Shown piece after piece: positions 1 through 64,000 of a DNA stretch of 64,000 bases. The notes below the pieces were generated by a model that saw only the letters and a list, made by a program, of their open reading frames with translations, searched no databases and was not told the origin of the DNA. How positions within the stretch are numbered: position 1 is the first letter of the stretch; each line of letters begins with the position of its first letter. The stretch lies in contig NC_019678.1 in the NCBI RefSeq assembly GCF_000316665.1, forward strand, positions 4,774,001-4,838,000, written 5' to 3'. Origin of the DNA: Rivularia sp. PCC 7116. Lineage in GTDB: Bacteria; Cyanobacteriota; Cyanobacteriia; Cyanobacteriales; Nostocaceae. Position numbers and translations under genes: made by a program.

Positions 1-392
1 CAGAAGTGCGTGAATACTTTGAACAAACAGATGTATTTGTTTTATCCAGCTTTGCCGAGGGAGTGCCTGTAGTCTTAATGGAAGCAATGGCGGCAGGGGT
101 TCCGGTAGTCGCTCCACAAATCGCCGGAATCAGCGAACTCGTAGAACACAACGTCAGCGGCTATATCGTACCCGCAGGTGATAAAACACATTTAGCCCAA
201 AGCATAGAAAAATTATTGAACGACGGCGAGTTAAGAACTGAATTCGGAACCGCAGGAAGAAATAAAGTAGAAAAAGAATTCAATATAAATTTAGAAGCTA
301 AAAAGCTCTACCAGATAATGAGTAAAGCATTGCATCCAGCCGAGCAGTTAACCACAACCAGCAAACAGTTATCAAAGATTAGCGGTGTTTGA
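1..392 (+). CDS. Glycosyltransferase family 4 (GT-B), C-terminal fragment cut by window edge
   Basis: The reading frame is open from the first bases (codons in phase with position 3), so the gene starts outside the window and only about 130 residues are present. The visible part is the nucleotide-sugar binding half of a retaining GT-B enzyme: the motif EGVPVVLMEAMAAGVPVV contains the Glu-x7-Glu signature of family GT4, followed by the usual GYIVPAGD loop. Such enzymes transfer a sugar from an NDP-sugar to a growing glycan at the cytoplasmic face of the membrane. It is convergent with the exopolysaccharide genes that follow on the minus strand and probably belongs to the same surface-glycan region. 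Donor and acceptor cannot be told. Confidence 0.85.
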   Translation, partial: EVREYFEQTDVFVLSSFAEGVPVVLMEAMAAGVPVVAPQIAGISELVEHNVSGYIVPAGDKTHLAQSIEKLLNDGELRTEFGTAGRNKVEKEFNINLEAKKLYQIMSKALHPAEQLTTTSKQLSKISGV

Positions 393-414
393 GAGGCTTT
401 GTCTTTTATCCAGG

Positions 415-566
415 GATGAGGAAGAGGAAGAGGGAGTGAGGGAGTGAGGGAGGGAGGGAGTGAGGGAGTGAGGAAATTCTTTTCTCCCCATTACCCCATT
501 ACCCCATCACTTCGTAAGCTATTCCCAATTACCAATTACCAATTACCAATTACCAATTACCAATTC
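415..566. repeat. Low-complexity purine tract and CCAATTA heptamer repeats
   Basis: Positions 415-476 are almost pure purine on the plus strand, made of GAGGGAGT/GGGAGTGA units. Positions 524-566 hold about six tandem copies of the heptamer CCAATTA. Heptameric short tandem repeats of this kind are common between genes in heterocystous cyanobacteria. It lies between two convergent genes, and the short frame running through it (444-638) is translated repeat, not a gene. Confidence 0.8.
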
Positions 567-1811
567 CTACTTTGCCCAATCCATAGGCTCCACAGAATCA
601 AACGAAGTAGTCATTTTATAGGGAGAGCCAGTTTCTAAAGAATTTTGGATTGCCAAGACAATTTCGTTGTTGTGCAGCGAAAATCGAGATGACAGCCTGC
701 AAGGACGATTTTCCATAATCGCATCAGCCATTTCTGCTACACCACGACAAAAATCCATTTGCTGTGCGCCTCTATATCCAAATTTCGGCGCTTTCTTCAC
801 TAAACGATACCTTTGCTTCCAAACACCTTCAAGCCTTTTACGTCCAATTGTCAGGCTGCGACGGATATAAACTGGCGCTCCATAAAACCAACAGTCATCA
901 ATGCCAAGTATGCCGTCATCTCCAATAATTTTTAAAGAATGGTCGTGAGGTGCGACAATACTACAGGTTAATCTCGCAACTACTCCAGAAGCGAATTTAA
1001 TACAAGCCACAGAAAAATCTGGAGCATCAACTTCTACTGGTAAATCAGTTTTCTTATCCGGGATTAAACAAGACGAAAAAGCAGAAACGGTTTGAGCAGG
1101 ACCAAAAAAAGCCGTCAGCCAATTTACATAATATCCCGCATGTTCTAAAGTACAGCCTACTTCAAATTCATCTTTATAAGGCCAAGGCGTACCAGATTCG
1201 CTCAACCACTTTTGATAAGGCATTTGATGAACTAGCCCATCATCCATTTCCGCGTAGACTACCCGAACTTTCCCTACCTTGTTTTCCCGCAATGCTTTCC
1301 ATATAGTTTGGGCGCTTTCACTCAATAAACTACATGGTGCGGAGGAAAGATATAAACCTTTAGCTTCAGCAATATCTACCAACTCTTTCGCTTGCTCCAT
1401 TTCCATAGCGAAAGGCTTTTCGGAATAAACGTGCTTCCCAGCTTCCAAACAAGCTTTGGAAACTTCATAATGACTGCGGGGATTAGTCAAATTTAATACT
1501 ATGTCAACCTTATCATCCGCAAGCAAATCGCTAAGGCTGTCATAAATATGAGAAATATTATAGTATTTAGAAAATTTAGTAGCGCGATCGCTAACTTTAT
1601 CCAAAACTCCCACTAGCTTCAACTGCGGATGCATCGAGAGAGTTTTTAAGTAATAATCGGCAACATAACCACAACCAACAATAGCAATAGATTTATAGGA
1701 CAAATTACTTTTATTGCCATTTTGGTTGGCTGAATATGTGGGGTTTTTTACAGAGTTCGCATCCGTCTTTCTAACTAAGTTAGAAATTTTAAACACATTT
1801 TTAAGCAGCAT
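567..1811 (-). CDS. Gfo/Idh/MocA family NAD(P)-dependent oxidoreductase
   Basis: 414 residues. After a poorly conserved 40-residue N-terminal extension comes a Rossmann fold with GCGYVADYYLKTL (residues about 46-58), then the family's EKPFAMEMEQAKELV motif, where the Glu-Lys-Pro places the catalytic lysine near the nicotinamide ring. The C-terminal half is the alpha/beta substrate domain. Family members oxidise, reduce or epimerise sugars, commonly nucleotide sugars for polysaccharide synthesis. It is the last gene of the minus-strand exopolysaccharide cluster, 50 bp after the glycosyltransferase gene, so a role in making a modified sugar donor is inferred. The substrate is unknown. A second family member is at 47125-48207. 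Confidence 0.9.
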   Translation of the reverse strand: MLLKNVFKISNLVRKTDANSVKNPTYSANQNGNKSNLSYKSIAIVGCGYVADYYLKTLSMHPQLKLVGVLDKVSDRATKFSKYYNISHIYDSLSDLLADDKVDIVLNLTNPRSHYEVSKACLEAGKHVYSEKPFAMEMEQAKELVDIAEAKGLYLSSAPCSLLSESAQTIWKALRENKVGKVRVVYAEMDDGLVHQMPYQKWLSESGTPWPYKDEFEVGCTLEHAGYYVNWLTAFFGPAQTVSAFSSCLIPDKKTDLPVEVDAPDFSVACIKFASGVVARLTCSIVAPHDHSLKIIGDDGILGIDDCWFYGAPVYIRRSLTIGRKRLEGVWKQRYRLVKKAPKFGYRGAQQMDFCRGVAEMADAIMENRPCRLSSRFSLHNNEIVLAIQNSLETGSPYKMTTSFDSVEPMDWAK

Positions 1812-1861
1812 AGACTCTTATTGATGATTTGCGAGTATTCTTTGTTCCTAGCATCTAACTC

Positions 1862-2872
1862 TTATGAACTAACTGCCGCACTTTTATATTCAACAATGGC
1901 GCGTTTCTTTCCCAATAATCGAGATAGATGAAACTGAATCTGACCTATAAGTCCAGGGAATTTGTCCAGAACACAGAATAGACCGTAAAACAATCCATCC
2001 ACGGGAGTAACTCCCTTAGTTCTGGCATATTTATATACGCGAGAAAATAATATACTATAAGCCACAAAAAGTAAAATTATACTTATACCTCCAGTAAACC
2101 ACGCAGCAATAAAGGCTAATAAGGGTAATATTAAACCCCAAACCCAAATTCTGCGACTTTCTTTAATCCAGTGTTTTTCCGGAGGTTTACCGTGCAGCCA
2201 AGCCCCTTCGGCGTAAGCATGTCCGTTACGAACCGAACGCTTCCACCATTGGTTGAAATGCATTATTTGAGCATCATGTAAAGTCATTTCAGCGTCAATA
2301 CGCATGATTGTGCCGCCAGCTTGACGCAAGCGCACGCATAATTCTGGTTCTTCTCCGGCAATTAAACTTGGATTAAAACCCCCAACCTGTTTTAAAGCGT
2401 TGACGCGCATCATCGCGTCACCACCACAGGCTTGTGCTTCGCCTACAGGCGTATCCCATTCAATATCGCACAATCGATTGTAAACAGAATTTGTCGGAAA
2501 TTCTTCCCTTCTCCTTCCGCAAACGACTACAACTTCAGGTTTCGCATCTAATACCTTGACAGCTTTTTCTAGCCATCCTTCAACTACCAAACAATCTCCA
2601 TCAACAAATTGAACAAATTCAGTGTATGGTTCTATTTTAAGTAGATATTCAAAACCTTCATTTCTTGCCCGTGCAGCAGTAAAAGGAATCGATAAATCTA
2701 GCTCGACAACGTTAGCGCCGAGGCTACGGGCTAAATCTACGCTGCCATCATTAGAGCCAGAATCAACATAAACAACCGTTTTTACCTGCTCCAGTACAGA
2801 TAATAGACATTGTTTGAGACGATTTCCTTCATTACGTCCAATTACAACTACCCCGATTGAATTCACTCCCAT
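1862..2872 (-). CDS. Glycosyltransferase family 2 (GT-A) with C-terminal membrane segments
   Basis: 336 residues from the ATG at 2872. The fold begins at once with VVVIGRNEGNRLKQ, then VYVDSGSNDGS and the metal/nucleotide-binding FVDGDCLVVEGW (DxD-like), all typical of inverting GT2 enzymes. The C-terminal third has two hydrophobic stretches followed by basic residues, so the protein is probably anchored at the inner face of the plasma membrane. The frame stays open upstream to 2992, but those 40 residues do not resemble the family. A GGAG lies directly before the 2872 ATG, unusually close, so the start is not certain. It follows the methyltransferase gene and probably builds the exopolysaccharide repeat unit. 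Confidence 0.88.
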   Translation of the reverse strand: MGVNSIGVVVIGRNEGNRLKQCLLSVLEQVKTVVYVDSGSNDGSVDLARSLGANVVELDLSIPFTAARARNEGFEYLLKIEPYTEFVQFVDGDCLVVEGWLEKAVKVLDAKPEVVVVCGRRREEFPTNSVYNRLCDIEWDTPVGEAQACGGDAMMRVNALKQVGGFNPSLIAGEEPELCVRLRQAGGTIMRIDAEMTLHDAQIMHFNQWWKRSVRNGHAYAEGAWLHGKPPEKHWIKESRRIWVWGLILPLLAFIAAWFTGGISIILLFVAYSILFSRVYKYARTKGVTPVDGLFYGLFCVLDKFPGLIGQIQFHLSRLLGKKRAIVEYKSAAVSS

Positions 2873-3091
2873 TCTCCTTCTTATTTCTAGATATTTGTCA
2901 AAGCTTATTAGTGGCAGGAATCCCATTCCCCAAAGGAGTGGAGAATAGTGCAAGATATGAATTAAAACTGATAAGTTGCACCATGCTCGCAAAAACCGAT
3001 TTTTGCTGATTGCACTATGTAAGAATTATGTTTTTACAAAAATAAACCCGGTTTCATTGGGGCAGATTCAAATTCGTGGCTTTAAATGAAT

Positions 3092-3742
3092 CTAACCAGC
3101 TTGAAAAGGTTTGTAAGCTGCGTAGGACTTTTCTAGTAATAATTTTCGTTCTACATAAAACTCGCTGTCGGGGAACAGCTCGCGCATCCGATTTCTAGAC
3201 AGCACTCTCGTACCTCTTACCATTTCAGTCCAAACTGGCAATTTCTTCTCCCATCTCTGATGTAAATTTTGCCGCATGAATTCCGGCAGTAACCAATAAC
3301 CAATAACGCCAGTATGAGGTTCAATCGGCCAATAATCGCTAGGAGTCTGTACCCAATAACCTTTAGCCAAGCGAATCACTTCTGATGCAAAATCAGCTTG
3401 CTTTGATTCATCTCCTACATGTTCGATAACGGAATTACTAAATACAATATCAAAGGATTTATCTGAAAAAGTATTGATTAAATTGGTGGCATCCCCTTCA
3501 ACCAGGGTATATTTGCCAAACTTTCCGGTGCTTTTATAAGAACCTGGTAGATTAACTAAAGTCACATCAAAATTATGGTCAAACCACTTCCACATTGGGA
3601 GATGTCCTCCCAAATCAATAATTCTTGCGTTCGACGGCGGTTTAACTAAAGCCAGAAACTGCTTCATCCGTTCTAAACGCCAAGACTTACCAAATGAATT
3701 GTGTTTTGCCCACTCCGACGCTTTGGCGTAAGCTACATGCAT
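3092..3742 (-). CDS. SAM-dependent class I methyltransferase
   Basis: 216 residues. Motif I is RIIDLGGHLPMWKWF (about residues 40-54), a slightly unusual form (DLGGH rather than E/DxGxGxG). Motif IV/post-motif is FDIVFSNSVIEHVG, typical of Methyltransf_11/23-like enzymes. It is predicted to be a soluble cytoplasmic protein. It lies 80 bp after the O-antigen ligase-like gene and 220 bp before a GT2 gene on the same strand, so it probably methylates a sugar or lipid intermediate of the exopolysaccharide. The exact substrate cannot be read from the sequence. Confidence 0.85.
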   Translation of the reverse strand: MHVAYAKASEWAKHNSFGKSWRLERMKQFLALVKPPSNARIIDLGGHLPMWKWFDHNFDVTLVNLPGSYKSTGKFGKYTLVEGDATNLINTFSDKSFDIVFSNSVIEHVGDESKQADFASEVIRLAKGYWVQTPSDYWPIEPHTGVIGYWLLPEFMRQNLHQRWEKKLPVWTEMVRGTRVLSRNRMRELFPDSEFYVERKLLLEKSYAAYKPFQAG

Positions 3743-3821
3743 TGTTCTCTCGTTTGTTGTTTATAATTGAATATTTTTTGATATTTATAACTGGTAGAAG
3801 CACCAATTATCCAGGCTAAAG

Positions 3822-5129
3822 CTAATATCGGTATCTTCGATACTTGCGCTTCAATCTTGATTTTTTAAAGTTTTGATGCTGATTTTCATTTAGTGTCTTT
3901 TGTGGTTTCCTCTGAGGCACGGAAAGAGCAGTCGCCACAAATAAAACCCAATATATATTAGCCAAACGTAAAAGATAGCTTTCCATAATGTTATTTAGAC
4001 CTAAAAATAACAGAAAAGCCAAAGGCCAAATTTCTTCAGGGCTTTTGGCAGCATAAGCTCTTTTTAATGCCTTTGCAAAAGCCACTATAAAACTAAATGA
4101 GAACAGTGCTAAACCTATTAACCCTACATCAAGAGCAAAGTCTAAATAGCCATTATGACCGTGAGGTGCAACAAATTGACTTGAAAGGGTGCCGCCAACA
4201 ATTGCAGGATATTTAGTTCCTGGTGCCCAAAAGGCTCCACGACCGTACCCCAACCAAGGTCTTTCCATAATGAATTTAATCATCATACCCCACATTGGCG
4301 TTCTTCCGGTCAAAGTCGGGTCTTTTCCCATACCTCCTAAAAGTGCCGACCAGTTAGTTAAAATGAAAGTCCCAACTATTCCTACTACTAATACCGTTAA
4401 GTCTAAATAAACTACAGATATTTTCCCTTGCCAGCGAAAAGTGCGATAAAAAACTAACATTATTCCCAGCAAAACGCAGACAACCATTGCTGTCTTAGAA
4501 GTAGAAAGTACAATTACTGATAAAGGTAAACACAGCCCCAACCATTTATAAAAACTTCTTTTCGGATTATCTACAGGTAATAGAAAAAATGACAGCGAGC
4601 CAATAAGCATCATGCTGCCAAGAGTATTTTTATAATCGTAAATTCCCTTCCAAGAGCCAGGATGGTCGGCTCCATGTTTACCAATTGAAGGAATTCCTAA
4701 AGCGAATATTAAAGTTAATACAGAACCTATGCCGAAAGTCCAAGCAACTAGCTTGACTTGCTCTCTTAAAGTGTAACGCGAAGCAAAATACAATGCGAAT
4801 GTAGTCATTTGCCATACTTCACGACCTACAAGGGAAGTATAGGTTGGTATATCCGACCAAATGTAGGAACATAAAATTAATACTACTAATATCCATAGCA
4901 CTAGATCTCTAGAAGCAACCGTTAAAGATTTTCGCCAGCGAAGTAAAACTAAAACAGTCGAACCGACCCAAATAAAGTATCTAATAGAAGTAATAATATA
5001 TGCTGGAATAATACCTGGAGTTGGTGGAGTTGAGGCTTGGTTCCCTCCTACTAATAGTCCTCCAGAAAAAAAAGTCAAAGCTAAAACCGCAAACCATTTT
5101 TCAGCTATTTCTAAATACTTAGAATTCAT
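3822..5129 (-). CDS. O-antigen ligase/polymerase (Wzy/WaaL) family membrane protein
   Basis: 435 residues with about ten to eleven hydrophobic helices and the large periplasmic loop typical of the Wzy_C family. Within the loop are LTGRTPMWGMMI, PWLGYGRGAFW and VAPHGHNGYLDFALDVGLIG, the GRT...GxGxG...HxHN/GHNGYLD series that marks O-antigen polymerases and ligases. Known members polymerise or transfer undecaprenyl-linked glycans on the outer side of the membrane. The C-terminal tail is strongly basic (KKSRLKRKYRRYRY). In this minus-strand cluster it is the only polymerase candidate, so it probably polymerises the repeat unit under control of the Wzc-type protein (9218-11407). Ligase and polymerase cannot be separated by sequence. 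Confidence 0.88.
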   Translation of the reverse strand: MNSKYLEIAEKWFAVLALTFFSGGLLVGGNQASTPPTPGIIPAYIITSIRYFIWVGSTVLVLLRWRKSLTVASRDLVLWILVVLILCSYIWSDIPTYTSLVGREVWQMTTFALYFASRYTLREQVKLVAWTFGIGSVLTLIFALGIPSIGKHGADHPGSWKGIYDYKNTLGSMMLIGSLSFFLLPVDNPKRSFYKWLGLCLPLSVIVLSTSKTAMVVCVLLGIMLVFYRTFRWQGKISVVYLDLTVLVVGIVGTFILTNWSALLGGMGKDPTLTGRTPMWGMMIKFIMERPWLGYGRGAFWAPGTKYPAIVGGTLSSQFVAPHGHNGYLDFALDVGLIGLALFSFSFIVAFAKALKRAYAAKSPEEIWPLAFLLFLGLNNIMESYLLRLANIYWVLFVATALSVPQRKPQKTLNENQHQNFKKSRLKRKYRRYRY

Positions 5130-5432
5130 ATTTATTAGCTAAATCAATTATAGAAATGAGTTGGAACATATGGTGAGGTATCATATTTTCTACTACCGAT
5201 TGAACGCATTTGCGAACTATATTCAAGTAGTGCCAGATAAATATACTACCTATCATATTTAATCTGGTGAACTAATGATAGTAGATCCACCATATTAATT
5301 TTGATGAGCAATGAAAGAAATATATTCTTCAACTCCTCAAAACTAATACGGTTGACTCTAATATCCTGCACATTTGTATCCCCTGAACCCTTAGCTGAAT
5401 AGCAGAAGCTTTGCTCTTGAACTAAAACTAAA
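5130..5432. other. Intergenic gap inside the exopolysaccharide cluster
   Basis: 303 bp between two minus-strand genes. AT-rich, no start codon with a coding frame worth calling, no clear hairpin plus T-run. It could hold a secondary promoter for the downstream polymerase gene, but I see no convincing -35/-10 pair. Confidence 0.5.
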
Positions 5433-6638
5433 CTAAGTATTTACAGAATCTCTTTGCGTGCGAACCCATGCTTTTTGACGCTTAACTAAAAATTGAAAGT
5501 AAAGCGGAATTTTCCACAAAATGTACAAAGGAACGCTTAAAAGCTGGGATAAAGGTAAATCGCTACGTCCAAACTTTGCCCAAGCCGATATTATTGCGAG
5601 GAAAAGTAAGCTTCCGGCTAAAACTAAGATAGTCGTCGGCAACCATATCCCTAATAACAATGACGTTATCAAGGAAAAACTGGTCATTCCCAACCAAGCA
5701 ATTACCAGTAGTGATAAAGGCGGCACGCACAAATCCAAAGCACTAATCAACAAATCAAGTCGTCTTTGTTTGACTGCTTCTTTTAACAGCAAAGGAATAT
5801 AGGTTAACAACGTTTGTAAATGCCCGTGTTCCCATCTGGTTCTTTGTCCTCTAGCCGCTTGTACTTCTTGCGGTAAATATCCGGTGACATTTGACTGGGG
5901 ACAAAAAACTGCTGGATAACCAGCCAAGCTTAAATCAAAGCCTAGTTTCATATCTTCCACAATATCGCCGCTAGCAATATCAACAGAATTAATTACCTCC
6001 CAAGGAAAAGCCATCCCTGTTCCAGTTAATAAACAAGGTTGTCCCAACTGACTTAACCCATAAGGACGAACTAAATTTTTAACCTTGAAAGCAAATGTTG
6101 AAATCAATGCTTTAGGACTAGAATTATCCGATTTGGCCATCAAATAAGTTGCTTGTACCGGTTTCCCCGTAGCTAAAGCCTTTTGAGTTACCCGCTCTAC
6201 AGCACCTTTAGCAACTAAACAGTCAGCATCAACAAATACGACTACATCTGGCGGTTGAGACTTGAGATAATTCAATCCATAGTCGAGGGCGTATCCTTTA
6301 CCTCTGAGATTGGTATTTTCACGTTCGATAACTTTAACACCAGTAGAGCGAGCAATGTCCGCAGTAGCATCCGTGCAATTATCGGCAACTACGACTATAT
6401 CTTGTGAATTATTTAACTTTGCTTTTAAATCTTCTAAGGTCGAACGAATTACAAGCTCTTCGTCATGAGCGGGAATTAAAACTTTAAAATTGATATCTTT
6501 AGCTTCTTTCCATTGCTTGTTTTTAGCTGGAACAATCGGTAGCAATGCAGTCATAGACTCAGTAAAAAGTATGCCGCACAAAATAAACAATCCACCAGCA
6601 ATAACTAATAAAACACTGTTAAGAAATCCAATTATCAT
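5433..6638 (-). CDS. Membrane-bound glycosyltransferase family 2, processive-synthase-like
   Basis: 401 residues. One N-terminal transmembrane helix (residues 5-27) precedes a GT-A domain containing VLIPAHDEELVIRSTL, VVADNCTDATADIA and VVFVDADCLVAKGAVE (DxD), then DIVEDMKLG and QGQRTRWEHGH, close to the QxxRW motif of cellulose/hyaluronan synthase-like enzymes. Three more hydrophobic helices fill the C-terminus. Enzymes of this shape add sugars at the membrane and some are processive. The start ATG at 6638 has AGGGTG upstream. It sits between a GT4 gene and the polymerase-like gene in the exopolysaccharide cluster. Sugar specificity is not readable. Confidence 0.9.
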   Translation of the reverse strand: MIIGFLNSVLLVIAGGLFILCGILFTESMTALLPIVPAKNKQWKEAKDINFKVLIPAHDEELVIRSTLEDLKAKLNNSQDIVVVADNCTDATADIARSTGVKVIERENTNLRGKGYALDYGLNYLKSQPPDVVVFVDADCLVAKGAVERVTQKALATGKPVQATYLMAKSDNSSPKALISTFAFKVKNLVRPYGLSQLGQPCLLTGTGMAFPWEVINSVDIASGDIVEDMKLGFDLSLAGYPAVFCPQSNVTGYLPQEVQAARGQRTRWEHGHLQTLLTYIPLLLKEAVKQRRLDLLISALDLCVPPLSLLVIAWLGMTSFSLITSLLLGIWLPTTILVLAGSLLFLAIISAWAKFGRSDLPLSQLLSVPLYILWKIPLYFQFLVKRQKAWVRTQRDSVNT

Positions 6639-6778
6639 TGCTTACACCCTTTATCGCTTTTACCAATCAAAATTTTTCTATTCGAGCAGTTCCAATAAAC
6701 TTGTTAAGAACAATAATCTCTATATTCATACCTCTCAAGGTTGCAACTTCTAGCTAGCAAGTTTTAAATACCTGTGGG

Positions 6779-8011
6779 TTAAACTGCTAAATCATAAATC
6801 TCTAAAATCCGGTCGATTTTACGTTCCCAGTCAAAATATTGCCGTACCCTTTCTTTGCCAGCATTACCTAATTGGGATCGCAATTGTGGAAATTGGGCTA
6901 GTTTATCCATAGCGTTAACCAATCCATCTACTAAAGCTTCTCTAGAGGTGGGTTCTATCAAAATGCCGCAATCTCCATTCAAATAATCTGCCGGACCTCC
7001 CCATTTTGTAGCAATCACCGGTATCCCCACTGCCATCGCTTCTAAAACTACTGCACCTCCACATTCCAAAAGACTGGGAAGAACTAAAACATCAGCTTTT
7101 TTTAAATTTTGTGCACATTGCTTTTGAGGGAGCCATCCAGAAAAAGTTACCTTTTTACTTAAACCTAATTGTGAGGTTTGAGCTTCTAAAAGGTTTCTTT
7201 GCTTACCATCGCCAATAATTTCCAGACATACGTTCGCAGAAGATGCTACTACGCTGAAGGCTTCTAAAAGTAGATCCACGGCTTTCCAATCAACCAATCG
7301 ACCGACGAAAACAAATCGAGTTTCTTGTTCTAAATCAAAGTGGACTTGTTTCATACTGTGCCATACAGATAAATCCACACCGTTTTCTACTAAATTTAAA
7401 ACGGTTCCATTATTGCCCCGAGGCAATGCTTGCTTGGTGCGTTCGTTAGCAACAAGTAATATCTTGGCTTGAAGTTTTCCAGGTATGAGACGATTACCAA
7501 AATCAGATAATTTGCGTCCCTTGGAGACCATTAAATCAACAAACCAATTATGACGAGAGTTGAACCCAGGAGGATATTCAATCGCACCATTCATCGGACC
7601 AATAACAACAGGTGCCCACACATCAAACATCACAGACGGAAATTTCGGCGATACCGGAATCGGTTCGTGGACTACATCTATATTGTTTTGCCTAACAAGT
7701 TGACGTACAAGCCGACGCTGGATGCTTTGGGTATATAAATGACTGATTAAATCAGTCGTTATTAGCGCCAATCTTCGAGGTAATAAATCTCCCAAACGCC
7801 ATAATAGCTGGTGTATCCAGTTATCCGTTACAAAATGTATACGACCGTCTTCTTGGGGAAAAAGCGATTCAAGTTCGTCTTGAGTGCGTCCATGAACTAC
7901 TAACCAAGTATCGATTTGACGTTTTCTCAGCAATCTAAAGTAGTTTAGGGGTAAAAATGCTTCACCGCCATATTTAGCAGAGGCATGTTCGGCGACAATC
8001 AAAACTCGCAT
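6779..8011 (-). CDS. Glycosyltransferase family 4 (GT-B)
   Basis: 410 residues from the ATG at 8011. The frame extends to a TTG at 8035, but the 8011 ATG is preceded by GAGGTG at suitable spacing and begins with MRVLIVAEHAS, the standard first strand. The N-terminal acceptor domain is followed by FVFVGRLVDWKAVDLLLEAF and ECGGAVVLEAMAVGIPVIA, the GT4 donor site with Glu-x7-Glu. A soluble or peripheral cytoplasmic enzyme that transfers a sugar from an NDP donor with retention. It lies about 140 bp upstream of the GT2 gene in the minus-strand exopolysaccharide cluster and is probably one of the repeat-unit assembly enzymes. Confidence 0.92.
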   Translation of the reverse strand: MRVLIVAEHASAKYGGEAFLPLNYFRLLRKRQIDTWLVVHGRTQDELESLFPQEDGRIHFVTDNWIHQLLWRLGDLLPRRLALITTDLISHLYTQSIQRRLVRQLVRQNNIDVVHEPIPVSPKFPSVMFDVWAPVVIGPMNGAIEYPPGFNSRHNWFVDLMVSKGRKLSDFGNRLIPGKLQAKILLVANERTKQALPRGNNGTVLNLVENGVDLSVWHSMKQVHFDLEQETRFVFVGRLVDWKAVDLLLEAFSVVASSANVCLEIIGDGKQRNLLEAQTSQLGLSKKVTFSGWLPQKQCAQNLKKADVLVLPSLLECGGAVVLEAMAVGIPVIATKWGGPADYLNGDCGILIEPTSREALVDGLVNAMDKLAQFPQLRSQLGNAGKERVRQYFDWERKIDRILEIYDLAV

Positions 8012-8306
8012 CCTTGTATTCACCTCTTTTTTCAATTTATTCTTGACTTGCCATCGACTGAGTTCGTTTCAGTGCCAACCCAAATTTCAACAAAATCTAT
8101 TTTATAATTCAGATTAGAAAATAAATTTTTCAGAGAGAAAATCCGATTTATCTCATATTCAGGTCGCGATTGTTAAACTTGAAAGAGGTAGTAGAGGCAA
8201 ATTTCCATCCCAACTTTCAAATCGAAGACAATCAGCACAAAACTCAGCTATTCAATGGAAATAGACAGTAAAATACTAAAACCGACATTGACTACTCGTA
8301 CATAGT

Positions 8307-8900
8307 TTATCCTTTACCATCCTCTTTACTTACCTTAGACTTGATAACAGTAGCAGGTATACCCACTGCGGTTGCTCCGTCAGGAATATCCCGTAAAACA
8401 ACTGCATTAGCACCAATTGCTGCCCCATCTCCAACCGAGATATCGCCAAAAATCTTCGCGCCTGCCCCTACATTGACTCTTTTTCCCAGCTTTGGAGCCT
8501 CCATAGGACGATCCAAATAGCGATTACCCAAGGTTACACCTTGACGAATAATCGAATCATCGCCAATCGCGGAGCATCCATGAACCACTATCCCACTTTG
8601 ATGTTCGATAATTACCCGTCGTCCCAATCGAGCGGTAAATGGTATTTCAATTCCGTAACCATTACGAATCTTCCGAAACATCATTTTATATAACACACTA
8701 AAAGGCGATCGCAGTATCTTGGAGTTAATTGTCATTCGCCAAACTCCGAAGCGATAAACCGCTATTGCTCGAAATCCCGGTCTAGTCCAATCTTTGCCGT
8801 GAGCAATCCAGTCTTCCTTTAACTGCTGCCATAAACTTAAATCTTCTTCTTTTAGTACCAATCCCCTGCTATCGGCTGCTCTGTTCAGTTGGGCACTCAT
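8307..8900 (-). CDS. Hexapeptide-repeat (left-handed beta-helix) O-acetyltransferase, serine acetyltransferase-like
   Basis: 197 residues. The C-terminal half shows the imperfect [LIV]-G-x4 hexapeptide rhythm of a left-handed beta-helix: GRRVIIEHQSGIVVHGCSAIG, then LGKRVNVGAGAKIFGDISVGDGAAIGANAVVLRDIP. The motif IEHQSGIVVHG holds the His corresponding to the catalytic histidine of CysE-type enzymes. The N-terminal 60 residues resemble the short helical region of WcaB/SAT-like acetyltransferases. Placed between a GT4 gene and the wzc-like gene in the exopolysaccharide cluster, it more likely acetylates a sugar residue than serine. A biosynthetic serine acetyltransferase role cannot be excluded. 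Confidence 0.85.
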   Translation of the reverse strand: MSAQLNRAADSRGLVLKEEDLSLWQQLKEDWIAHGKDWTRPGFRAIAVYRFGVWRMTINSKILRSPFSVLYKMMFRKIRNGYGIEIPFTARLGRRVIIEHQSGIVVHGCSAIGDDSIIRQGVTLGNRYLDRPMEAPKLGKRVNVGAGAKIFGDISVGDGAAIGANAVVLRDIPDGATAVGIPATVIKSKVSKEDGKG

Positions 8901-9217
8901 GTTTATATCTCAATTTTTAAATAAGTAATGAACGATTTGCACAAGTTAAGCAATTGGGAAGAAACACGAACGAATATAGACTAACAAGATGGCTGCAAAA
9001 TTTTTCACTTCAAGCTCCTAACCCCTCTACAGATGTAATTTTGCCACATCTCCACAGTTCCTAACTCAAATCTTCTCTGACTAAGAGAAATCCAAGAAAT
9101 ACAATTTCCCACCATTTTACAAATATTCCGTTCTGGATAAAACCTTATGCATGGGGGTGTCGCCCCCTAAGAGCGACACCAACGGTGGGACATTTGACTA
9201 TCTATAAGTACCTACGG
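8901..9217. other. Intergenic region with GGTGTCGC hairpin
   Basis: 317 bp between the acetyltransferase and wzc-like genes. Positions 9156-9163 (GGTGTCGC) pair perfectly with 9173-9180 (GCGACACC) around a C-rich loop. The hairpin lies 37 bp after the stop of the wzc-like gene as read on the minus strand, but no T-run follows, so it may be a processing or REP-type element rather than an intrinsic terminator. Confidence 0.5.
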
Positions 9218-11407
9218 CTAAGAACGCACCGCCTCCTCATCGACTTTCTCAATGCTAGATTCGGAATGAGGATTGTTGTAGTAGAAATAATTATTAGGCT
9301 CGTACTTGACATTTACGCCATTAGCCACAATTCCCAAAACATTAGCTTCAGACCTTTCCACAAGAGACTTTGCAGCCGCAGCACTTGCTGAATTAACTTT
9401 CCCCGGTCTAACTACCACCAAAGCCCCATCTACCATCTGTGATAGCACTGCGGCTTCTGCGGTTCCTACTAAGCTAGGAGCATCAAAAATAATACAGTCA
9501 TATGTCTGGGAAAGCATTTCTATAAAGTTAGTCATCCGCTCTGAATCAATTAATGCTAAAGGATTAGGCGGCATGACTCCAGATGTCAGCACCGACAAAT
9601 TATCGGTTACTTTCTGTACTGCACTTTCAAAATCATTTTCACCAACCATCACGTTACTCAATCCTATAGAGTTAATTAAACCCCAAAGATGATGCTGGGA
9701 TGGGTTGTACATATCTGCATCAACTAAAAGCACTTTCCGCCCGACTTGAGCGGTTACTACTGCTAAATTAGCCGCGACTTCTGTTTTTCCTTCCTTGGCA
9801 ACGGAACTTGTTACAGCAATAGAACGAACTTTCTTATCCAAGCTAATAAATTTCAAATTAGCCTGAAGCATTTGATAAGCTTCATGAATTACCGTGCGCG
9901 GCGTTGTTGCAACTATCACTCGCCTGGAAACCTCAGAATTAGAATATTCTTCGGAAGTTAAGCTCGTATCGCTTGTTTCAAACTTGGGAATAAAGCCCAG
10001 TACTGTATATCCAAACAGCGCTTCTGCTTCCTTAACCGTTTTCAGTCTTCTATCAATCAAATCGACAAAGAATGCAGCTGCAACACCAAGCAACAATCCA
10101 GCGAATATACCACCTGCTGTAATCCCCAACTTCCTTTTCGCAGCTCGAGGGCTTGGATAGGCATCGGCATATTCAATAATGCGAGCGTTACCTACTGTTT
10201 GATTTTCCGCAACTCTAATCTCTTGCAGCCTTGTCAGTAGATTTTCTAATGTACCGCGTGCCACATCTAACTGCCGCTCTCTTTCTCTGAGTTGTTTTTC
10301 TAAATTCGGCAGAATATTAGCTCGATCGCGGAATAAATTTCTTTGTTGTTCTAAAGCTTCTATTTTTTCACCTAAACCCAAGCGCTGGGCTTGAATTTCA
10401 ATCAACTCGGAAGTCAAATCTTGCTTGATTCTCCCCATCTGCAACCTGCTGGGTGCAATTTGTGGCTGATATCCCAGTACATCCCTAGTTCTTTGTTTTA
10501 ATAAGGCTTTTAATTTAGTTTCTTTCTGCTGTTTATCAATAATATCTGGATGTGATTCCGTTAACCGGGTTGTTAAAGTCGCTAATTCCGACTGAACTTT
10601 CTGTAACTCTCTTAAAACTTCTTGGACTGCGGGTACTTGAGAAGAGGTAATATCTAGAGCTAAATTCCCAGGTAAATTTAATTGAGTGCGTAACTCAGAT
10701 TCTCTTGCTTTTAAATCTGCTAATCCAGAACGAGCTTGGTTTAACTCGTCATTGAGTTTATTTATTGTTAAAACAGTACCAGCAGTTTCCTGCTCTAAAT
10801 CAATAATCCCATTCTTGGCTTTAAAACCGCGTAAATTTTCAGCCTTTTCTTCCAAATTCTTCCGTGCTTGAGGAATTTGTTTTTGAATAAATTCGCCCGC
10901 AGCACTGGCTTCTAAACGGTTAACGTTAATATTGTTCTTTATAAAAGATTTCATCACCTGATTGATTATCTTTTTAGCCAATTCAGGTTTTTCGGAAATA
11001 TAAGATACTTTCAGTACGTCAGTACCTAAAACTGCTTCTGCTTTGAGGTTAATTGAATTCGGACTCCAAGATTCTCCATCCTTATGTTTTAAGTCTAAAG
11101 AATCAATCACTTCTTGTTTGAGCGGAGTTGATTCTACTAATAAAGCTTGAGTATCTAGAGGATTAAACTCACGTTTTAAAGCTTCTAAGTCTCCTATCTT
11201 TTCTCCCGCCCCGGTAAGAGAAGATGTGCGGTTTGATTGAAACAGCAGCTTTCCACTAGCTTCGTAAGCAGGCTTCTGAACCGAAACAGCAAACATTGCT
11301 AATCCCGCGAAGGTCGCAAATACTCCTGCTGATACCAACCACCGGCGCTTTAAAACTATTAAATATTTTTGTACATCTATCTCTTCTGGATAGTTGCTAT
11401 TTTCCAT
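9218..11407 (-). CDS. Wzc-type polysaccharide co-polymerase with BY-kinase domain
   Basis: 729 residues. N-terminal Wzz domain with a first membrane helix at about residues 23-41, a long periplasmic coiled-coil region (about 170-410), a second helix at about 427-450, then a cytoplasmic bacterial tyrosine kinase: Walker A SSVAKEGKTEVAANLA (about 534-549), Walker A' VLLVDADMYNP and Walker B CIIFDAPS. The tail has a tyrosine cluster (YEPNNYFYY), the usual autophosphorylation region. Such proteins set chain length and couple polymerisation to export of capsule or exopolysaccharide. It is the second gene of the minus-strand cluster, 109 bp after the GT26 gene. No outer-membrane Wza-type exporter or Wzx flippase gene is present in the window. 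Confidence 0.95.
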   Translation of the reverse strand: MENSNYPEEIDVQKYLIVLKRRWLVSAGVFATFAGLAMFAVSVQKPAYEASGKLLFQSNRTSSLTGAGEKIGDLEALKREFNPLDTQALLVESTPLKQEVIDSLDLKHKDGESWSPNSINLKAEAVLGTDVLKVSYISEKPELAKKIINQVMKSFIKNNINVNRLEASAAGEFIQKQIPQARKNLEEKAENLRGFKAKNGIIDLEQETAGTVLTINKLNDELNQARSGLADLKARESELRTQLNLPGNLALDITSSQVPAVQEVLRELQKVQSELATLTTRLTESHPDIIDKQQKETKLKALLKQRTRDVLGYQPQIAPSRLQMGRIKQDLTSELIEIQAQRLGLGEKIEALEQQRNLFRDRANILPNLEKQLRERERQLDVARGTLENLLTRLQEIRVAENQTVGNARIIEYADAYPSPRAAKRKLGITAGGIFAGLLLGVAAAFFVDLIDRRLKTVKEAEALFGYTVLGFIPKFETSDTSLTSEEYSNSEVSRRVIVATTPRTVIHEAYQMLQANLKFISLDKKVRSIAVTSSVAKEGKTEVAANLAVVTAQVGRKVLLVDADMYNPSQHHLWGLINSIGLSNVMVGENDFESAVQKVTDNLSVLTSGVMPPNPLALIDSERMTNFIEMLSQTYDCIIFDAPSLVGTAEAAVLSQMVDGALVVVRPGKVNSASAAAAKSLVERSEANVLGIVANGVNVKYEPNNYFYYNNPHSESSIEKVDEEAVRS

Positions 11408-11516
11408 AGTTCGTGATACTAGCGTATGTTTACTTCAAGAAGAACAATAAATACAAAAATAACAAGTCGTAATTACTTGCTATTTTTCTTTATTTAAGAC
11501 AAATTTTGCCTCATTT

Positions 11517-12329
11517 CTACATTTTCTTTAAACCTCTTACTACAGAAAGAATATTGTTAGTTTGACTCCGTTTAGCTTTCGACCACGGATTTCTATATAG
11601 TTGAAAGCGTTGTTTGCAAACTAAATAAATGAATGGAATTGAATCCATCAAATATCTTTTCCAAAGCCGTTTCGGCTCGCTCAACAGCCTGTACAGCCAT
11701 TCTAAACCTACTTCACTCATCCATTTAGGGGAGCGTTTGATATTCCCAGCCTCAAAGTTAATCGTTGCTCCAATTGCCAAGAATATTTTCACCTTGTGCA
11801 AAGATTTTCTATGTTTAGCAACCCACATTTCCTGCTTGGGGGCACCAACTCCAATGGCCAAGACAGTAGCATCTGAAGAATTAATCAGATCGATAATTTT
11901 TTGACATTCTTGCTCATCTTTTTCAAAACCGAAAGGAGGCGAGTAAGTATCAATAATCATATTTCTACCTACTTTAGAATTTATGTTTCTCCTTGCAGTT
12001 TCAGCAATTCCTTCTTGAGCGCCAAGCAAAAAAATTTTTATCCTTTCGTCATTTCTATAATGGGCATAAAAAGCTGGAAACAAATCGGAACCAGAAATTT
12101 TTTCCTGTATGGGTGTTCCTAAAAAATGAGATACATACATTAATATTTTGCTGTCGCAAACTCGGTATTCTGCATCCTGATAAACTCCATAAAAATCACG
12201 GTCTCTCTGCAACTTCATCAAATGGTCTACGTTGGGGGTTACTACGAGACCACCACTTTGCAATTTCTCTAACAATTCGCTCATCGCGACATTGTTGATG
12301 TTTACGTTCAGCAACTGCACCTGTGTCAT
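11517..12329 (-). CDS. WecB/TagA/CpsF family glycosyltransferase (GT26)
   Basis: 270 residues from the ATG at 12329; a GTG directly before it (12332) could also start. The N-terminus VVTPNVDHLMKLQRD and RVCDSKILMYVSHFLG match the family's conserved VTPN.D......D and D/S-K motif; the C-terminal half has IGVGAPKQEMWVAKHR, the second signature. Family members transfer ManNAc-type sugars from UDP donors onto lipid-linked intermediates (WecG, TagA). It is the promoter-proximal gene of the nine-gene minus-strand locus, with 1.2 kb of non-coding DNA upstream, and probably adds an early sugar of the repeat unit. No initiating phosphoglycosyltransferase is visible, so that step must be encoded elsewhere. 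Confidence 0.92.
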   Translation of the reverse strand: MTQVQLLNVNINNVAMSELLEKLQSGGLVVTPNVDHLMKLQRDRDFYGVYQDAEYRVCDSKILMYVSHFLGTPIQEKISGSDLFPAFYAHYRNDERIKIFLLGAQEGIAETARRNINSKVGRNMIIDTYSPPFGFEKDEQECQKIIDLINSSDATVLAIGVGAPKQEMWVAKHRKSLHKVKIFLAIGATINFEAGNIKRSPKWMSEVGLEWLYRLLSEPKRLWKRYLMDSIPFIYLVCKQRFQLYRNPWSKAKRSQTNNILSVVRGLKKM

Positions 12330-12332
12330 CAC

Positions 12333-13533
12333 CTGTATCCAAACAGCAGTAATACGTTTAAAATAAAGTGTCTATCAATGACTAGCCAGGGGAGGCCAAT
12401 AAATAGGGAAACTCAGTTAACACTAATACAAAATTCACAGAAAATTTAGAAATTTAGCCAAACGCGAGGTTAGAATCCGAGTATCTTAGGGTTATGGTGT
12501 CAGGCAATTAGATTAATCTACCGACAACTAAAAATAGACACCCGCTTTTAGCATCTGAGGCTAAAACTATCCAATTAACCATTACCAATTTCTCCTGCCG
12601 GGAAGTATCTACTTACCCAAAATTTTACCCTTTATATATACGCAAACATATTTTTGTATTTTAAAACACGTATGCGTAAGCAGGGCTTAATTTTTTGATT
12701 AGAAATGTGAGTGGAATATTGCATAGCTTTCAACTATTCTCTGTGTATAGAAAGAAGGTACCGTACTTCCAGGTTCGGTACTATAGTTCTTCTAAAATAT
12801 TTAGCCAGGGGTCATTTAAAAGCATTTAAACCAAAATAATTTTTTTTGAAAAACTATTGAAATCGAGACAAAATATGGCGGTTAATTTCGATTTCTTCAT
12901 TTTTTCACGAACAAACTTTAATATAACTTCAATTGGAATAATTTAAACCAATTACTATAAAGTTAGCGTGTAGAAGCCATTCTCTACAGTAAAGAAATTG
13001 TAAAGCTACCGTGAAAGCTCGTAAAAAAATATTGATATTGAGTCGAGTCTGGGGTTTTTTTCAATATTTCATCGTATTTTCCCCTATACCTAAGTGAAAT
13101 CCACGCCCTGGTTTCTACTGGCCTATATTTGTACCAGCAAGTCATCAAATTTGAATACAGGGTCATAATCTAATGGAATATTAGTTATGACTTGATATTC
13201 ATCCAAAGCAAAATATTTAGTATTTTTTCAACTTTAATAAATTTTGGTCTTCGAGCTGGTGAAAACCTTTCTGGGCTAATATTTTACTTCTAATCTCGCT
13301 ATATCTATTAATTAAAACGAAGCTACATAATTAACCTATCCCTCTAACGGAATACTTACATAAAATTCCTGATTACGTTTTATTAATTGCTATAAAATTA
13401 TATAGTTGTATAAAAAATCATCTGATTCATTTTCGTGGTGCGGGCTTTAGCATTTATCTCACGAAGATTATACTAGCCCGCACTTCAAAAAAATAATCCA
13501 ATCAATTGAGATTTTTCAGCTAAAATCTAATCT
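12333..13533. other. Long non-coding region upstream of the exopolysaccharide cluster
   Basis: 1.2 kb, AT-rich, lying between the amidase gene (ends 13534) and the first exopolysaccharide gene, both on the minus strand, so it probably holds the promoter and leader of the nine-gene cluster. The only frame of note (12984-13166, minus, 60 codons) has no family look. Two hairpins are visible: GTACCG/CGGTAC at 12758-12781 and GTGCGGGCT/AGCCCGCAC at 13438-13483. I could not pick a single convincing promoter. Confidence 0.55.
13438..13483. repeat. Inverted repeat downstream of the amidase gene
   Basis: Perfect nine-base arms GTGCGGGCT (13438-13446) and AGCCCGCAC (13475-13483) with a 28-base spacer. 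It lies about 50 bp beyond the amidase stop codon on the minus strand. There is no T-run after it in the minus direction, so an intrinsic terminator is possible but not convincing. Confidence 0.5.
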
Positions 13534-15306
13534 TTAGCGGTTGTCTCTAAGCCATTTGACAATACCATCAGCAAGTGTTCGGGCTAATTTTTTTTGCTGT
13601 TTTGGATTGTTTACCCACTCAAATTCTTCTGGATTACTCATAAAACCTAGCTCTAATAATAGTGATGGCGCAGCTTCTGGGCGGGTAAGAGCTAAATTGT
13701 TCCAAAATACGCCATAAGAAGGTCTATCTAACTTTTTCACTAGATAATTATGTAGATATATCGCCAAACTATGAGCTTGTGGATGATACCAAAACATGCC
13801 AATACCCTTAGTATTTTCCGCATCACCGTAATCCGGTAAAGCATTGTAATGAACTGACAGTGCTAAGGTAGGTTCTTCTCTTGCAATTATTTTTTGGCGA
13901 TCGCCTAAAGATACAAACTTGTCAACTTCGCGCGTCATCACTACCGTTGCGCCTTTTTTTTCTAACTCTTGCCGCAGTAGCTTAGATACGGTTAAGTTAA
14001 CATCTTTTTCTGGTAAACCAGTTGGCCCAACAGCCCCTAATTCTTTACCACCGTGTCCGGGATCGATTAGAATTTTGATTCCAGATAAGGGTTTGCGTCT
14101 GCTGCGACGTAATTCGGGAGCATGACGTAACTTTAACTTTAAAGTTGTGCCTTCATATCCCAACTTATATCCCCACTGCTGGTTTTTCTTTAAATTGAAA
14201 ATATATTGGACTGCACCTGAATTTACTCCTGGGGATGGAGGTATTTGCTGCCAATCCATGCGGGATATAAATGGATTGTCATTAAATGGAATAGTGTCTG
14301 TTTGGGCAGTAGTATTGTGCAACGTTAAAGTCAACTTGTCTGACTCCTGTTTGACGCTGACAGGAACCGGAGTTTGTAAAGGAAAATTAACTAAAGTTGA
14401 ATCCTGCGATTGACTAGAAGCAACGCTGCGAATAATAGTATTGGGAACAATCGCATTTGGTAAAGCAACAGTTTCCGAACTTTTTATCCAAGCACCATAG
14501 TCCAGACGCAACCACTCACCAGTTTTTCCCGTTACAGCCGAACGTGTACCCTTGGGTAATGGCGTTAGTCTAGAATAATTAGTAGAAGGACCAGTGCGAG
14601 CCACACCAAACTCGGCACTTACTTCCACAACCGGTAAATTGCTCGGTTGTAAAACGGTAATTTTTCCAGGGGCTTCTTGAGTTATTGTTTGTGAATTAAG
14701 CGTTAGCTGATATTTTGGTGTTGCTAATTGATTAGCTTCTGCCATAGTACAGCCAGAATATTCGCTCTTTGTAGCATTTTGCGGTTGATTGGTTCCCGTT
14801 AAAGCCGCTAAGTTACTTGGTAACTGTGCCTGCGGTGGTTGGAGGACAAGAGGAACCCGTTTATTGTCACCAAAATTTACGGATACTGTAGCGCTTGGGG
14901 GTGCGATCGCGCTAAAACATATTAGTTCTCCTGGGAGTCTAGCAATATCAACTTTCGGAGTTAAAGAATCTTTAGCGAAGTTTAACCCTTGAGGTACTTC
15001 GGGTTGGGTACTGGTTCTGATTACTTTGATCTCAACTTGTTGGTCCGAATGTCGTATTGTAAATGTGTTCTCTCCTATTTGCAGGGGAAAACTAGGTGCA
15101 AAATGACCGGATTGGGAACGAGTAATTGACTTACCATTTATTAAAACCTGTCCGGTTGGTGGAGCCGTACCAATGAAAAAGATTTTATCTGACGTTGTTT
15201 TGTGGTTTGTCGGGGGATAAACCACTTTCAGGGGTTGTTCTTGTGCCCAAGCTAAATTGGGAGTTGCTATGGAAGCTAATACTACGAATCCTAATAATGG
15301 TTTCAC
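13534..15306 (-). CDS. amiC: Secreted N-acetylmuramoyl-L-alanine amidase (Ami_3/AmiC type)
   Basis: 590 residues. A signal peptide (MKPLLGFVVLASIATPNLAWA, predicted cut after AWA) leads into an Ig-like/SH3-containing middle region (SH3-like at about 228-282: VARTGPSTNYSRLTPLPKGT) and a C-terminal Amidase_3 domain. Zinc ligands are seen as the His of DPGHGG, the Glu of LPEKDVNLTV and the His of SVHYNAL; the catalytic Glu is in LLELGFMSNPEEF. Such enzymes cleave the amide between MurNAc and the peptide stem. In filamentous cyanobacteria AmiC-type enzymes drill the septal nanopores needed for cell-cell communication; this role is inferred by type. It is divergent from pyrG. Confidence 0.93.
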   Translation of the reverse strand: MKPLLGFVVLASIATPNLAWAQEQPLKVVYPPTNHKTTSDKIFFIGTAPPTGQVLINGKSITRSQSGHFAPSFPLQIGENTFTIRHSDQQVEIKVIRTSTQPEVPQGLNFAKDSLTPKVDIARLPGELICFSAIAPPSATVSVNFGDNKRVPLVLQPPQAQLPSNLAALTGTNQPQNATKSEYSGCTMAEANQLATPKYQLTLNSQTITQEAPGKITVLQPSNLPVVEVSAEFGVARTGPSTNYSRLTPLPKGTRSAVTGKTGEWLRLDYGAWIKSSETVALPNAIVPNTIIRSVASSQSQDSTLVNFPLQTPVPVSVKQESDKLTLTLHNTTAQTDTIPFNDNPFISRMDWQQIPPSPGVNSGAVQYIFNLKKNQQWGYKLGYEGTTLKLKLRHAPELRRSRRKPLSGIKILIDPGHGGKELGAVGPTGLPEKDVNLTVSKLLRQELEKKGATVVMTREVDKFVSLGDRQKIIAREEPTLALSVHYNALPDYGDAENTKGIGMFWYHPQAHSLAIYLHNYLVKKLDRPSYGVFWNNLALTRPEAAPSLLLELGFMSNPEEFEWVNNPKQQKKLARTLADGIVKWLRDNR

Positions 15307-15353
15307 GTCTGTAGTTTACAACAAGATTCTCAACATTTACTGTGGCACAATGA

Positions 15354-17033
<1,680 letters not shown>

Positions 17034-17144
17034 ATTTTCCAGAGTATTTACCCACAACGAGAAGGCGGTGAAGGCTTTATACTCTGAAGCAGGAGTGTTG
17101 TAAAATGGGTCGTCCAAGTTTAAGGAAGGTAGAGAGGAGAAGTT

Positions 17145-17573
17145 GTGGCGTATTGGGTAAAAATCTTCTACGAAAAAAAAGAATATGTAGTTGATTTTCA
17201 GCGCGTCACTGCTTTCTGCTGCGAACCAAATGGTCGAGTAACATTTTGGCTGCCAAATAGTGCTATACCTATTGTGATTATCCCCCACCACAATCAAGAA
17301 GATTACCAAAAAATTTTGGAATATATTGAACGAGTCAATAATTCTGAATTAGATGGTGCTTGCTGGGTAAAAATCTCTTATGAAAGAAATGAATACGTGA
17401 TCAACCTCAAATGTATTTCATCATTTTGTCATGAAGCAAACGGTAGGATTACCTTTTGGTTGCCTGACAGCAGCATACCGGTAATTATTAATCCTGCCAG
17501 TAATCCCGAATCCTATGACAAAGTGGTACATTACATCCATCAAACAACGGGATATACCTTATCTAATAATTAG
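17145..17573 (+). CDS. Small protein of two tandem 64-residue repeats, function unknown
   Basis: 142 residues from a GTG at 17145 with GAGGAG upstream at good spacing. The protein is an internal duplication. Residues about 3-66 (YWVKIFYEKKEYVVDF...RVTFWLPNSAIPIVI) and 74-137 (CWVKISYERNEYVINL...RITFWLPDSSIPVII) align along their whole length; both keep WVKI.YE..EYV, FC.E.NGR.TFWLP.S.IP and a closing Y....YI helix. No signal peptide or membrane helix. I do not recognise the family; the alternating strands suggest a small beta-rich fold used twice. It follows pyrG by 111 bp and may be co-transcribed, but no functional link is apparent. Confidence 0.75.
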   Translation: MAYWVKIFYEKKEYVVDFQRVTAFCCEPNGRVTFWLPNSAIPIVIIPHHNQEDYQKILEYIERVNNSELDGACWVKISYERNEYVINLKCISSFCHEANGRITFWLPDSSIPVIINPASNPESYDKVVHYIHQTTGYTLSNN

Positions 17574-17676
17574 TAATTGGGCGTTGGGCATCGAAGTTAA
17601 CTAAAATTCTTGTACTATTGTTTTCAATACAAATAAATTTTTAATTCTCCAATTCCCAATGCCCAATGCCCTATTC

Positions 17677-18570
17677 TTAATTATTGATAAACTTTTCAAT
17701 CGCCAGTTTTGCAGCACCCAACATTCCCGCGCCATTACCTAAGTGCGCCCTTACTATTTGTAAATTTACGCGAGATGTGGGCATTACTCGCTGCTCAATT
17801 TCTGCTTTCATTGACGGTAGGAAAAACTCGAAACTTGCACTAACACCGCCTCCAATTACAACAGCTTCAGGTGTTAGCACATAAATTAAACTTGTGACTC
17901 CAATTCCCAAATCCTTACCATACTCCTGCCAAAACTTCAACGCTTCTTTATTTCCAGTTTTAGCTAAAGTACCTAATTCTGCCGGTTCTTTACCACTACG
18001 GCGACGAATTGCGATTACCGAAGTATGCTGTTCCAAAGAACCTCGATTACCGCTTTTACATTGCGAACCATTAGGATTTACACTAATTAAGCCTAATTCT
18101 CCTGCGGCTCCAAATTTTCCTGTAAATAATTTACCATCAATAAAAATAGCTCCACCAACGCCAGTACCTAAAGTCAGTAAAATAAAATTTTTATAAAAAC
18201 GTCCTGCACCAAGCCAAGCTTCACCCAAACCCGCGCAGTTTGCATCATTATCAATAATTGTAGGCTTACCGATTTTCTCTTCCAAAGTGTCCGCTAAAGG
18301 AATGTTCCGCCATTGAGGAAGATTAATCGCAATTTTAGCAATGCGTCCCTGGGCATCGGCTGGGCCTGGAGTTCCAACACCGATTGCAACTGCATTTCCT
18401 TCTGGATCTACTCTGGCTATTGCATCAACAATAGCTGCCACTACCGCTTCTGGTGTTGCTGGTTGGGGAGTATGCACGCTCAAAGATTTTAAACAAGAAC
18501 CATCAGACGTAAATCGTCCTAATTTGATTGCCGTTCCTCCCAGATCAATACCAATTACTTGAGTTAGCAC
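17677..18570 (-). CDS. ROK family sugar kinase (glucokinase-like) lacking the usual zinc motif
   Basis: 297 residues. The N-terminal phosphate loop is IGIDLGGTAIKLGRF, the catalytic Asp is in IDNDANCAGLGE, and LTLGTGVGGAIFIDGKL and VVIGGGVS complete the actin-like ATPase fold. ROK kinases normally bind zinc through a GH histidine and a CxCGxxGCxE loop. Here the first reads GAAGELGLI (Leu in place of His) and the second reads QCKSGNRGSLEQ, so three of four ligands are missing. The active-site residues are intact, so the protein is likely still a kinase (glucose, N-acetyl-sugar or polyphosphate-glucose type) with a zinc-free fold. Monocistronic on the minus strand. Confidence 0.88.
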   Translation of the reverse strand: MLTQVIGIDLGGTAIKLGRFTSDGSCLKSLSVHTPQPATPEAVVAAIVDAIARVDPEGNAVAIGVGTPGPADAQGRIAKIAINLPQWRNIPLADTLEEKIGKPTIIDNDANCAGLGEAWLGAGRFYKNFILLTLGTGVGGAIFIDGKLFTGKFGAAGELGLISVNPNGSQCKSGNRGSLEQHTSVIAIRRRSGKEPAELGTLAKTGNKEALKFWQEYGKDLGIGVTSLIYVLTPEAVVIGGGVSASFEFFLPSMKAEIEQRVMPTSRVNLQIVRAHLGNGAGMLGAAKLAIEKFINN

Positions 18571-18571
18571 T

Positions 18572-18616
18572 TTTTCAGTTATCAGTTAACAGTAAGCAGT
18601 TATCAGTAAGATTGAG
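18572..18616. repeat. CAGTTATCAGT short tandem repeat
   Basis: Imperfect tandem units of CAGTTATCAGT/CAGTAAG just upstream of the ROK kinase start. This is the kind of degenerate heptamer/undecamer repeat common between cyanobacterial genes. No regulatory role can be read from it. Confidence 0.55.
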
Positions 18617-18618
18617 AC

Positions 18619-18831
18619 TTAATCCGGAATAGTTAAGGAATTACCAAAAGCTGGAAAATCTTGTTCAGCTTGACGTTTTTCTAACTGTAAATCGGCAACT
18701 TTGGTTGAAGCAAAATTATCATGTTTCTGTAAAGCCGTTACAGGTGCCCCTTGTAAAATACCACTTAGAGCCATAAACAACATAAAACCACCGGCAGCCG
18801 CCGCAATTAACGAAATTCTATCTTTTACCAT
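18619..18831 (-). CDS. Small single-pass membrane protein, unknown
   Basis: 70 residues from the ATG at 18831, which has GAGAGG at good spacing; the frame extends upstream to 18879, but that part has no ribosome site. MVKDRISLIAAAAGGFMLFMALSGILQG gives one membrane helix (about 7-27) that may act as an uncleaved signal anchor, followed by a hydrophilic tail of about 40 residues rich in Asp, Lys and Gln. I do not recognise a family. It lies between the ABC permease gene and the ROK kinase gene, all on the minus strand. Confidence 0.6.
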   Translation of the reverse strand: MVKDRISLIAAAAGGFMLFMALSGILQGAPVTALQKHDNFASTKVADLQLEKRQAEQDFPAFGNSLTIPD

Positions 18832-18935
18832 AATCCTCTCAATAATATAGGGCATCGGGTATTGGACATGAGAAGACAAGGGAATAGGGAGAGAAGGGGA
18901 GTTGTGAAAGAGCCATGATTCCGAACTCCTAACTC

Positions 18936-18972
18936 CTCACCTTTAACCTTTGACCTTTGACCTTTAACCTGT
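18936..18972. repeat. CCTTTGA/CCTTTAA heptamer repeats
   Basis: Five tandem or near-tandem copies of the heptamer CCTTTRA, preceded by ACTCCTA units. A short tandem repeat between the ABC permease gene and the small membrane protein gene. Confidence 0.7.
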
Positions 18973-18975
18973 AGA

Positions 18976-19863
18976 CTATTTTCGTTGCCTTAAACGCGGA
19001 TTGACAAACTCATTCAACCCCTCACCAAGTAGTGATAACCCTACTACCATTGTTGTCATAGCTAATCCGGGAAAAAGAGTAGTCCACCAAATCCCTGTGG
19101 GTAGTGCGGCTAAGGCTTGTTTCAAATCGTGTCCCCATTCTGGGACTTCTTCGGGAAGCCCCAACCCTAAAAATCCCAAACCACCTAATACTAAGATTGC
19201 ATCAGCAGCATTCAAGGTGAATAATACAGGTACGCTTTGAATTACATTCAAAAATAAATATCTCGAAAGTACCTGCCAGGTATTAGCGCCAATAGCTTGG
19301 GCTGCTTCTATAAAAACTTCGGTCTTAACACTTACTGTATGGTTACGAACAACTCGGTAATATTGCGGAACATAAGCAATACTAATTGCCAGCGCCGCAT
19401 TCAATATCCCGCGCCCGACAACAAATGCCAGCGTTACTGAAAGCAGCAGACCGGGCAAGGTATAAATGCTATCCATAATAAATAGCAGTACTTTATCTAA
19501 CCTACCGCCAATATAGCCGCTTAGCATCCCCAAAGGCACGCCAACCAGCATACTTAATGCAGTAGCTATTAAAACTACCTGCAACGCAGCTTGAGCGCCA
19601 AAAACAGTACGAGAAAAGATATCGTAGCCTAAACGACTAGTGCCAAACCAGTGTTTCAATGAAGGCGGTGTATGAATTGGATTATCAAGAAATTCTGTTG
19701 GATCTTGTAGCAATCCCAAAGCTTGAAGCAAGGGAGAAAACACTGCTAGAAAAACAAACATTAAGGTAATGCTTAACCCAACCAACATCAATTGTTGAGA
19801 AAGCGTAGGTTTTTTATTTATGAAAGGCAAGAATCTCGGCAAGAAACCTTTAGCAGCAGTCAT
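18976..19863 (-). CDS. ABC transporter permease, DppC/OppC type
   Basis: 295 residues. N-terminal OppC-type membrane helix (about 25-50), then five further helices. The cytoplasmic coupling motif is EAAQAIGANTWQVLSRYLFLNVI (split here: EAAQAIGANTW then QVLSRYLFLN), which docks on the ATPase subunit. Such permeases import di- or oligopeptides or nickel with a DppB partner, two ATPases and a binding protein. None of these partners is next to it, so it is an orphan gene here, a common arrangement in cyanobacteria. About 490 bp of repeat-rich DNA lies upstream. Confidence 0.92.
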   Translation of the reverse strand: MTAAKGFLPRFLPFINKKPTLSQQLMLVGLSITLMFVFLAVFSPLLQALGLLQDPTEFLDNPIHTPPSLKHWFGTSRLGYDIFSRTVFGAQAALQVVLIATALSMLVGVPLGMLSGYIGGRLDKVLLFIMDSIYTLPGLLLSVTLAFVVGRGILNAALAISIAYVPQYYRVVRNHTVSVKTEVFIEAAQAIGANTWQVLSRYLFLNVIQSVPVLFTLNAADAILVLGGLGFLGLGLPEEVPEWGHDLKQALAALPTGIWWTTLFPGLAMTTMVVGLSLLGEGLNEFVNPRLRQRK

Positions 19864-20004
19864 AGGTTAATTCTTAAGTTAAGAGTTATGAGTTAAGAGT
19901 TTTAATGTATGAGTGTCACTTTGTCAACTCAAAACTTTGGTAATTGGTAATTAGGAATCGGATATTAGGGATTGGGAATTAACCCGAAATGCTTAAATGC
20001 CCTC

Positions 20005-20052
20005 ACCCTCGAAGGGTGGGGCTACACTAACAAAGCCCGTCTTCACGGGCTA
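20005..20052 (+). repeat. REP-like palindromic element, copy 1
   Basis: Two adjacent hairpins: ACCCTCGAAGGGT (20005-20017), then AGCCCGTCTTCACGGGCT (20034-20051), joined by GGGGCTACACTAACAA. The minus strand of 27556-27480 has the same order and linker (ACCCT-AGGGT, GGCTACATAAACGA, AGCCCG...GGGCT), so these are two members of one repeat family. Confidence 0.65.
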
Positions 20053-20084
20053 AGAAACCTAATTTTCTGAGATGCATAAATAAT

Positions 20085-20110
20085 GTAGAGACGTTGCAGT
20101 GCAACTTCTC
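20085..20110. repeat. GTAGAGACG inverted repeat, copy 1
   Basis: GAGACGTTGCA (20088-20098) against TGCAACTTCTC (20100-20110), ten of eleven positions pairing. Related copies are at 41583-41609 and 59851-59906. Confidence 0.6.
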
Positions 20111-20356
20111 CCAGTGTTTTAGGTTGTATAGATAATTGTGTAAAATTGCTTATTTTACTGCAATAACTTAGATCGCTTTGTATTTTAGCCCGCCGGGGAA
20201 TCAAATTCCCCATCTCATAGCAAAAGTCCTCTTAAAAGGACTAAAAACACAATTCAAAATTAATAGGCTTATCTAACGCTATTATTCAACTCCTAACTCC
20301 TAACTATCAAATAGCAATCACCAATTGCCTATTACCAATTACCAATTACCTTTACC

Positions 20357-21721
20357 CTAAAGAACGCTTTCGAGCAAATGCCGATACTGACTCTTCTGCT
20401 TGACACCTTTCAGTTCTTGTAACAATTCTTTATTTTTAAATATCTGTACCGTGGGCGTTCCGGTTACGTTTGCTTGTTGGGCTATTTCCCTATCCTTGTC
20501 GATATCAATTTCTACAAAGTGAATTTTACCGTCAAATTCATCCACTACTTTATTTAATATCGGCTTAAGTGTATGACAAGGACCACAACCAGGAGAAACA
20601 TACTTCACGATTAATGGGCGATCGCCATCGTGAAATATTTTTCTCAAAGCGTAACTTCCGATGTGACGTGTAGCATTGATATCAAAATCTTCTTCGGTAT
20701 CGGCGGCAGTTTTTTCTTCTTCTTGGGGTTTTAGTTCGTTGTTTTCTGGCTTTTGACTGAATTCTTGCAGCAATCCTTCAGCAGATAACCAACGCTCCGC
20801 TAACATCGCTCCCATACACCCGGAACCCGCTGCGGTAATTGCTTGACGAAATTCACGATCCTGCACGTCACCAACAGCATATACACCTTCTACGCTGGTT
20901 TCTACTGAAGATTTGGTCGCAATGTAACCAGCATCATCAAGCTCTAACTGTCCTTTAAATAAAGATGTGTTGGGGGTATGTCCGATAGCGTAAAATAATC
21001 CTTTAACGCTTAACTGGCTGTCTTCTCCAGTTTTGTTGTTGCGAATTTTGATTCCCTGCATATGGTTATCATCACCGAAAATATCCACGGCTTCGGTGTT
21101 CCAATGCACTTTAATTTTGGGATTACTCAAAACCCTATCTTGCATAGCTTTACTTGCCCGCATTTTATCGCTGCGAACTAATAAATTTACAGTATCGCCG
21201 TATTTAGTTAGGTAAATCGCTTCTTCCGCAGCTGAATCACCAGCGCCAATTACAGCCAACTCCGCACCGTGAAATATCGGAGTTGCCCCGTCACAAATTG
21301 CACAAGCAGAAATACCGCGACTCCAAAATGTATGCTCGCTGGGCAAACCCAAACGCTTCGCTGTCGCACCTGTTGCGATCGCAATGCTATGAGTTTTAAA
21401 CTCACGTTCGGAGGAGCGCACGGTAAACGGACGCTGGCTTAAATCAACAGAAATTACATCCTCAGTATATAGTTCAGCCCCCCAGCGTTCTGCTTGAGCC
21501 TTCATCTTATCCATCAATTCTGGGCCGGTAATACCTGCGGGGAAACCAGGAAAATTTTCTACCTCAGTAGTAGTCATCAACTGCCCGCCAGGTAGCCCCC
21601 CGACTTCAAAGCCTTCAAATACAACAGGTTTGAGATTTGCACGCCCTGCATAAATAGCAGCAGTATAACCCGCAGGACCAGAACCAATAATTACTAAATT
21701 TTCTACTTTTGGATTTGCCAT
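20357..21721 (-). CDS. trxB: NADPH-thioredoxin reductase fused to thioredoxin (NTRC)
   Basis: 454 residues. The N-terminal thioredoxin reductase has the FAD site [18 protein letters not shown], the redox pair C140/C143 in SACAICDG, the NADPH site [12 protein letters not shown] and the second FAD motif GVYAVGDV. A linker of about 45 acidic residues leads to a C-terminal thioredoxin with C379/C382 in [12 protein letters not shown] and the cis-proline loop TGTPTVQIF. This reductase-thioredoxin fusion is the NTRC of chloroplasts and some cyanobacteria; it uses NADPH to reduce 2-Cys peroxiredoxin and other targets. Stand-alone TrxB proteins end near residue 320, so the fusion is definite. Minus strand, monocistronic. 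Confidence 0.97.
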
Positions 21722-21839
21722 AATCTTTTAAGTAAACTCATAACCACTACGCTTTACATAGCATAGCAAATTTATTCTATTTTGTGGGAGTACGCTTTGG
21801 TATTAAGGCGGATAGGGATATCCACCCCACAAGATAAGA

Positions 21840-21975
21840 TAATAATCTTGAAATTATATTGTAGATTAAGCTTCCCCGGTCTGAAGACGCGGGGATTTCT
21901 GAAGAGTCCACAATCGAACTTTCTTAGGCTGACGTGTGATTGCGCGCAACGTATTCGGTTCCGGTAGATACCTAT
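21840..21975 (-). mobile_element. Probable right-end scar of an IS200/IS605-type (TnpB) element
   Basis: Read on the minus strand, a frame fragment KFDCGLFRNPRVFRPGKL is followed by a GC-rich imperfect hairpin, CCCCG-C-GTCT-TC-AGAC-CGGGG (five plus four base pairs with one bulged C, 21877-21897). A hairpin just inside the right end, directly after a TnpB C-terminal-like frame, is the usual arrangement of IS200/IS605 right ends and of the omega RNA carried there. No transposase gene remains. The call rests on pattern memory, so confidence is low. Confidence 0.35.
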
Positions 21976-22024
21976 GATGTTGCTGTAACGCACCATCGGA
22001 TCTAGAAACCTTAATTATTAATTA

Positions 22025-22672
22025 TTAAAGCGTGCGGTTCAAGCCCGCCCGGTCTCTTACCCAAGCCCGAAAAGCGCGAGTTGTCGCCATTTCCCCATTG
22101 ATTCGAGTCTCTTGAATAAATCGAGGAATTTCCTTTACAGGTACCTGAGCAAAAGTAGGGCTGTGTTCAACTTCTAGATATTGTCCATCATTAAGTATAT
22201 AAATTCTTAAAACGCTGCCATTAAACCGCCAAAATTCAGGAACGCCAATTGCAGCGTAAATTTTAAACTTGTCTACTTTTGGCTTTGAATATTCGACTTC
22301 TAACACCAAATCCGGCGGTGGATCGATATTCAAATCTATTTTTTCCTTATTTCTCACCCGGTATTCGTTTTGTATGTAGTAGCTGCTATCTGGCTCTCCA
22401 CCTCGTTCCAAATCATCCCGTGTCAAAGTTAACGAGCCAGAACGTTTGATTTCTAAGCTTAATTCCTCACACAATACTCCAGTAAATACTTCAATAACGC
22501 GATTTGAATTTTCGTGTGGCATATCTGGAGCCATAATTTCTAATGTCCCATTGTCGTATGCAAGTCTGGTGTTTCTTGAACTTCCCATGTCCGCTAGCAT
22601 CGCTTTGAAAGTTTGATAGCTGATGTTCTCAAGTAAAGTTCTAGTTTCTGCTGGTGTTGAGATTGCCACCAT
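22025..22672 (-). CDS. Uma2 family (DUF820) putative PD-(D/E)XK nuclease
   Basis: 215 residues. Order of motifs: YDNGTLEIMAPDMPHE, VIEVFTGVLCEEL, SLTLTRDDLERGGEPDSSYYI, then PPDLVLEVEYSKPKVDKFKIYAAIGVPEFWRF. The PD...EVE...K/Y series matches the nuclease core of the Uma2/DUF820 family, which is greatly expanded in cyanobacteria; its cellular role is not established, though many copies lie next to mobile DNA. Here it sits beside the probable TnpB scar. The start ATG at 22672 is the first in frame. Soluble, cytoplasmic. Confidence 0.93.
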   Translation of the reverse strand: MVAISTPAETRTLLENISYQTFKAMLADMGSSRNTRLAYDNGTLEIMAPDMPHENSNRVIEVFTGVLCEELSLEIKRSGSLTLTRDDLERGGEPDSSYYIQNEYRVRNKEKIDLNIDPPPDLVLEVEYSKPKVDKFKIYAAIGVPEFWRFNGSVLRIYILNDGQYLEVEHSPTFAQVPVKEIPRFIQETRINGEMATTRAFRAWVRDRAGLNRTL

Positions 22673-22897
22673 GTTGAAAATACCTCGCTTGAATTAGTTA
22701 TTTATTAGGGCTTTAACTTCTTTAAGGATTACACAATAGCCTTGTGTGAGTTGAAATTCTTGTAAAACAACCGTGAAAAAATAGTATTTGATGTTAGAAA
22801 TCAAAAAATATGGGAATACTAATGCTTGAGTCAGCCGTTGACTTAGGGTGATAAGTCTAGACGTGCCTGGGAAAAATTAGTATCAGGAGAAAATTCC

Positions 22898-24223
22898 ATG
22901 CAAGTTCAACCATCAGATTTACTGGAAAAAATTCGTCATCAATTTGACAGTGCCCCCTATCCAAGAATTCCTATTGATGAATCTCCCAAAGATAAACTTA
23001 ATACCCTCTACATTCATAATTTAGTAACAGCTTATTATTTCAGAAATCAGAAAGTTATAGATACCAAAGGAAAAGTTATTTTAGATGCTGGATGCGGTAG
23101 CGGATATAAATCCCTTGTACTAGCAGAAGCTAATCCAGGTGCAAAAATTATTGGTATTGATATTTCGGAAGAATCTATTAAATTAGCACGGCAACGTTTG
23201 GAGTTTCATGGCTTTGATAACGCGGAATTTCATGTTTTAGGAATAGATGATTTATCTCAGTCGAATTGGAAATTTGACTATATTAATTGTGATGAACTAC
23301 TTTATCTTTTTGATGACATCGGTAAAGCTTTAAAAGCAATGAAGGCAGTTTTAAAGCCAGAAGGAATTATTCGTAGCAATCTGCATAGTTCTATTCAACG
23401 TTTCAATTATTTCTGTGCCCAGAAAGTGTTTACCATGATGGGTTTAATGGATGGAAATCCAGAAGACTTAGAAATGGAAATTGTTGTAGAAATAATGAAG
23501 GCTTTAAAAGATACAGTCTACTTGAAAAAAATAACTTGGAATTCCAAATATGAAGGAGAACATGGAAAAGAAAAGATTTTAATGAATTATTTATTTCAGG
23601 GAGATAAAGGTTATACGATTGCTGAAATGTTCGATGGTTTTAGAACGGCAGACTTAGAATTTATCAGCATGGTGAATCAAGGGGAATGGAACTTAATAGA
23701 TTTATTTAAAGAGCCAGATAATTTACCTGCTTTTATTGCTATGAGTTTACCTGAATCAACAGTTGAGGAGCAGCTACAGTTATTTGAACTCATGCATCCG
23801 GTACACAGACTGCTTGATTTTTGGTGCGGGCATCCAAATCAAGCCCAGTCTTTTGTTCCAGTAGAAGAATGGACTGACTCTGTGTGGGAGAACGTTAAAG
23901 TACATTTGCACCCACAGCTAAGAACTCCTGATATTAGAGAAGAGCTAATAGCCTGCGTTACAGAAATAAGACCTTTTGCGCTCGCTAATTACTTACCAAT
24001 AGTAAAAGATTCCATCAGTATAGATAGTTCTATGGCATTTTGCTTTATTCCGTTATTAGACGAGCCCCAGTCTATGATGGCTTTAGTAGAACGCTGGAAA
24101 CAAGTCAGACCTTTAAATCCAGTGACTTTAGAACCTACAGATGTAAGCCAAGTCTTTTATATGTTGCAACAGTTATTTTCCAGACTTGAAAGCTTTGGTT
24201 ATGTGATGTTAGAGACAACATAG
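22898..24223 (+). CDS. SAM-dependent class I methyltransferase with large C-terminal extension
   Basis: 441 residues. Motif I ILDAGCGSGYKSLVLAEANP and the acidic Asp of IIGIDISEESI give a clear Methyltransf_25/31-type SAM site at about residues 60-100; FDYINCDELLYL is motif IV. The C-terminal 230 residues have no catalytic motif I recognise and include a Phe/Trp-rich segment. ATG at 22898 follows AGGAG at good spacing. It precedes the pilin-like gene (24446) by 222 bp on the same strand. Methylation of a sugar, lipid or protein in the neighbouring surface-structure locus is possible but not shown. Confidence 0.85.
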   Translation: MQVQPSDLLEKIRHQFDSAPYPRIPIDESPKDKLNTLYIHNLVTAYYFRNQKVIDTKGKVILDAGCGSGYKSLVLAEANPGAKIIGIDISEESIKLARQRLEFHGFDNAEFHVLGIDDLSQSNWKFDYINCDELLYLFDDIGKALKAMKAVLKPEGIIRSNLHSSIQRFNYFCAQKVFTMMGLMDGNPEDLEMEIVVEIMKALKDTVYLKKITWNSKYEGEHGKEKILMNYLFQGDKGYTIAEMFDGFRTADLEFISMVNQGEWNLIDLFKEPDNLPAFIAMSLPESTVEEQLQLFELMHPVHRLLDFWCGHPNQAQSFVPVEEWTDSVWENVKVHLHPQLRTPDIREELIACVTEIRPFALANYLPIVKDSISIDSSMAFCFIPLLDEPQSMMALVERWKQVRPLNPVTLEPTDVSQVFYMLQQLFSRLESFGYVMLETT

Positions 24224-24445
24224 TATTTTCAAAACCACTGTTTGTGGCAGTTGAGTAAATCTCCGCAGTAGGAATACTTCATTTTTTGGGAATGTATCAG
24301 CCCTTATATTGCATCAAAATCTTTGATGCTTAAAGGTTTTTCAAATTTCCGAAAAAAAAAATTCTCGAAAATGATAATAAAACTGACGAAATGGGTAAGT
24401 TACACCTAGAACTCAATAACCCATCCCCACCTAAAGGAAACACTA

Positions 24446-25009
24446 ATGAAAACCGAACTTAAAGCAAAGTTTTTACAAACCATTCTCCGCAACAAAAAAG
24501 AAAATGAAGGTTTTACCCTGATTGAATTGTTGGTTGTAATCATTATTATCGGTATTCTTTCGGCTATTGCGCTACCTTCTTTCTTAAACCAGGCGAACAA
24601 AGCTAGACAGTCTGAGGCGAAGCAATTTATTGGTTCTATTAACCGCGCTCAGCAAGCATACTACTTAGGCAATAATAATGAATTCACTACAGTTCTGACA
24701 GAACTTTCTCTAGGTATCAGACCAAATACAGATAACTATGTATATGACATTGGTGGTGCTAAAACAGCAAGCGAGTACGTTACCAATAAAGCTAGAGCGA
24801 AAGCCAGAGGTTTGAAATCTTATGCTGGTGTTGTTTATACTTCCGAGCAAGATGTAAGTGGTGTAAAAGAATTAATTACCCAAGCAATTACCTGCGAAGC
24901 AATAACACCATTAGCAAAAGCAGAAGCCAACGGTCAAACTGTTCCAGAAGCTAGAGCTAGTAAGCCTGAATGTCCCGCTCTTGCAGGTGGAATGAAGACT
25001 ATTCGCTAA
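24446..25009 (+). CDS. pilA: Type IV pilin-like protein (PilA family)
   Basis: 187 residues. Class III prepilin signal with a 22-residue basic leader, cut by PilD between Gly22 and Phe23, then FTLIELLVVIIIIGILSAIA: Glu27 is the conserved Glu5 of the mature pilin and the helix runs to about residue 60. The C-terminal globular part has two cysteines (150 and 176) that would close the D-region disulfide. Pilins of this kind build motility or adhesion pili on the cell surface. AAAGGA precedes the ATG. A terminator follows at 25077-25106. The next gene encodes an O-GlcNAc-transferase-like protein, hinting at glycosylation. Confidence 0.93.
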   Translation: MKTELKAKFLQTILRNKKENEGFTLIELLVVIIIIGILSAIALPSFLNQANKARQSEAKQFIGSINRAQQAYYLGNNNEFTTVLTELSLGIRPNTDNYVYDIGGAKTASEYVTNKARAKARGLKSYAGVVYTSEQDVSGVKELITQAITCEAITPLAKAEANGQTVPEARASKPECPALAGGMKTIR

Positions 25010-25076
25010 TTTAGTTGACTGCGTAGTTAACGGTATCTATCAAGTTAGCGGTTAATTAGTATAAATTATTGATTTT

Positions 25077-25106
25077 GAGTGAGTAGATTTAACTGCTCAC
25101 TCTTTT
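25077..25106 (+). terminator. Intrinsic terminator after the pilin gene
   Basis: GAGTGAGTAG (25077-25086) pairs with CTGCTCACTC (25093-25102), nine of ten positions, followed by TTTT. Placed 68 bp after the pilin stop codon, it would separate the pilin from the next gene. Confidence 0.75.
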
Positions 25107-25133
25107 GCATTGTTGTTACAAATATATTGAAAA

Positions 25134-27368
25134 ATGGTTGTAGAATCATCTATCACTCGTTGCCAAAAGAGCCAAGAACAAGCATTTGATTACTTGGAAA
25201 AAGGTGATTACGAGCAAGCTATAAAAATTTATCACGAATTGATTGAAATAGAACCGGACATCAAATCTTATTATTGGTATCTGGGGTTAACATTATTATT
25301 GCAAGGTGAAGAAGCGGATGCTCAAGCAACTTGGATGCTGGCAATGATGGAAGGAGAGCCAGAACAAGTTGAGTTGTGGAATGATGAATTAATTGAAATT
25401 TTAGAACATGAAGCCCAAAGACAAATAAAGTTAGAAAATTACTCTACAGCTTATTTATTGCGCCAATATATACAAGAATTTGCGCCGATTGATATTGATA
25501 ATTTATTGTGGCTAATTCAGCTTGCTATAAAATTAGAATTATTTTCTGGAGAGTATTTATCTGAGTTAGAAATTATTCATATACTGCAAAACTATAATTG
25601 CGAAAATGTTGATGTCAATTTATTTATTCAAACTATACAATTTATTTTAGATGCCGATGCATTACATCCATATTGCTTAGAATTTGTTGCAGCCTGCATT
25701 CCTTATTTAGGTAATTATTATAAATTTTTCGCCATTATACTAGTAGCAGCAGTCAAGCTTGCTTATTCTTTAGGTTTACCCAGTGAAGCGATAAAATTAG
25801 CCAAGATATGTTTACAAATAAATGACAAAGATACAGAATTATTACGTCATTTAGCGGCTTTTTATCAAAAAACTGGTAATTACGATGACGCAATAGCCAC
25901 AGCCAAGTATTGTTTAACTCTTTTACAAGATGAAACACTTTTAGATAAAGTTTATGGTAATCATCTGGTTTTAAAGACTTTAATTAATGCAGGTGGCTAC
26001 TGGGAAGAAGTACAAGAAGTTTTTAACCGTCACCAAAAGTTACTTGCTGATTTAATTGAAGAGCAACCCGAAATTAATGATAAAACTGATATTTCTCGAT
26101 TATTACTATCCGGATTTTTCTTTCCTTATTTAAAAGATAACCCCAAAATATATCGGCAGATTCAAAGTCAGTTAGCGACTTTATGCCAAAAGAACTTCCG
26201 AAATTACGCTAATACAAAAATTAGCTGGTACCAAAATCGGCAAACGACACAATCATCTTTAAAATCCAATCAACGTTTAAAAATCGGCTATATATCAAGC
26301 TGTTTCCGACAACATTCAGTAGGTTGGTTAGCCAGATGGTTGTTTGAATATCACAATAGAAAAGATTTTGAGCTATATGGTTACTTTGTCAACTATCAAC
26401 TCAACAATGATTCTCTACAAGAATGGTATATCGAACAATTTGATCAATACTATCAAATGGGCATCAGTAGCCCAGAAATTGCCAAGCAAATTGATCGAGA
26501 TGAAATTGATATTCTAATTGATTTGGATAGCTTGAGCGTTGACATTACTTGCGAAGTTATGGCTTTAAAACCAGCAAAAATTCAAGCAACTTGGCTGGGT
26601 TGGGATGCATCAGGGCTTCCTGCTATCGACTACTTTATTGCTGACTCTTATGTATTACCGGATAATGCCCAAGATTACTACTCGGAAAAAATTTGGCGTT
26701 TACCTCAAAGTTATATAGCAGTGGATGGTTTTGAAGTCGGTGTGCCAACTTTGAAAAGAGAAAATCTCAATATTCCTGAAGATGCTATCGTTTATTTCAG
26801 CGGGCAAGGAGGCTGCAAGCGTCATCCCGATACAGTACGTTTGCAAATGAGAATTTTAAAAGCTGTACCGAATAGCTATTTATTAATTAAAGGATTAGCC
26901 GATGAAAAAGCTATTCAAAACTTTTTTAATGAAATAGCAATTGCAGAAGGAGTCGAACCAAAATATTTACGATTTCTGCCTATGGTTTCTTCAGAAGCAA
27001 CCCACCGCGCTAATTTAGGAATCGCTGATGTGGTACTAGATACTTATCCTTATAATGGCGCAACTACAACTTTAGAAACTTTGTGGATGGGAATTCCTTT
27101 AGTAACTAAAGTTGGCGAACAATTTGTAGCACGAAATAGCTATACTATGATGATGAATGTCGGAATCAAAGAAGGAATTTCATGGAGCGATGAAGAATAT
27201 TTAGAATGGGGTATTCGTTTGGGTAAAGATGCCAAATTAAGACAAGACATTGCTTGGAAATTACATCAATCTCGTCAAACTGCGCCGCTATGGAATGCCA
27301 AACAGTTTACTTGTGAAATGGAAAAAGCTTATCAACAAATGTGGGTTAATTATATAAACGCTGAATAG
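25134..27368 (+). CDS. TPR protein with O-GlcNAc-transferase-like (GT41/SPINDLY) domain
   Basis: 744 residues. Residues about 10-330 are helical with TPR units, for example AFDYLEKGDYEQAIKIYHEL and HLAAFYQKTGNYDDAIATAK. From about 380 the GT41 catalytic part begins: RLKIGYISSCFRQHSVGWLA, then ILIDLDSLSVD, ATWLGWDASGLPAIDYFIAD, LPQSYIAVDG, RFLPMVSS and LDTYPYNGATTTLETLWMGIP, the series that marks OGT/SPINDLY enzymes. These transfer GlcNAc, fucose or other sugars to Ser/Thr of proteins in the cytoplasm. Its position just after a pilin gene makes pilin or another surface protein a candidate substrate; this is inference. A bidirectional terminator follows. Confidence 0.92.
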   Translation: MVVESSITRCQKSQEQAFDYLEKGDYEQAIKIYHELIEIEPDIKSYYWYLGLTLLLQGEEADAQATWMLAMMEGEPEQVELWNDELIEILEHEAQRQIKLENYSTAYLLRQYIQEFAPIDIDNLLWLIQLAIKLELFSGEYLSELEIIHILQNYNCENVDVNLFIQTIQFILDADALHPYCLEFVAACIPYLGNYYKFFAIILVAAVKLAYSLGLPSEAIKLAKICLQINDKDTELLRHLAAFYQKTGNYDDAIATAKYCLTLLQDETLLDKVYGNHLVLKTLINAGGYWEEVQEVFNRHQKLLADLIEEQPEINDKTDISRLLLSGFFFPYLKDNPKIYRQIQSQLATLCQKNFRNYANTKISWYQNRQTTQSSLKSNQRLKIGYISSCFRQHSVGWLARWLFEYHNRKDFELYGYFVNYQLNNDSLQEWYIEQFDQYYQMGISSPEIAKQIDRDEIDILIDLDSLSVDITCEVMALKPAKIQATWLGWDASGLPAIDYFIADSYVLPDNAQDYYSEKIWRLPQSYIAVDGFEVGVPTLKRENLNIPEDAIVYFSGQGGCKRHPDTVRLQMRILKAVPNSYLLIKGLADEKAIQNFFNEIAIAEGVEPKYLRFLPMVSSEATHRANLGIADVVLDTYPYNGATTTLETLWMGIPLVTKVGEQFVARNSYTMMMNVGIKEGISWSDEEYLEWGIRLGKDAKLRQDIAWKLHQSRQTAPLWNAKQFTCEMEKAYQQMWVNYINAE

Positions 27369-27376
27369 TCATAAAA

Positions 27377-27405
27377 AAACCCAGTTGATTCAAACAACTG
27401 GGTTT
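27377..27405. terminator. Bidirectional terminator between convergent genes
   Basis: Perfect 11-bp stem AAACCCAGTTG (27377-27387) / CAACTGGGTTT (27395-27405) with a seven-base loop. The plus-strand A-run before it gives a T-run on the minus strand, so it is strongest for minus-strand transcripts coming from the large fusion gene; on the plus strand only TTT follows. It sits nine bases after the stop of the OGT-like gene. Confidence 0.8.
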
Positions 27406-27417
27406 GTAACTAGATTA

Positions 27418-27597
27418 ATTGGGAGCATCCCAATGGCGGCAAAAAGCCCGCAGACTAAAAGCCTGGGGCAATACTACCAAGCCCGACGACCTGGGCTAAG
27501 AATCTTAGTAGCCCAGGTCGTCGGGCTTCGTTTATGTAGCCGCACCCTTGCAGGGTATCGGGTAAAATGTTTGTTCAAAATCGGGATGCTCCCGATT
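27418..27597. repeat. Nested palindromic element (REP/MITE-like), copy 2
   Basis: Outer arms are ATTGGGAGCATCCCAAT (27418-27434) and AATCGGGATGCTCCCGATT (27579-27597); each is itself a palindrome and they are inverted relative to each other. Inside, AAGCCCGACGACCTGGGCT (27479-27497) pairs perfectly with 27510-27528, and the loop continues the stem (CTAAGA/TCTTAG). A third hairpin ACCCTTGCAGGGT is at 27544-27556. On the minus strand the inner part resembles the element at 20005-20052. Confidence 0.75.
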
Positions 27598-27605
27598 AAG
27601 TTTTC

Positions 27606-30600
27606 TCAGACAACTTGCTGGTAAAATTCTTCCAAATTCATCGCATAAATCTTATCTCTATAAATATTGCGATGGTTCTCATTTTCTAAACTAATTTTAG
27701 CTTTGATACGAGTTAACAACATCTCCCATTGTTTTTCACTTAACTGGGGAAGTAATGATATTTCTAAGCCTTGAGTGATATCTATATCTTGCATTAGCAA
27801 GTTCATCGTGACGGCAGATAAAAGCATGGAAGCATATTCATCATCGCTATTGCTTATATCAATCAATAAAGTTGTATCTTTGGCATCATTTCTGGTTGCT
27901 AATGTTGAAATTACTTCTTGCAATTCTGCTGCAACAACTTCTTCTGACTGCGTCCAATCTGGGAAAATAATTAAATTAATTTCTTTGAGATTTAAAGCCT
28001 CAATTGTTGCGTTAATTAACACCTCACTTACAGTTTTAGCAGTTGATTGCCAAGTAAATTTCTTCGCTTGTTCAATTCCTCTATTAACTAATAATTGGCG
28101 AATACTTGGCTTTTGCACTTCACAAAGAGCATTTGCTAGTTCTTCTACATCATTATCGTCAATATAAATTGCTGCTTCCCCGGCAACTTCCGGAATAGAA
28201 GCATTATTGCAGGTGATTACCGGACATCCACAAGCCATTGCTTCAAGAATTGGTAAACCAAAACCTTCATAGGTTGAGGGATAAACCAGCGCGATCGCAC
28301 CGTTGTAAGCCATTGCTAATTCTTCATCATCCAATTGCAGCATATGCACCGTACTCCCGTAGGTACAAGCTCTCCATTCAGGTACTAAAACACCACCGTT
28401 ACCCGTACAAACAATATCAAAAGCATGACTAATCGGAAGTTTGGCAAATGCTTCAAAAAACAGAGTACTATTTTTATAGCCAGTAGAAGGGCCAACTAAT
28501 AGAAAATAAGGTTTAACGATACCATATTTAGTTTTGAAAGCATTGATTTCTTCTGGCAATCCCGGACAAAAATAATCTTGAACTCCTAATAAAGCTACAG
28601 TAATAGCATCTGGATTAATATCGGGGAAGCATTTAACTAAATCTTGGGCTGTATTTTCAGAAATGGTAATATATGACGAAGCTTGTCGAATTGCATGATG
28701 CTTTTCTCGCCACATGTGATGATTTAAATCCCAACCCATAATCTCTGGAATCATGTCATATGCCATGAATACAGAAGGAGTTGTTAAAGGTGTTGTGTAG
28801 TAAGAAGAAATAAATAAATTAGCTTCTTCTTCATCACATATTTGTTGAAGTATTTCTCGATCGTTATCGGTATCGCTATAGTCATATTCGGGAATTTCGC
28901 GGTATCTAATACCCGAAATTTTCGGAGCAGTACCGGCTCTATCTAAAACAATAATATGTTTAGCAAAATCATTCGTAGCCCATTCTTCCAATAGCGATTT
29001 CCAAACCCGAGCAATTCCCGTTTTATATAATTGGAAAAATACGCCGTCAATTAGTATTGTTGGAACTGATTTTTCATAATGAACAACTCTTTTATCTATT
29101 TCCTCTTGCTGCAAAAATCGCCATTCAGTAGAATGCTTTTCTGCTTGAGCAATCGGTACTATACCGTATGAATCAGCTTGAGCTACCAAAGTATCATCGC
29201 CAACCCAAGCAAAATAATCGCGCAATAGTACTGGGAATTTAGTTTGTTCCTGCAAAGCTGCCCATTGAGAAATAGCACCTTTATACCCGTAATATTCTTC
29301 TTTAAACTTTAATTGTTCTTGTGTCGCATATGCAAAATGCTGAAAAATTAAGTTGTGTGATTCCGTTTCTTCATGCTTAAAAGGATTTACCGCAGCAACA
29401 TTTTGTAGTTCTCCATCAGGTAGTTTTTCAACTAACACTGGTGGTTCGTGTGCAGCCCAAACATATCCTGGTTTAAATCTCCAAGTTCTTAACCATTCTT
29501 GTTGTGGGTTTTGAGCATAACAGTTACGAGTACTTATCAGCAGATTTTCTCCAACAAAATACCAACACCAGTAAAAAGCTGCCGTTTTTTCGGGATTTTT
29601 AATAAATAATTCTCTGGCTGTAGATAGCTGTTCAAAAGTCCATAATTCATCTACATCTACTTGCCACAACAAGCATTCTTCTTGAATATTTCCTAGAGGA
29701 GCATTAGTCATTTCTCGCTTACCTTCCCAGAAAACACCTTCCGGCTTACGGTAAACGGTAATATTATCTGGATAAAGCCTTTTTAGTTCATCAATATATT
29801 CGCTAGTACCATCAATACTAAGTCCCGAATTATGAATTTCACTACTTATATGTCCACCATTTCTAATACTCCAAGCCGTATCATGCTTTAAATCCGCAAC
29901 ACCTTCTACAATATGCCAATGCCATTTTAAAGGTAGTTGTTTAAATATATCAATGTGATATTTGATAAAAGGCTGACCGTTTAAAACTATAGTAAAGAAA
30001 TGAATCGGTAGTTCCGATGTCAATCCATACCGAGAAACTTGCAAACTTTTTTGAGCGCAAGCAAGTGTTGATGAATACTCATGATTAACTAAACTTGGTT
30101 TTGCAATATCATGCCATACCCGTTCGCAACCAGGCCAAGTATGTATTACATCATGAAATGCTATCCATCCATCATCTTTTACTAATGGAAAAGACAATTC
30201 AAAATCTTTTAATACATCCAAAAACTGATGAGAACCATCAATAAAAATAAAGTCTATTTTTTTACTTTCAGTTAATTCATTCCATTGCTTTAATGCTTCA
30301 TGGGAGTAGCTACGTAGAGGTACTACATATTCTTCAAGACCATTTTGTTGAATATTTTGCTGCCAAATATCAAAGAATTGCCGTTCGGAAAAATCTGAAT
30401 CGTTACCATCCCATGTATCAATACAATAAATTTTTCGTTTAGTACCGATACAAGCATATCCCATAGCAACTGTAGATCGTCCTTTAAAAGAGCCTATTTC
30501 AACAATTACAGCATCTTCTGAAAGACTTTTTACTTTTTCAAATAAGTACTTTTCTTGACCGGGAAGCATATAACCTTCTACTGCTTCTACTGCCGGTTGA

Positions 30601-31319
30601 ATAGTCGCATATGCAGTTGGTTGAACCGTTTTATGTTTAAAAATTGCATAGCCATTGCGTATGTTAGAGTCACAAGAAATCAATGTATAATCTGAATCAT
30701 TGAGTAAACGATTCAAATTATGATAATTTTTAAATGTAGTAATATCATCGAGTAAAATATACTTTGCACCGTATACGCGATCTAATTCTGCCGTACCCGT
30801 AAATTCGGAACCATCAATCAAGACTAAATCAAAAAAATCTATCTTATTTTCCTTCTTGATTTGTTGAATACCATCATCGGCAACACCAGCATTTTTGACA
30901 TACTCTATATCTTGTTTTAGCCAGTTTAATACTTGCTCTAAAGGATATAAAGTTAAATTATTTTGAGTACTTTGATAAAAATTAATAACCTCTTCTTGTG
31001 TGGGAAAATCTTGTAAAGATACAGAAGAAACGTTATGGCATTTAACAAAATTATCGTTAACATATTTTTTTTCTAACTCTGCAAATCTAGTCTTTGAAAT
31101 CTCCATGCAGAATAATTTGGGGTTATTAGCATTTTCTCTAAGCCCCGTCACAAAAGCTTCAGTACTTCCACCTCCAGAAGATGAACCTATTTCTAAAACT
31201 GTTTCAATATCTTCTTCTCTACAAATCTTCTGAATTGCTACATAAAACTCATCATTTTTAATCTCTGGAGGAATTAAATAATTAAGTTCGGAATTCATAA
31301 TTTTAGATTTCATATTCAT
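27606..31319 (-). CDS. Giant fusion: two methyltransferase-like domains, GT-A-like domain and GT4 glycosyltransferase
   Basis: 1237 residues. Domain 1 (about 20-230) is a Rossmann methyltransferase-like fold ([29 protein letters not shown]). Domain 2 (about 250-425) is a Methyltransf_24-type domain ([49 protein letters not shown]). Domain 3 (about 438-720) looks like a GT2-related GT-A domain ([25 protein letters not shown]). Domain 4 (about 752-1105) is GT4 ([37 protein letters not shown] with the two Glu at 1018 and 1026). The last 130 residues are unassigned. Such single-chain assemblies build and methylate glycans. It is convergent with the OGT-like gene in the pilin region. Confidence 0.88.
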
Positions 31320-31348
31320 ACTCGTATCTGCACCAATTTGTAATCGCT

Positions 31349-31738
31349 TTACTTCTCAACTTGCTTCTTCAAATCGTTCAATCCTCTCTTGTAGTCTTCC
31401 CTTTGAGGGTTCAACTCCACTAACTTTTCTAAAGGTTCAATTGCACCTCGAACATCTTTTAACGCCACCCGCACTTTTACTAAACCTTCTAAAGCTACTT
31501 GATTATTGGGTTCCCGCTGCAACACCAATTCAAAACCTTGTTCCTGCTGCTTCAATATTGATTCTTCCCCCTCAACAACCGAAGCATTATCTTGTTGAGC
31601 AATTTCTTGTATGGCAGGAATTGCAGCCATAACCGCAGAGCCAAAAAAGAATACTATCGATACCAAAATTAATATTTTTTGTCGTACCTTAGCTTTCTCG
31701 CGATTTTGAACTACGTATTCTTCCCTAGAATCATCCAT
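31349..31738 (-). CDS. Membrane-anchored TPR protein
   Basis: 129 residues. A cytoplasmic N-terminus of about 20 charged residues, one membrane helix (KILILVSIVFFFGSAVMAAI, about 23-42), then two TPR-like helix pairs (GFELVLQREPNNQVALEGLVKV and AIEPLEKLVELNPQREDYKRGL, about 68-125). Conserved small cyanobacterial TPR proteins of this layout are thought to be assembly or scaffold factors; the exact role is unknown. It ends 29 bp upstream of the start of the large fusion gene on the same strand and is probably co-transcribed with it. Confidence 0.8.
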   Translation of the reverse strand: MDDSREEYVVQNREKAKVRQKILILVSIVFFFGSAVMAAIPAIQEIAQQDNASVVEGEESILKQQEQGFELVLQREPNNQVALEGLVKVRVALKDVRGAIEPLEKLVELNPQREDYKRGLNDLKKQVEK

Positions 31739-33047
31739 GCTATATTCAGTTACTTGAGATCAAAAATAATTCCATTCTCAGGATGCCCCTTAACAGGGCA
31801 AAACTATCATTTGAGCTATTTTTTTATTCAGATTGCTTTGAATTCACAACTTGCACTACTACCATCAGCCCCATTTTTAGCTAAAGGCTGCGTGACTAAA
31901 TTGCTCTAAAAGCTTTTAAAACTTGATTCAGTAGTATTTTGAAGATTTTGACTTAAGTAATGGCAATTTAACGAAAGGCATTTCCGTTTAAATTGCTCTG
32001 CACGGTAGAATGTCAAATCAAAAATTTCTCACAAAGCTAAGAAAAAACATTTGAAGAGAAATGTAGACTGTACTATACTAATAGACCTTCTAAATCTTCT
32101 AAATTTTATAAAAAAATATTCGCAAATTTTACCCAAAAATAACAGAAAATACTTTGCTTGTATAAACCAGTCTGCTTACTTGCTTACTTTTCAAACAAAG
32201 AACTTTGTATCACATGATTTGAAATTTTACTTCTTGCTGTAGGGAGTATAACAGGCAGATATTTAACCTATCCGATGATTTTGTGAAACATGCTTTACAT
32301 CTTTTTATATGCGATTTTTGTCAATACAGATGATTCAATAAAATAAAGCCGTCTTCTCAACCAAACTCCAAATCTTCATTTCACAGAAAATGATGAACAT
32401 CTGTCCTATTAACGAAAATTTGACAAGTTAATCTGAGTTATAAACTATTTTTAATTCAATAATATCGAATAAAGATACAAACATCTTTTGATTGTTCTTT
32501 GGTTTTAACTGCGACTCACCTTATGTTACCTCTGAGACACCACTATTTACTGGCAATTGTTAAGATAATATTAAAAAATTATGCAGATGGTATGAAAATC
32601 TCGATGTTTGCGATAATGTAGATAACGATTAATAAAAACGGTGGATATTTGCAACTCACGATTCAATTTTTACTGTTATGCCTTCATCGTGGAAGCAATT
32701 GTCTATGTGTATTAGAAAAATTGTCATGATTTATGCATATTGCAGTGAATTGAGCAATTAGGGATAAAAGAATAGCTATACTAAATCCACCGGGTTGCTG
32801 ATAAGTTTATTTGTTTGGTTAAGTAAACAATGATGGATTTTGCTGAGTTCCAAAGTTTATTAGTGGTGATTACCGAACAAAACCGAAATTAACAGTAACC
32901 ATGTAGAATAGTTATGCTATATTCAGTAATAGTGAGACTTGCTTTGCGTGCATTACCGAACTCTACGCAGAGACTATAATTGCAAAACGGAAAGCATTTT
33001 TGCCCCCAGCATTTACCCAAATTTTCATCTTAATTTTAATTGAGGTT
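31739..33047. other. Long AT-rich non-coding region
   Basis: 1.3 kb between a minus-strand TPR gene and a plus-strand small gene, so both promoters should lie here. No reading frame with family features and no strong hairpin-plus-T element. The frame at 32051-32242 is a low-complexity Lys/Asn/Leu translation of AT-rich DNA. A small RNA could be present, but nothing I can name. Confidence 0.55.
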
Positions 33048-33266
33048 ATGACTCAACAAGTAATTCACCCAATGGTGAAATTGCAACGCAATGTTCAATC
33101 ACTCGTAGATTCTCAGATCATCAAGCCAACAGATAGCATCTGGAAAATTGCTTTACTTTATGGCGACGAATGGCAGCACTGGAAACGCGAACTGGCAGAT
33201 TTCGGCTTTACCATGCAAGACCCCGTTAAGGAGTTACTTGCGGTTGAAGGATGGGATGAAGAATAA
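33048..33266 (+). CDS. DUF4327-like small cyanobacterial protein
   Basis: 72 residues from the ATG at 33048, which has TTGAGG just upstream; an in-frame TTG at 33000 adds 16 hydrophobic residues without a ribosome site. The body, LQRNVQSLVDSQIIKPTDSIW, then YGDEWQHWKRELADFGFTMQDPVKELL, has the LV...I....D.I......EW...EL...GF...D spacing I associate with DUF4327, a cyanobacterial family of about 70 residues with no known function. Soluble and probably helical. Preceded by 1.3 kb without genes and followed by an inverted repeat at 33371-33415. Confidence 0.7.
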   Translation: MTQQVIHPMVKLQRNVQSLVDSQIIKPTDSIWKIALLYGDEWQHWKRELADFGFTMQDPVKELLAVEGWDEE

Positions 33267-33370
33267 AACATCGGTTTTAGAAGAATATATGTAGCAAAAA
33301 GAGATTGGAATATCTCTTGAATGACGCTCAACTGAAAGCGCTGTCATAATAATGCGGCTAAATAATCAGA

Positions 33371-33415
33371 ATCTGCCTACGCGGGTTGTAAATTTGTAGA
33401 GTCCACGTAGGTGAG
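33371..33415. repeat. Inverted repeat downstream of the DUF4327-like gene
   Basis: AATCTGCCTACGCGG (33370-33384) faces CCACGTAGGTGAGATT (33403-33418); the arms pair except for one G-T and a small bulge. No T-run follows, so it may be a REP element rather than a terminator. It lies between two convergent genes. Confidence 0.5.
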
Positions 33416-33507
33416 ATTTGTCTGCGTCACAGCTAATTATATTCGTCTGAAAAATAATTTTCGCTTCATCCTGAATTTTTTCAAATAATTTAATTACATA
33501 CGCTGAT

Positions 33508-34722
33508 TCATTCGCAGACTGCTAAGGCTGCTGCAACTTCTTTCGCGGTTTGATATCTATCGCGTGGTAAAGGTTGCGTAACCTTATCTATTATCTCTTT
33601 TAAACGAGGGGTAATGGTAGGAATCTTCGCCACATCAAACCGAAAGTGTCGTCCTTGCTGACGATAAAACTTAAATGGGTTTTCACCTGTTAGCAGAAAG
33701 ATTAAAGTTGGACCGATAGCATATAAGTCCGATTGAGTTAAAGGCTGTCCTCGTTCTTGTTCGGGGGCACAATACCCTTCTGCACCGATACGAGTCCCAG
33801 GTGCGGTACCGATTTCCTTGACAGCACCAAAATCCAAGACGACTATACGATTATTGGAATTTCGTACCATTAAATTAGCCGGTTTTATATCGCGGTGAAT
33901 TAATGGCGGATTTTGGCTGTGCAAATAATCAAGAATATTGCAGGTTTGCATCATCCATTCTATGGCTTGATTTACAGTCACCGGTCCTTTGCGATAAACA
34001 AATTTTTCTAAATCTTGTCCGTGGATTAATTCCATTGCCAAATATTTTTTCCTATCTTCCACGAAAAAGTCATGATACTTCGGGATTCCAGGATGATTGA
34101 GCAATCCTAAAGTATGTGCTTCTCGTTGAAATAATTCTTGTGCTTTGGCAATCTTTGCCATATCGGCATTCATCTGCTTGAGTACTAATAGTTTGGGATA
34201 ACCTGTGGTTATACCGGCTGAGTCCCATGCAAGATAAGTAGTGCCCATACCTCCCTTTCCTAATGTTCGCAATACTTGATAATGGCGAATTGTTAACTGT
34301 ACTGACAGAGGTTTACCGCAATAAATGCAAAATAGATTATCAGGTAAATTCCCTTCATGATTGCAGACGGGAGGTATAGCCTCAGAAGATTGTGCAGGTT
34401 TTGGTTGCTTTAATACCTCCCATTTCAAAATAGGACCGCCCCGAGCTAATTGCACAAAACAGTTATCGGGTAATGTACCTTGAGTTATCAGCACGCCATT
34501 AACAAAAGTGCCATTGGTGCCCTTGCTAATAACTTCCCAGGAATCAGCATTACCCAAAGGGCTTTTATTAATTAGTTCTAAATGGTACCTAGAAACTAAA
34601 TTACTATCTAAAACAACATCATTGTCTGCTGCTCGTCCCACCCTAATCACTGAGGATTCCTCAAAGCGCCAATCTTTAATGGGTGTTTTATTTTGCGCTT
34701 CTAATAGGGTTAGAGTAATCAC
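33508..34722 (-). CDS. Ser/Thr protein kinase with N-terminal FHA domain and zinc ribbon
   Basis: 404 residues from a GTG at 34722. FHA domain at about 25-85 (VIRVGRAADNDVVLDSNLVS, RYHLEL, GTNGTFVNG), which binds phosphothreonine peptides. A short zinc ribbon follows (C120, H122, C132, C135: VCNHEG...FCIYCGKPL). The Hanks-type kinase runs from about 148: GKGGMGTTYLAWD, invariant Lys182, HRDIKPANL with Asp278, and DFGAVKEIG with Asp297; APEQERGQPLTQSDLYAIG is the activation-segment end. No membrane helix, so it is cytosolic. It lies 404 bp downstream of a PP2C gene on the same strand, a likely kinase/phosphatase pair. Confidence 0.95.
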   Translation of the reverse strand: MITLTLLEAQNKTPIKDWRFEESSVIRVGRAADNDVVLDSNLVSRYHLELINKSPLGNADSWEVISKGTNGTFVNGVLITQGTLPDNCFVQLARGGPILKWEVLKQPKPAQSSEAIPPVCNHEGNLPDNLFCIYCGKPLSVQLTIRHYQVLRTLGKGGMGTTYLAWDSAGITTGYPKLLVLKQMNADMAKIAKAQELFQREAHTLGLLNHPGIPKYHDFFVEDRKKYLAMELIHGQDLEKFVYRKGPVTVNQAIEWMMQTCNILDYLHSQNPPLIHRDIKPANLMVRNSNNRIVVLDFGAVKEIGTAPGTRIGAEGYCAPEQERGQPLTQSDLYAIGPTLIFLLTGENPFKFYRQQGRHFRFDVAKIPTITPRLKEIIDKVTQPLPRDRYQTAKEVAAALAVCE

Positions 34723-35126
34723 GATGCTTAGAAACTATAAATGATTAAGGATAAATTTTGAGCTATTTTGAACTATAAAGGATGAAAACTGTTATATACA
34801 GATTCCCCGCATACCTATGATAATCTTCGACTAACTGACACTTGATTTAATTACCAAACTGATTTCTTGAATCAATTTTACGGGTAATTATGCAGGAATA
34901 TAGCAAGTAATGTCTCCACAAAGACATTGGAATTCGATTTTAACAATATTTTGCTTAGTTATCCTCTACTTATTTTATTTTGCGGTAGTATATCTTCTGC
35001 ACTAACCTGATTAAATCCCACTTTTGTGTTTCCCAGGCTTAGCCTGGGAATTCGATGCAAGGAACTGTTGCTTCCGGTTTTTCTTCTCGCCCCATCTGAA
35101 TATACCGTTTGCTTAATGATTTTTTC
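34723..35126. other. Intergenic region with perfect palindrome
   Basis: 404 bp between the PP2C and kinase genes. A 21-base palindrome, TTCCCAGGCT-T-AGCCTGGGAA, occupies 35030-35050. Placed about 75 bp after the PP2C stop on the minus strand, it could end or stabilise that transcript, but there is no T-run. Otherwise AT-rich and featureless. Confidence 0.55.
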
Positions 35127-37139
35127 CTATTCCTCTTTTCCTTTAAGAATTTGACTTTCTAAATTCGGACGTACCTTTGCCCGTATAAGTACAGCCGTGA
35201 TGTTATCATGACCATTATATTTATTTGCCAAATCGATTAAATCTCTTACGCCTTTTTCTAAATTGGCTTCCGAACTAATTAAATTGAGCAAATTAGTTTG
35301 CGAGTATTTTTCTAATAAATCATTATCCGATAAACCATCTGAAGTTAAAATAAATAGCGTGTCTTGATTAATTTCTAGAAACTGCACTTCGGGAGCGATA
35401 AAGTTATTATCTCTAGGTCCCAAGGCTTGGGTTAGCTGATAAGCGTCTGGGCGAGAATAAGCTATACTCGGTTCCACCCCCCGAGATATCTCTCTTTGAC
35501 CAACTTCATGGTCTACGGTAATTTGCTCCAAACCTCCTTTACGTGTCATGCGGTATAGACGGCTATCACCTACATGAGCTACAGCCACACGAGTATTCTG
35601 TATTAAAACTACCACTAAAGTAGTGCCCATACGACCCACGCCGGAACGAGCATCTTGCTGATTAATATCGTGAATCGCTTTATTTGCTTGAAAAACTCCT
35701 TCACGAATAACTTCTTCGCTAGGAAGACTATCGGATTTCCAATGTTTTTGAAAGTATTCTCGTAAAGTACTTACAGCTAATTCACTTGCGACTTCACCAC
35801 CAGCATGTCCCCCCATGCCATCGCAAAGAATATATAAACCCTGGGCTCCTGCTACTTTACTTTTGGGCAACTCAACTTTATTAATCTTTGTTTCAATGCC
35901 GAAATAGTCTTCGTTATGGTCCCTTTGTTTACCCACATCGCTAAGCCCTGCATTTTCTAAGCTAGCTAGCTGCATTGGCAGGATTACTGTGGGTGTATCA
36001 TCAATTTTAGTCGGGCTTTGCTCTAATTCGTCTAACTGCAATAGTGTAGGGCTAGAAACGTTTTTTTGCTCTCCAAAAATTAAATTATTTTGTGAATTGT
36101 CTTGCCTTTGTTGCTCGGAATCGCCTTCCAATTCCATCGCAATTAATTGTAATCGCGATCGCAGTTCCTCACTCGTTTCTATTTCACCAGATTCCAGTTT
36201 TCCCAAAAGTTCTAATAAAGAACCGAATTGAGTACGTTGAGATTCTCGAAATAATGCCTGCCAAACTTTTCCTAAAGCTTTAATTTTAGGTGTATCATCC
36301 TCTTGAAAGCCAATTAGCGATTCTTTTCGTATGTCTACATGCAAGCGTTGCAATGCAAGAGATTGGTCTTCATCGACTCGTAAATTAGTTAAATCTAAAA
36401 GACTTTGACTGCAATTAAAGGGTTCTAGTAAATCCCACAATTGAGCCATTTGATAAAAATAATGTATAATTTGCAACGATGTAGTAGCTTCATTTTGCCA
36501 TATTTCTAACAAATAAAGCCAATCCGAACGGTCTTCTAGCAGAATCACCTGCATATTTCCTAATTGCCATGCATCGTGGATGGGAGGAATGCCCAAATGA
36601 CAGTGTGGTTGTAAGGCTATGTAACTTTTAGCGACATTAGGAATTTTGTCTTCACCTACCGAAGTTTTAATCGACTCCGATAATTGCGGATTTGCCAACA
36701 TCGCATCAACTGGTGAAACTTGATAGGGTTGACAATCGACAACTTTTACGCAGGCTTCAGTATTAACCGCATTTTCAAAGAAAGTTGGTAGCGATTCAAG
36801 CATTTTATAGCGCTGTTGTGAATCTAAATAAGAACCGGCTTTAAATGATCGAGGAAATTCTTGAGAAGTCTTTTGTCGATCTGTTTCCTGAGAATCGTCC
36901 TCTAAGTTAATCTTTGCTTTTTCACTATCTACTTCAACAACTTCCGGACTACCTGACTTGATAGCCATCGCCAACCAAATCTCCGAACAAGTTGCATCAC
37001 AGCTATGGCACTGAACTGCGTCTAAATTGAGAAAGACACCACACTGCTGACATTCCTTTTCAGTTAAGGATGCGCCGCAGTTTTGACAAAACTTGTTGCT
37101 GTTAGGGTTTTCAAAATTGCACTGAGGGCAAATCAGCAT
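35127..37139 (-). CDS. PP2C-type protein phosphatase with N-terminal double zinc ribbon
   Basis: 670 residues. Two zinc ribbons open the protein (C4/C7/C18/C21 and C30/C33/C44/C47: ICPQCNFENPNSNKFCQNCG). A middle region of about 350 residues has kinase-like traces but no catalytic motifs. The PP2C domain occupies about 410-660: GLSDVGKQRDHNEDYFGIET, LYILCDGMGGHAGGEVAS, GTTLVVVLI, VGDSRLYR, LTSDGLSDND and GHDNITAVL, with all metal-binding aspartates present. It dephosphorylates Ser/Thr residues. The next gene on the strand is the FHA kinase; shared zinc ribbons and proximity suggest they act on common targets. Confidence 0.94.
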   Translation of the reverse strand: MLICPQCNFENPNSNKFCQNCGASLTEKECQQCGVFLNLDAVQCHSCDATCSEIWLAMAIKSGSPEVVEVDSEKAKINLEDDSQETDRQKTSQEFPRSFKAGSYLDSQQRYKMLESLPTFFENAVNTEACVKVVDCQPYQVSPVDAMLANPQLSESIKTSVGEDKIPNVAKSYIALQPHCHLGIPPIHDAWQLGNMQVILLEDRSDWLYLLEIWQNEATTSLQIIHYFYQMAQLWDLLEPFNCSQSLLDLTNLRVDEDQSLALQRLHVDIRKESLIGFQEDDTPKIKALGKVWQALFRESQRTQFGSLLELLGKLESGEIETSEELRSRLQLIAMELEGDSEQQRQDNSQNNLIFGEQKNVSSPTLLQLDELEQSPTKIDDTPTVILPMQLASLENAGLSDVGKQRDHNEDYFGIETKINKVELPKSKVAGAQGLYILCDGMGGHAGGEVASELAVSTLREYFQKHWKSDSLPSEEVIREGVFQANKAIHDINQQDARSGVGRMGTTLVVVLIQNTRVAVAHVGDSRLYRMTRKGGLEQITVDHEVGQREISRGVEPSIAYSRPDAYQLTQALGPRDNNFIAPEVQFLEINQDTLFILTSDGLSDNDLLEKYSQTNLLNLISSEANLEKGVRDLIDLANKYNGHDNITAVLIRAKVRPNLESQILKGKEE

Positions 37140-37393
37140 TATATCCGCGTCCTTAATTCCCGCTCATTGGTGCTAGCCATGAAAATTAGTTTATAACTGG
37201 TAGTTTAGCTTCTGCTTGCTATAGGGCAATAAAATATTTATGCCTTTACCAAGAAAAATATATATATATAATATGGCTGTTTTAATTGTGACGTATATTA
37301 ACCGTAATGAAGGAAACATCAGTAAATTTATTCTAGGACATAGGATTCGTCTATGTTGCCGGTTTTGTTGTTGCAGATCGTCACAAACATAAA

Positions 37394-39076
37394 TTATCTT
37401 TCAAAAGGCAGTTCTACAGAGAAACAAGTACGATTAGAACCGCTTTCAACCTCAACGACTCCCCCCAAATGCTTCGTAAGCTTTTGGACTAATGCTAATC
37501 CTAAGCCGGTACCACCTTGCTTCCAAGGATCGTTACTGGGAATCCGATAAAATTTATCAAAAATGCGTGGTAATTCTTTAGAAGGAATTTCGACTCCAGT
37601 ATTAATGATTTGAAACTGAATATTATCGGACTTTATCTTGGCGTAGACAATAATTTCTTCATTGACAGGACTAAATTTACAAGCATTAGTCAGCAACTCA
37701 ACCAATATTCTTTCCAAGCTGAATGGATCGCAAACCATAGCCGGTAGGTTGGATTCTACGATCAACTTTAATTTTTGTTTGCAGCAATTACGGTTGCGTG
37801 CATTGTATAACTCAACTACTCGCTTCAACCAGGAGTTTACTTCAATTTTTTCTAGCACTAATGGTTTTGCACTAGTATCAAGTCGCTGTAAATCTAGAAA
37901 ATTATTAATCAAGCTAATTTCTCGCTCGCACTCGTTATTCAAAATTTGGAAATAACGAGATATCTTAGAGTTTATTAATGAATTGTTTTCTGATTCTGAT
38001 GTTTGAGTTAAATTCTGCTGCTCTTTGTGAAGACCAATTCCTAGCATTTGAATCGCCATTTTCATATTGGTTAGCGGCGTGCGTAACTCGTGAGATACCG
38101 TACTTAAGAATTCATCTTTAAGACGGTTTAGAGATTCCATCTCTTCTAATTGAGCTTTCGCTGCTTTTTTACTTTCCCTTATGGCTATCTCCGCTTTTTT
38201 GCACTCAGTAATATCAATACAGCAACCAACGTAACCAATAAAGTCACCTTTTGATGAAAATCGAGGAACTCCGGTATCGGAAATCCAACGGTAATCACCA
38301 TCTGAATTTTTTAAACGGTATTGAATTTGAAATTTTTCTTTGTGTTTAAGTGCTTGATAATAAACGTCTAAATATAAATTTTTATCATCATTATATAAAC
38401 TATCCAACCACCCAAAGCCTAATTCTTGCTCAATTTTCCGTCCGGTAAGCTCCAACCAAGAACAGTTAAAAAAGTTATGCACGCCGTTTTCATCAGTCAT
38501 CCATAGCATCACTGGTGCGCTGTCAGCTAACTCACGGAAACTTTGTTCGTTTTGTTTTGAGGCTTCAGAAACTTTATAAGCAGTAATATTTTCACAAACC
38601 ATCAAAATTATTGGATTTTTCTCGACTCCAAATGATGCCCGTGCTTTGACTTTTACCCAATTAACCTCACTATTGGCACAATTTAGATAAAATTCTTCGC
38701 CTTCTAGCTCTTGTGAAGAATTATCTAATACATTGATTAACAGCTTAGATAGTCTTTCGCTTTCAAAAGCAGCAAATATACTAAAGATGGATTTTTGATG
38801 CAATTCAGTTGGGGCATAACCCAAACAGTTAGCACCAAACTGGTTCACAGACAGAATTGTTCCAAGACCATCTAAAGTCAAAAAAATGCCAGGAGTTTGG
38901 TCGTATAAAGTACGATACCAATTAATTTCTTCTTGGGTAGGACTTAAAGTTTCCGCCGTATAATTTTCTAAATCCGAGGTAATTTCAGGCACAAGTTCCA
39001 AGCTTGCAGATTTTGCAGATACAAGATTTTGTTTTAGCCGAGTCTGATACCAGTTAAATGACTGATTTAAGCTCAT
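37394..39076 (-). CDS. PAS-domain sensor histidine kinase
   Basis: 560 residues from the ATG at 39076, which has AGGGTG about nine bases before it; the frame reaches a GTG at 39088. Two PAS domains (about 45-165 and 175-300; the second ends with the PAC-like GDFIGYVGCCIDITE) precede the HisKA helix with the phospho-acceptor His in FLSTVSHELRTPLTNMK, then the HATPase domain with ELLTNACKFSP (N box) and GGTGLGLALVQKL (G box). No membrane helix, so it is a soluble sensor. No response regulator gene is adjacent. Minus strand, monocistronic. Confidence 0.95.
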   Translation of the reverse strand: MSLNQSFNWYQTRLKQNLVSAKSASLELVPEITSDLENYTAETLSPTQEEINWYRTLYDQTPGIFLTLDGLGTILSVNQFGANCLGYAPTELHQKSIFSIFAAFESERLSKLLINVLDNSSQELEGEEFYLNCANSEVNWVKVKARASFGVEKNPIILMVCENITAYKVSEASKQNEQSFRELADSAPVMLWMTDENGVHNFFNCSWLELTGRKIEQELGFGWLDSLYNDDKNLYLDVYYQALKHKEKFQIQYRLKNSDGDYRWISDTGVPRFSSKGDFIGYVGCCIDITECKKAEIAIRESKKAAKAQLEEMESLNRLKDEFLSTVSHELRTPLTNMKMAIQMLGIGLHKEQQNLTQTSESENNSLINSKISRYFQILNNECEREISLINNFLDLQRLDTSAKPLVLEKIEVNSWLKRVVELYNARNRNCCKQKLKLIVESNLPAMVCDPFSLERILVELLTNACKFSPVNEEIIVYAKIKSDNIQFQIINTGVEIPSKELPRIFDKFYRIPSNDPWKQGGTGLGLALVQKLTKHLGGVVEVESGSNRTCFSVELPFER

Positions 39077-39343
39077 AATATAATGCACCCTAGTATTAAC
39101 AATAAATTGATGATGAATAAAAAAAGATTATTATACAGCTTTTTGCTTGATTTCTGTCAAAGGTATTTTGTGATAAATCATGTCAAATAGAAAACATAGT
39201 AATTTATTTTCTGCATGATATATCTAATACATTAATCTGTGTAAATATTTTTTTTTAGTAAGTAACTTACTTATTAAGAATTTTAATAACTTATTCAGTT
39301 TAAGGGGTGATGGTTGTTATCCCCTTTTATGCATCAAACAACC

Positions 39344-39934
39344 TCAGAAGGCGAATTTTTGTAGCAATTTGACTTCTGAGGCAATTAAATCGCGCCATTC
39401 TCCAACTTGTAAATCCCCTAAATTGAGATCGGCTATCTGAATTCGCACCAGTCTTAAAGTCGGAAATCCTACAGATGCTGTCATTCTGCGAACTTGACGA
39501 TTTTTCCCTTCATTCAAAGTCATTTCCAGCCATGCAGTAGGCACATTTTTGCGGAATCTTATTGGCGGAATGCGGGGAGGTAAGAGTGGTTCTTGAGATA
39601 AAAGTTTTACCTTTGCTGGTTTGGTGCGGTAATTTTTGATTAGCACGCCTTGTTCTAAATTGCTTAAAGCAGTTGTATCGGGAATTCTTTCCACTTGAAC
39701 TAAGTATGTACGAGGGTGCCCAAAGCTGGGATGACAAAGTCTGTGCTGTAATTGCCCGTGATTTGTTAACAGCAATAATCCTTCACTATCACAATCTAAA
39801 CGTCCCACAGGATAAACATCGGGAACCGAAATATAATCTTGAAGAGTTTTTTGGCTGGGCGTATCTTTAGAAAACTGACTAAGAACACCATAAGGTTTAT
39901 AAAACAGTATGTAACGGTATGTTTTCTTAGGCAT
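39344..39934 (-). CDS. rluE: rRNA large-subunit pseudouridine synthase, RsuA/RluE type
   Basis: 196 residues from the ATG at 39934; the frame runs to 39970, but MPKKTYRYILFYKPYGVLSQ is the natural start. The catalytic Asp lies in VGRLDCDSEGLLLLTN, and EGKNRQVRRMTASVGFPTLRLVR is the family's closing motif. There is no S4 RNA-binding domain, as in RluE. Such enzymes isomerise one uridine of 23S rRNA. It sits between the histidine kinase gene and the divergent TPP riboswitch-thiC unit. RluE is the best match by architecture, but the modified position is not proven. Confidence 0.9.
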   Translation of the reverse strand: MPKKTYRYILFYKPYGVLSQFSKDTPSQKTLQDYISVPDVYPVGRLDCDSEGLLLLTNHGQLQHRLCHPSFGHPRTYLVQVERIPDTTALSNLEQGVLIKNYRTKPAKVKLLSQEPLLPPRIPPIRFRKNVPTAWLEMTLNEGKNRQVRRMTASVGFPTLRLVRIQIADLNLGDLQVGEWRDLIASEVKLLQKFAF

Positions 39935-40060
39935 TATTAATTGGGCATTGGTAACTAGTAAGTAATCCAAAATTTACAACTTACAACTTAAAACTTTAAA
40001 CTCCTAACTCCCATCCCCAAATAGAGAAATGTTAACCTATTTCTTCTATCAGCAAAAAAA

Positions 40061-40073
40061 GTGATAGTATAAT
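40061..40073 (+). promoter_or_regulatory. -10 element of the thiC promoter
   Basis: TATAAT at 40068-40073 lies about eight bases before the start of the riboswitch, the right distance for transcription to begin at its first helix. The -35 region is not obvious. Confidence 0.6.
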
Positions 40074-40080
40074 TTCTCAA

Positions 40081-41562
<1,482 letters not shown>

Positions 41563-41582
41563 GCGTACTACTAAAGATAATA

Positions 41583-41609
41583 TAGAGACGTAGCACTTCT
41601 ACGTCTCTA
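41583..41609. repeat. GTAGAGACG inverted repeat between thiC and pyrE, copy 2
   Basis: Perfect 11-bp arms TAGAGACGTAG (41583-41593) and CTACGTCTCTA (41599-41609) with loop CACTT. It stands between convergent genes and may serve as a bidirectional terminator or stabiliser, though no long T-run follows. The same core recurs at 20085-20110 and 59851-59906. Confidence 0.7.
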
Positions 41610-41636
41610 CACTGTTTACAGTTATAACCACCAATA

Positions 41637-42257
41637 TTAATCAGAAATCTGCTTATATCGTTCCTGAATGTCAGTGATGGAGAAAACAGCTTCAAACTGT
41701 AAATTTACTGACTTATAGTATTCCGCTCCACCTTGTTCTCTATCTATCAGTGAAATTACTTTATTAACTGTATAACCGGCATCTCTTAGCCTAGTTACAG
41801 CTTTCATTGCCGATTGTCCAGTCGTAACAACATCTTCTAGAACGATCGCCTCAGATCCTGGCGGCAAAGTTGGACCTTCAATATAAGCCTTCGTTCCATG
41901 TCCTTTGGCTTCTTTGCGAACAATCAAAGCCGGTATGGGTCTATTTTCTAATGCGGAAACCAGGCTCACAGCACTAACAATGGGGTCGGCTCCCAAGGTT
42001 AAACCCGCTACAGCTTGAGTATTTGGGGGAAGCATATGAAAAAGCAGACGACCAATTGCTAAAGCACCTTGGGGATGAAGAGTTACCTGCTTCCCATTAA
42101 TGTAATAAGTGCTACGTGCTCCCGAAGAAAGAATGAAATCCCCTTCCTGATAAGCAAGTTGACAAAATAAATCTAGTAAGCCCTGGCGAATAACATTTAT
42201 ATCGGTATCAGTAGCCCATGAATCTTTCTGAGTAGAGTTTTCAGCGTAATAAACCAT
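41637..42257 (-). CDS. pyrE: Orotate phosphoribosyltransferase
   Basis: 206 residues. The PRPP-binding motif is EAIVLEDVVTTGQSAM, and the N-terminal part has GDFILSSGARSTYYINGKQVTLHP, typical of the enzyme; VRKEAKGHGTKAYIEG is the flexible catalytic loop. It joins orotate to PRPP to give OMP in pyrimidine synthesis. Length is normal. Convergent with thiC and divergent from the small secreted protein gene. pyrG lies 25 kb away in the same window but is not linked. Confidence 0.96.
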   Translation of the reverse strand: MVYYAENSTQKDSWATDTDINVIRQGLLDLFCQLAYQEGDFILSSGARSTYYINGKQVTLHPQGALAIGRLLFHMLPPNTQAVAGLTLGADPIVSAVSLVSALENRPIPALIVRKEAKGHGTKAYIEGPTLPPGSEAIVLEDVVTTGQSAMKAVTRLRDAGYTVNKVISLIDREQGGAEYYKSVNLQFEAVFSITDIQERYKQISD

Positions 42258-42360
42258 TACAAAACATTAAAATTTATGTTACACCGGACTAGTCGAACTT
42301 ATGCGAGTTCTGACATTTAGCATAAGTCAAAATTCGCACCAAAATACAGGAGTTGTTAAT

Positions 42361-42792
42361 ATGCCTTTTAATTTAAAAGCTGTAAGCGGTTTACTGATAT
42401 TAGCTGCTACCATTGGTACACCAGGTATTGCAGCAGCACAGACAGAAACATCAAGCTATCAAACAGCAAATGAAGTAATCGAAAAAGCTTTTTACGAAAA
42501 CTATCCTGACTTTTATAGAAACGACGGTTTATTTAGAGAAATAGATTGGTTACTTGGACCTGGCTCTTTGTTCAAGAATTCTTATCCAGAAAACGAAATT
42601 GAACGAGATGCTAAGTTAGTCAATATTGTTTATCAAGATGTACTCAAGCAGCAGACAACTAGCGATCCATATATTCGGACTCCAGATTTACCAAGTCCTT
42701 ATAACACGTCGTTGCTGGCTTCTCCTCGTTTAAGAGCAAATCAATTAAAAGTTGGAACGGAATTCCGGTTTGATAGCTTACCATCCAGGTAA
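42361..42792 (+). CDS. Small secreted protein, unknown
   Basis: 143 residues from the ATG at 42361, which has CAGGAG eight bases upstream; an in-frame ATG at 42301 lacks a ribosome site. The N-terminus MPFNLKAVSGLLILAATIGTPG with IAAAQ is a signal peptide, cut after AAA or AAAQ. The mature part of about 115 residues is acidic, with Tyr, Phe and Asn (YENYPDFYRNDG, DWLLGPGSLF), and no known motif. Probably periplasmic. It resembles unnamed cyanobacterial exported proteins, but I cannot give a family. An inverted repeat follows at 42821-42858. Confidence 0.75.
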   Translation: MPFNLKAVSGLLILAATIGTPGIAAAQTETSSYQTANEVIEKAFYENYPDFYRNDGLFREIDWLLGPGSLFKNSYPENEIERDAKLVNIVYQDVLKQQTTSDPYIRTPDLPSPYNTSLLASPRLRANQLKVGTEFRFDSLPSR

Positions 42793-42820
42793 AATAGAAC
42801 GCTATACTCATACATAATTC

Positions 42821-42858
42821 TTAGTCATTAGTCCTTTAGGAAAAGCACTAATGACTAA
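42821..42858. terminator. Inverted repeat after the small secreted protein gene
   Basis: Perfect 12-bp arms TTAGTCATTAGT (42821-42832) and ACTAATGACTAA (42847-42858). No T-run follows on the plus strand, so it is a weak terminator candidate that may act for both this gene and the convergent tRNA. Confidence 0.5.
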
Positions 42859-42899
42859 AGTGGAATAAATTAAGTAAATATTTGAAAATACTTTTAAAA

Positions 42900-42972
42900 T
42901 CCAGGGTGCAGGAGTTGAACCTGCCTAACACGAATTATGAGTTCGTTGCCTCAACCGCTCGGCCAACCCTGG
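42900..42972 (-). tRNA. tRNA with CAU anticodon, probably tRNA-Ile2 (lysidine type)
   Basis: On the minus strand a complete 73-base cloverleaf: acceptor CCAGGGT/ACCCTGG, D arm GCCGAGCGGTTGAGGC, anticodon arm ACGAA-CTCATAA-TTCGT with anticodon CAU, variable GTTAG, T arm GCAGG-TTCAACT-CCTGC, discriminator A. CCA is not encoded. Software would call it tRNA-Met. The D arm of the GGCYGARYGGTTRA type and the CAACTCATAATTG-like anticodon arm resemble chloroplast trnI-CAU, so it is more likely the isoleucine tRNA whose C34 is changed to lysidine. Not the initiator: C1 pairs with G72. Confidence 0.9.
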
Positions 42973-43163
42973 CTGATAAGTAATTATATCGTAAGTTTAC
43001 ACTTTTGTGTAACCTCATTAATTAATTACCAGATTTCATGTTACATCATTTGACAACAAAATAGTGCAAACTAATATTGATTAAGTTCGGCACAAATATT
43101 GAGGAACCATACTTCAATACTTTTCCTTTATCTTTACAGCAAACAGCTAGATTTACGAGGGCG

Positions 43164-43865
43164 ATGAAACTAAATTCCACTGTACTTCTGACTTTGATTT
43201 TGTTAACCCTAATGTTAGGGGCTGGTTCCGTAAGTGCCTTTTGGGGTTTTACTTTAGGAAGTGCGGCTCTCAAAGGTGTCACAACACCAGATGCTCGTCC
43301 TACTACCAAATTTGCCAGAAAAGGGACAAATGGTGGTCAAGACAAAGAAGGGGTAGTGTTTGTCAAAGAGCAAGAAATTCTGAAAATTGTCAAAGCACGC
43401 ATTGAAGGCAAAACCAAAGCAGCTAAGTCAAAAAAGCTCAACAACTTAGAAGAAGGTAAAAAAAATACTAAGCGTAAACGAGAGCAGAAGCCTGCTGAAG
43501 CCCAAGAAAAACCCCAAGCAGGATTTCCTGTAAAAGCCGAAAGCGAAGGCGTGACTCTTTCAGTAGAATCAGCCCGCTATTCGGGAGGGGCTTTATTGCT
43601 TAAAGTGAAAATGGATAATAAAAGTGATAATTCAGTGCGTTTCTTGTATAGTTTCCTTGATGTTACAGATGATAAAGGAAGAACTTTGAGCGCTTCGACT
43701 GAAGGTTTACCATCAGAATTAGCTTCAAATGGCTCAACGCATTACGGTACCGTGAGTATTCCCACTGCTTTACTTGATGATGTCAAGAAGATTTCCTTAG
43801 CTCTGACAGATTATCCGGCACAGAAATTACGCTTGGAAGTATCAAATATTCCTGTACAAAAATAG
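43164..43865 (+). CDS. Exported or membrane-anchored protein with Lys-rich linker and C-terminal beta domain
   Basis: 233 residues from the ATG at 43164 with GAGGG upstream; the open frame from 43077 has no ribosome site. MKLNSTVLLTLILLTLMLGAGSVSAFWGFTLG is a signal peptide or anchor (helix about 7-29). Residues about 55-135 are a charged, Lys/Glu-rich linker. The C-terminal 100 residues (VTLSVESARYSGGALLLKVKMDN, VRFLYSFLDVTDDKGRTL, STEGLP) look like a beta-sandwich of the DUF4352/telomeric-repeat-like type often found on secreted lipoproteins. Function unknown. It precedes the CNNM/CBS gene by 135 bp. Confidence 0.72.
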   Translation: MKLNSTVLLTLILLTLMLGAGSVSAFWGFTLGSAALKGVTTPDARPTTKFARKGTNGGQDKEGVVFVKEQEILKIVKARIEGKTKAAKSKKLNNLEEGKKNTKRKREQKPAEAQEKPQAGFPVKAESEGVTLSVESARYSGGALLLKVKMDNKSDNSVRFLYSFLDVTDDKGRTLSASTEGLPSELASNGSTHYGTVSIPTALLDDVKKISLALTDYPAQKLRLEVSNIPVQK

Positions 43866-43999
43866 ATAGTGGGAATATTGAATGTGAGATTCTGAATTTT
43901 AGATTAAATATTTGAATTCAACATGAATACCTTTAATTTAAAATTTCAGCATCAAATAATTAAGAATAGTGGGGTTTGTGTTTTTCATGAGAAAAGGCG

Positions 44000-45340
44000 G
44001 TGAATGGTCTTCATAATTTAAATTGGACGGAAGTAGGGCTGAGATTGCTATCAGTCTTACTTCTTATCGTCATAAATGCCTTTTTCGTAACCGCAGAATT
44101 CTCGATGGTGACAGTACGGCGATCTCGAATTCACCAGCTAGTAGAAGCTGGAGATATCCAGGCGATCGCAGTGGAAGTGCTGCAACGTAGCATTGATAGA
44201 CTGCTATCCACGACTCAGCTAGGCATTACTCTTTCTAGTTTGGCACTGGGATGGATTGGAGAAAGTACAATTGTCGAATTGATTAATGTGTGGCTGGAAT
44301 CTTTTTCCATACTCGGGGGATTAAATGTATTTGTCGCTCATTCCCTATCAATTCCAGTAACCTTTTTTTTACTAGCTTATTTACAAATTGTCTTAGGAGA
44401 ATTGTGTCCCAAATCCGTAGCCATGCTTTACTCAGAAGAGTTAGCAAGATTCTTGGGACCTTCTGTTACGGCTATCGTCCGATTCTTCAGCCCATTTATA
44501 TGGATTCTGAATCAATCAACTCGTTTCTTGCTAAGGCTGTTCGGCATAGAGTATACCGGCAAAAGCTGGAGACCGCCCGTTACTCCAGAAGAATTATTGC
44601 TAATAATTTCTACTGAAAGAGAATCTACAGGGTTAAGAGCAAGAGAAAGAGAACTCTTAAAAAATATTTTTGAGTTCGGAGAAGTAACAGTTCAAGCGGT
44701 GATGGTTCCCCGCAGCACCATAATAGCTTTATCAAAAAATGCAACTTTAAGAATTTTTCTGCAAGAAATGGCAGACGCAGGACACTCTTGCTACCCGATA
44801 TTCGGAGAATCTTTAGATGATATTCGTGGCATTGTTTACTTTAAAGACCTAACACAGCCTTTAGCATTAGGACAGTTAAACTTAGACACACAAATTCATT
44901 CCTACATGCGTCCTGCTAGGTTTGTACCAGAACATACGCCCTTAAACGAATTATTGCCTATGATGCAGCAAGAAAAGCTGGCTATGGTTGTAGTTGTAGA
45001 TGAATTTGGCGGCACTGTAGGACTAGTTACTATCCAAGATATAATTGCTCAAATTATTGGCGATATTGGTGAAACTCAAAATAATAATGATTTACTAATA
45101 CAGATGCTAGATGAGCAAACTTTTCTAGTTCAGGCACAAATAAACTTGGAAGACTTAAACGAAGTATTAGAACTCAATTTACCTTTAACAAAAGAATATC
45201 AAACACTCGGAGGTTTTATGCTCTATCAATTACAAAAAATTCCTATCATTGGTGAAAGTTTCCGCTATAAAAACCTAGAATTTACGGTAGCATCAGTAAC
45301 TGGTCCTCGTTTACAGCAAATTCAAGTAAGAAGGCTTTAG
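44000..45340 (+). CDS. CNNM/CorC family transporter-like protein (DUF21-CBS-CBS-CorC_HlyC)
   Basis: 446 residues from a GTG at 44000. An N-terminal CNNM/DUF21 domain with four hydrophobic stretches (about 12-180: LLSVLLLIVINAFFVTAEFS, LGITLSSLALGWIGE) is followed by a CBS pair (VMVPRSTIIALSKNATL, then SYMRPARFVPEHTPL and VVVDEFGGTVGLVTIQDII) and a C-terminal CorC_HlyC transporter-associated domain (about 365-446). Family members are implicated in magnesium/cobalt efflux or ion homeostasis; the hemolysin label is historical. Cytoplasmic membrane. It is probably monocistronic. Confidence 0.93.
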   Translation: MNGLHNLNWTEVGLRLLSVLLLIVINAFFVTAEFSMVTVRRSRIHQLVEAGDIQAIAVEVLQRSIDRLLSTTQLGITLSSLALGWIGESTIVELINVWLESFSILGGLNVFVAHSLSIPVTFFLLAYLQIVLGELCPKSVAMLYSEELARFLGPSVTAIVRFFSPFIWILNQSTRFLLRLFGIEYTGKSWRPPVTPEELLLIISTERESTGLRARERELLKNIFEFGEVTVQAVMVPRSTIIALSKNATLRIFLQEMADAGHSCYPIFGESLDDIRGIVYFKDLTQPLALGQLNLDTQIHSYMRPARFVPEHTPLNELLPMMQQEKLAMVVVVDEFGGTVGLVTIQDIIAQIIGDIGETQNNNDLLIQMLDEQTFLVQAQINLEDLNEVLELNLPLTKEYQTLGGFMLYQLQKIPIIGESFRYKNLEFTVASVTGPRLQQIQVRRL

Positions 45341-45467
45341 ACAGTGAGCAGTGACCATTGAACATTAACCAGTTGGGAATTAGTAGGAAAACGGCGAATA
45401 GCGGCATGTTAACTATCTAGTGGAGTTATCGCTCTCTAGAAAAACTCGCACCCTTCCCCTTGTGTCT

Positions 45468-46148
45468 CTATCTCACGGCATACTCCACAGGGTCAGTTAA
45501 TCCTAATTCGTCGAAAGCAGCCAAACGTAAGCGACAAGAATCACAAACACCACAGGCTACATCACCACCGCTATAGCAAGACCAAGTTAGCTCCCAGGGA
45601 ACTCCTAATTGATTACCTAATTTAATAATTTCAGTTTTTTTCAAATCTATTAAAGGTGTGACGATATTGATGGCATTGCCTTCACGTCCTTGTTTTGTTC
45701 CCAAGCGAAATACTTCTTGCATCGCTTGTACGTAATCGGGACGACAATCCGGGTATCCAGAATAATCTAAAGCATTCACGCCAATATAAACTCTTTGAGC
45801 GGCTATGGTTTCTGCATATGCTGAAGCAAAGCTTAGAAATATAGTGTTTCTTGCAGGAACATAGGTAACGGGAATATTTTGAGACATTTCCTTTAAGGAA
45901 CGCTCTTGGGGTAAATCAATAGAATTATCTGTAAGTGCTGAACCACCCCATTGCCTTAAATCAAATTCAATCACTTGATGCTGGGCAACACCTGCTTTCT
46001 CTGCTACTGAAACTGCTGAATGCAACTCTTTTTTATGTCTTTGTTGATAATCAAAGCTTATAGCGTAACATTCATACCCATCGGCTAACGCTTTGTACAA
46101 AACAGTAGAAGAGTCAAGTCCCCCTGACAATAAAATCACAGCTTTCAT
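45468..46148 (-). CDS. queC: 7-cyano-7-deazaguanine synthase
   Basis: 226 residues. The PP-loop is LLSGGLDSSTVLYKALA at the N-terminus, and the C-terminal zinc site is WSCYSGGDVACGVCDSCRLR with four cysteines. QueC uses ATP and ammonia to convert CDG to preQ0, the precursor of queuosine in tRNA. Length is normal for the family. It stands alone on the minus strand; other queuosine genes (queD, queE) are not in the window. The start ATG at 46148 directly precedes the PP-loop, as in homologues. Confidence 0.97.
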   Translation of the reverse strand: MKAVILLSGGLDSSTVLYKALADGYECYAISFDYQQRHKKELHSAVSVAEKAGVAQHQVIEFDLRQWGGSALTDNSIDLPQERSLKEMSQNIPVTYVPARNTIFLSFASAYAETIAAQRVYIGVNALDYSGYPDCRPDYVQAMQEVFRLGTKQGREGNAINIVTPLIDLKKTEIIKLGNQLGVPWELTWSCYSGGDVACGVCDSCRLRLAAFDELGLTDPVEYAVR

Positions 46149-47124
46149 TTCAATTACTAATTATTTGCAAGATTAGTTTATCTTAAATTATTTAAATCAA
46201 GTATTTAAGTAGAAGTTGTTGCCTTAGTTATTGCTAATATTTAGATTTGTATTGATATGGCGGCAAGTCAGCACAAATATAACTGATAGGACTTACCCAA
46301 CCGGCACATTGTTTTGTAGGGAAAGCTGTCCGGGGGTGTAGATTTTCTTCCCCATTGTTGCCGTTGCTGTGACACTTTGATTCATGAAGGAACGTATTAA
46401 GAATGTTTTGAGTGTCACGCAGCAACCGGGAATTCTGACTGCGTAAGTCCTGACTTATAAAAATTAATGAAAGCTTTGTCTCACAATTACCTTTGTAAAC
46501 TAACTATTATGATTTAGAAAATAGTTATAATCAGCTTTAACTATGATTCTATTCTCTCGATTTCAAAAATCAGCAATTAACAAATAATAAGCAGTTCAAA
46601 AAAATAATCTATATATATGGAATAAACTTTTTTGACTACTGCTTTGAAATAGGTTATATTAGAATGAATTCCCGATCAAATCTATAAATATATTGTTATT
46701 TTTTATAGATAATATGCTTGTTAAGTTCATTCAAAATTGATGATTCATTCTAAAACTAATTGTGCGGTATTTTAGTCTTATTTAACCTATCATCATGACC
46801 CGTAAAACTGTATAAATTGATTCTTTTGTGATCGTTATTGTTTGTTTGTGGCATTAAAAATTACCGCAAAATATTATTCAAAGTTTGAAGCTGAGAAAAA
46901 GAGACTATAATTTTTTTGTAAAGAATAAAAAAATCATCGATAAAACCGGACTATACGAAATAAAGACAGAAACCGGGAACTCATAGCTAACTTTGAAATT
47001 CTTCATAAATAGAGCCTCTATGTTACCATCTGGATGGTTTTAGGTGGCTACTTTTTTGGCAATAAAGTATAAAAGCCAACGATTGTAGCGTTTTGAAGTT
47101 GGTGGTTGAGGAGAGAAAATTAGA
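46149..47124. other. Intergenic region holding a MITE-like element
   Basis: 976 bp between divergent genes. Its left half holds the inverted-repeat element at 46288-46451. The remainder is AT-rich, with TATAA-like boxes near 46600-46700 but no clear regulatory palindrome. The minus frame 46234-46425 is a shadow of the element. Confidence 0.55.
46288..46451. mobile_element. MITE-like element with AGGACTTAC terminal inverted repeats
   Basis: The left end AGGACTTACCCA (46288-46299) is inverted at the right end (TGCGTAAGTCCT, 46440-46451), eleven of twelve positions matching. The 164-bp interior has no transposase and an internal repeat pair GTGACAC / GTGTCAC (46370-46417). A single related end, GTTGCGTAAGTCCT, stands alone at 59573-59586. 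No target-site duplication is obvious. Confidence 0.6.
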
Positions 47125-48207
47125 GTGCAAGATAGCAGCATGTCAGCGGGAGAAAAAAATGGATACGTACAGCGTCATCAACCGCGCCTAATTCGTGTAG
47201 GCGTAATTGGTGTTGGCAACATGGGACAACATCATACCCGTGTACTAAGTTCGATGAAAGATGTGGAGCTAGTTGGTGTAGCCGATGTTGATATTGAGCG
47301 AGGGTTAGAAATTGCTAGTAATTACAAAATAAAGTTTTTCGAGGATTACTGCGAGTTATTACCTCATGTAGATGCGGTTTGTATTGCCGTTCCTACTCGC
47401 TTACATTATGCCGTCGGTATAAATTGTTTGCTAGCAGGAATCCACGTTCTGATTGAAAAGCCAATCGCTGCCAATATTTCTGAAGCAGAATCTTTAGTCA
47501 ATGCCGCAGCAGAATCTGGCTGTATCTTACAAGTAGGTCATATAGAGCGGTTCAAGCCAGCTTTTGGAGAACTGACTAAGGTTCTTAAAAACGAAGAATT
47601 GTTGGCGTTAGAAGCTCACAGAATGAGTCCTTATTCAAATCGGGCAAATGATGTTTCAGTAGTGCTGGATTTGATGATTCACGATATTGACTTATTGTTA
47701 GAATTAGCTGCTGCACCGGTAGTTAAATTATCAGCTAGTGGTACTCGTACTCCGAACTCTACTTACTTAGATTATGTAACCGCGACCTTGGGGTTTGCCA
47801 ATGGTATTGTTGCTACCTTGACTGCTAGTAAAATCACTCACCGTAAAATACGTAGAATTGTAGCTCACTGCAAAAATTCATTCACCGAGGCAGATTTCCT
47901 TAAAAATGAAATTTGGATTCACCGATATCCTATATCTAACTCCACAAAAGATTCTCAAAAACCTTATAGGCAAGATGGTTTGATTGAAAAAGTCTACACC
48001 TCTAATGTAGAAGCACTAAGGGCAGAATTAGAACACTTTATTTATTGTGTCCGTGGCGGCAGTCAACCTTCAGTAGGTGGCGAACAAGCTTTAAAGGCTC
48101 TGAGATTAGCAAGTTTAATCGAACAAATGGCTGTATCAGATAAAGTTTGGAACCCATTAGATAGTCAATCTGAGCCGATTATGCAGTCCTTCAGTTCCAC
48201 TATCTAA
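47125..48207 (+). CDS. Gfo/Idh/MocA family oxidoreductase
   Basis: 360 residues from a GTG at 47125 with GGAGAG upstream at good spacing; an ATG at 47140 is an alternative start. The Rossmann site is VGVIGVGNMGQHHTRVL, and the catalytic EKP motif appears as HVLIEKPIAANISEAE. HIERFKPAF and VLDLMIHDIDLLLELA are typical of UDP-N-acetylglucosamine/hexuronate 3-dehydrogenase-like branches. It is followed by a strong terminator at 48261-48302. It shares only the family with the protein at 567-1811. The substrate is probably a nucleotide sugar, but that is inference. Confidence 0.92.
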   Translation: MQDSSMSAGEKNGYVQRHQPRLIRVGVIGVGNMGQHHTRVLSSMKDVELVGVADVDIERGLEIASNYKIKFFEDYCELLPHVDAVCIAVPTRLHYAVGINCLLAGIHVLIEKPIAANISEAESLVNAAAESGCILQVGHIERFKPAFGELTKVLKNEELLALEAHRMSPYSNRANDVSVVLDLMIHDIDLLLELAAAPVVKLSASGTRTPNSTYLDYVTATLGFANGIVATLTASKITHRKIRRIVAHCKNSFTEADFLKNEIWIHRYPISNSTKDSQKPYRQDGLIEKVYTSNVEALRAELEHFIYCVRGGSQPSVGGEQALKALRLASLIEQMAVSDKVWNPLDSQSEPIMQSFSSTI

Positions 48208-49239
48208 GTAGGCTATATAGGCTATAGCTAATTGGTTTTTATCTTCTGTTAGCCTTATAGGGAGCGGTAAGTAAGATAATCTTACTTGCTACTCCTTTTT
48301 TCTTTTATCTTGATATCAAGTACTGCCTACAAATATTTAAATTTAAATAAATTTAATTTTTTTTTTTAATTATTTTAAAAAAATCTCTGTAGTGTATTCA
48401 ATTGAACTTGATTGTTAGCACAGAAATAATGCACTTTTTATGGAGCATACAATCAGTTTATCTTTAAATAATTCTGCCACAATTTAGAATATCGTATTGA
48501 GGCTGAGTGTATCGTATTAATCTTAAAATTTTAGTTACCGGGAGTTATATATAGTAAAAAAAGAAACATAGTCTTAACTGTAAAATCTTCTCTAGGCTAA
48601 TTGCTTTATCGATAAGAACAGTCATATATAAGCTATCAAGTTAGCTGCTTAATAAATATTCAAACCAATCATAAGTTTGAAAAAACAGTAGATTGCTAGT
48701 TTGAGTGATTATTGGTATGTAGCCTACGGGTCATCTGTGTAATTTAAAATGCATAAATTCACCAGCACTATCCTTAAAATAACCTACATGCTTTACACAT
48801 ATATAGTGGCGGTAGATGGGTAGGTTTGCTAACATACTCAGAAAAAGCGCTTTCAGTAGTCTGTTATAGAGTAGTTTGTTCAGTCGCTTGCCACTCGTCT
48901 AAGCAATTCTACAAAGATAATATGGCTATGTCGCTTATCATTAAAGCGATAAAGCAAAAGTCTTATTTAGGTAGGAGAAGACAAGTAATTGTCTTCACTA
49001 GCGTTTTAAGTAAACTTACTGCCCTCTGAAACGGGCTTCAAATAACTTTGTTATCGTTTGCTATTTGTTAAGTCATCTACAAACAGCGAACAGTCGTACT
49101 AGCTTTAACTGAAGTACTTAAGTAATTCTTGCTAAAGTCTTAATTAGAGTTGACTCACAACTGTTAACGGATGATAAATGAATGCAAGTAAGATTAGCAT
49201 GGTAACTTGTTTAGAGCTAAGTAGAAACTAGGAATTTCC
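48208..49239. other. Non-coding region upstream of the actin-like operon
   Basis: 1.0 kb. The first 95 bp hold the terminator of the upstream gene, followed by an AT-rich run with a ten-base T tract. The frame 48826-49029 has no family features. It must contain the promoter of the actin-like operon; one GCTATTTG (49060-49067) recurs as CAAATAGC beyond the operon. Confidence 0.5.
48261..48302 (+). terminator. Strong intrinsic terminator after the oxidoreductase gene
   Basis: GGAGCGGTAAGTAAGAT (48261-48277) pairs with ATCTTACTTGCTACTCC (48279-48295); fourteen Watson-Crick pairs out of seventeen, the other three being wobble or mismatched. It is followed by six T. It ends the gene at 47125-48207. 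Confidence 0.88.
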
Positions 49240-50391
49240 ATGACAGACCAACCTTCCGCTGCTACCCCAATGAATGCCGCTGCTATACCGATGAATAGAG
49301 TCACGGCATCTACTCCGATTAATACAACTCCCAAACTCACCAATACCGGTGGTGGTGGGAGCAAGAATATTCTTAGCGTTGACCTAGGTAGAACTTCTAC
49401 TAAAACCACTGTGAGTCGCGAGCCTGGTAGTGTGGTTTTCGTATCTTCCAATGTTAAACAAATGACAATGGAGCAAGTACGAGGAGGAGTTTTTGAAGCT
49501 CGTGCAACAGATCCTTTAATGGATTTGTGGCTTGAATACCAAGGTAATGGCTATGCTGTTGGTCAATTAGCAGCAGACTTTGGAGCCGACTTGGGAGTGG
49601 GGCAATCTAAAGTTGAAGCTGCGCTAATTAAAGTATTGGCTTCTGTGGGATACTTCAAACTCAAAGATGACATTTCAGTAATTTTGGGTCTTCCCTACCT
49701 TTCTCAAGAACAATTTGAAAAAGAAAAAGCACAACTTATATCCCAAGTTACCGGGCCTCACGTAATGAACTTTCGTGGCGAACCCGTTAAGGTTAACGTG
49801 ACCAAAGTTTGGGTTATGCCAGAGGGTTACGGTAGCTTACTATGGTGCGAATCTCAACCTAAGAAAGCTCCGGGCGCACCCGACTTTACCAAAGTTTCTG
49901 CGGCAATTGTGGATATCGGGCACCAAACTACAGATTGCTTAATGGTAGACAATTTCCGTTTTGCAAGAGGTGCTTCTAGAAGTGAAGACTTTGGAATGAG
50001 TAAGTTTTACGAACTAGTAGCCGCCGAGATCGAAGGTGCTGATAGTCAATCCTTATCTTTGATTGCAGCGGTAAACAAGCCAAAAGGCGAACGCTTCTAT
50101 CGTCCTAGAGGTTCGAGTAAGCCCACCAATCTAGATGATTTTCTGCCTAATTTGATAGAAATGTTTTCACGTGAAATCTGCACTCGTGTTTTAGCATGGC
50201 TGCCAGAACGTGTTACCGATGTAATTCTCACCGGAGGTGGTGGTGAATTTTTCTGGGAAGACGTTCAACGCTTGCTTAAAGAAGCAAAAATTAATGCTCA
50301 TTTAGCTGCACCTTCCCGACAAGCTAACGCCTTAGGGCAGTATATTTATGGAGAGGCACAATTATCTGCCAGTCGCTCTTCTAGGTCTTAA
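49240..50391 (+). CDS. ParM/StbA-like actin-family ATPase
   Basis: 383 residues. Actin-fold motifs are in order: phosphate-1 ILSVDLGRTSTKTTVS (about 44-59), phosphate-2 AAIVDIGHQTTDCLMV (about 222-237) and the adenosine motif VTDVILTGGGGEFFWE (about 325-340). Such proteins (ParM, StbA, Alp) form filaments that push plasmid or chromosome copies apart; archaeal-type relatives are also found. The first 35 residues are a low-complexity Thr/Pro/Ala tail. The ATG at 49240 has AGGAA upstream. The stop is five bases from the start of the ParR-like gene, so the two are one operon. Confidence 0.9.
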   Translation: MTDQPSAATPMNAAAIPMNRVTASTPINTTPKLTNTGGGGSKNILSVDLGRTSTKTTVSREPGSVVFVSSNVKQMTMEQVRGGVFEARATDPLMDLWLEYQGNGYAVGQLAADFGADLGVGQSKVEAALIKVLASVGYFKLKDDISVILGLPYLSQEQFEKEKAQLISQVTGPHVMNFRGEPVKVNVTKVWVMPEGYGSLLWCESQPKKAPGAPDFTKVSAAIVDIGHQTTDCLMVDNFRFARGASRSEDFGMSKFYELVAAEIEGADSQSLSLIAAVNKPKGERFYRPRGSSKPTNLDDFLPNLIEMFSREICTRVLAWLPERVTDVILTGGGGEFFWEDVQRLLKEAKINAHLAAPSRQANALGQYIYGEAQLSASRSSRS

Positions 50392-50396
50392 AACTA

Positions 50397-50918
50397 ATGT
50401 TCCAATGGTCAAAAAAAGTAGTTAAATCGGTTACGTTCAATCCAGGGGTAGCGGATGAAAGCTTGTTAGATGTAGTTGAAAGGCACTTAGAAAAAGAGCC
50501 TGATAAGACTTTCAGCGACCTCTGTAAAGAAGCTTTATGGCAAGCTTTATGCGTACCCGAATCTGTACGACCAGATCCGCAACCAACAGCAACACCAACA
50601 CCGAAACCAAAACCACCGTCTGATGTGGGAGAATATATTGCTGACCTGGAAAGAAAAATAGCTGACCTTGAGGAACGTTTCTTTACTAGGGAATCAAATC
50701 GGTTGGCAACGATGGAACAACATTTGACACAGCTTAGTCAGCAAGTGGCTCAGTTGGCAATGATGGTCAATCAGGGTTTAGTCGTTCAGCCTTCAAGTCA
50801 ATCACCAGCACCAGAAGTATTAAGTAATACTTCTGTGTCCGCTTATGAAATCAATACCCCTCATGAAGAGGAAGACCCCCTAATCAGTCGCTTGAGTGAA
50901 TTAGTGGATGATTTTTAA
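50397..50918 (+). CDS. ParR-like partner: ribbon-helix-helix N-terminus, coiled coil
   Basis: 173 residues. The N-terminus VKSVTFNPGVADESLLDVVE followed by KTFSDLCKEALWQAL has the strand-helix-helix rhythm of ribbon-helix-helix DNA-binding proteins such as ParR. A Pro/Thr-rich linker (about 62-77) leads to a coiled coil at about 78-125 (ADLERKIADLEERFF, LTQLSQQVAQLAMMV), then an acidic tail (EEEDPLISRLSELVDDF) that could contact the actin. It starts five bases after the actin-like gene, exactly the parM-parR gene order. Assignment as ParR is by fold and context. Confidence 0.72.
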   Translation: MFQWSKKVVKSVTFNPGVADESLLDVVERHLEKEPDKTFSDLCKEALWQALCVPESVRPDPQPTATPTPKPKPPSDVGEYIADLERKIADLEERFFTRESNRLATMEQHLTQLSQQVAQLAMMVNQGLVVQPSSQSPAPEVLSNTSVSAYEINTPHEEEDPLISRLSELVDDF

Positions 50919-51658
50919 GGGGAAACAGGGTGCCTTTGTTTTGTGTTGCTGTCAAACATCCCGATTGCGGTTGGTTGTTCTGCATTAGTCTATTTATGCA
51001 AGAAGCAACACCTGATGTTGATGTTTGACAGCTATACTTTTACATTTTTCATAATTATAAGTTGAACAAGTTTCAATTGATGCTGAAGAGAACGGGCAAG
51101 GCAAACAAATAACAAAAGACTTGGTCTAGTTGCGGTTTTTGCTACTATTTATTGATTTTTTTAACTTACCTCAAGAATATAGATTCATATATTTTTTTGC
51201 AAATAGCGATGATGTAAAATCGGTTTTTGCAATTATCGATTTTCAAATTTTATGCTTTTATACCTAATTGATTGCCGTTGTATGACGCTTTTAATACTAC
51301 TGATAGCGTCGGGGTTGACATTAAAAATTTTAAGAATGAAAACAATTTAAATGGGTGTTCGTCACAAGCCATTCTATCTGATGACAATTTATAGGCATTG
51401 ATACAAATCAGCGTATATTAACAGCACATTTTGCTATTTGCGATAACCACGGAAATTGTTAACGTAGTGCAATTGTCCGCTAGCTTGAATATAATCATGA
51501 ATGCTTTTAAATCATGATATTACCACATTTAGTATTTGCGATTGCTCAAATCTAAAAATCTTCATTGAGCTTTCACAATTTTACGTAAAACTTTTTTTAC
51601 CTTTATATGAAGTAAATGCTAGAATCCATCGAGTAGAATTTAAATATAGGATAATCAA
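50919..51658. other. Non-coding region after the parMR-like operon with overlapping hairpins
   Basis: 740 bp. GTGTTGCT (50943-50950) can pair with AGCAACAC (51004-51011), and GCTGTCAAACATC (50948-50960) can pair with GATGTTTGACAGC (51020-51032); the two stems share three bases and exclude each other. Further right, two near-identical units TTTTTGCAAATAGCGAT (51195-51211) and TTTTTGCAATTATCGAT (51226-51242) lie 31 bp apart, and GCTATTTG recurs at 51433-51440. The remainder is AT-rich upstream DNA of the mutase gene. Confidence 0.55.
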
Positions 51659-53095
51659 ATGCCAGTTGCCAGTAAATCCATTAAGTTTGGTACCGACGGA
51701 TGGCGCGGCGTTATTGGCGATGAGTTCACTTTTGAACGTTTAGCCTTGGTTGCACCAGTAGCCGCGCAAGTATTATTAAGTACATACGGGAAGATAGTAA
51801 ATAATCGTACCATCATTGTTGGTCACGACCGCCGATTTATGGCTGAAGATTTTGCTCGGTTTGTCGCCGACATTGTAACGGATGCGGGCTTTGATGTTGT
51901 ATTGACTGAAGATTTTGCTCCCACTCCTGCTTTTAGTTGGGCAGCAAAGGCTCAGAATGCATTGGGAGCATTGGTAATTACAGCTTCTCATAATCCAGGA
52001 AAATATTTAGGATTGAAGGTAAAAAGCTGCTTCGGTGGTTCCGTACCTCCGGAAGTCACAAAGGAAATTGAAAGTCTGCTGACACAGGAAGTATCTTTAA
52101 ATAGAGAAAAAGGTAAGATAGAAAGTTTTAATCCCTGGCAAAGCTATACCCAGGGATTAGAAGGCAAAGTCAATATTGACAAAATTCGAGATGCCATAAG
52201 TTCAGGTAAGCTGACTTTATTTACTGATGCAATGCATGGTGCATCCGCAGGTGGATTGGGAATGCTTTTAGGGGATAAAGTCCAAGAAATTAATAGCGAT
52301 CGCGATCCGTTATTTGAAGGTGGTGCCCCCGAACCTTTACCGAAGTATATTTCTAAGTTTATAAGTGTAATCAAAAATCACCGTAAAGCTAACCCTGAAG
52401 GTTTATCTGTGGGATTAGTTTTTGATGGAGATTGTGACAGAATTGCGGCTGTGGATGGGCAAGGAAACTTCCTAAGTTCGCAAATATTAATTCCGATACT
52501 TATCGATCATTTAACTCAGCGGCGCGGATTTACTGGTGAAATTGTCAAAACTGTCAGCGGTTCGGATTTAATTCCTTTGGTTGCAAAACTGCATAACTTG
52601 TCGCTATACGAAACCCCCGTAGGTTATAAGTACATCGCCGATAGGATGTTAGATGCAGAAGTTTTATTAGGTGGTGAAGAATCTGGTGGAATCGGTTATG
52701 GAAGCCATATTCCCGAACGAGATGCTCTGCTTTCGGCATTGTACGTTTTAGAAGCAATTGTAGAATCGGGAATGGATTTAGGTGACTATTACAGTCATTT
52801 ACAAAAACAAGTTAATTTTGATTCAGCATATGACCGTATCGATTTACCTCTCTCGGGCATGGAAGTACGGGAAAGACTTGTGCAACAATTGCAAAAAGAA
52901 CCGTTAAAAGAAATTGCAGGAAAGCAAGTAGTTGATTGTAAAACAATTGATGGCTACAAGTTCCGTCTTGATGACAACAGCTGGTTAATGATTCGCTTTA
53001 GCGGAACCGAACCAGTTTTACGCTTATACTGCGAAGCATCTAACCTTGATGAAGTACATAAAACCCTAGCTTGGGCAAAAAATTGGGCAGAATAA
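51659..53095 (+). CDS. Phosphoglucomutase/phosphomannomutase family protein
   Basis: 478 residues. Phosphoserine loop LVITASHNPGKYLGLK, metal loop VFDGDCDRIAAVDGQG, sugar loop GGEESGGIGYGSHIPERDA and phosphate loop RFSGTEPVLRLY: all four active-site segments of the alpha-D-phosphohexomutase superfamily are present. It interconverts hexose 1- and 6-phosphates (glucose, mannose or glucosamine) in the cytoplasm, feeding glycogen, cell-wall and polysaccharide synthesis. The superfamily cannot be split further by reading alone. The ATG at 51659 matches the family start. A MITE-like element is inserted three bases after its stop codon. Confidence 0.95.
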   Translation: MPVASKSIKFGTDGWRGVIGDEFTFERLALVAPVAAQVLLSTYGKIVNNRTIIVGHDRRFMAEDFARFVADIVTDAGFDVVLTEDFAPTPAFSWAAKAQNALGALVITASHNPGKYLGLKVKSCFGGSVPPEVTKEIESLLTQEVSLNREKGKIESFNPWQSYTQGLEGKVNIDKIRDAISSGKLTLFTDAMHGASAGGLGMLLGDKVQEINSDRDPLFEGGAPEPLPKYISKFISVIKNHRKANPEGLSVGLVFDGDCDRIAAVDGQGNFLSSQILIPILIDHLTQRRGFTGEIVKTVSGSDLIPLVAKLHNLSLYETPVGYKYIADRMLDAEVLLGGEESGGIGYGSHIPERDALLSALYVLEAIVESGMDLGDYYSHLQKQVNFDSAYDRIDLPLSGMEVRERLVQQLQKEPLKEIAGKQVVDCKTIDGYKFRLDDNSWLMIRFSGTEPVLRLYCEASNLDEVHKTLAWAKNWAE

Positions 53096-53098
53096 TTG

Positions 53099-53229
53099 GC
53101 GTTGCTGAATAAAAATATAAAGTCGTGATTTCACATTGCTTGAGATGTAGCATTGCTATTTCTCTACAAGGGTTGCAGATTTGCGACGAAACGTAGGTAA
53201 ATATAATTCATATCTGAATTCAGCAACGC
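53099..53229. mobile_element. MITE-like element with GCGTTGCTGAAT terminal inverted repeats
   Basis: Perfect 12-bp ends, GCGTTGCTGAAT (53099-53110) and ATTCAGCAACGC (53218-53229), bound a 131-bp element. The flanks are AGAATAATTG (53089-53098) and AGAATTATTG (53230-53239), nine of ten identical and in direct orientation, which looks like a target-site duplication. The left flank includes the stop codon of the mutase gene. There is no internal gene. Confidence 0.75.
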
Positions 53230-53402
53230 AGAATTATTGGACACCTTGGAATGAGATGATGGGGACATTATTTAAGTAGCGAGTAACCAGTAGCGAGTCA
53301 CGAATGGTTGCTTTATCCGAAGTAAGCTTCTACTTGCTACTTACTACTCATTCATAACTCCACAAGCAAATAACCATTAGCAACAGTCCAAGTATTGAAA
53401 TT

Positions 53403-53975
53403 ATGAAATTAGTCGTAGCCACCTCAAACCCAGGCAAATTAAAAGAATTGCAAAAATATCTTGCGGATTTAAATTGGGATTTAGTTCTCAAACCCCAAGA
53501 ATTAGAAGTTGAAGAAACTGGCGATACTTTTGAGGAGAATGCTCGTTTAAAAGCTTCAGAAGTGGCAATTGCGACGAATAGTTGGGCTATAGCCGATGAT
53601 TCTGGTTTGCAGGTAGATGCATTAAATGGCGCACCAGGAGTTTATTCTGCACGCTACGGTGCTAACGATTCCGGACGTATTGCTAGATTATTAACAGAAT
53701 TAGGAAACGAAACCAATAGAGGCGCACAATTTGCTTGCGCGATCGCCCTTGCTCGTCCTGATGGCACAATTGCTTTAGAGTCTGAAGGTGTATGCCGGGG
53801 TGAAATTCTTTATAAAACCAGGGGTGATGGTGGCTTTGGTTACGATCCAATTTTTTACGTTCCGCATTTGCAGTTAACCTTTGCCCAGATGAATTCAGAG
53901 CTAAAGCGCTCAGTTAGTCATCGAGGTAAAGCGATGGAGGGTTTACTTCCTCAGATTGAAAAATTAATAGTATGA
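53403..53975 (+). CDS. rdgB: dITP/XTP pyrophosphatase (non-canonical purine NTPase)
   Basis: 190 residues. The N-terminus LVVATSNPGKLKELQKYL and the motifs TGDTFEENARLKA, AIADDSGLQVDALNGAPGVYSARYG and GDGGFGYDPIFY are those of the RdgB/Ham1 family. It removes dITP and XTP from the nucleotide pool to avoid misincorporation. The last part, FAQMNSELKRSVSHRGKAM, is the substrate-binding SHR motif. It faces glnB across a short gap with a shared hairpin. Confidence 0.96.
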   Translation: MKLVVATSNPGKLKELQKYLADLNWDLVLKPQELEVEETGDTFEENARLKASEVAIATNSWAIADDSGLQVDALNGAPGVYSARYGANDSGRIARLLTELGNETNRGAQFACAIALARPDGTIALESEGVCRGEILYKTRGDGGFGYDPIFYVPHLQLTFAQMNSELKRSVSHRGKAMEGLLPQIEKLIV

Positions 53976-54018
53976 AAAAAAGAAGCGTAAGGAATCCATC
54001 CTTCATGCCCCACGCTTC
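53976..54018 (-). terminator. Intrinsic terminator of glnB
   Basis: On the minus strand GAAGCGT (54018-54012) pairs with ACGCTTC (53988-53982), with a further GGA/TCC pair in the loop, and seven T follow (53981-53975). It starts 17 bases after the glnB stop and ends at the rdgB stop codon. Confidence 0.85.
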
Positions 54019-54034
54019 CAAGTTCATGGCTTTG

Positions 54035-54928
<894 letters not shown>

Positions 54929-55543
54929 CTATTGCGAGCTAGTATGATTTTCCAATAAAGGGCGTACAACTACATAACCTGCCCCAAAACCCATAACAAT
55001 AATAAAAACAATTGCTAAAATCAGCCACCAACCGCTGACTTGTGACAACTCTGATTCATCATCGTAATAATAGCTTACTTGTTCTTCCTCTATAAACACT
55101 GGTTCTGGCAGAGGTTCAAAAAATTCAGTTACATTATGGGCAACTGCTGAAGTACGAGAGCGTCTCACCTGCTCTTGAGGTGCTTCTTGAGATCTATAAT
55201 GTCGTTTTGTTGGTGCATATTGCTTCTTTTTTGTTCTTGCTGATGTTTGATTAAAAGAATGATTTGGCTTATTAGTGGAAGCAACCTCAGTTGAATAATT
55301 TGGAGAATTTACCGCGTTTTGTAAATGCAATACAGCATTGACAGTTTTCGCAATTTCTTGACGAAGTACATGATTTTCCTGGGCTAAATGTTCGTTTTGT
55401 TGATTCAGCTGATGTATGGCAGCTTGTGCCATTTGCAACTCTGCTGATAGTTCGCGGTATACACTCACCGGTACGGAAGCAGAGTAAGGCTGATTATGCG
55501 ATCCTGACGATTGGTTGTAAGCAGAGTCTGTAATTGTTCGCAT
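54929..55543 (-). CDS. Coiled-coil protein with C-terminal membrane anchor, unknown
   Basis: 204 residues. Residues about 26-72 form a coiled coil (SVYRELSAELQMAQAAIHQL, then NEHLAQENHVLRQEI). A Ser/Thr/Arg/Lys-rich disordered stretch follows (about 80-130), then an acidic segment and one membrane helix near the C-terminus (WWLILAIVFIIVMGFGAGYV, about 171-190). This is a tail-anchored protein with a large cytoplasmic coil, a layout seen in cell-shape or septum factors. I do not recognise a family, so no function is given. Minus strand, between glnB and thiD. Confidence 0.7.
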   Translation of the reverse strand: MRTITDSAYNQSSGSHNQPYSASVPVSVYRELSAELQMAQAAIHQLNQQNEHLAQENHVLRQEIAKTVNAVLHLQNAVNSPNYSTEVASTNKPNHSFNQTSARTKKKQYAPTKRHYRSQEAPQEQVRRSRTSAVAHNVTEFFEPLPEPVFIEEEQVSYYYDDESELSQVSGWWLILAIVFIIVMGFGAGYVVVRPLLENHTSSQ

Positions 55544-55791
55544 GGGTATAAGATTTCAAAAAGCAATGCTGTTCTGGTTTACTACAAACATAATCTGCAA
55601 GCATTAGAAAATTTTAAACATACATGAAAATAATACAAGAAAGCCTTGCAAACAAAAAAATATGTTTACTGAGTTTTACAACGAAAGCATACCAGTAAAC
55701 TTATCATTTAAAATTAAATTGTCCAGGCGCTATGGTGACAAATATCATGCGATAACTAACTATATAAAATATATTTTCAACGTCATATAGT

Positions 55792-56613
55792 TTATTCTCT
55801 TAGTAAAGGAAAAAAGTGTCCTACAGGACCTTGTCCTTTGCCGATGTCTAAAGAATGATTCAATGCATAAGAAACATATTCTTTAGCTTGACGTGCTGCT
55901 TTAAATAAACCATCGCCTCGTGCTAAATTAGCGGCGAGCGCAGCCGATAAAGTGCAGCCTGTTCCATGAGTATTTTTGGTAGAAACTAATTGTATAAGCA
56001 AAGTTTCAAGGTTTTTGCCATCAAACCAAATATCGATTCCGCGCAAACTTCCCTGCATTCCACCGCCTTTAACCAAAACAGCTTTTACCTTTAACTTTTC
56101 GTAAATGGTTTGGGCTGCTGTTTTCATATCGTCAAGGGTTTTAATTTCTAAGCCACTAAGAATTTGCGCTTCATATCGGTTAGGAGTCAAAACAGTAGCT
56201 AGAGGTATGAGAGAATCGCGAAGGGTTTTCACGGCTGCGTCATCAATTAGTTGTGCTCCCGTGCGCGATACCATTACCGGATCTACTACTAAGTTGGGAA
56301 TTTGCAGAGTCTCTACTTGCTTGACAACAGTAGCAATGATTTCTTGATTGAGCAACATCCCAGTCTTGGCTGACTGAACTCCGATATCTTCGCATACTGC
56401 CCGAATTTGTTGCTCAACTGCTTCTTTTGGCATTGCATCAACCCTTGTTACGCCTAAAGTATTTTGTGCGGTAACGCAGGTAATGGCGCTAGTTCCGTGG
56501 ACGCAATGAAAAGCAAAGGTACGCAAATCGGCTTGAATCCCCGCACCACCACCGCTATCGGAACCAGCAATAGTTAAAGCAACGGGCACCTTAGATGTTG
56601 TAGTGGTGTTCAT
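55792..56613 (-). CDS. thiD: Hydroxymethylpyrimidine/phosphomethylpyrimidine kinase
   Basis: 273 residues. ALTIAGSDSGGGAGIQADL at the N-terminus, VVDPVMVSRTGAQLIDD, LTPNRYEAQILSG and NTHGTGCTLSAALAANLARG are the ThiD/PfkB-type motifs, with the catalytic Asp-containing GTGCTLSA loop. It phosphorylates HMP to HMP-PP for thiamine synthesis, the step after ThiC (40180-41562). No riboswitch is visible upstream. Length is normal. It stands alone on the minus strand. Confidence 0.95.
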   Translation of the reverse strand: MNTTTTSKVPVALTIAGSDSGGGAGIQADLRTFAFHCVHGTSAITCVTAQNTLGVTRVDAMPKEAVEQQIRAVCEDIGVQSAKTGMLLNQEIIATVVKQVETLQIPNLVVDPVMVSRTGAQLIDDAAVKTLRDSLIPLATVLTPNRYEAQILSGLEIKTLDDMKTAAQTIYEKLKVKAVLVKGGGMQGSLRGIDIWFDGKNLETLLIQLVSTKNTHGTGCTLSAALAANLARGDGLFKAARQAKEYVSYALNHSLDIGKGQGPVGHFFPLLRE

Positions 56614-56766
56614 TTATCTATTTTTAAATACGCATTATAAACTATGACATTAAAATACATGATTAAAGGCATTTTAATCTTGCTCAAGGTGTAACAATTT
56701 CAAATTGTATCTTCTATTAGAATGTGTGATTTACCTTGAAGAAGCCTGTTAAGTTTTTTTACCTAT

Positions 56767-57195
56767 TTAGTCAACATTTTTAATTCTTTGTAATTCATCT
56801 TGAAGAAACTTTCCCCATTCTCCCGCTAAGGGTATTTCTGTAAAAGGCACGCGAATAACCTTAGAATTTTCTAAGAAAAGAAATTCTAATTCAACTTTTC
56901 GGGCTTTTCTTGGCAATTCATTTATCTTTATAGATTTGTCATCTATCAATAGATTGATATCCCTAATATGATTTAAAGAAAACTTTTCTAGATCGGCAAT
57001 ACCTTTAACAGTCGGTTTACCCCAAGTAAGTTCGTTTCCTTTTTGAGCTAAAACTGCGTAAATATCATATTTTGCTCGATCAAAATTTTGCGCCCAAATA
57101 CGATAGCCTTCAACTTTTTTATATTCTCTAGAACCTTGCCAAGCTAGCCAAATAAATGCCACTAGCAAAGGTAGCCATAAAAGTCCGCGTTCCAT
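56767..57195 (-). CDS. Small membrane-anchored protein, unknown
   Basis: 142 residues. MERGLLWLPLLVAFIWLAWQGSREYKKVEGY gives one N-terminal membrane helix (about 4-21). The soluble part begins with YRIWAQNFDRAKYDIYAVLAQ and has a central beta-rich segment (VELEFLFLENSKVIRVPFTEI) and a closing helix. There are no catalytic motifs I can name. It resembles conserved cyanobacterial hypothetical proteins with a signal-anchor. It is transcribed divergently from the subtilase gene, with about 230 bp between. Confidence 0.7.
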   Translation of the reverse strand: MERGLLWLPLLVAFIWLAWQGSREYKKVEGYRIWAQNFDRAKYDIYAVLAQKGNELTWGKPTVKGIADLEKFSLNHIRDINLLIDDKSIKINELPRKARKVELEFLFLENSKVIRVPFTEIPLAGEWGKFLQDELQRIKNVD

Positions 57196-57427
57196 AAAGT
57201 AACCTATGATTTAACCTAAACTTTTGCTTCAAATAGTCAAATTAAATGAAACTTACGTAACAATAAAGAAAATGTGAGATTCGGTTGGGTTTCATCTCAT
57301 CAAGAATTAGGCTTACACCCTTCCAGTTCTTATAATGCTGGTAAATATGCTTCTTTCTTCAAGCAAGATGGCTAGGTGTGAGCTATGGTAGTGTTCAAAC
57401 TAACAAAGAGCGACCTTTTAAAATCAA

Positions 57428-59302
57428 ATGAAAAAACTCATATTATTTTGTTTGTTTGTCATCGGGTTGAGTTTTGCTTTGTTAACTTTTGTTAACCTAA
57501 AGGGACTTGCAGCTCGTGGTGAATTTGAAACAATTGTGTTGGATTTCCGGGAAGATATTCCCGTCGAGGAATTGCAGCAAGATTTGCAAGCAATAGCACA
57601 AAAGTACAATGTAACTCCCAAATTAGATAATCAATTTTCTAAAAAGGATAATGTATATATTATCAAAGGGGATCGGCAGCGAGTCAAAAATCTGCGTAAG
57701 TCAGAATTTGCTCAAGACACGGAATTTATAGAGCCAAATTACATATATAAAATTCCCGAATCTGGGAATCCCGAAGAAGATAAAATTGCTAGAGAAGCTG
57801 AATATTTACAGTCTTCTGAAGATATCATCGAAGAAGTTAAGCCAAGTCTGAAAGGTGCTAACGACCCGCTTTACGCTCAACAGTGGCATTTACATAATAT
57901 TAACGTTGAAGGAGCTTGGGATAAAAATAGAGGTAAAGGCGTAACGGTAGCCGTGATTGATACTGGTGTTACCAAGGTACGCGATTTAGTTGAAACTGAG
58001 TTTGCTAAAGGCTACGACTTCGTTAACGATAGAGAAAACGCTTCAGATGACAACGGGCATGGTACCCACGTTGCTGGCACCATCGCTCAAGCAACCAATA
58101 ACAGTTACGGTGTCGCCGGAGTCGCTTACGAAGCTCGTTTAATGCCTTTGAAGGTTCTTAGCGATTATGGTGGCGGTACGATTGCCGATATTGCCGAAGC
58201 GATTAAATTTGCAGCCGATAACGGTGCAGATGTGATTAATATGAGCTTAGGTGGTGGTGGTGAAAGCCAATTAATGAAAGATGCAATTAATTACGCTCAC
58301 AGCAAAGGAGTAGTAATTATTGCTGCTGCTGGTAACGAAAACCAAAATGCTGCGTCTTATCCCGCACGTTATCCAAATGTATTCGCAGTTTCCGCTTTAG
58401 GTCCTGACGGGCAAAAAGCGCCTTATTCTAATTATGGTGCTGGGGTTGATATTTCTGCTCCAGGTGGTAGCGATGCTGGCAAAGTTTTGCAAGCAACCGT
58501 TGATATGGATAGCAAAGGTGAAGAAGTTTTTCTTGGCTTGCAGGGTACAAGTATGGCTTCACCTCATGTTGCTGGCGTTGCTGCATTAGTTAAAGCTGCT
58601 GGAGTAGAAGAACCAGACGAAATTGTTAAAGTTCTGGCAAAATCAGCAAGAGTTATTCAAGATGACGGCTTAAACTACTACGGAGCCGGACAGTTAAATG
58701 CTGAGGCAGCAGTATCCCTTGCCGAGCAAGGAATAATTAGTTTCCAAGACTTCTTTCGTTGGTTGCGCGATAGCGGTTATCTAAATCCTGGTTTTTGGAT
58801 TGACGGAGGTATGGTAGCACTTCTACCTAAGATTTTGATGGTAGTGGGTTCTTACTTGTTAGCTTGGTTTTTACGAGTTTATTTCCCCTTTACCATGACT
58901 TGGACTTTAGCCAGCGGTTTGGTGAGTGGTAGCTCTGGATTATTTTTCCTCAAAGGATTTTACATCTTTGACCTTCCTCAATGGCCTTTTCGCTTATTAG
59001 GTAGCTCTATTCCGGAATTAGGTAATACATTACAGGGAACTAATCCTTTTAACCCATTATTTGCAAGCGTTTTAGCTCCTCTTGTCCTAATGGCACTACT
59101 TTTAGGCAATTCTAGATGGAAATGGTTTGCAATCGGCTCTAGCTTGGGTGTTGCAGCTTGTTTAGCTGTAAGTTCTATCACAGATCCAGCAGTTTGGGGT
59201 TTGGGAAGTGGTATTTTAGCTCGTGGTTTTTTAATAGCTAACGCAGTTCTGTGCTTCATTCTGGCTCGCTTTGCAGTCAAAAATGAAGAACAACCAGTTT
59301 AG
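57428..59302 (+). CDS. Subtilisin-like (S8) serine protease with C-terminal multi-pass membrane domain
   Basis: 624 residues. Signal/anchor helix (about 3-22), propeptide-like region (about 35-110), then the S8 catalytic domain with Asp178 (TVAVIDTGVTK), His211 (DDNGHGTHVAGTIA), oxyanion Asn303 (AAAGNEN) and Ser375 (QGTSMASPHVAG). After residue 435 come at least four hydrophobic helices (MVVGSYLLAWFLRVYF, GLVSGSSGLFFLKGFY, VLAPLVLMALLLG, GFLIANAVLCFILARF). The protease domain should face the periplasm, tethered to the membrane by its C-terminus. Subtilases are usually secreted free, so this fusion is notable. Substrate unknown. Confidence 0.9.
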   Translation: MKKLILFCLFVIGLSFALLTFVNLKGLAARGEFETIVLDFREDIPVEELQQDLQAIAQKYNVTPKLDNQFSKKDNVYIIKGDRQRVKNLRKSEFAQDTEFIEPNYIYKIPESGNPEEDKIAREAEYLQSSEDIIEEVKPSLKGANDPLYAQQWHLHNINVEGAWDKNRGKGVTVAVIDTGVTKVRDLVETEFAKGYDFVNDRENASDDNGHGTHVAGTIAQATNNSYGVAGVAYEARLMPLKVLSDYGGGTIADIAEAIKFAADNGADVINMSLGGGGESQLMKDAINYAHSKGVVIIAAAGNENQNAASYPARYPNVFAVSALGPDGQKAPYSNYGAGVDISAPGGSDAGKVLQATVDMDSKGEEVFLGLQGTSMASPHVAGVAALVKAAGVEEPDEIVKVLAKSARVIQDDGLNYYGAGQLNAEAAVSLAEQGIISFQDFFRWLRDSGYLNPGFWIDGGMVALLPKILMVVGSYLLAWFLRVYFPFTMTWTLASGLVSGSSGLFFLKGFYIFDLPQWPFRLLGSSIPELGNTLQGTNPFNPLFASVLAPLVLMALLLGNSRWKWFAIGSSLGVAACLAVSSITDPAVWGLGSGILARGFLIANAVLCFILARFAVKNEEQPV

Positions 59303-59614
59303 ATAGTTAGCAGCTTTCTTCCCAACCGCAGCAGAAGGGGAGCTTCCCGCAGCAAGTAGCGACTGCGGGAATACAACCCCACCTCTTGCATACAAAACAA
59401 ATACGTAACAGCTTAATTGCTCGCTGTTGATACTTCTAATAACTAATAATTAATAACTACAGCAATGGCCGCAATTGTCATAAGGCTTTGGTTGGTGCGT
59501 GACAGGAAAACCTTATTATCGCCTTAGAAATCAAGCGAACTGTCACAGCACCCTACAAGCAAAATGTGCCAGTTGCGTAAGTCCTAAACTAGTAACTAGC
59601 AACCAATAACTAAG
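59303..59614. other. Repeat-containing intergenic region
   Basis: 312 bp. GGTGCGTGACAG (59494-59505) pairs with CTGTCACAGCACC (59540-59552) apart from one bulged A. A solo copy of the terminal repeat seen at 46288-46451, GTTGCGTAAGTCCT, is at 59573-59586. No coding frame. These are remnants of small mobile elements. Confidence 0.65.
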
Positions 59615-59842
59615 ATGAGTATTAAAGTCAAAGGTACTGTTGAACGTCGTGATATCGGCATGGGCGCTTGGGCATTTATCAGTGAAGATGGTAAGACTTA
59701 TGAAATTATGAGAGGAGCAGATAAAGCCTTACTTCAAGCCGGACAAAAAGCAGAAGTCACTGGTGATGTACGTGAAGATATAATGAGTGCTGCTATGATT
59801 GGTCCGATGTTAGAAGTCAAATCTTTTAACATTACTAATTGA
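59615..59842 (+). CDS. Small beta-rich protein, unknown
   Basis: 75 residues: MSIKVKGTVERRDIGMGAWA, then DGKTYEIMRGADKALLQAGQ and AEVTGDVREDIMSAAMIGP. The pattern of a short beta barrel with a turn and DGKTYE loop recalls OB-fold-like single-domain proteins of the DUF5818 kind, but I am not sure. No signal or membrane helix. It follows the subtilase gene by 312 bp of repeats and is followed by a GTAGAGATGCG inverted repeat (59851-59906). Confidence 0.65.
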   Translation: MSIKVKGTVERRDIGMGAWAFISEDGKTYEIMRGADKALLQAGQKAEVTGDVREDIMSAAMIGPMLEVKSFNITN

Positions 59843-59850
59843 TAGTTTTT

Positions 59851-59906
59851 GTAGAGATGCGTGAATATGCAGCCTGCACGCAAGAAGTTATATCGCGTCT
59901 CTACAA
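59851..59906. repeat. GTAGAGACG-type inverted repeat, copy 3
   Basis: GTAGAGATGCG (59851-59861) and CGCGTCTCTAC (59894-59904) pair with one mismatch; the plus strand has TTTTT before and AAAA after. It sits between two convergent genes and may act as a bidirectional terminator. It shares its core with the repeats at 20085-20110 and 41583-41609. Confidence 0.65.
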
Positions 59907-59943
59907 AATAAAAAAATTCAAATTTATTGTAAACAAATTCTAA

Positions 59944-60261
59944 CTAATTGTTATTTTCACCAAGAACTGATTGTAAGCGAGTTCTGAATTCTCCTTTAGG
60001 ATGTCCTCCTTTCACTTCACCTAAAATCTTGACTTCTTCTTCTGGAGAATCACAGACAATATAAGTAGGCCATCCCATTTCTGACTTATCGGGATACTGT
60101 GTTAATAAAACTTTACGATACTTGCGGTAAGTTGCGGTATCCTGCATTTTGACATCAATAAATTCTAAACCAAGCTCTTGGGCTACCTTTTGGTCATAAA
60201 AAGACATTTTGTGGCAAATGCCACAGTCTTCACTAGAAAACTTAATTACAGCTAAAGTCAT
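59944..60261 (-). CDS. Thioredoxin-family protein with CGIC active site
   Basis: 105 residues. VIKFSSEDCGICHKMSFYDQ places a CxxC redox pair at residues about 13 and 16, and WPTYIVCD holds the cis-Pro equivalent; GEVKGGHPKGEFRTRL ends the fold. It looks like a small soluble thioredoxin-like protein of the kind found only in cyanobacteria and plastids. The redox partner is unknown; NTRC (20357-21721) is not adjacent. Start ATG at 60261. Confidence 0.85.
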   Translation of the reverse strand: MTLAVIKFSSEDCGICHKMSFYDQKVAQELGLEFIDVKMQDTATYRKYRKVLLTQYPDKSEMGWPTYIVCDSPEEEVKILGEVKGGHPKGEFRTRLQSVLGENNN

Positions 60262-61041
60262 AATCTTAAAGTTTTTGGGCTATTTCGTTGTTTATTAAAT
60301 ACAAAACGAAATCATATCATACAAAGTAATTTCCAACCGGGGAACTTTTCATCTCTTAAAATCGACTGGTGATATCAAGTGAGATATGTGGCTTCATAAA
60401 CACGCTGAAACCTGGAATAACGATTCGTAAGCACGCAGGTTATCCAGAACAAGTAATGCCTAGCCATTACGCTAAATTTCACAATAACTTTTAGGGCGCG
60501 ATTTACCTCTCATATTTTCGATCAGCTATTAGCTGCTATTTTTTCGTTAAGTATATTATCCGTTGATACGTAAATACAGGGAAATATTTAAAGATAATAT
60601 ATACATTGCCGATTTTCTACTTAGACAATATACATAGGCATAAATGCGGAAAAATATTGAAAGATAGCCAAAAACTTACGATGTGTTAATGGATTCGCAA
60701 CTTTTAAATAGCTTCTACCAAAAGCCCATGCATCAAGGCTATAAAAATAAATTAAGCAAATCTAAAAGCTTTGCGAAAGGTGCAAACATTTGATGAAACT
60801 GTGTTACATTAAATACACTACTTAAATAGGTTTTACTAGCTGTTGTTTATTAGAGGCTATACTCTAATAACAGATTAGTGAAAACAGTGAATTTAAGTCG
60901 TTTTGCTTAAGAAAAAACCCTTAGTGGTATTTGACTTTCTTGTCTAAAGTGATTAACTTGTATTCAACAACTTCATTTACCTGGGTAAAACTCAGTTCTC
61001 CAGATAGATTAGTCAACAAGAACTTATATTTGACTAACTTA
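60262..61041. other. Non-coding region upstream of the NsiR1 array
   Basis: 780 bp without genes. AT-rich, no repeat of the array unit. TCCAGA at 60999-61004, 45 bases before the first hairpin, is a possible weak version of the TCCGGA element that precedes each other copy. Confidence 0.5.
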
Positions 61042-61104
61042 ACAAAAATCCCCCAGCGTGCTTGTAGGCTTACCGGGGGAGTTAGTTATCAGGGTGCATC
61101 TACC
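61042..61104 (+). ncRNA. nsiR1: NsiR1 copy 1
   Basis: Hairpin C5 at 61050 with CATCTACC ending at 61104; consensus hairpin. It is the first unit and lacks TCCGGA at the standard distance upstream (only TCCAGA at 60999). Confidence 0.8.
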
Positions 61105-61168
61105 AATTCTATGTACTCGTTTGAACAATCACTTTCCGGATGAAATTGTAATTAAGTAGCTAATTACA

Positions 61169-61231
61169 TACAAAAACCCCCAGCGTGCTTGTAGGCTTAC
61201 CGGGGGAGTTAGTTATCAGGGTGCATCTACC
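61169..61231 (+). ncRNA. nsiR1: NsiR1 copy 2
   Basis: Hairpin C5 at 61177. Upstream TCCGGA at 61135-61140, 16 bases, then TAGCTA as -10. Downstream flank is the ATTACATG variant. Confidence 0.85.
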
Positions 61232-61307
61232 AATTACATGTACTGTATTTAACAGCGACTTTCCGGATAAAACTGTATAAATATGTTTGGGTGTAGATAT
61301 TTTGCAT

Positions 61308-61370
61308 ATAAAAATCCCCCAGCGTGCTTGTAGGCTTACCGGGGGAGTTAGTTATCAGGGTGCATCTACC
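61308..61370 (+). ncRNA. nsiR1: NsiR1 copy 3
   Basis: Hairpin C5 at 61316. TCCGGA (61262-61267) lies 26 rather than 16 bases from the -10-like TAGATA, making the step 139 bp. Confidence 0.83.
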
Positions 61371-61446
61371 AATTCTATGTACTCGTTTAAACAATCACTT
61401 TCCGGATAAAACTGTATAAATATGTTTGGGTGTAGATATTTTGCAT

Positions 61447-61509
61447 ATAAAAATCCCCCAGCGTGCCTGTAGGCTTACCGGGGGAGTTAGTTATCAGGGT
61501 GCATCTACC
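61447..61509 (+). ncRNA. nsiR1: NsiR1 copy 4
   Basis: Hairpin C5 at 61455 with GTGCCTGT in place of GTGCTTGT. Same long TCCGGA spacing (61401-61406) as copy 3. Confidence 0.83.
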
Positions 61510-61576
61510 AATTACATGTACTGTATTTAACATCTACTTTCCGGATGAAATTGTAATTAGGTATCTAAAATTAAAT

Positions 61577-61639
61577 ACAAAAAACCCCCAGCGCGCTTGT
61601 AGGCTTACCGGGGGAGTTAGTTATCAGGGTGCATCTACC
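61577..61639 (+). ncRNA. nsiR1: NsiR1 copy 5
   Basis: Hairpin C5 at 61585 with variant GCGCGCTTG. First of the exact 130-bp series; TCCGGA at 61540-61545, -10-like TATCTA 16 bases on. Confidence 0.85.
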
Positions 61640-61706
61640 AATTCTATATACTTGTTTAAACAATCACTTTCCGGATGAAATTGTAATTAGGTATCTAAAA
61701 TTAAAT

Positions 61707-61769
61707 ACAAAAATCCCCCAGCGTGCTTGTAGGCTTACCGGGGGAGTTAGTTATCAGGGTGCATCTACC
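61707..61769 (+). ncRNA. nsiR1: NsiR1 copy 6
   Basis: Hairpin C5 at 61715, consensus sequence. TCCGGA at 61670-61675 with TATCTA 16 bases downstream. Confidence 0.87.
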
Positions 61770-61836
61770 AATTCTATGTACTTGTTTAAACAATCGCTTT
61801 CCGGATGAAATTGTAATTAGGTATCTAAAATTAAAT

Positions 61837-61899
61837 ACAAAAATCCCCCAGCGTGCTTGTAGGCTTACCGGGGGAGACAGTTATCAGGGTGCATCTACC
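61837..61899 (+). ncRNA. nsiR1: NsiR1 copy 7
   Basis: Hairpin C5 at 61845; the linker reads GACAGTTATC instead of GTTAGTTATC. TCCGGA at 61800-61805. Confidence 0.86.
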
Positions 61900-61966
61900 A
61901 ATTCTATGTACTCGTTTAAACAATCGCTTTCCGGATGAAATTTTAATTGGGTATCTAAAATTAAAT

Positions 61967-62029
61967 ACAAAAATCCCCCAGCGTGCTTGTAGGCTTACCG
62001 GGGGAGTTAGTTATCAGGGTGCATCTACC
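61967..62029 (+). ncRNA. nsiR1: NsiR1 copy 8
   Basis: Hairpin C5 at 61975, consensus sequence. TCCGGA at 61930-61935; the spacer has TTTTAATTGG. Confidence 0.87.
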
Positions 62030-62096
62030 AATTCTATGTACTTGTTTAAACAATCGCTTTCCGGATGAAATTGTAATTGGGTATCTAAAATTAAAT

Positions 62097-62159
62097 ACAA
62101 AAATCCCCCAGCGTGCTTGTAGGCTTACCGGGGGAGTTAGTTATCAGGGTGCATCTACC
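62097..62159 (+). ncRNA. nsiR1: NsiR1 copy 9
   Basis: Hairpin C5 at 62105, consensus sequence. TCCGGA at 62060-62065. Confidence 0.87.
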
Positions 62160-62226
62160 AATTCTATGTACTCGTTTAAACAATCGCTTTCCGGATGAAA
62201 TTTTAATTGGGTATCTAAAATTAAAT

Positions 62227-62289
62227 ACAAAAATCCCCCAGCGTGCTTGTAGGCTTACCGGGGGAGTTAGTTATCAGGGTGCATCTACC
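62227..62289 (+). ncRNA. nsiR1: NsiR1 copy 10
   Basis: Hairpin C5 at 62235, consensus sequence. TCCGGA at 62190-62195. Confidence 0.87.
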
Positions 62290-62356
62290 AATTCTATGTA
62301 CTCGTTTAAACAATCACTTTCCGGATGAAATTGTAATTGGGTATCTAAAATTAAAT

Positions 62357-62419
62357 ACAAAAATCCCCCAGCGTGCTCGTAGGCTTACCGGGGGAGTTAT
62401 TTATCAGGGTGCATCTACC
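62357..62419 (+). ncRNA. nsiR1: NsiR1 copy 11
   Basis: Hairpin C5 at 62365 with GTGCTCGT and GTTATTTATC variants. TCCGGA at 62320-62325. Last intact unit; its downstream TCCGGA (62450-62455) drives the decayed copy 12. Confidence 0.85.
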
Positions 62420-62481
62420 AATTATATGTACTCGTTTAAACAATCACTTTCCGGATGAAATTTTAATTAAATATATAATTA

Positions 62482-62542
62482 AATACAAAACCCTAGCACT
62501 TTTGGGTTTATTAGGTAAGACAGTTATCAATTTGAATCTACC
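62482..62542 (+). ncRNA. NsiR1 copy 12, decayed
   Basis: CCCTAGCACTTTTGGG replaces the C5/G5 hairpin, and CAGTTATCAATTTGAATCTA-CC replaces the core. It still follows TCCGGA plus 16 bases plus TATATA, so it may be transcribed as a divergent RNA. No TCCGGA follows it. Confidence 0.6.
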
Positions 62543-62626
62543 AGTTCTATGCACTGCATTTAACCACTACTTATTAAAGTGAATTATAATTTAGATGCAA
62601 ATAAATTACGCTGATTATAGACAATG

Positions 62627-62668
62627 CAAAAGTAGTTATTAGTTTGCACCTACTTATTGCATGTAGTA
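62627..62668 (+). repeat. Highly decayed NsiR1 unit (copy 13)
   Basis: AGTAGTTATTAGTTTGCACC-TACTTATTGCATGTA aligns with the array core and its right flank (GTTAGTTATCAGGGTGCATC...), but the hairpin and TCCGGA are lost. Confidence 0.5.
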
Positions 62669-62737
62669 TAAGTAATGTTTTTGTATTGAGTAGATCTGTA
62701 TATTTTTATATTTTTTTTGAAAACGAATAATTAGAAA

Positions 62738-62834
62738 TAAAAAAACCCCTAGTGGAAGGCAGTCAACCAGGGGAGTTAGTTATCAGGGTGCATCTACCAA
62801 TTAAATGTTCTAAAGTTAACCAGTATCTTCCGGA
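62738..62834 (+). ncRNA. Detached, divergent NsiR1 unit (copy 14)
   Basis: Hairpin CCCCTAGT...ACCAGGGG (62746-62773) has a different loop, but the core GGGGAGTTAGTTATCAGGGT-GCATCTACCAATT is identical to the array, ending at 62798. TCCGGA follows at 62829-62834 with TGATAG 17 bases on. The hairpin keeps its pairing while its sequence differs, as expected of a selected structure. Confidence 0.7.
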
Positions 62835-63105
62835 TAAAATTGTCCAAATGCTGATAGAAGTTGTATAAGAAGCAACTTTTATTAACGTGTTTTGTATATG
62901 TCCGCACATTATCAAATATTTCTGAAGCCTTAGCGATGGCAAAAAACCAAAAAATCATCGTTATTCTTTTTTCGATAAATTTTAATGCATTTGGCGATTG
63001 CGATATTTACCAACAGTAAAAATAAATAAAAATAATATTTTTACTGAGGAATTAAAGTGCTAAGCGCATATATAAATAAGTTAGTTCTAGGCACATTTAG
63101 TTTAA

Positions 63106-63131
63106 TCCGGATAAAGTTGTAAAGGTAGATA
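63106..63131 (+). promoter_or_regulatory. Candidate DIF+ type promoter of hetF
   Basis: TCCGGA (63106-63111), 14 bases, then TAGATA (63126-63131). TCCGGA is the -35-region element reported for heterocyst-specific (DIF+) transcription starts in Anabaena. Transcription would begin near 63138, leaving a leader of about 120 bases. The spacer is shorter than the 16 bases seen in the array. Confidence 0.55.
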
Positions 63132-63153
63132 AACCAAAAAACCACTTTAAAAT

Positions 63154-63184
63154 CAGAAACATGGAAGCTCTTAGATGCATCTAA
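63154..63184 (-). promoter_or_regulatory. Inverted NsiR1-like segment in the hetF leader (candidate antisense target)
   Basis: On the minus strand, GATGCATCTAAGAGCTTCCA-TGT resembles the array core GGTGCATCTACCAATTCTAT-GT. The hetF mRNA would therefore be complementary to NsiR1: TAGATGCA (63172-63179) pairs with its TGCATCTA, and ACATGGAA (63159-63166) pairs with its TTCTATGT (one G-U). NsiR1 is reported to repress hetF by an antisense mechanism in Nostoc. Confidence 0.5.
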
Positions 63185-63260
63185 TGTATCAGGAAGAGCA
63201 AAACATAGACTTGAAACAAAAGCGTTTCCAACCAGATAAGTTAGGTAAACAGGAGAAGTT

Positions 63261-64000
63261 GTGACCCAGGAATTTCACATTTCCGTAACCCCAGTAGGGC
63301 AAAACGACTACTTGGTGCGGACGGAACAAGTCGCCCCTGGGGTACCCTTAGCAGAAGAACTGGTAAGGTGGCCGGTGGCTGATTGGTTAGCCGCTGCTGG
63401 GAGTTTAATGAACGACCCATTGCAGTCAGTATTGCAGGGCGATGCGATGGCGTTAAGCGCCTGTTTAGAAGAGACAAATGCAAGAAACTCAGTCAATTTG
63501 GTGGCACTGGGTCAGCAACTTTATAATGCGCTGTTTCAAGGCACTCTTAGGGACAGTTGGATTACGGCGCAAGGTATTGCCCAAAACCACCAACAGGTAT
63601 TGCGCTTGCGTTTGGGCTTAAAGGATACGAAATTAGCTCGTCTTCCTTGGGAGGTAATGCATCAAGCCGATCGCCCAATTGCCACCGGTCCTTATATTGC
63701 TTTTTCTCGCTATCAAAGCGGAATGAGCGGAACGTCTCGCCTACCATCAAGAAATATTCCCCAGTTATCAACGAATGGTGGAATTAGAGTCTTGATGGTG
63801 ATTGCTTCTCCTGCCGATCAAGTGCGTCTTAACCTGTTAAAACAAGAAGCTATCAGGCTGCAAGCGGAACTTGAGCGTAAAAACCAAGGCGGGGATCATC
63901 TTCCTGAAATTGAACTTTCGGTACTAGAGCAACCTGGAAGAGAAGAATTAACCCAAGCTTTAGAACAAGGAAATTATCACGTTCTCCACTATTCTGGCCA
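63261..64000 (+). CDS. hetF: HetF, CHAT-domain protease required for heterocyst differentiation (5' part)
   Basis: The frame starts with GTG at 63261, five bases after AGGAG, and stays open to the window end: 246 codons plus two bases. It reads MTQEFHISVTPVGQNDYLVR and continues with LRLRLGLKDTKLARLPWEVM and GPYIAFSRY, typical of a CHAT (caspase HetF Associated with TPRs) domain, reaching LEQGNYHVLHYSG, just before the catalytic His. The Cys half lies outside. HetF is needed for heterocyst formation and for normal cell division, and works with PatU3 and HetR. The NsiR1 array directly upstream supports the identification. The first methionine is encoded by GTG. Confidence 0.9.
   Translation, partial: MTQEFHISVTPVGQNDYLVRTEQVAPGVPLAEELVRWPVADWLAAAGSLMNDPLQSVLQGDAMALSACLEETNARNSVNLVALGQQLYNALFQGTLRDSWITAQGIAQNHQQVLRLRLGLKDTKLARLPWEVMHQADRPIATGPYIAFSRYQSGMSGTSRLPSRNIPQLSTNGGIRVLMVIASPADQVRLNLLKQEAIRLQAELERKNQGGDHLPEIELSVLEQPGREELTQALEQGNYHVLHYSG

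Follow-up and report, generated by a model that had tools for sequence, protein, structure and literature searches.

The repeats upstream of hetF in Rivularia sp. PCC 7116 raise two questions: what they encode, and from what they were derived. The window, the whole stretch of DNA analyzed here, comprises 64 kb of the genome (GCF_000316665.1, NC_019678.1, positions 4,774,001-4,838,000 of the forward strand). NsiR1 RNAs reportedly help cells of a model strain become nitrogen-fixing heterocysts. In that strain, Nostoc (Anabaena) sp. PCC 7120, 12 HetR-dependent copies with DIF1 TCCGGA promoters are described upstream of and opposite to hetF, each giving an RNA of ~60 nt (PMC9045159, PMC8406250). 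The Rivularia feature is very probably an array of the same kind, in which each unit is a small RNA gene switched on through HetR and the whole is an expansion, in heterocyst formers, of an older HetR-associated small RNA family.

Identity and layout of the array

A scan of the 64-kb window with the NsiR1 covariance model (RF02399, gathering score 39 bits), a search that the original prediction had suggested, gave 12 matches above the gathering score at 61042-62799. The matches score 54.3-70.6 bits with E values of 6.1e-8 to 5.7e-12, which places the array beyond chance. All 12 copies lie on the minus strand and point away from hetF (63261, plus strand), an antisense orientation. They form a tandem array immediately upstream of the hetF orthologue, 0.46 to 2.2 kb from its open reading frame (ORF), in agreement with the 0.4 to 2.2 kb proposed before, and the predicted orthology with the NsiR1 array is borne out. 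Tandem Repeats Finder reported a period of 130 with 8.1 copies and 95% matches at 61445-62490, matching the head-to-tail units of about 130 bp first described, and longer periods spanning 61042-62490. The features are as follows.

59944..60261, minus: small conserved ORF past the far end of the array, named thioredoxin-like from its look
61042..61105, minus: NsiR1 copy 12, furthest from hetF, 58.1 bits (RF02399, as in all copies below); TCCGGA at 61135-61140
61169..61232, minus: NsiR1 copy 11, 54.3 bits; TCCGGA at 61262-61267
61308..61371, minus: NsiR1 copy 10, 59.4 bits
61447..61510, minus: NsiR1 copy 9, 58.8 bits
61577..61640, minus: NsiR1 copy 8, 58.5 bits
61707..61770, minus: NsiR1 copy 7, 58.1 bits
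61837..61900, minus: NsiR1 copy 6, 55.8 bits
61967..62030, minus: NsiR1 copy 5, 58.1 bits
62097..62160, minus: NsiR1 copy 4, 58.1 bits
62227..62290, minus: NsiR1 copy 3, commonest transcript sequence, 58.1 bits; fold -20.1 kcal/mol
62357..62420, minus: NsiR1 copy 2, 57.6 bits
62485..62543, minus: decayed NsiR1 copy without TCCGGA, terminator eroded (alignment to unit)
62620..62655, minus: possible remnant of one more copy, marginal (alignment to unit)
62738..62799, minus: hetF-proximal copy, NsiR1.1 equivalent, terminator arm unlike the array copies, 70.6 bits, the best in the genome
62829..62834, minus: TCCGGA, DIF1-type -35 element of the hetF-proximal copy (from sequence)
63261..63998, plus: hetF, first 246 codons, continuing past the window (ORF; 844 codons in the genome)

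The original prediction counted 11 intact and three decayed copies; there are 12 intact copies, one clear relic and one marginal relic. The element at 62738-62799, then taken for a decayed copy, is the best match of all (70.6 bits versus 54.3-59.4 for the others), and that assignment was dropped. The clear relic, 62485-62543, aligns to the unit with a score of 57, while 500 shuffles reached 26 at best and 16 on average. The marginal one, 62620-62655, scores 26, equal to the best of 500 shuffles, and lies 112 and 144 bases from the 5' ends of its neighbours. The decay state proposed as specific to this strain was miscounted, and the copy number is shared: PCC 7120 (PMC9045159, PMC8406250) and Nodularia spumigena CCY9414 (PMC3610870) are likewise reported to carry 12. 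The Nodularia case, 12 short repeats upstream of hetF in another lineage, is likened by copy number and site.

The C5/G5 hairpin and conserved core noted earlier are present in the array copies, and 6 of the 11 are identical across 62 nt, giving the commonest array transcript sequence. TCCGGA stands 30-35 bases ahead of the matched 5' end in all 12 window copies, so that each unit has its own element as described. The traits of the PCC 7120 array recur here: tandem copies, antisense orientation, TCCGGA near -35, a terminator, and a divergent hetF-proximal copy beside inner copies reported as identical (PMC9045159, PMC8406250). In contrast to PCC 7120, the inner terminator arm in Rivularia departs from the Rfam consensus (54-59 bits), the proximal copy is further from hetF than in many Nostoc loci (462 versus ~180 bases), and one clear and one possible relic lie between the proximal copy and the array. 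Since PCC 7120 has 12 copies at the same site and in the same orientation, the array itself is ordinary. It is one clean further example of a known system, and its group holds two separately conserved NsiR1 versions.

Two versions of NsiR1 beside hetF

A search with the hetF translation kept 80 relatives. The NsiR1 core is antisense to hetF at 74 of the 80 hetF loci and sense at none, and TCCGGA accompanies 329 of the 424 copies at these loci. In the window, the proximal copy starts 462 bases from the hetF ORF (178-182 in many Nostoc loci), a distance at which antisense overlap with hetF requires a long leader.

The window was compared with five Rivularia/Calothrix loci (L043, L044, L045, L047, L048). 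Their array copies are 87.2-95.5% identical to the window array and their proximal copies 90.3-96.8% identical to the window proximal copy, whereas array and proximal copies of the same locus share 69.8-74.2% (window mean, 77.8%). The array and proximal versions are therefore two separately conserved lines at these five loci, which fits different targets. In PCC 7120, NsiR1.1 is reported to repress hetF and NsiR1.4 to repress alr3234 (PMC9045159, PMC8406250); the latter is described as a hetP-like mRNA repressed at its start codon. The Rivularia genome contains a HetR gene and two HetP-family genes. In a crude duplex-energy test the HetP-family genes, at most candidate orthologues of alr3234, did not stand out as targets (ranks 38 and 43 of 44); the test used guessed start codons and leaders, and 30-nt queries identical for array and proximal copies.

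A sister RNA between gatB and argJ

Two related loci lie outside the window in the same genome. An orphan NsiR1 copy is located between cobM and lgt, and this single copy, away from hetF, is conserved too. Between gatB and argJ stands a sister array of four copies, which shares the core AGATGCACCCTGAT. Three of its copies score 31.5-37.2 bits against RF02399 in the Rivularia genome, below the 39-bit gathering score, the model did not pick up the fourth, and locus L010 gave no match above the cut-off. TCCGGA was found at none of 44 sister copies (30 loci of family f1). In its place, two of the four Rivularia copies carry GGGN5CCC, the pattern reported for the HetR recognition site, with GAGGGGTCTAACCCCTC at hetP (PMC7377430, PMC4192349). 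The family would have two promoter classes, TCCGGA for the hetF-antisense and cobM-lgt copies and the HetR-site palindrome for the gatB-argJ RNA. The latter resembles hetP and hetZ in its GGGN5CCC-type site (PMC4192349, PMC7377430), but it would encode a small RNA, and lineages beyond the heterocyst formers' order retain the site.

In a sample of the class, the sister RNA was found in 140 of 150 genomes with HetR versus 12 of 141 without. This distribution points to an older sister family of small RNAs that travels with HetR. The palindrome occurs in 52 of 53 HetR-positive loci outside f1 (the exception is L241). These loci number 54 with L211, which a T-run filter dropped, yet its core and palindrome are present. 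Most of the HetR-positive loci came from the top-scoring matches, a choice that may bias the sample towards conserved promoters. None of the 32 loci of two HetR-less families has the palindrome. The test covered 40 of 47 R1-positive genomes without PF03574 (30 loci and 10 more) and left out G475, G488, G496, G507, G560, G566 and G628; of the 10 added, G436, G284 and G159 lack the core and appear to be spurious R1 matches.

Whether HetR reads this palindrome is the point on which a competing explanation survives best. The site could belong to another regulator, or the link with HetR could reflect shared ancestry only; we consider this a serious contender, though the less probable one. The gatB tree provides only four independent HetR contrasts, of which one involves well supported branches, and a sign test needs more. 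The palindrome persists in five genomes in which HetR went undetected, the HetR protein search having included no positive control genome; G008, G144 and G393 among them are 97-99% complete. The exact palindrome is found in only 15 of 38 f1 loci despite the presence of HetR. A GGGN5CCC site also need not matter, as the one before hetR is reported to be dispensable for hetR up-regulation (PMC7377430). What argues for HetR is the agreement of the pattern with its recognition site and the single fixed position of the palindrome, all 83 matches having GGG 41-43 bases ahead of the core. In addition, the HetR-less families f8 (4 rows) and f18 (11 rows) fall into separate clades of the gatB tree (SH-aLRT 95 and 83), and all their rows lack the palindrome and retain the RNA.

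We lean slightly towards descent from ancient HetR-associated small RNAs, with NsiR1 as their amplification in heterocyst formers, GATGCACCCTGAT as the shared core, two promoter classes, and a role as a core HetR output without heterocysts. The hetF copy may have arisen beside the gatB RNA, as suggested by one genome with a joined locus (L247) in the order gatB, sister RNA, thioredoxin-like gene, NsiR1, hetF. On this view the RNAs of the family would be a core HetR output in cyanobacteria without heterocysts. The gatB-argJ RNA is a concrete candidate HetR target, present in most HetR genomes sampled, its site absent in two HetR-less families. A search of titles and abstract openings found no description of it, and earlier surveys or supplements may list the RNA; querying full texts with the core sequence listed six papers, all with titles on other subjects. 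The 57-nt RNA162 of Limnospira indica PCC 8005, a HetR-bearing strain without heterocysts, is said to be NsiR1-like (PMC8400943); it is a single reported RNA, likened here by its description. For Leptolyngbya BL0902, hetR and patX deletions with RNA-seq are reported (PRJNA1087288).

Conservation of the transcribed unit

The conserved NsiR1 5' end is UGGUAGAUGCACCCUG, with a small GGU/ACC stem within it, and each unit ends in a hairpin and T run of the Rho-independent terminator type. In an alignment of 34 copies selected from the best matches, a run of 16 bases at the 5' end is invariant. The terminator arms covary: they are 94.7% paired, versus 30-64% when slid, and 34 cells changed on both sides versus 10.7 in shuffles, a value that none of 500 shuffles reached. 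The number of pairs changed on both sides showed no excess in these copies (4 versus 3.5). Folds of two window copies contain the stem and T run, and as single sequences they showed no clear advantage over shuffles (z -0.86 and -1.62). A consensus scan of the region for sigma-70 promoters and terminators was left unused because it found fewer sites than in shuffles and recovered no NsiR1 promoter or terminator.

This conservation bears on the idea that the repeats serve chiefly as DNA, their TCCGGA sites binding or titrating the DIF1 regulator beside hetF, with the RNAs as a by-product. Twelve such sites do lie in 1.7 kb, and disabling nsiR1.1, the last copy in PCC 7120, is reported to have changed hetF-gfp reporters little (PMC8406250). 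However, the transcribed part is strongly conserved, as the invariant bases and covarying terminator show, the lone cobM copy is conserved away from hetF, and the PCC 7120 RNAs are reported as detected and regulating targets (PMC9045159). That the repeats serve chiefly as DNA is very improbable. That the ~70-residue open frames form a small-protein family is scarcely credible. Eight frames of 69-71 residues, starting with GTG or TTG, do fall within the array or extend into it, as the original prediction of spurious 71-residue genes anticipated. But they run through the repeat on the plus strand, opposite to the RNA, are a product of the 130-bp period, and cross a hairpin that covaries as an RNA helix, so plus-strand peptides were dropped.

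Proposed mechanism

The sequence suggests that each unit is a separate minus-strand gene for an RNA of ~60 nt, with its own DIF1-type promoter and Rho-independent terminator. By analogy with PCC 7120, HetR, probably through HetZ at the DIF1 promoters, would turn the copies on at the onset of heterocyst formation. The copy next to hetF would repress translation of the hetF mRNA, to whose leader it would be complementary, and the 11 near-identical array copies would supply a large dose of the second version, acting in trans on other mRNAs. The array would represent the heterocyst formers' expansion of an older small RNA family, which is distributed with HetR and is presumably under its control.

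In distant lineages (L247, L259, L268), a relative of the thioredoxin-like ORF past the far end of the array is found next to NsiR1 and hetF.

The NsiR1 array in the window

The feature in the window is a well-preserved NsiR1 array of the ordinary kind. A search with the NsiR1 covariance model (Rfam RF02399) yielded 12 copies above the gathering score of 39 bits; all are minus-strand copies within 61042-62799, which bears out the original prediction that these repeats encode NsiR1. A looser threshold gave the same 12 copies, and the only extras were two weak matches to an unrelated Bacillus family. Eleven of the 12 repeat at intervals of about 130 bases as an array, and the twelfth copy lies nearest hetF.

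62738-62799, minus strand: hetF-proximal NsiR1 copy (the twelfth)
from 63261, plus strand: hetF open reading frame, 844 codons in the genome

The original prediction misjudged the proximal copy, which is the best match of all (70.6 bits). Its total of 14 copies stands, but the split into 11 intact and three decayed becomes 12 intact copies, one clear relic and one possible relic. Both relics lie between the array and the proximal copy; the clear one has an alignment score of 57 versus 26 for the best of 500 shuffles, and the marginal one, at 26, equals the best shuffle. The predicted C5/G5 hairpin is present and is the terminator of a minus-strand RNA, a strand that had been missed. Because the copies are on the minus strand and hetF is on the plus strand, the RNAs point away from hetF. 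The DIF1-type -35 element TCCGGA lies 30-35 bases ahead of the matched 5' end in all 12 copies. Eight open frames of 69-71 residues on the plus strand lie inside the repeat or extend into it. A further TCCGGA, at 63106-63111 in the interval from the array to hetF, precedes by 12 bases the plus-strand sequence GGTAGATAAACC, which is reminiscent of the NsiR1 5' end.

Conservation and two versions of NsiR1

Conservation was assessed in 34 copies, all chosen among good model matches (three from the source genome, 25 from the 30 loci L248-L277 outside the order of heterocyst formers, and six from family f1, which we take to be Nostocaceae). The first 16 bases are invariant in this set. The terminator stem shows covariation: 34 cells changed on both sides compared with 10.7 in shuffles, and none of 500 shuffles reached that count; the stem is 94.7% paired versus at most 63.8% when slid. 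The number of pairs with changes on both sides (four) does not exceed the shuffled value (3.5). Covariation is silent on the small 5' stem because that stem never varies.

At least one antisense core, with up to three mismatches allowed, is present in the available upstream DNA of 74 of 80 hetF loci from named genomes, and none of the 80 carries a core in the sense direction at the same tolerance. The 74 include one locus (L092) whose sole core lies at 5.9 kb. Two of the six core-less loci (L053 and L094) have less than 400 bases upstream; the other four, Nostoc loci L079, L102, L106 and L108, have no recognisable NsiR1 core in 6 kb.

The 11 array copies of the window average 97.4% identity, six being identical, and share 77.8% with the proximal copy. 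At five Rivularia/Calothrix loci (L043, L044, L045, L047 and L048), array copies are 87.2-95.5% identical to the window array and proximal copies 90.3-96.8% identical to the window proximal copy, while array and proximal copy of the same locus share 69.8-74.2%. Therefore, two NsiR1 versions have been kept apart in that group. Over its N-terminal 246 residues, HetF matches that of Rivularia sp. MS3 exactly and shares 97% identity with that of Calothrix parasitica. The two versions are not separated in this way at seven more distantly related loci (L049, L051, L052, L063, L075, L085 and L086), where the same three comparisons gave 71.6-76.7%, 69.4-79.7% and 67.3-80.5%.

Distribution of NsiR1

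RF02399 matches occur in 280 of 388 genomes of the order, including all 236 with HetR (PF03574); copy numbers per genome are lower bounds, as 13 candidates per genome were scored. Matches with E up to 1e-6, counted as strong, occur in 234/236 HetR-bearing versus 21/152 HetR-less genomes. HetR-bearing lineages outside the order are not known to form heterocysts. All 80 genomes selected from the 125 HetR-bearing ones outside the order have matches over the cut-off (2-11 each), as does G393, the sole HetR-less genome checked there. At 30 NsiR1 loci outside the order, exact TCCGGA accompanies 21/31 copies and the palindrome GGGN5CCC, the HetR-site pattern, none of 32 cores. hetF adjoins NsiR1 in the opposite direction at 10 of these loci; at three, the RNA is next to cobM and/or lgt.

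In HetR-less groups, TCCGGA is exact in 1/24 copies of family f32 and 0/6 of genus g71 (family f18), nearly all being one change away. NsiR1-like copies are kept in f32, often in tandem (L278-L281, L284-L287, L289, L290 and L300), mostly with TCCCGA or TCCTGA as the -35 element. The occurrence of NsiR1 beyond heterocyst formers has some precedent, since an earlier report notes an NsiR1-like RNA in Limnospira (PMC8400943).

A sister RNA between gatB and argJ

The source genome (8.73 Mb, three contigs) gave 16 RF02399 matches: the 12 window copies, an orphan and three below the cut-off.

L009 5097-5147, minus strand: orphan NsiR1 copy between cobM and lgt, 50.8 bits, with TCCGGA
L010 6563-7166, minus strand: four-copy sister small-RNA array between gatB and argJ, including the three sub-cut-off matches

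We take the neighbours at both loci to be these genes from recognition of their open reading frames. The cobM copy is present in 12/12 f1 genomes checked, 6/11 other HetR-bearing genomes (excluding G089, where only a cobM paralogue was found) and 0/6 HetR-less genomes of the same list. It is also found in six HetR-less g71 genomes and G364, and an orphan-type copy occupies the cobM-lgt site in some lineages outside the order.

In the sister array, the core reads AAGTAGATGCACCCTGATG, with AATCAGATG in a single copy; a terminator is present, as is an inverted repeat near -35. At this locus no Rfam family scores above its cut-off. Its copies lack TCCGGA, which is replaced by a HetR-type palindrome, exact in two of the four. 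A model built from these four copies, R1, matches 247/388 genomes of the order and 152/291 of a class sample; the samples overlap, and a small number of the lowest-scoring matches are false. HetR is present in 236 and 150 of these genomes, respectively.

Co-occurrence of R1 and HetR (number of genomes)
Order (n=388): both 209; R1 only 38; HetR only 27; neither 114
Class sample (n=291): both 140; R1 only 12; HetR only 10; neither 129

Fisher's test gives very small p-values (2e-38 and 7e-55), which take no account of relatedness. argJ, gatB or both flank the RNA in 30/30 first-fetched loci, and one or the other was found at 30 of 40 HetR-bearing R1 loci, mostly outside the order.

In G571 (family f48), the two RNA types share one locus (L247 1548-4302) in the order gatB (+), R1 RNA (+), a thioredoxin-like gene (-) resembling window 59944-60261, NsiR1 (-) and hetF (+). 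About 0.5 kb separates the two RNAs, which point in opposite directions. Seen in one genome, this joined locus suggests that one RNA type may have arisen from the other.

The HetR-type palindrome

The finding that merits follow-up is the sister RNA and its HetR-type site. According to PMC4192349, crystal structures show GGGN5CCC to be the portion that the HetR site requires; the paper gives GAGGGGTCTAACCCCTC for hetP and also prints imperfect sites, among them TTGGCTCAAACCCAT at patA. In passages of PMC7377430 the pattern is called a potential HetR-binding site, and a copy before hetR was dispensable.

At R1 promoters, the GGG starts 41-43 bases ahead of the core in 83/83 matches; the background is 205 palindromes in 10800 random 30-base windows of HetR-bearing loci. 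Outside f1, 52/53 HetR-bearing loci have the palindrome (61/63 copies), as does L211, which a script dropped from the count. Within f1, 15/38 HetR-bearing loci have it (22/54 copies). The site is often degenerate in HetR-bearing f1, which counts against a simple HetR-palindrome rule.

Five of 30 R1 loci from genomes without PF03574 carry the palindrome; two of these genomes are 89% and 82% complete (G258 and G199) and three 97-99% (G008, G144 and G393). A HetR protein search, which included no positive control, found HetR in none of 18 genomes (these five and 13 others). Ten further R1 loci without PF03574 comprised seven from f8 with the RNA and no palindrome and three without any core. With these f8 loci included, the tally for f8 and f18, families with no HetR-bearing genome in the sample, is 0/32. 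In a gatB tree of the 82/122 loci with enough gatB, f8 (four rows) and f18 (11 rows) group in different clades, with SH-aLRT 95 and 83. The tree requires a minimum of four HetR-state and six palindrome-state changes. It offers at most four independent pairs, of which one rests on well supported branches; a test would need more.

Possible action of NsiR1-type RNAs

Our analysis establishes the gene anatomy, orientation, distribution and conservation of NsiR1-type RNAs. By analogy with PCC 7120, NsiR1 would be expressed early in heterocysts in a HetR-dependent manner and may repress hetF and alr3234. HetZ may act on NsiR1-type promoters, HetR could directly control the gatB-argJ RNA, and the C-rich core common to these RNAs is the putative target-binding part. 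PMC9045159 reports that main targets in PCC 7120 differ between versions, with NsiR1.1 acting on hetF and NsiR1.4 on alr3234. According to passages of PMC8406250, disabling nsiR1.1 little altered hetF-gfp reporters in PCC 7120, which counts against a strong effect of NsiR1.1 on hetF. A duplex test of two HetP-family genes of the source genome, with uncertain reading starts and identical 30-nt array and proximal queries, ranked them 38 and 43 of 44, giving no support for a hetP-like target.

Other features of the window

The window also contains a TPP riboswitch at 40075-40172 (plus strand, 67.8 bits), a tRNA at 42900-42972 (minus strand), the heptamer ATTACCA in about six copies at 521-565, and a smaller CAATTAC array at 20315-20350.
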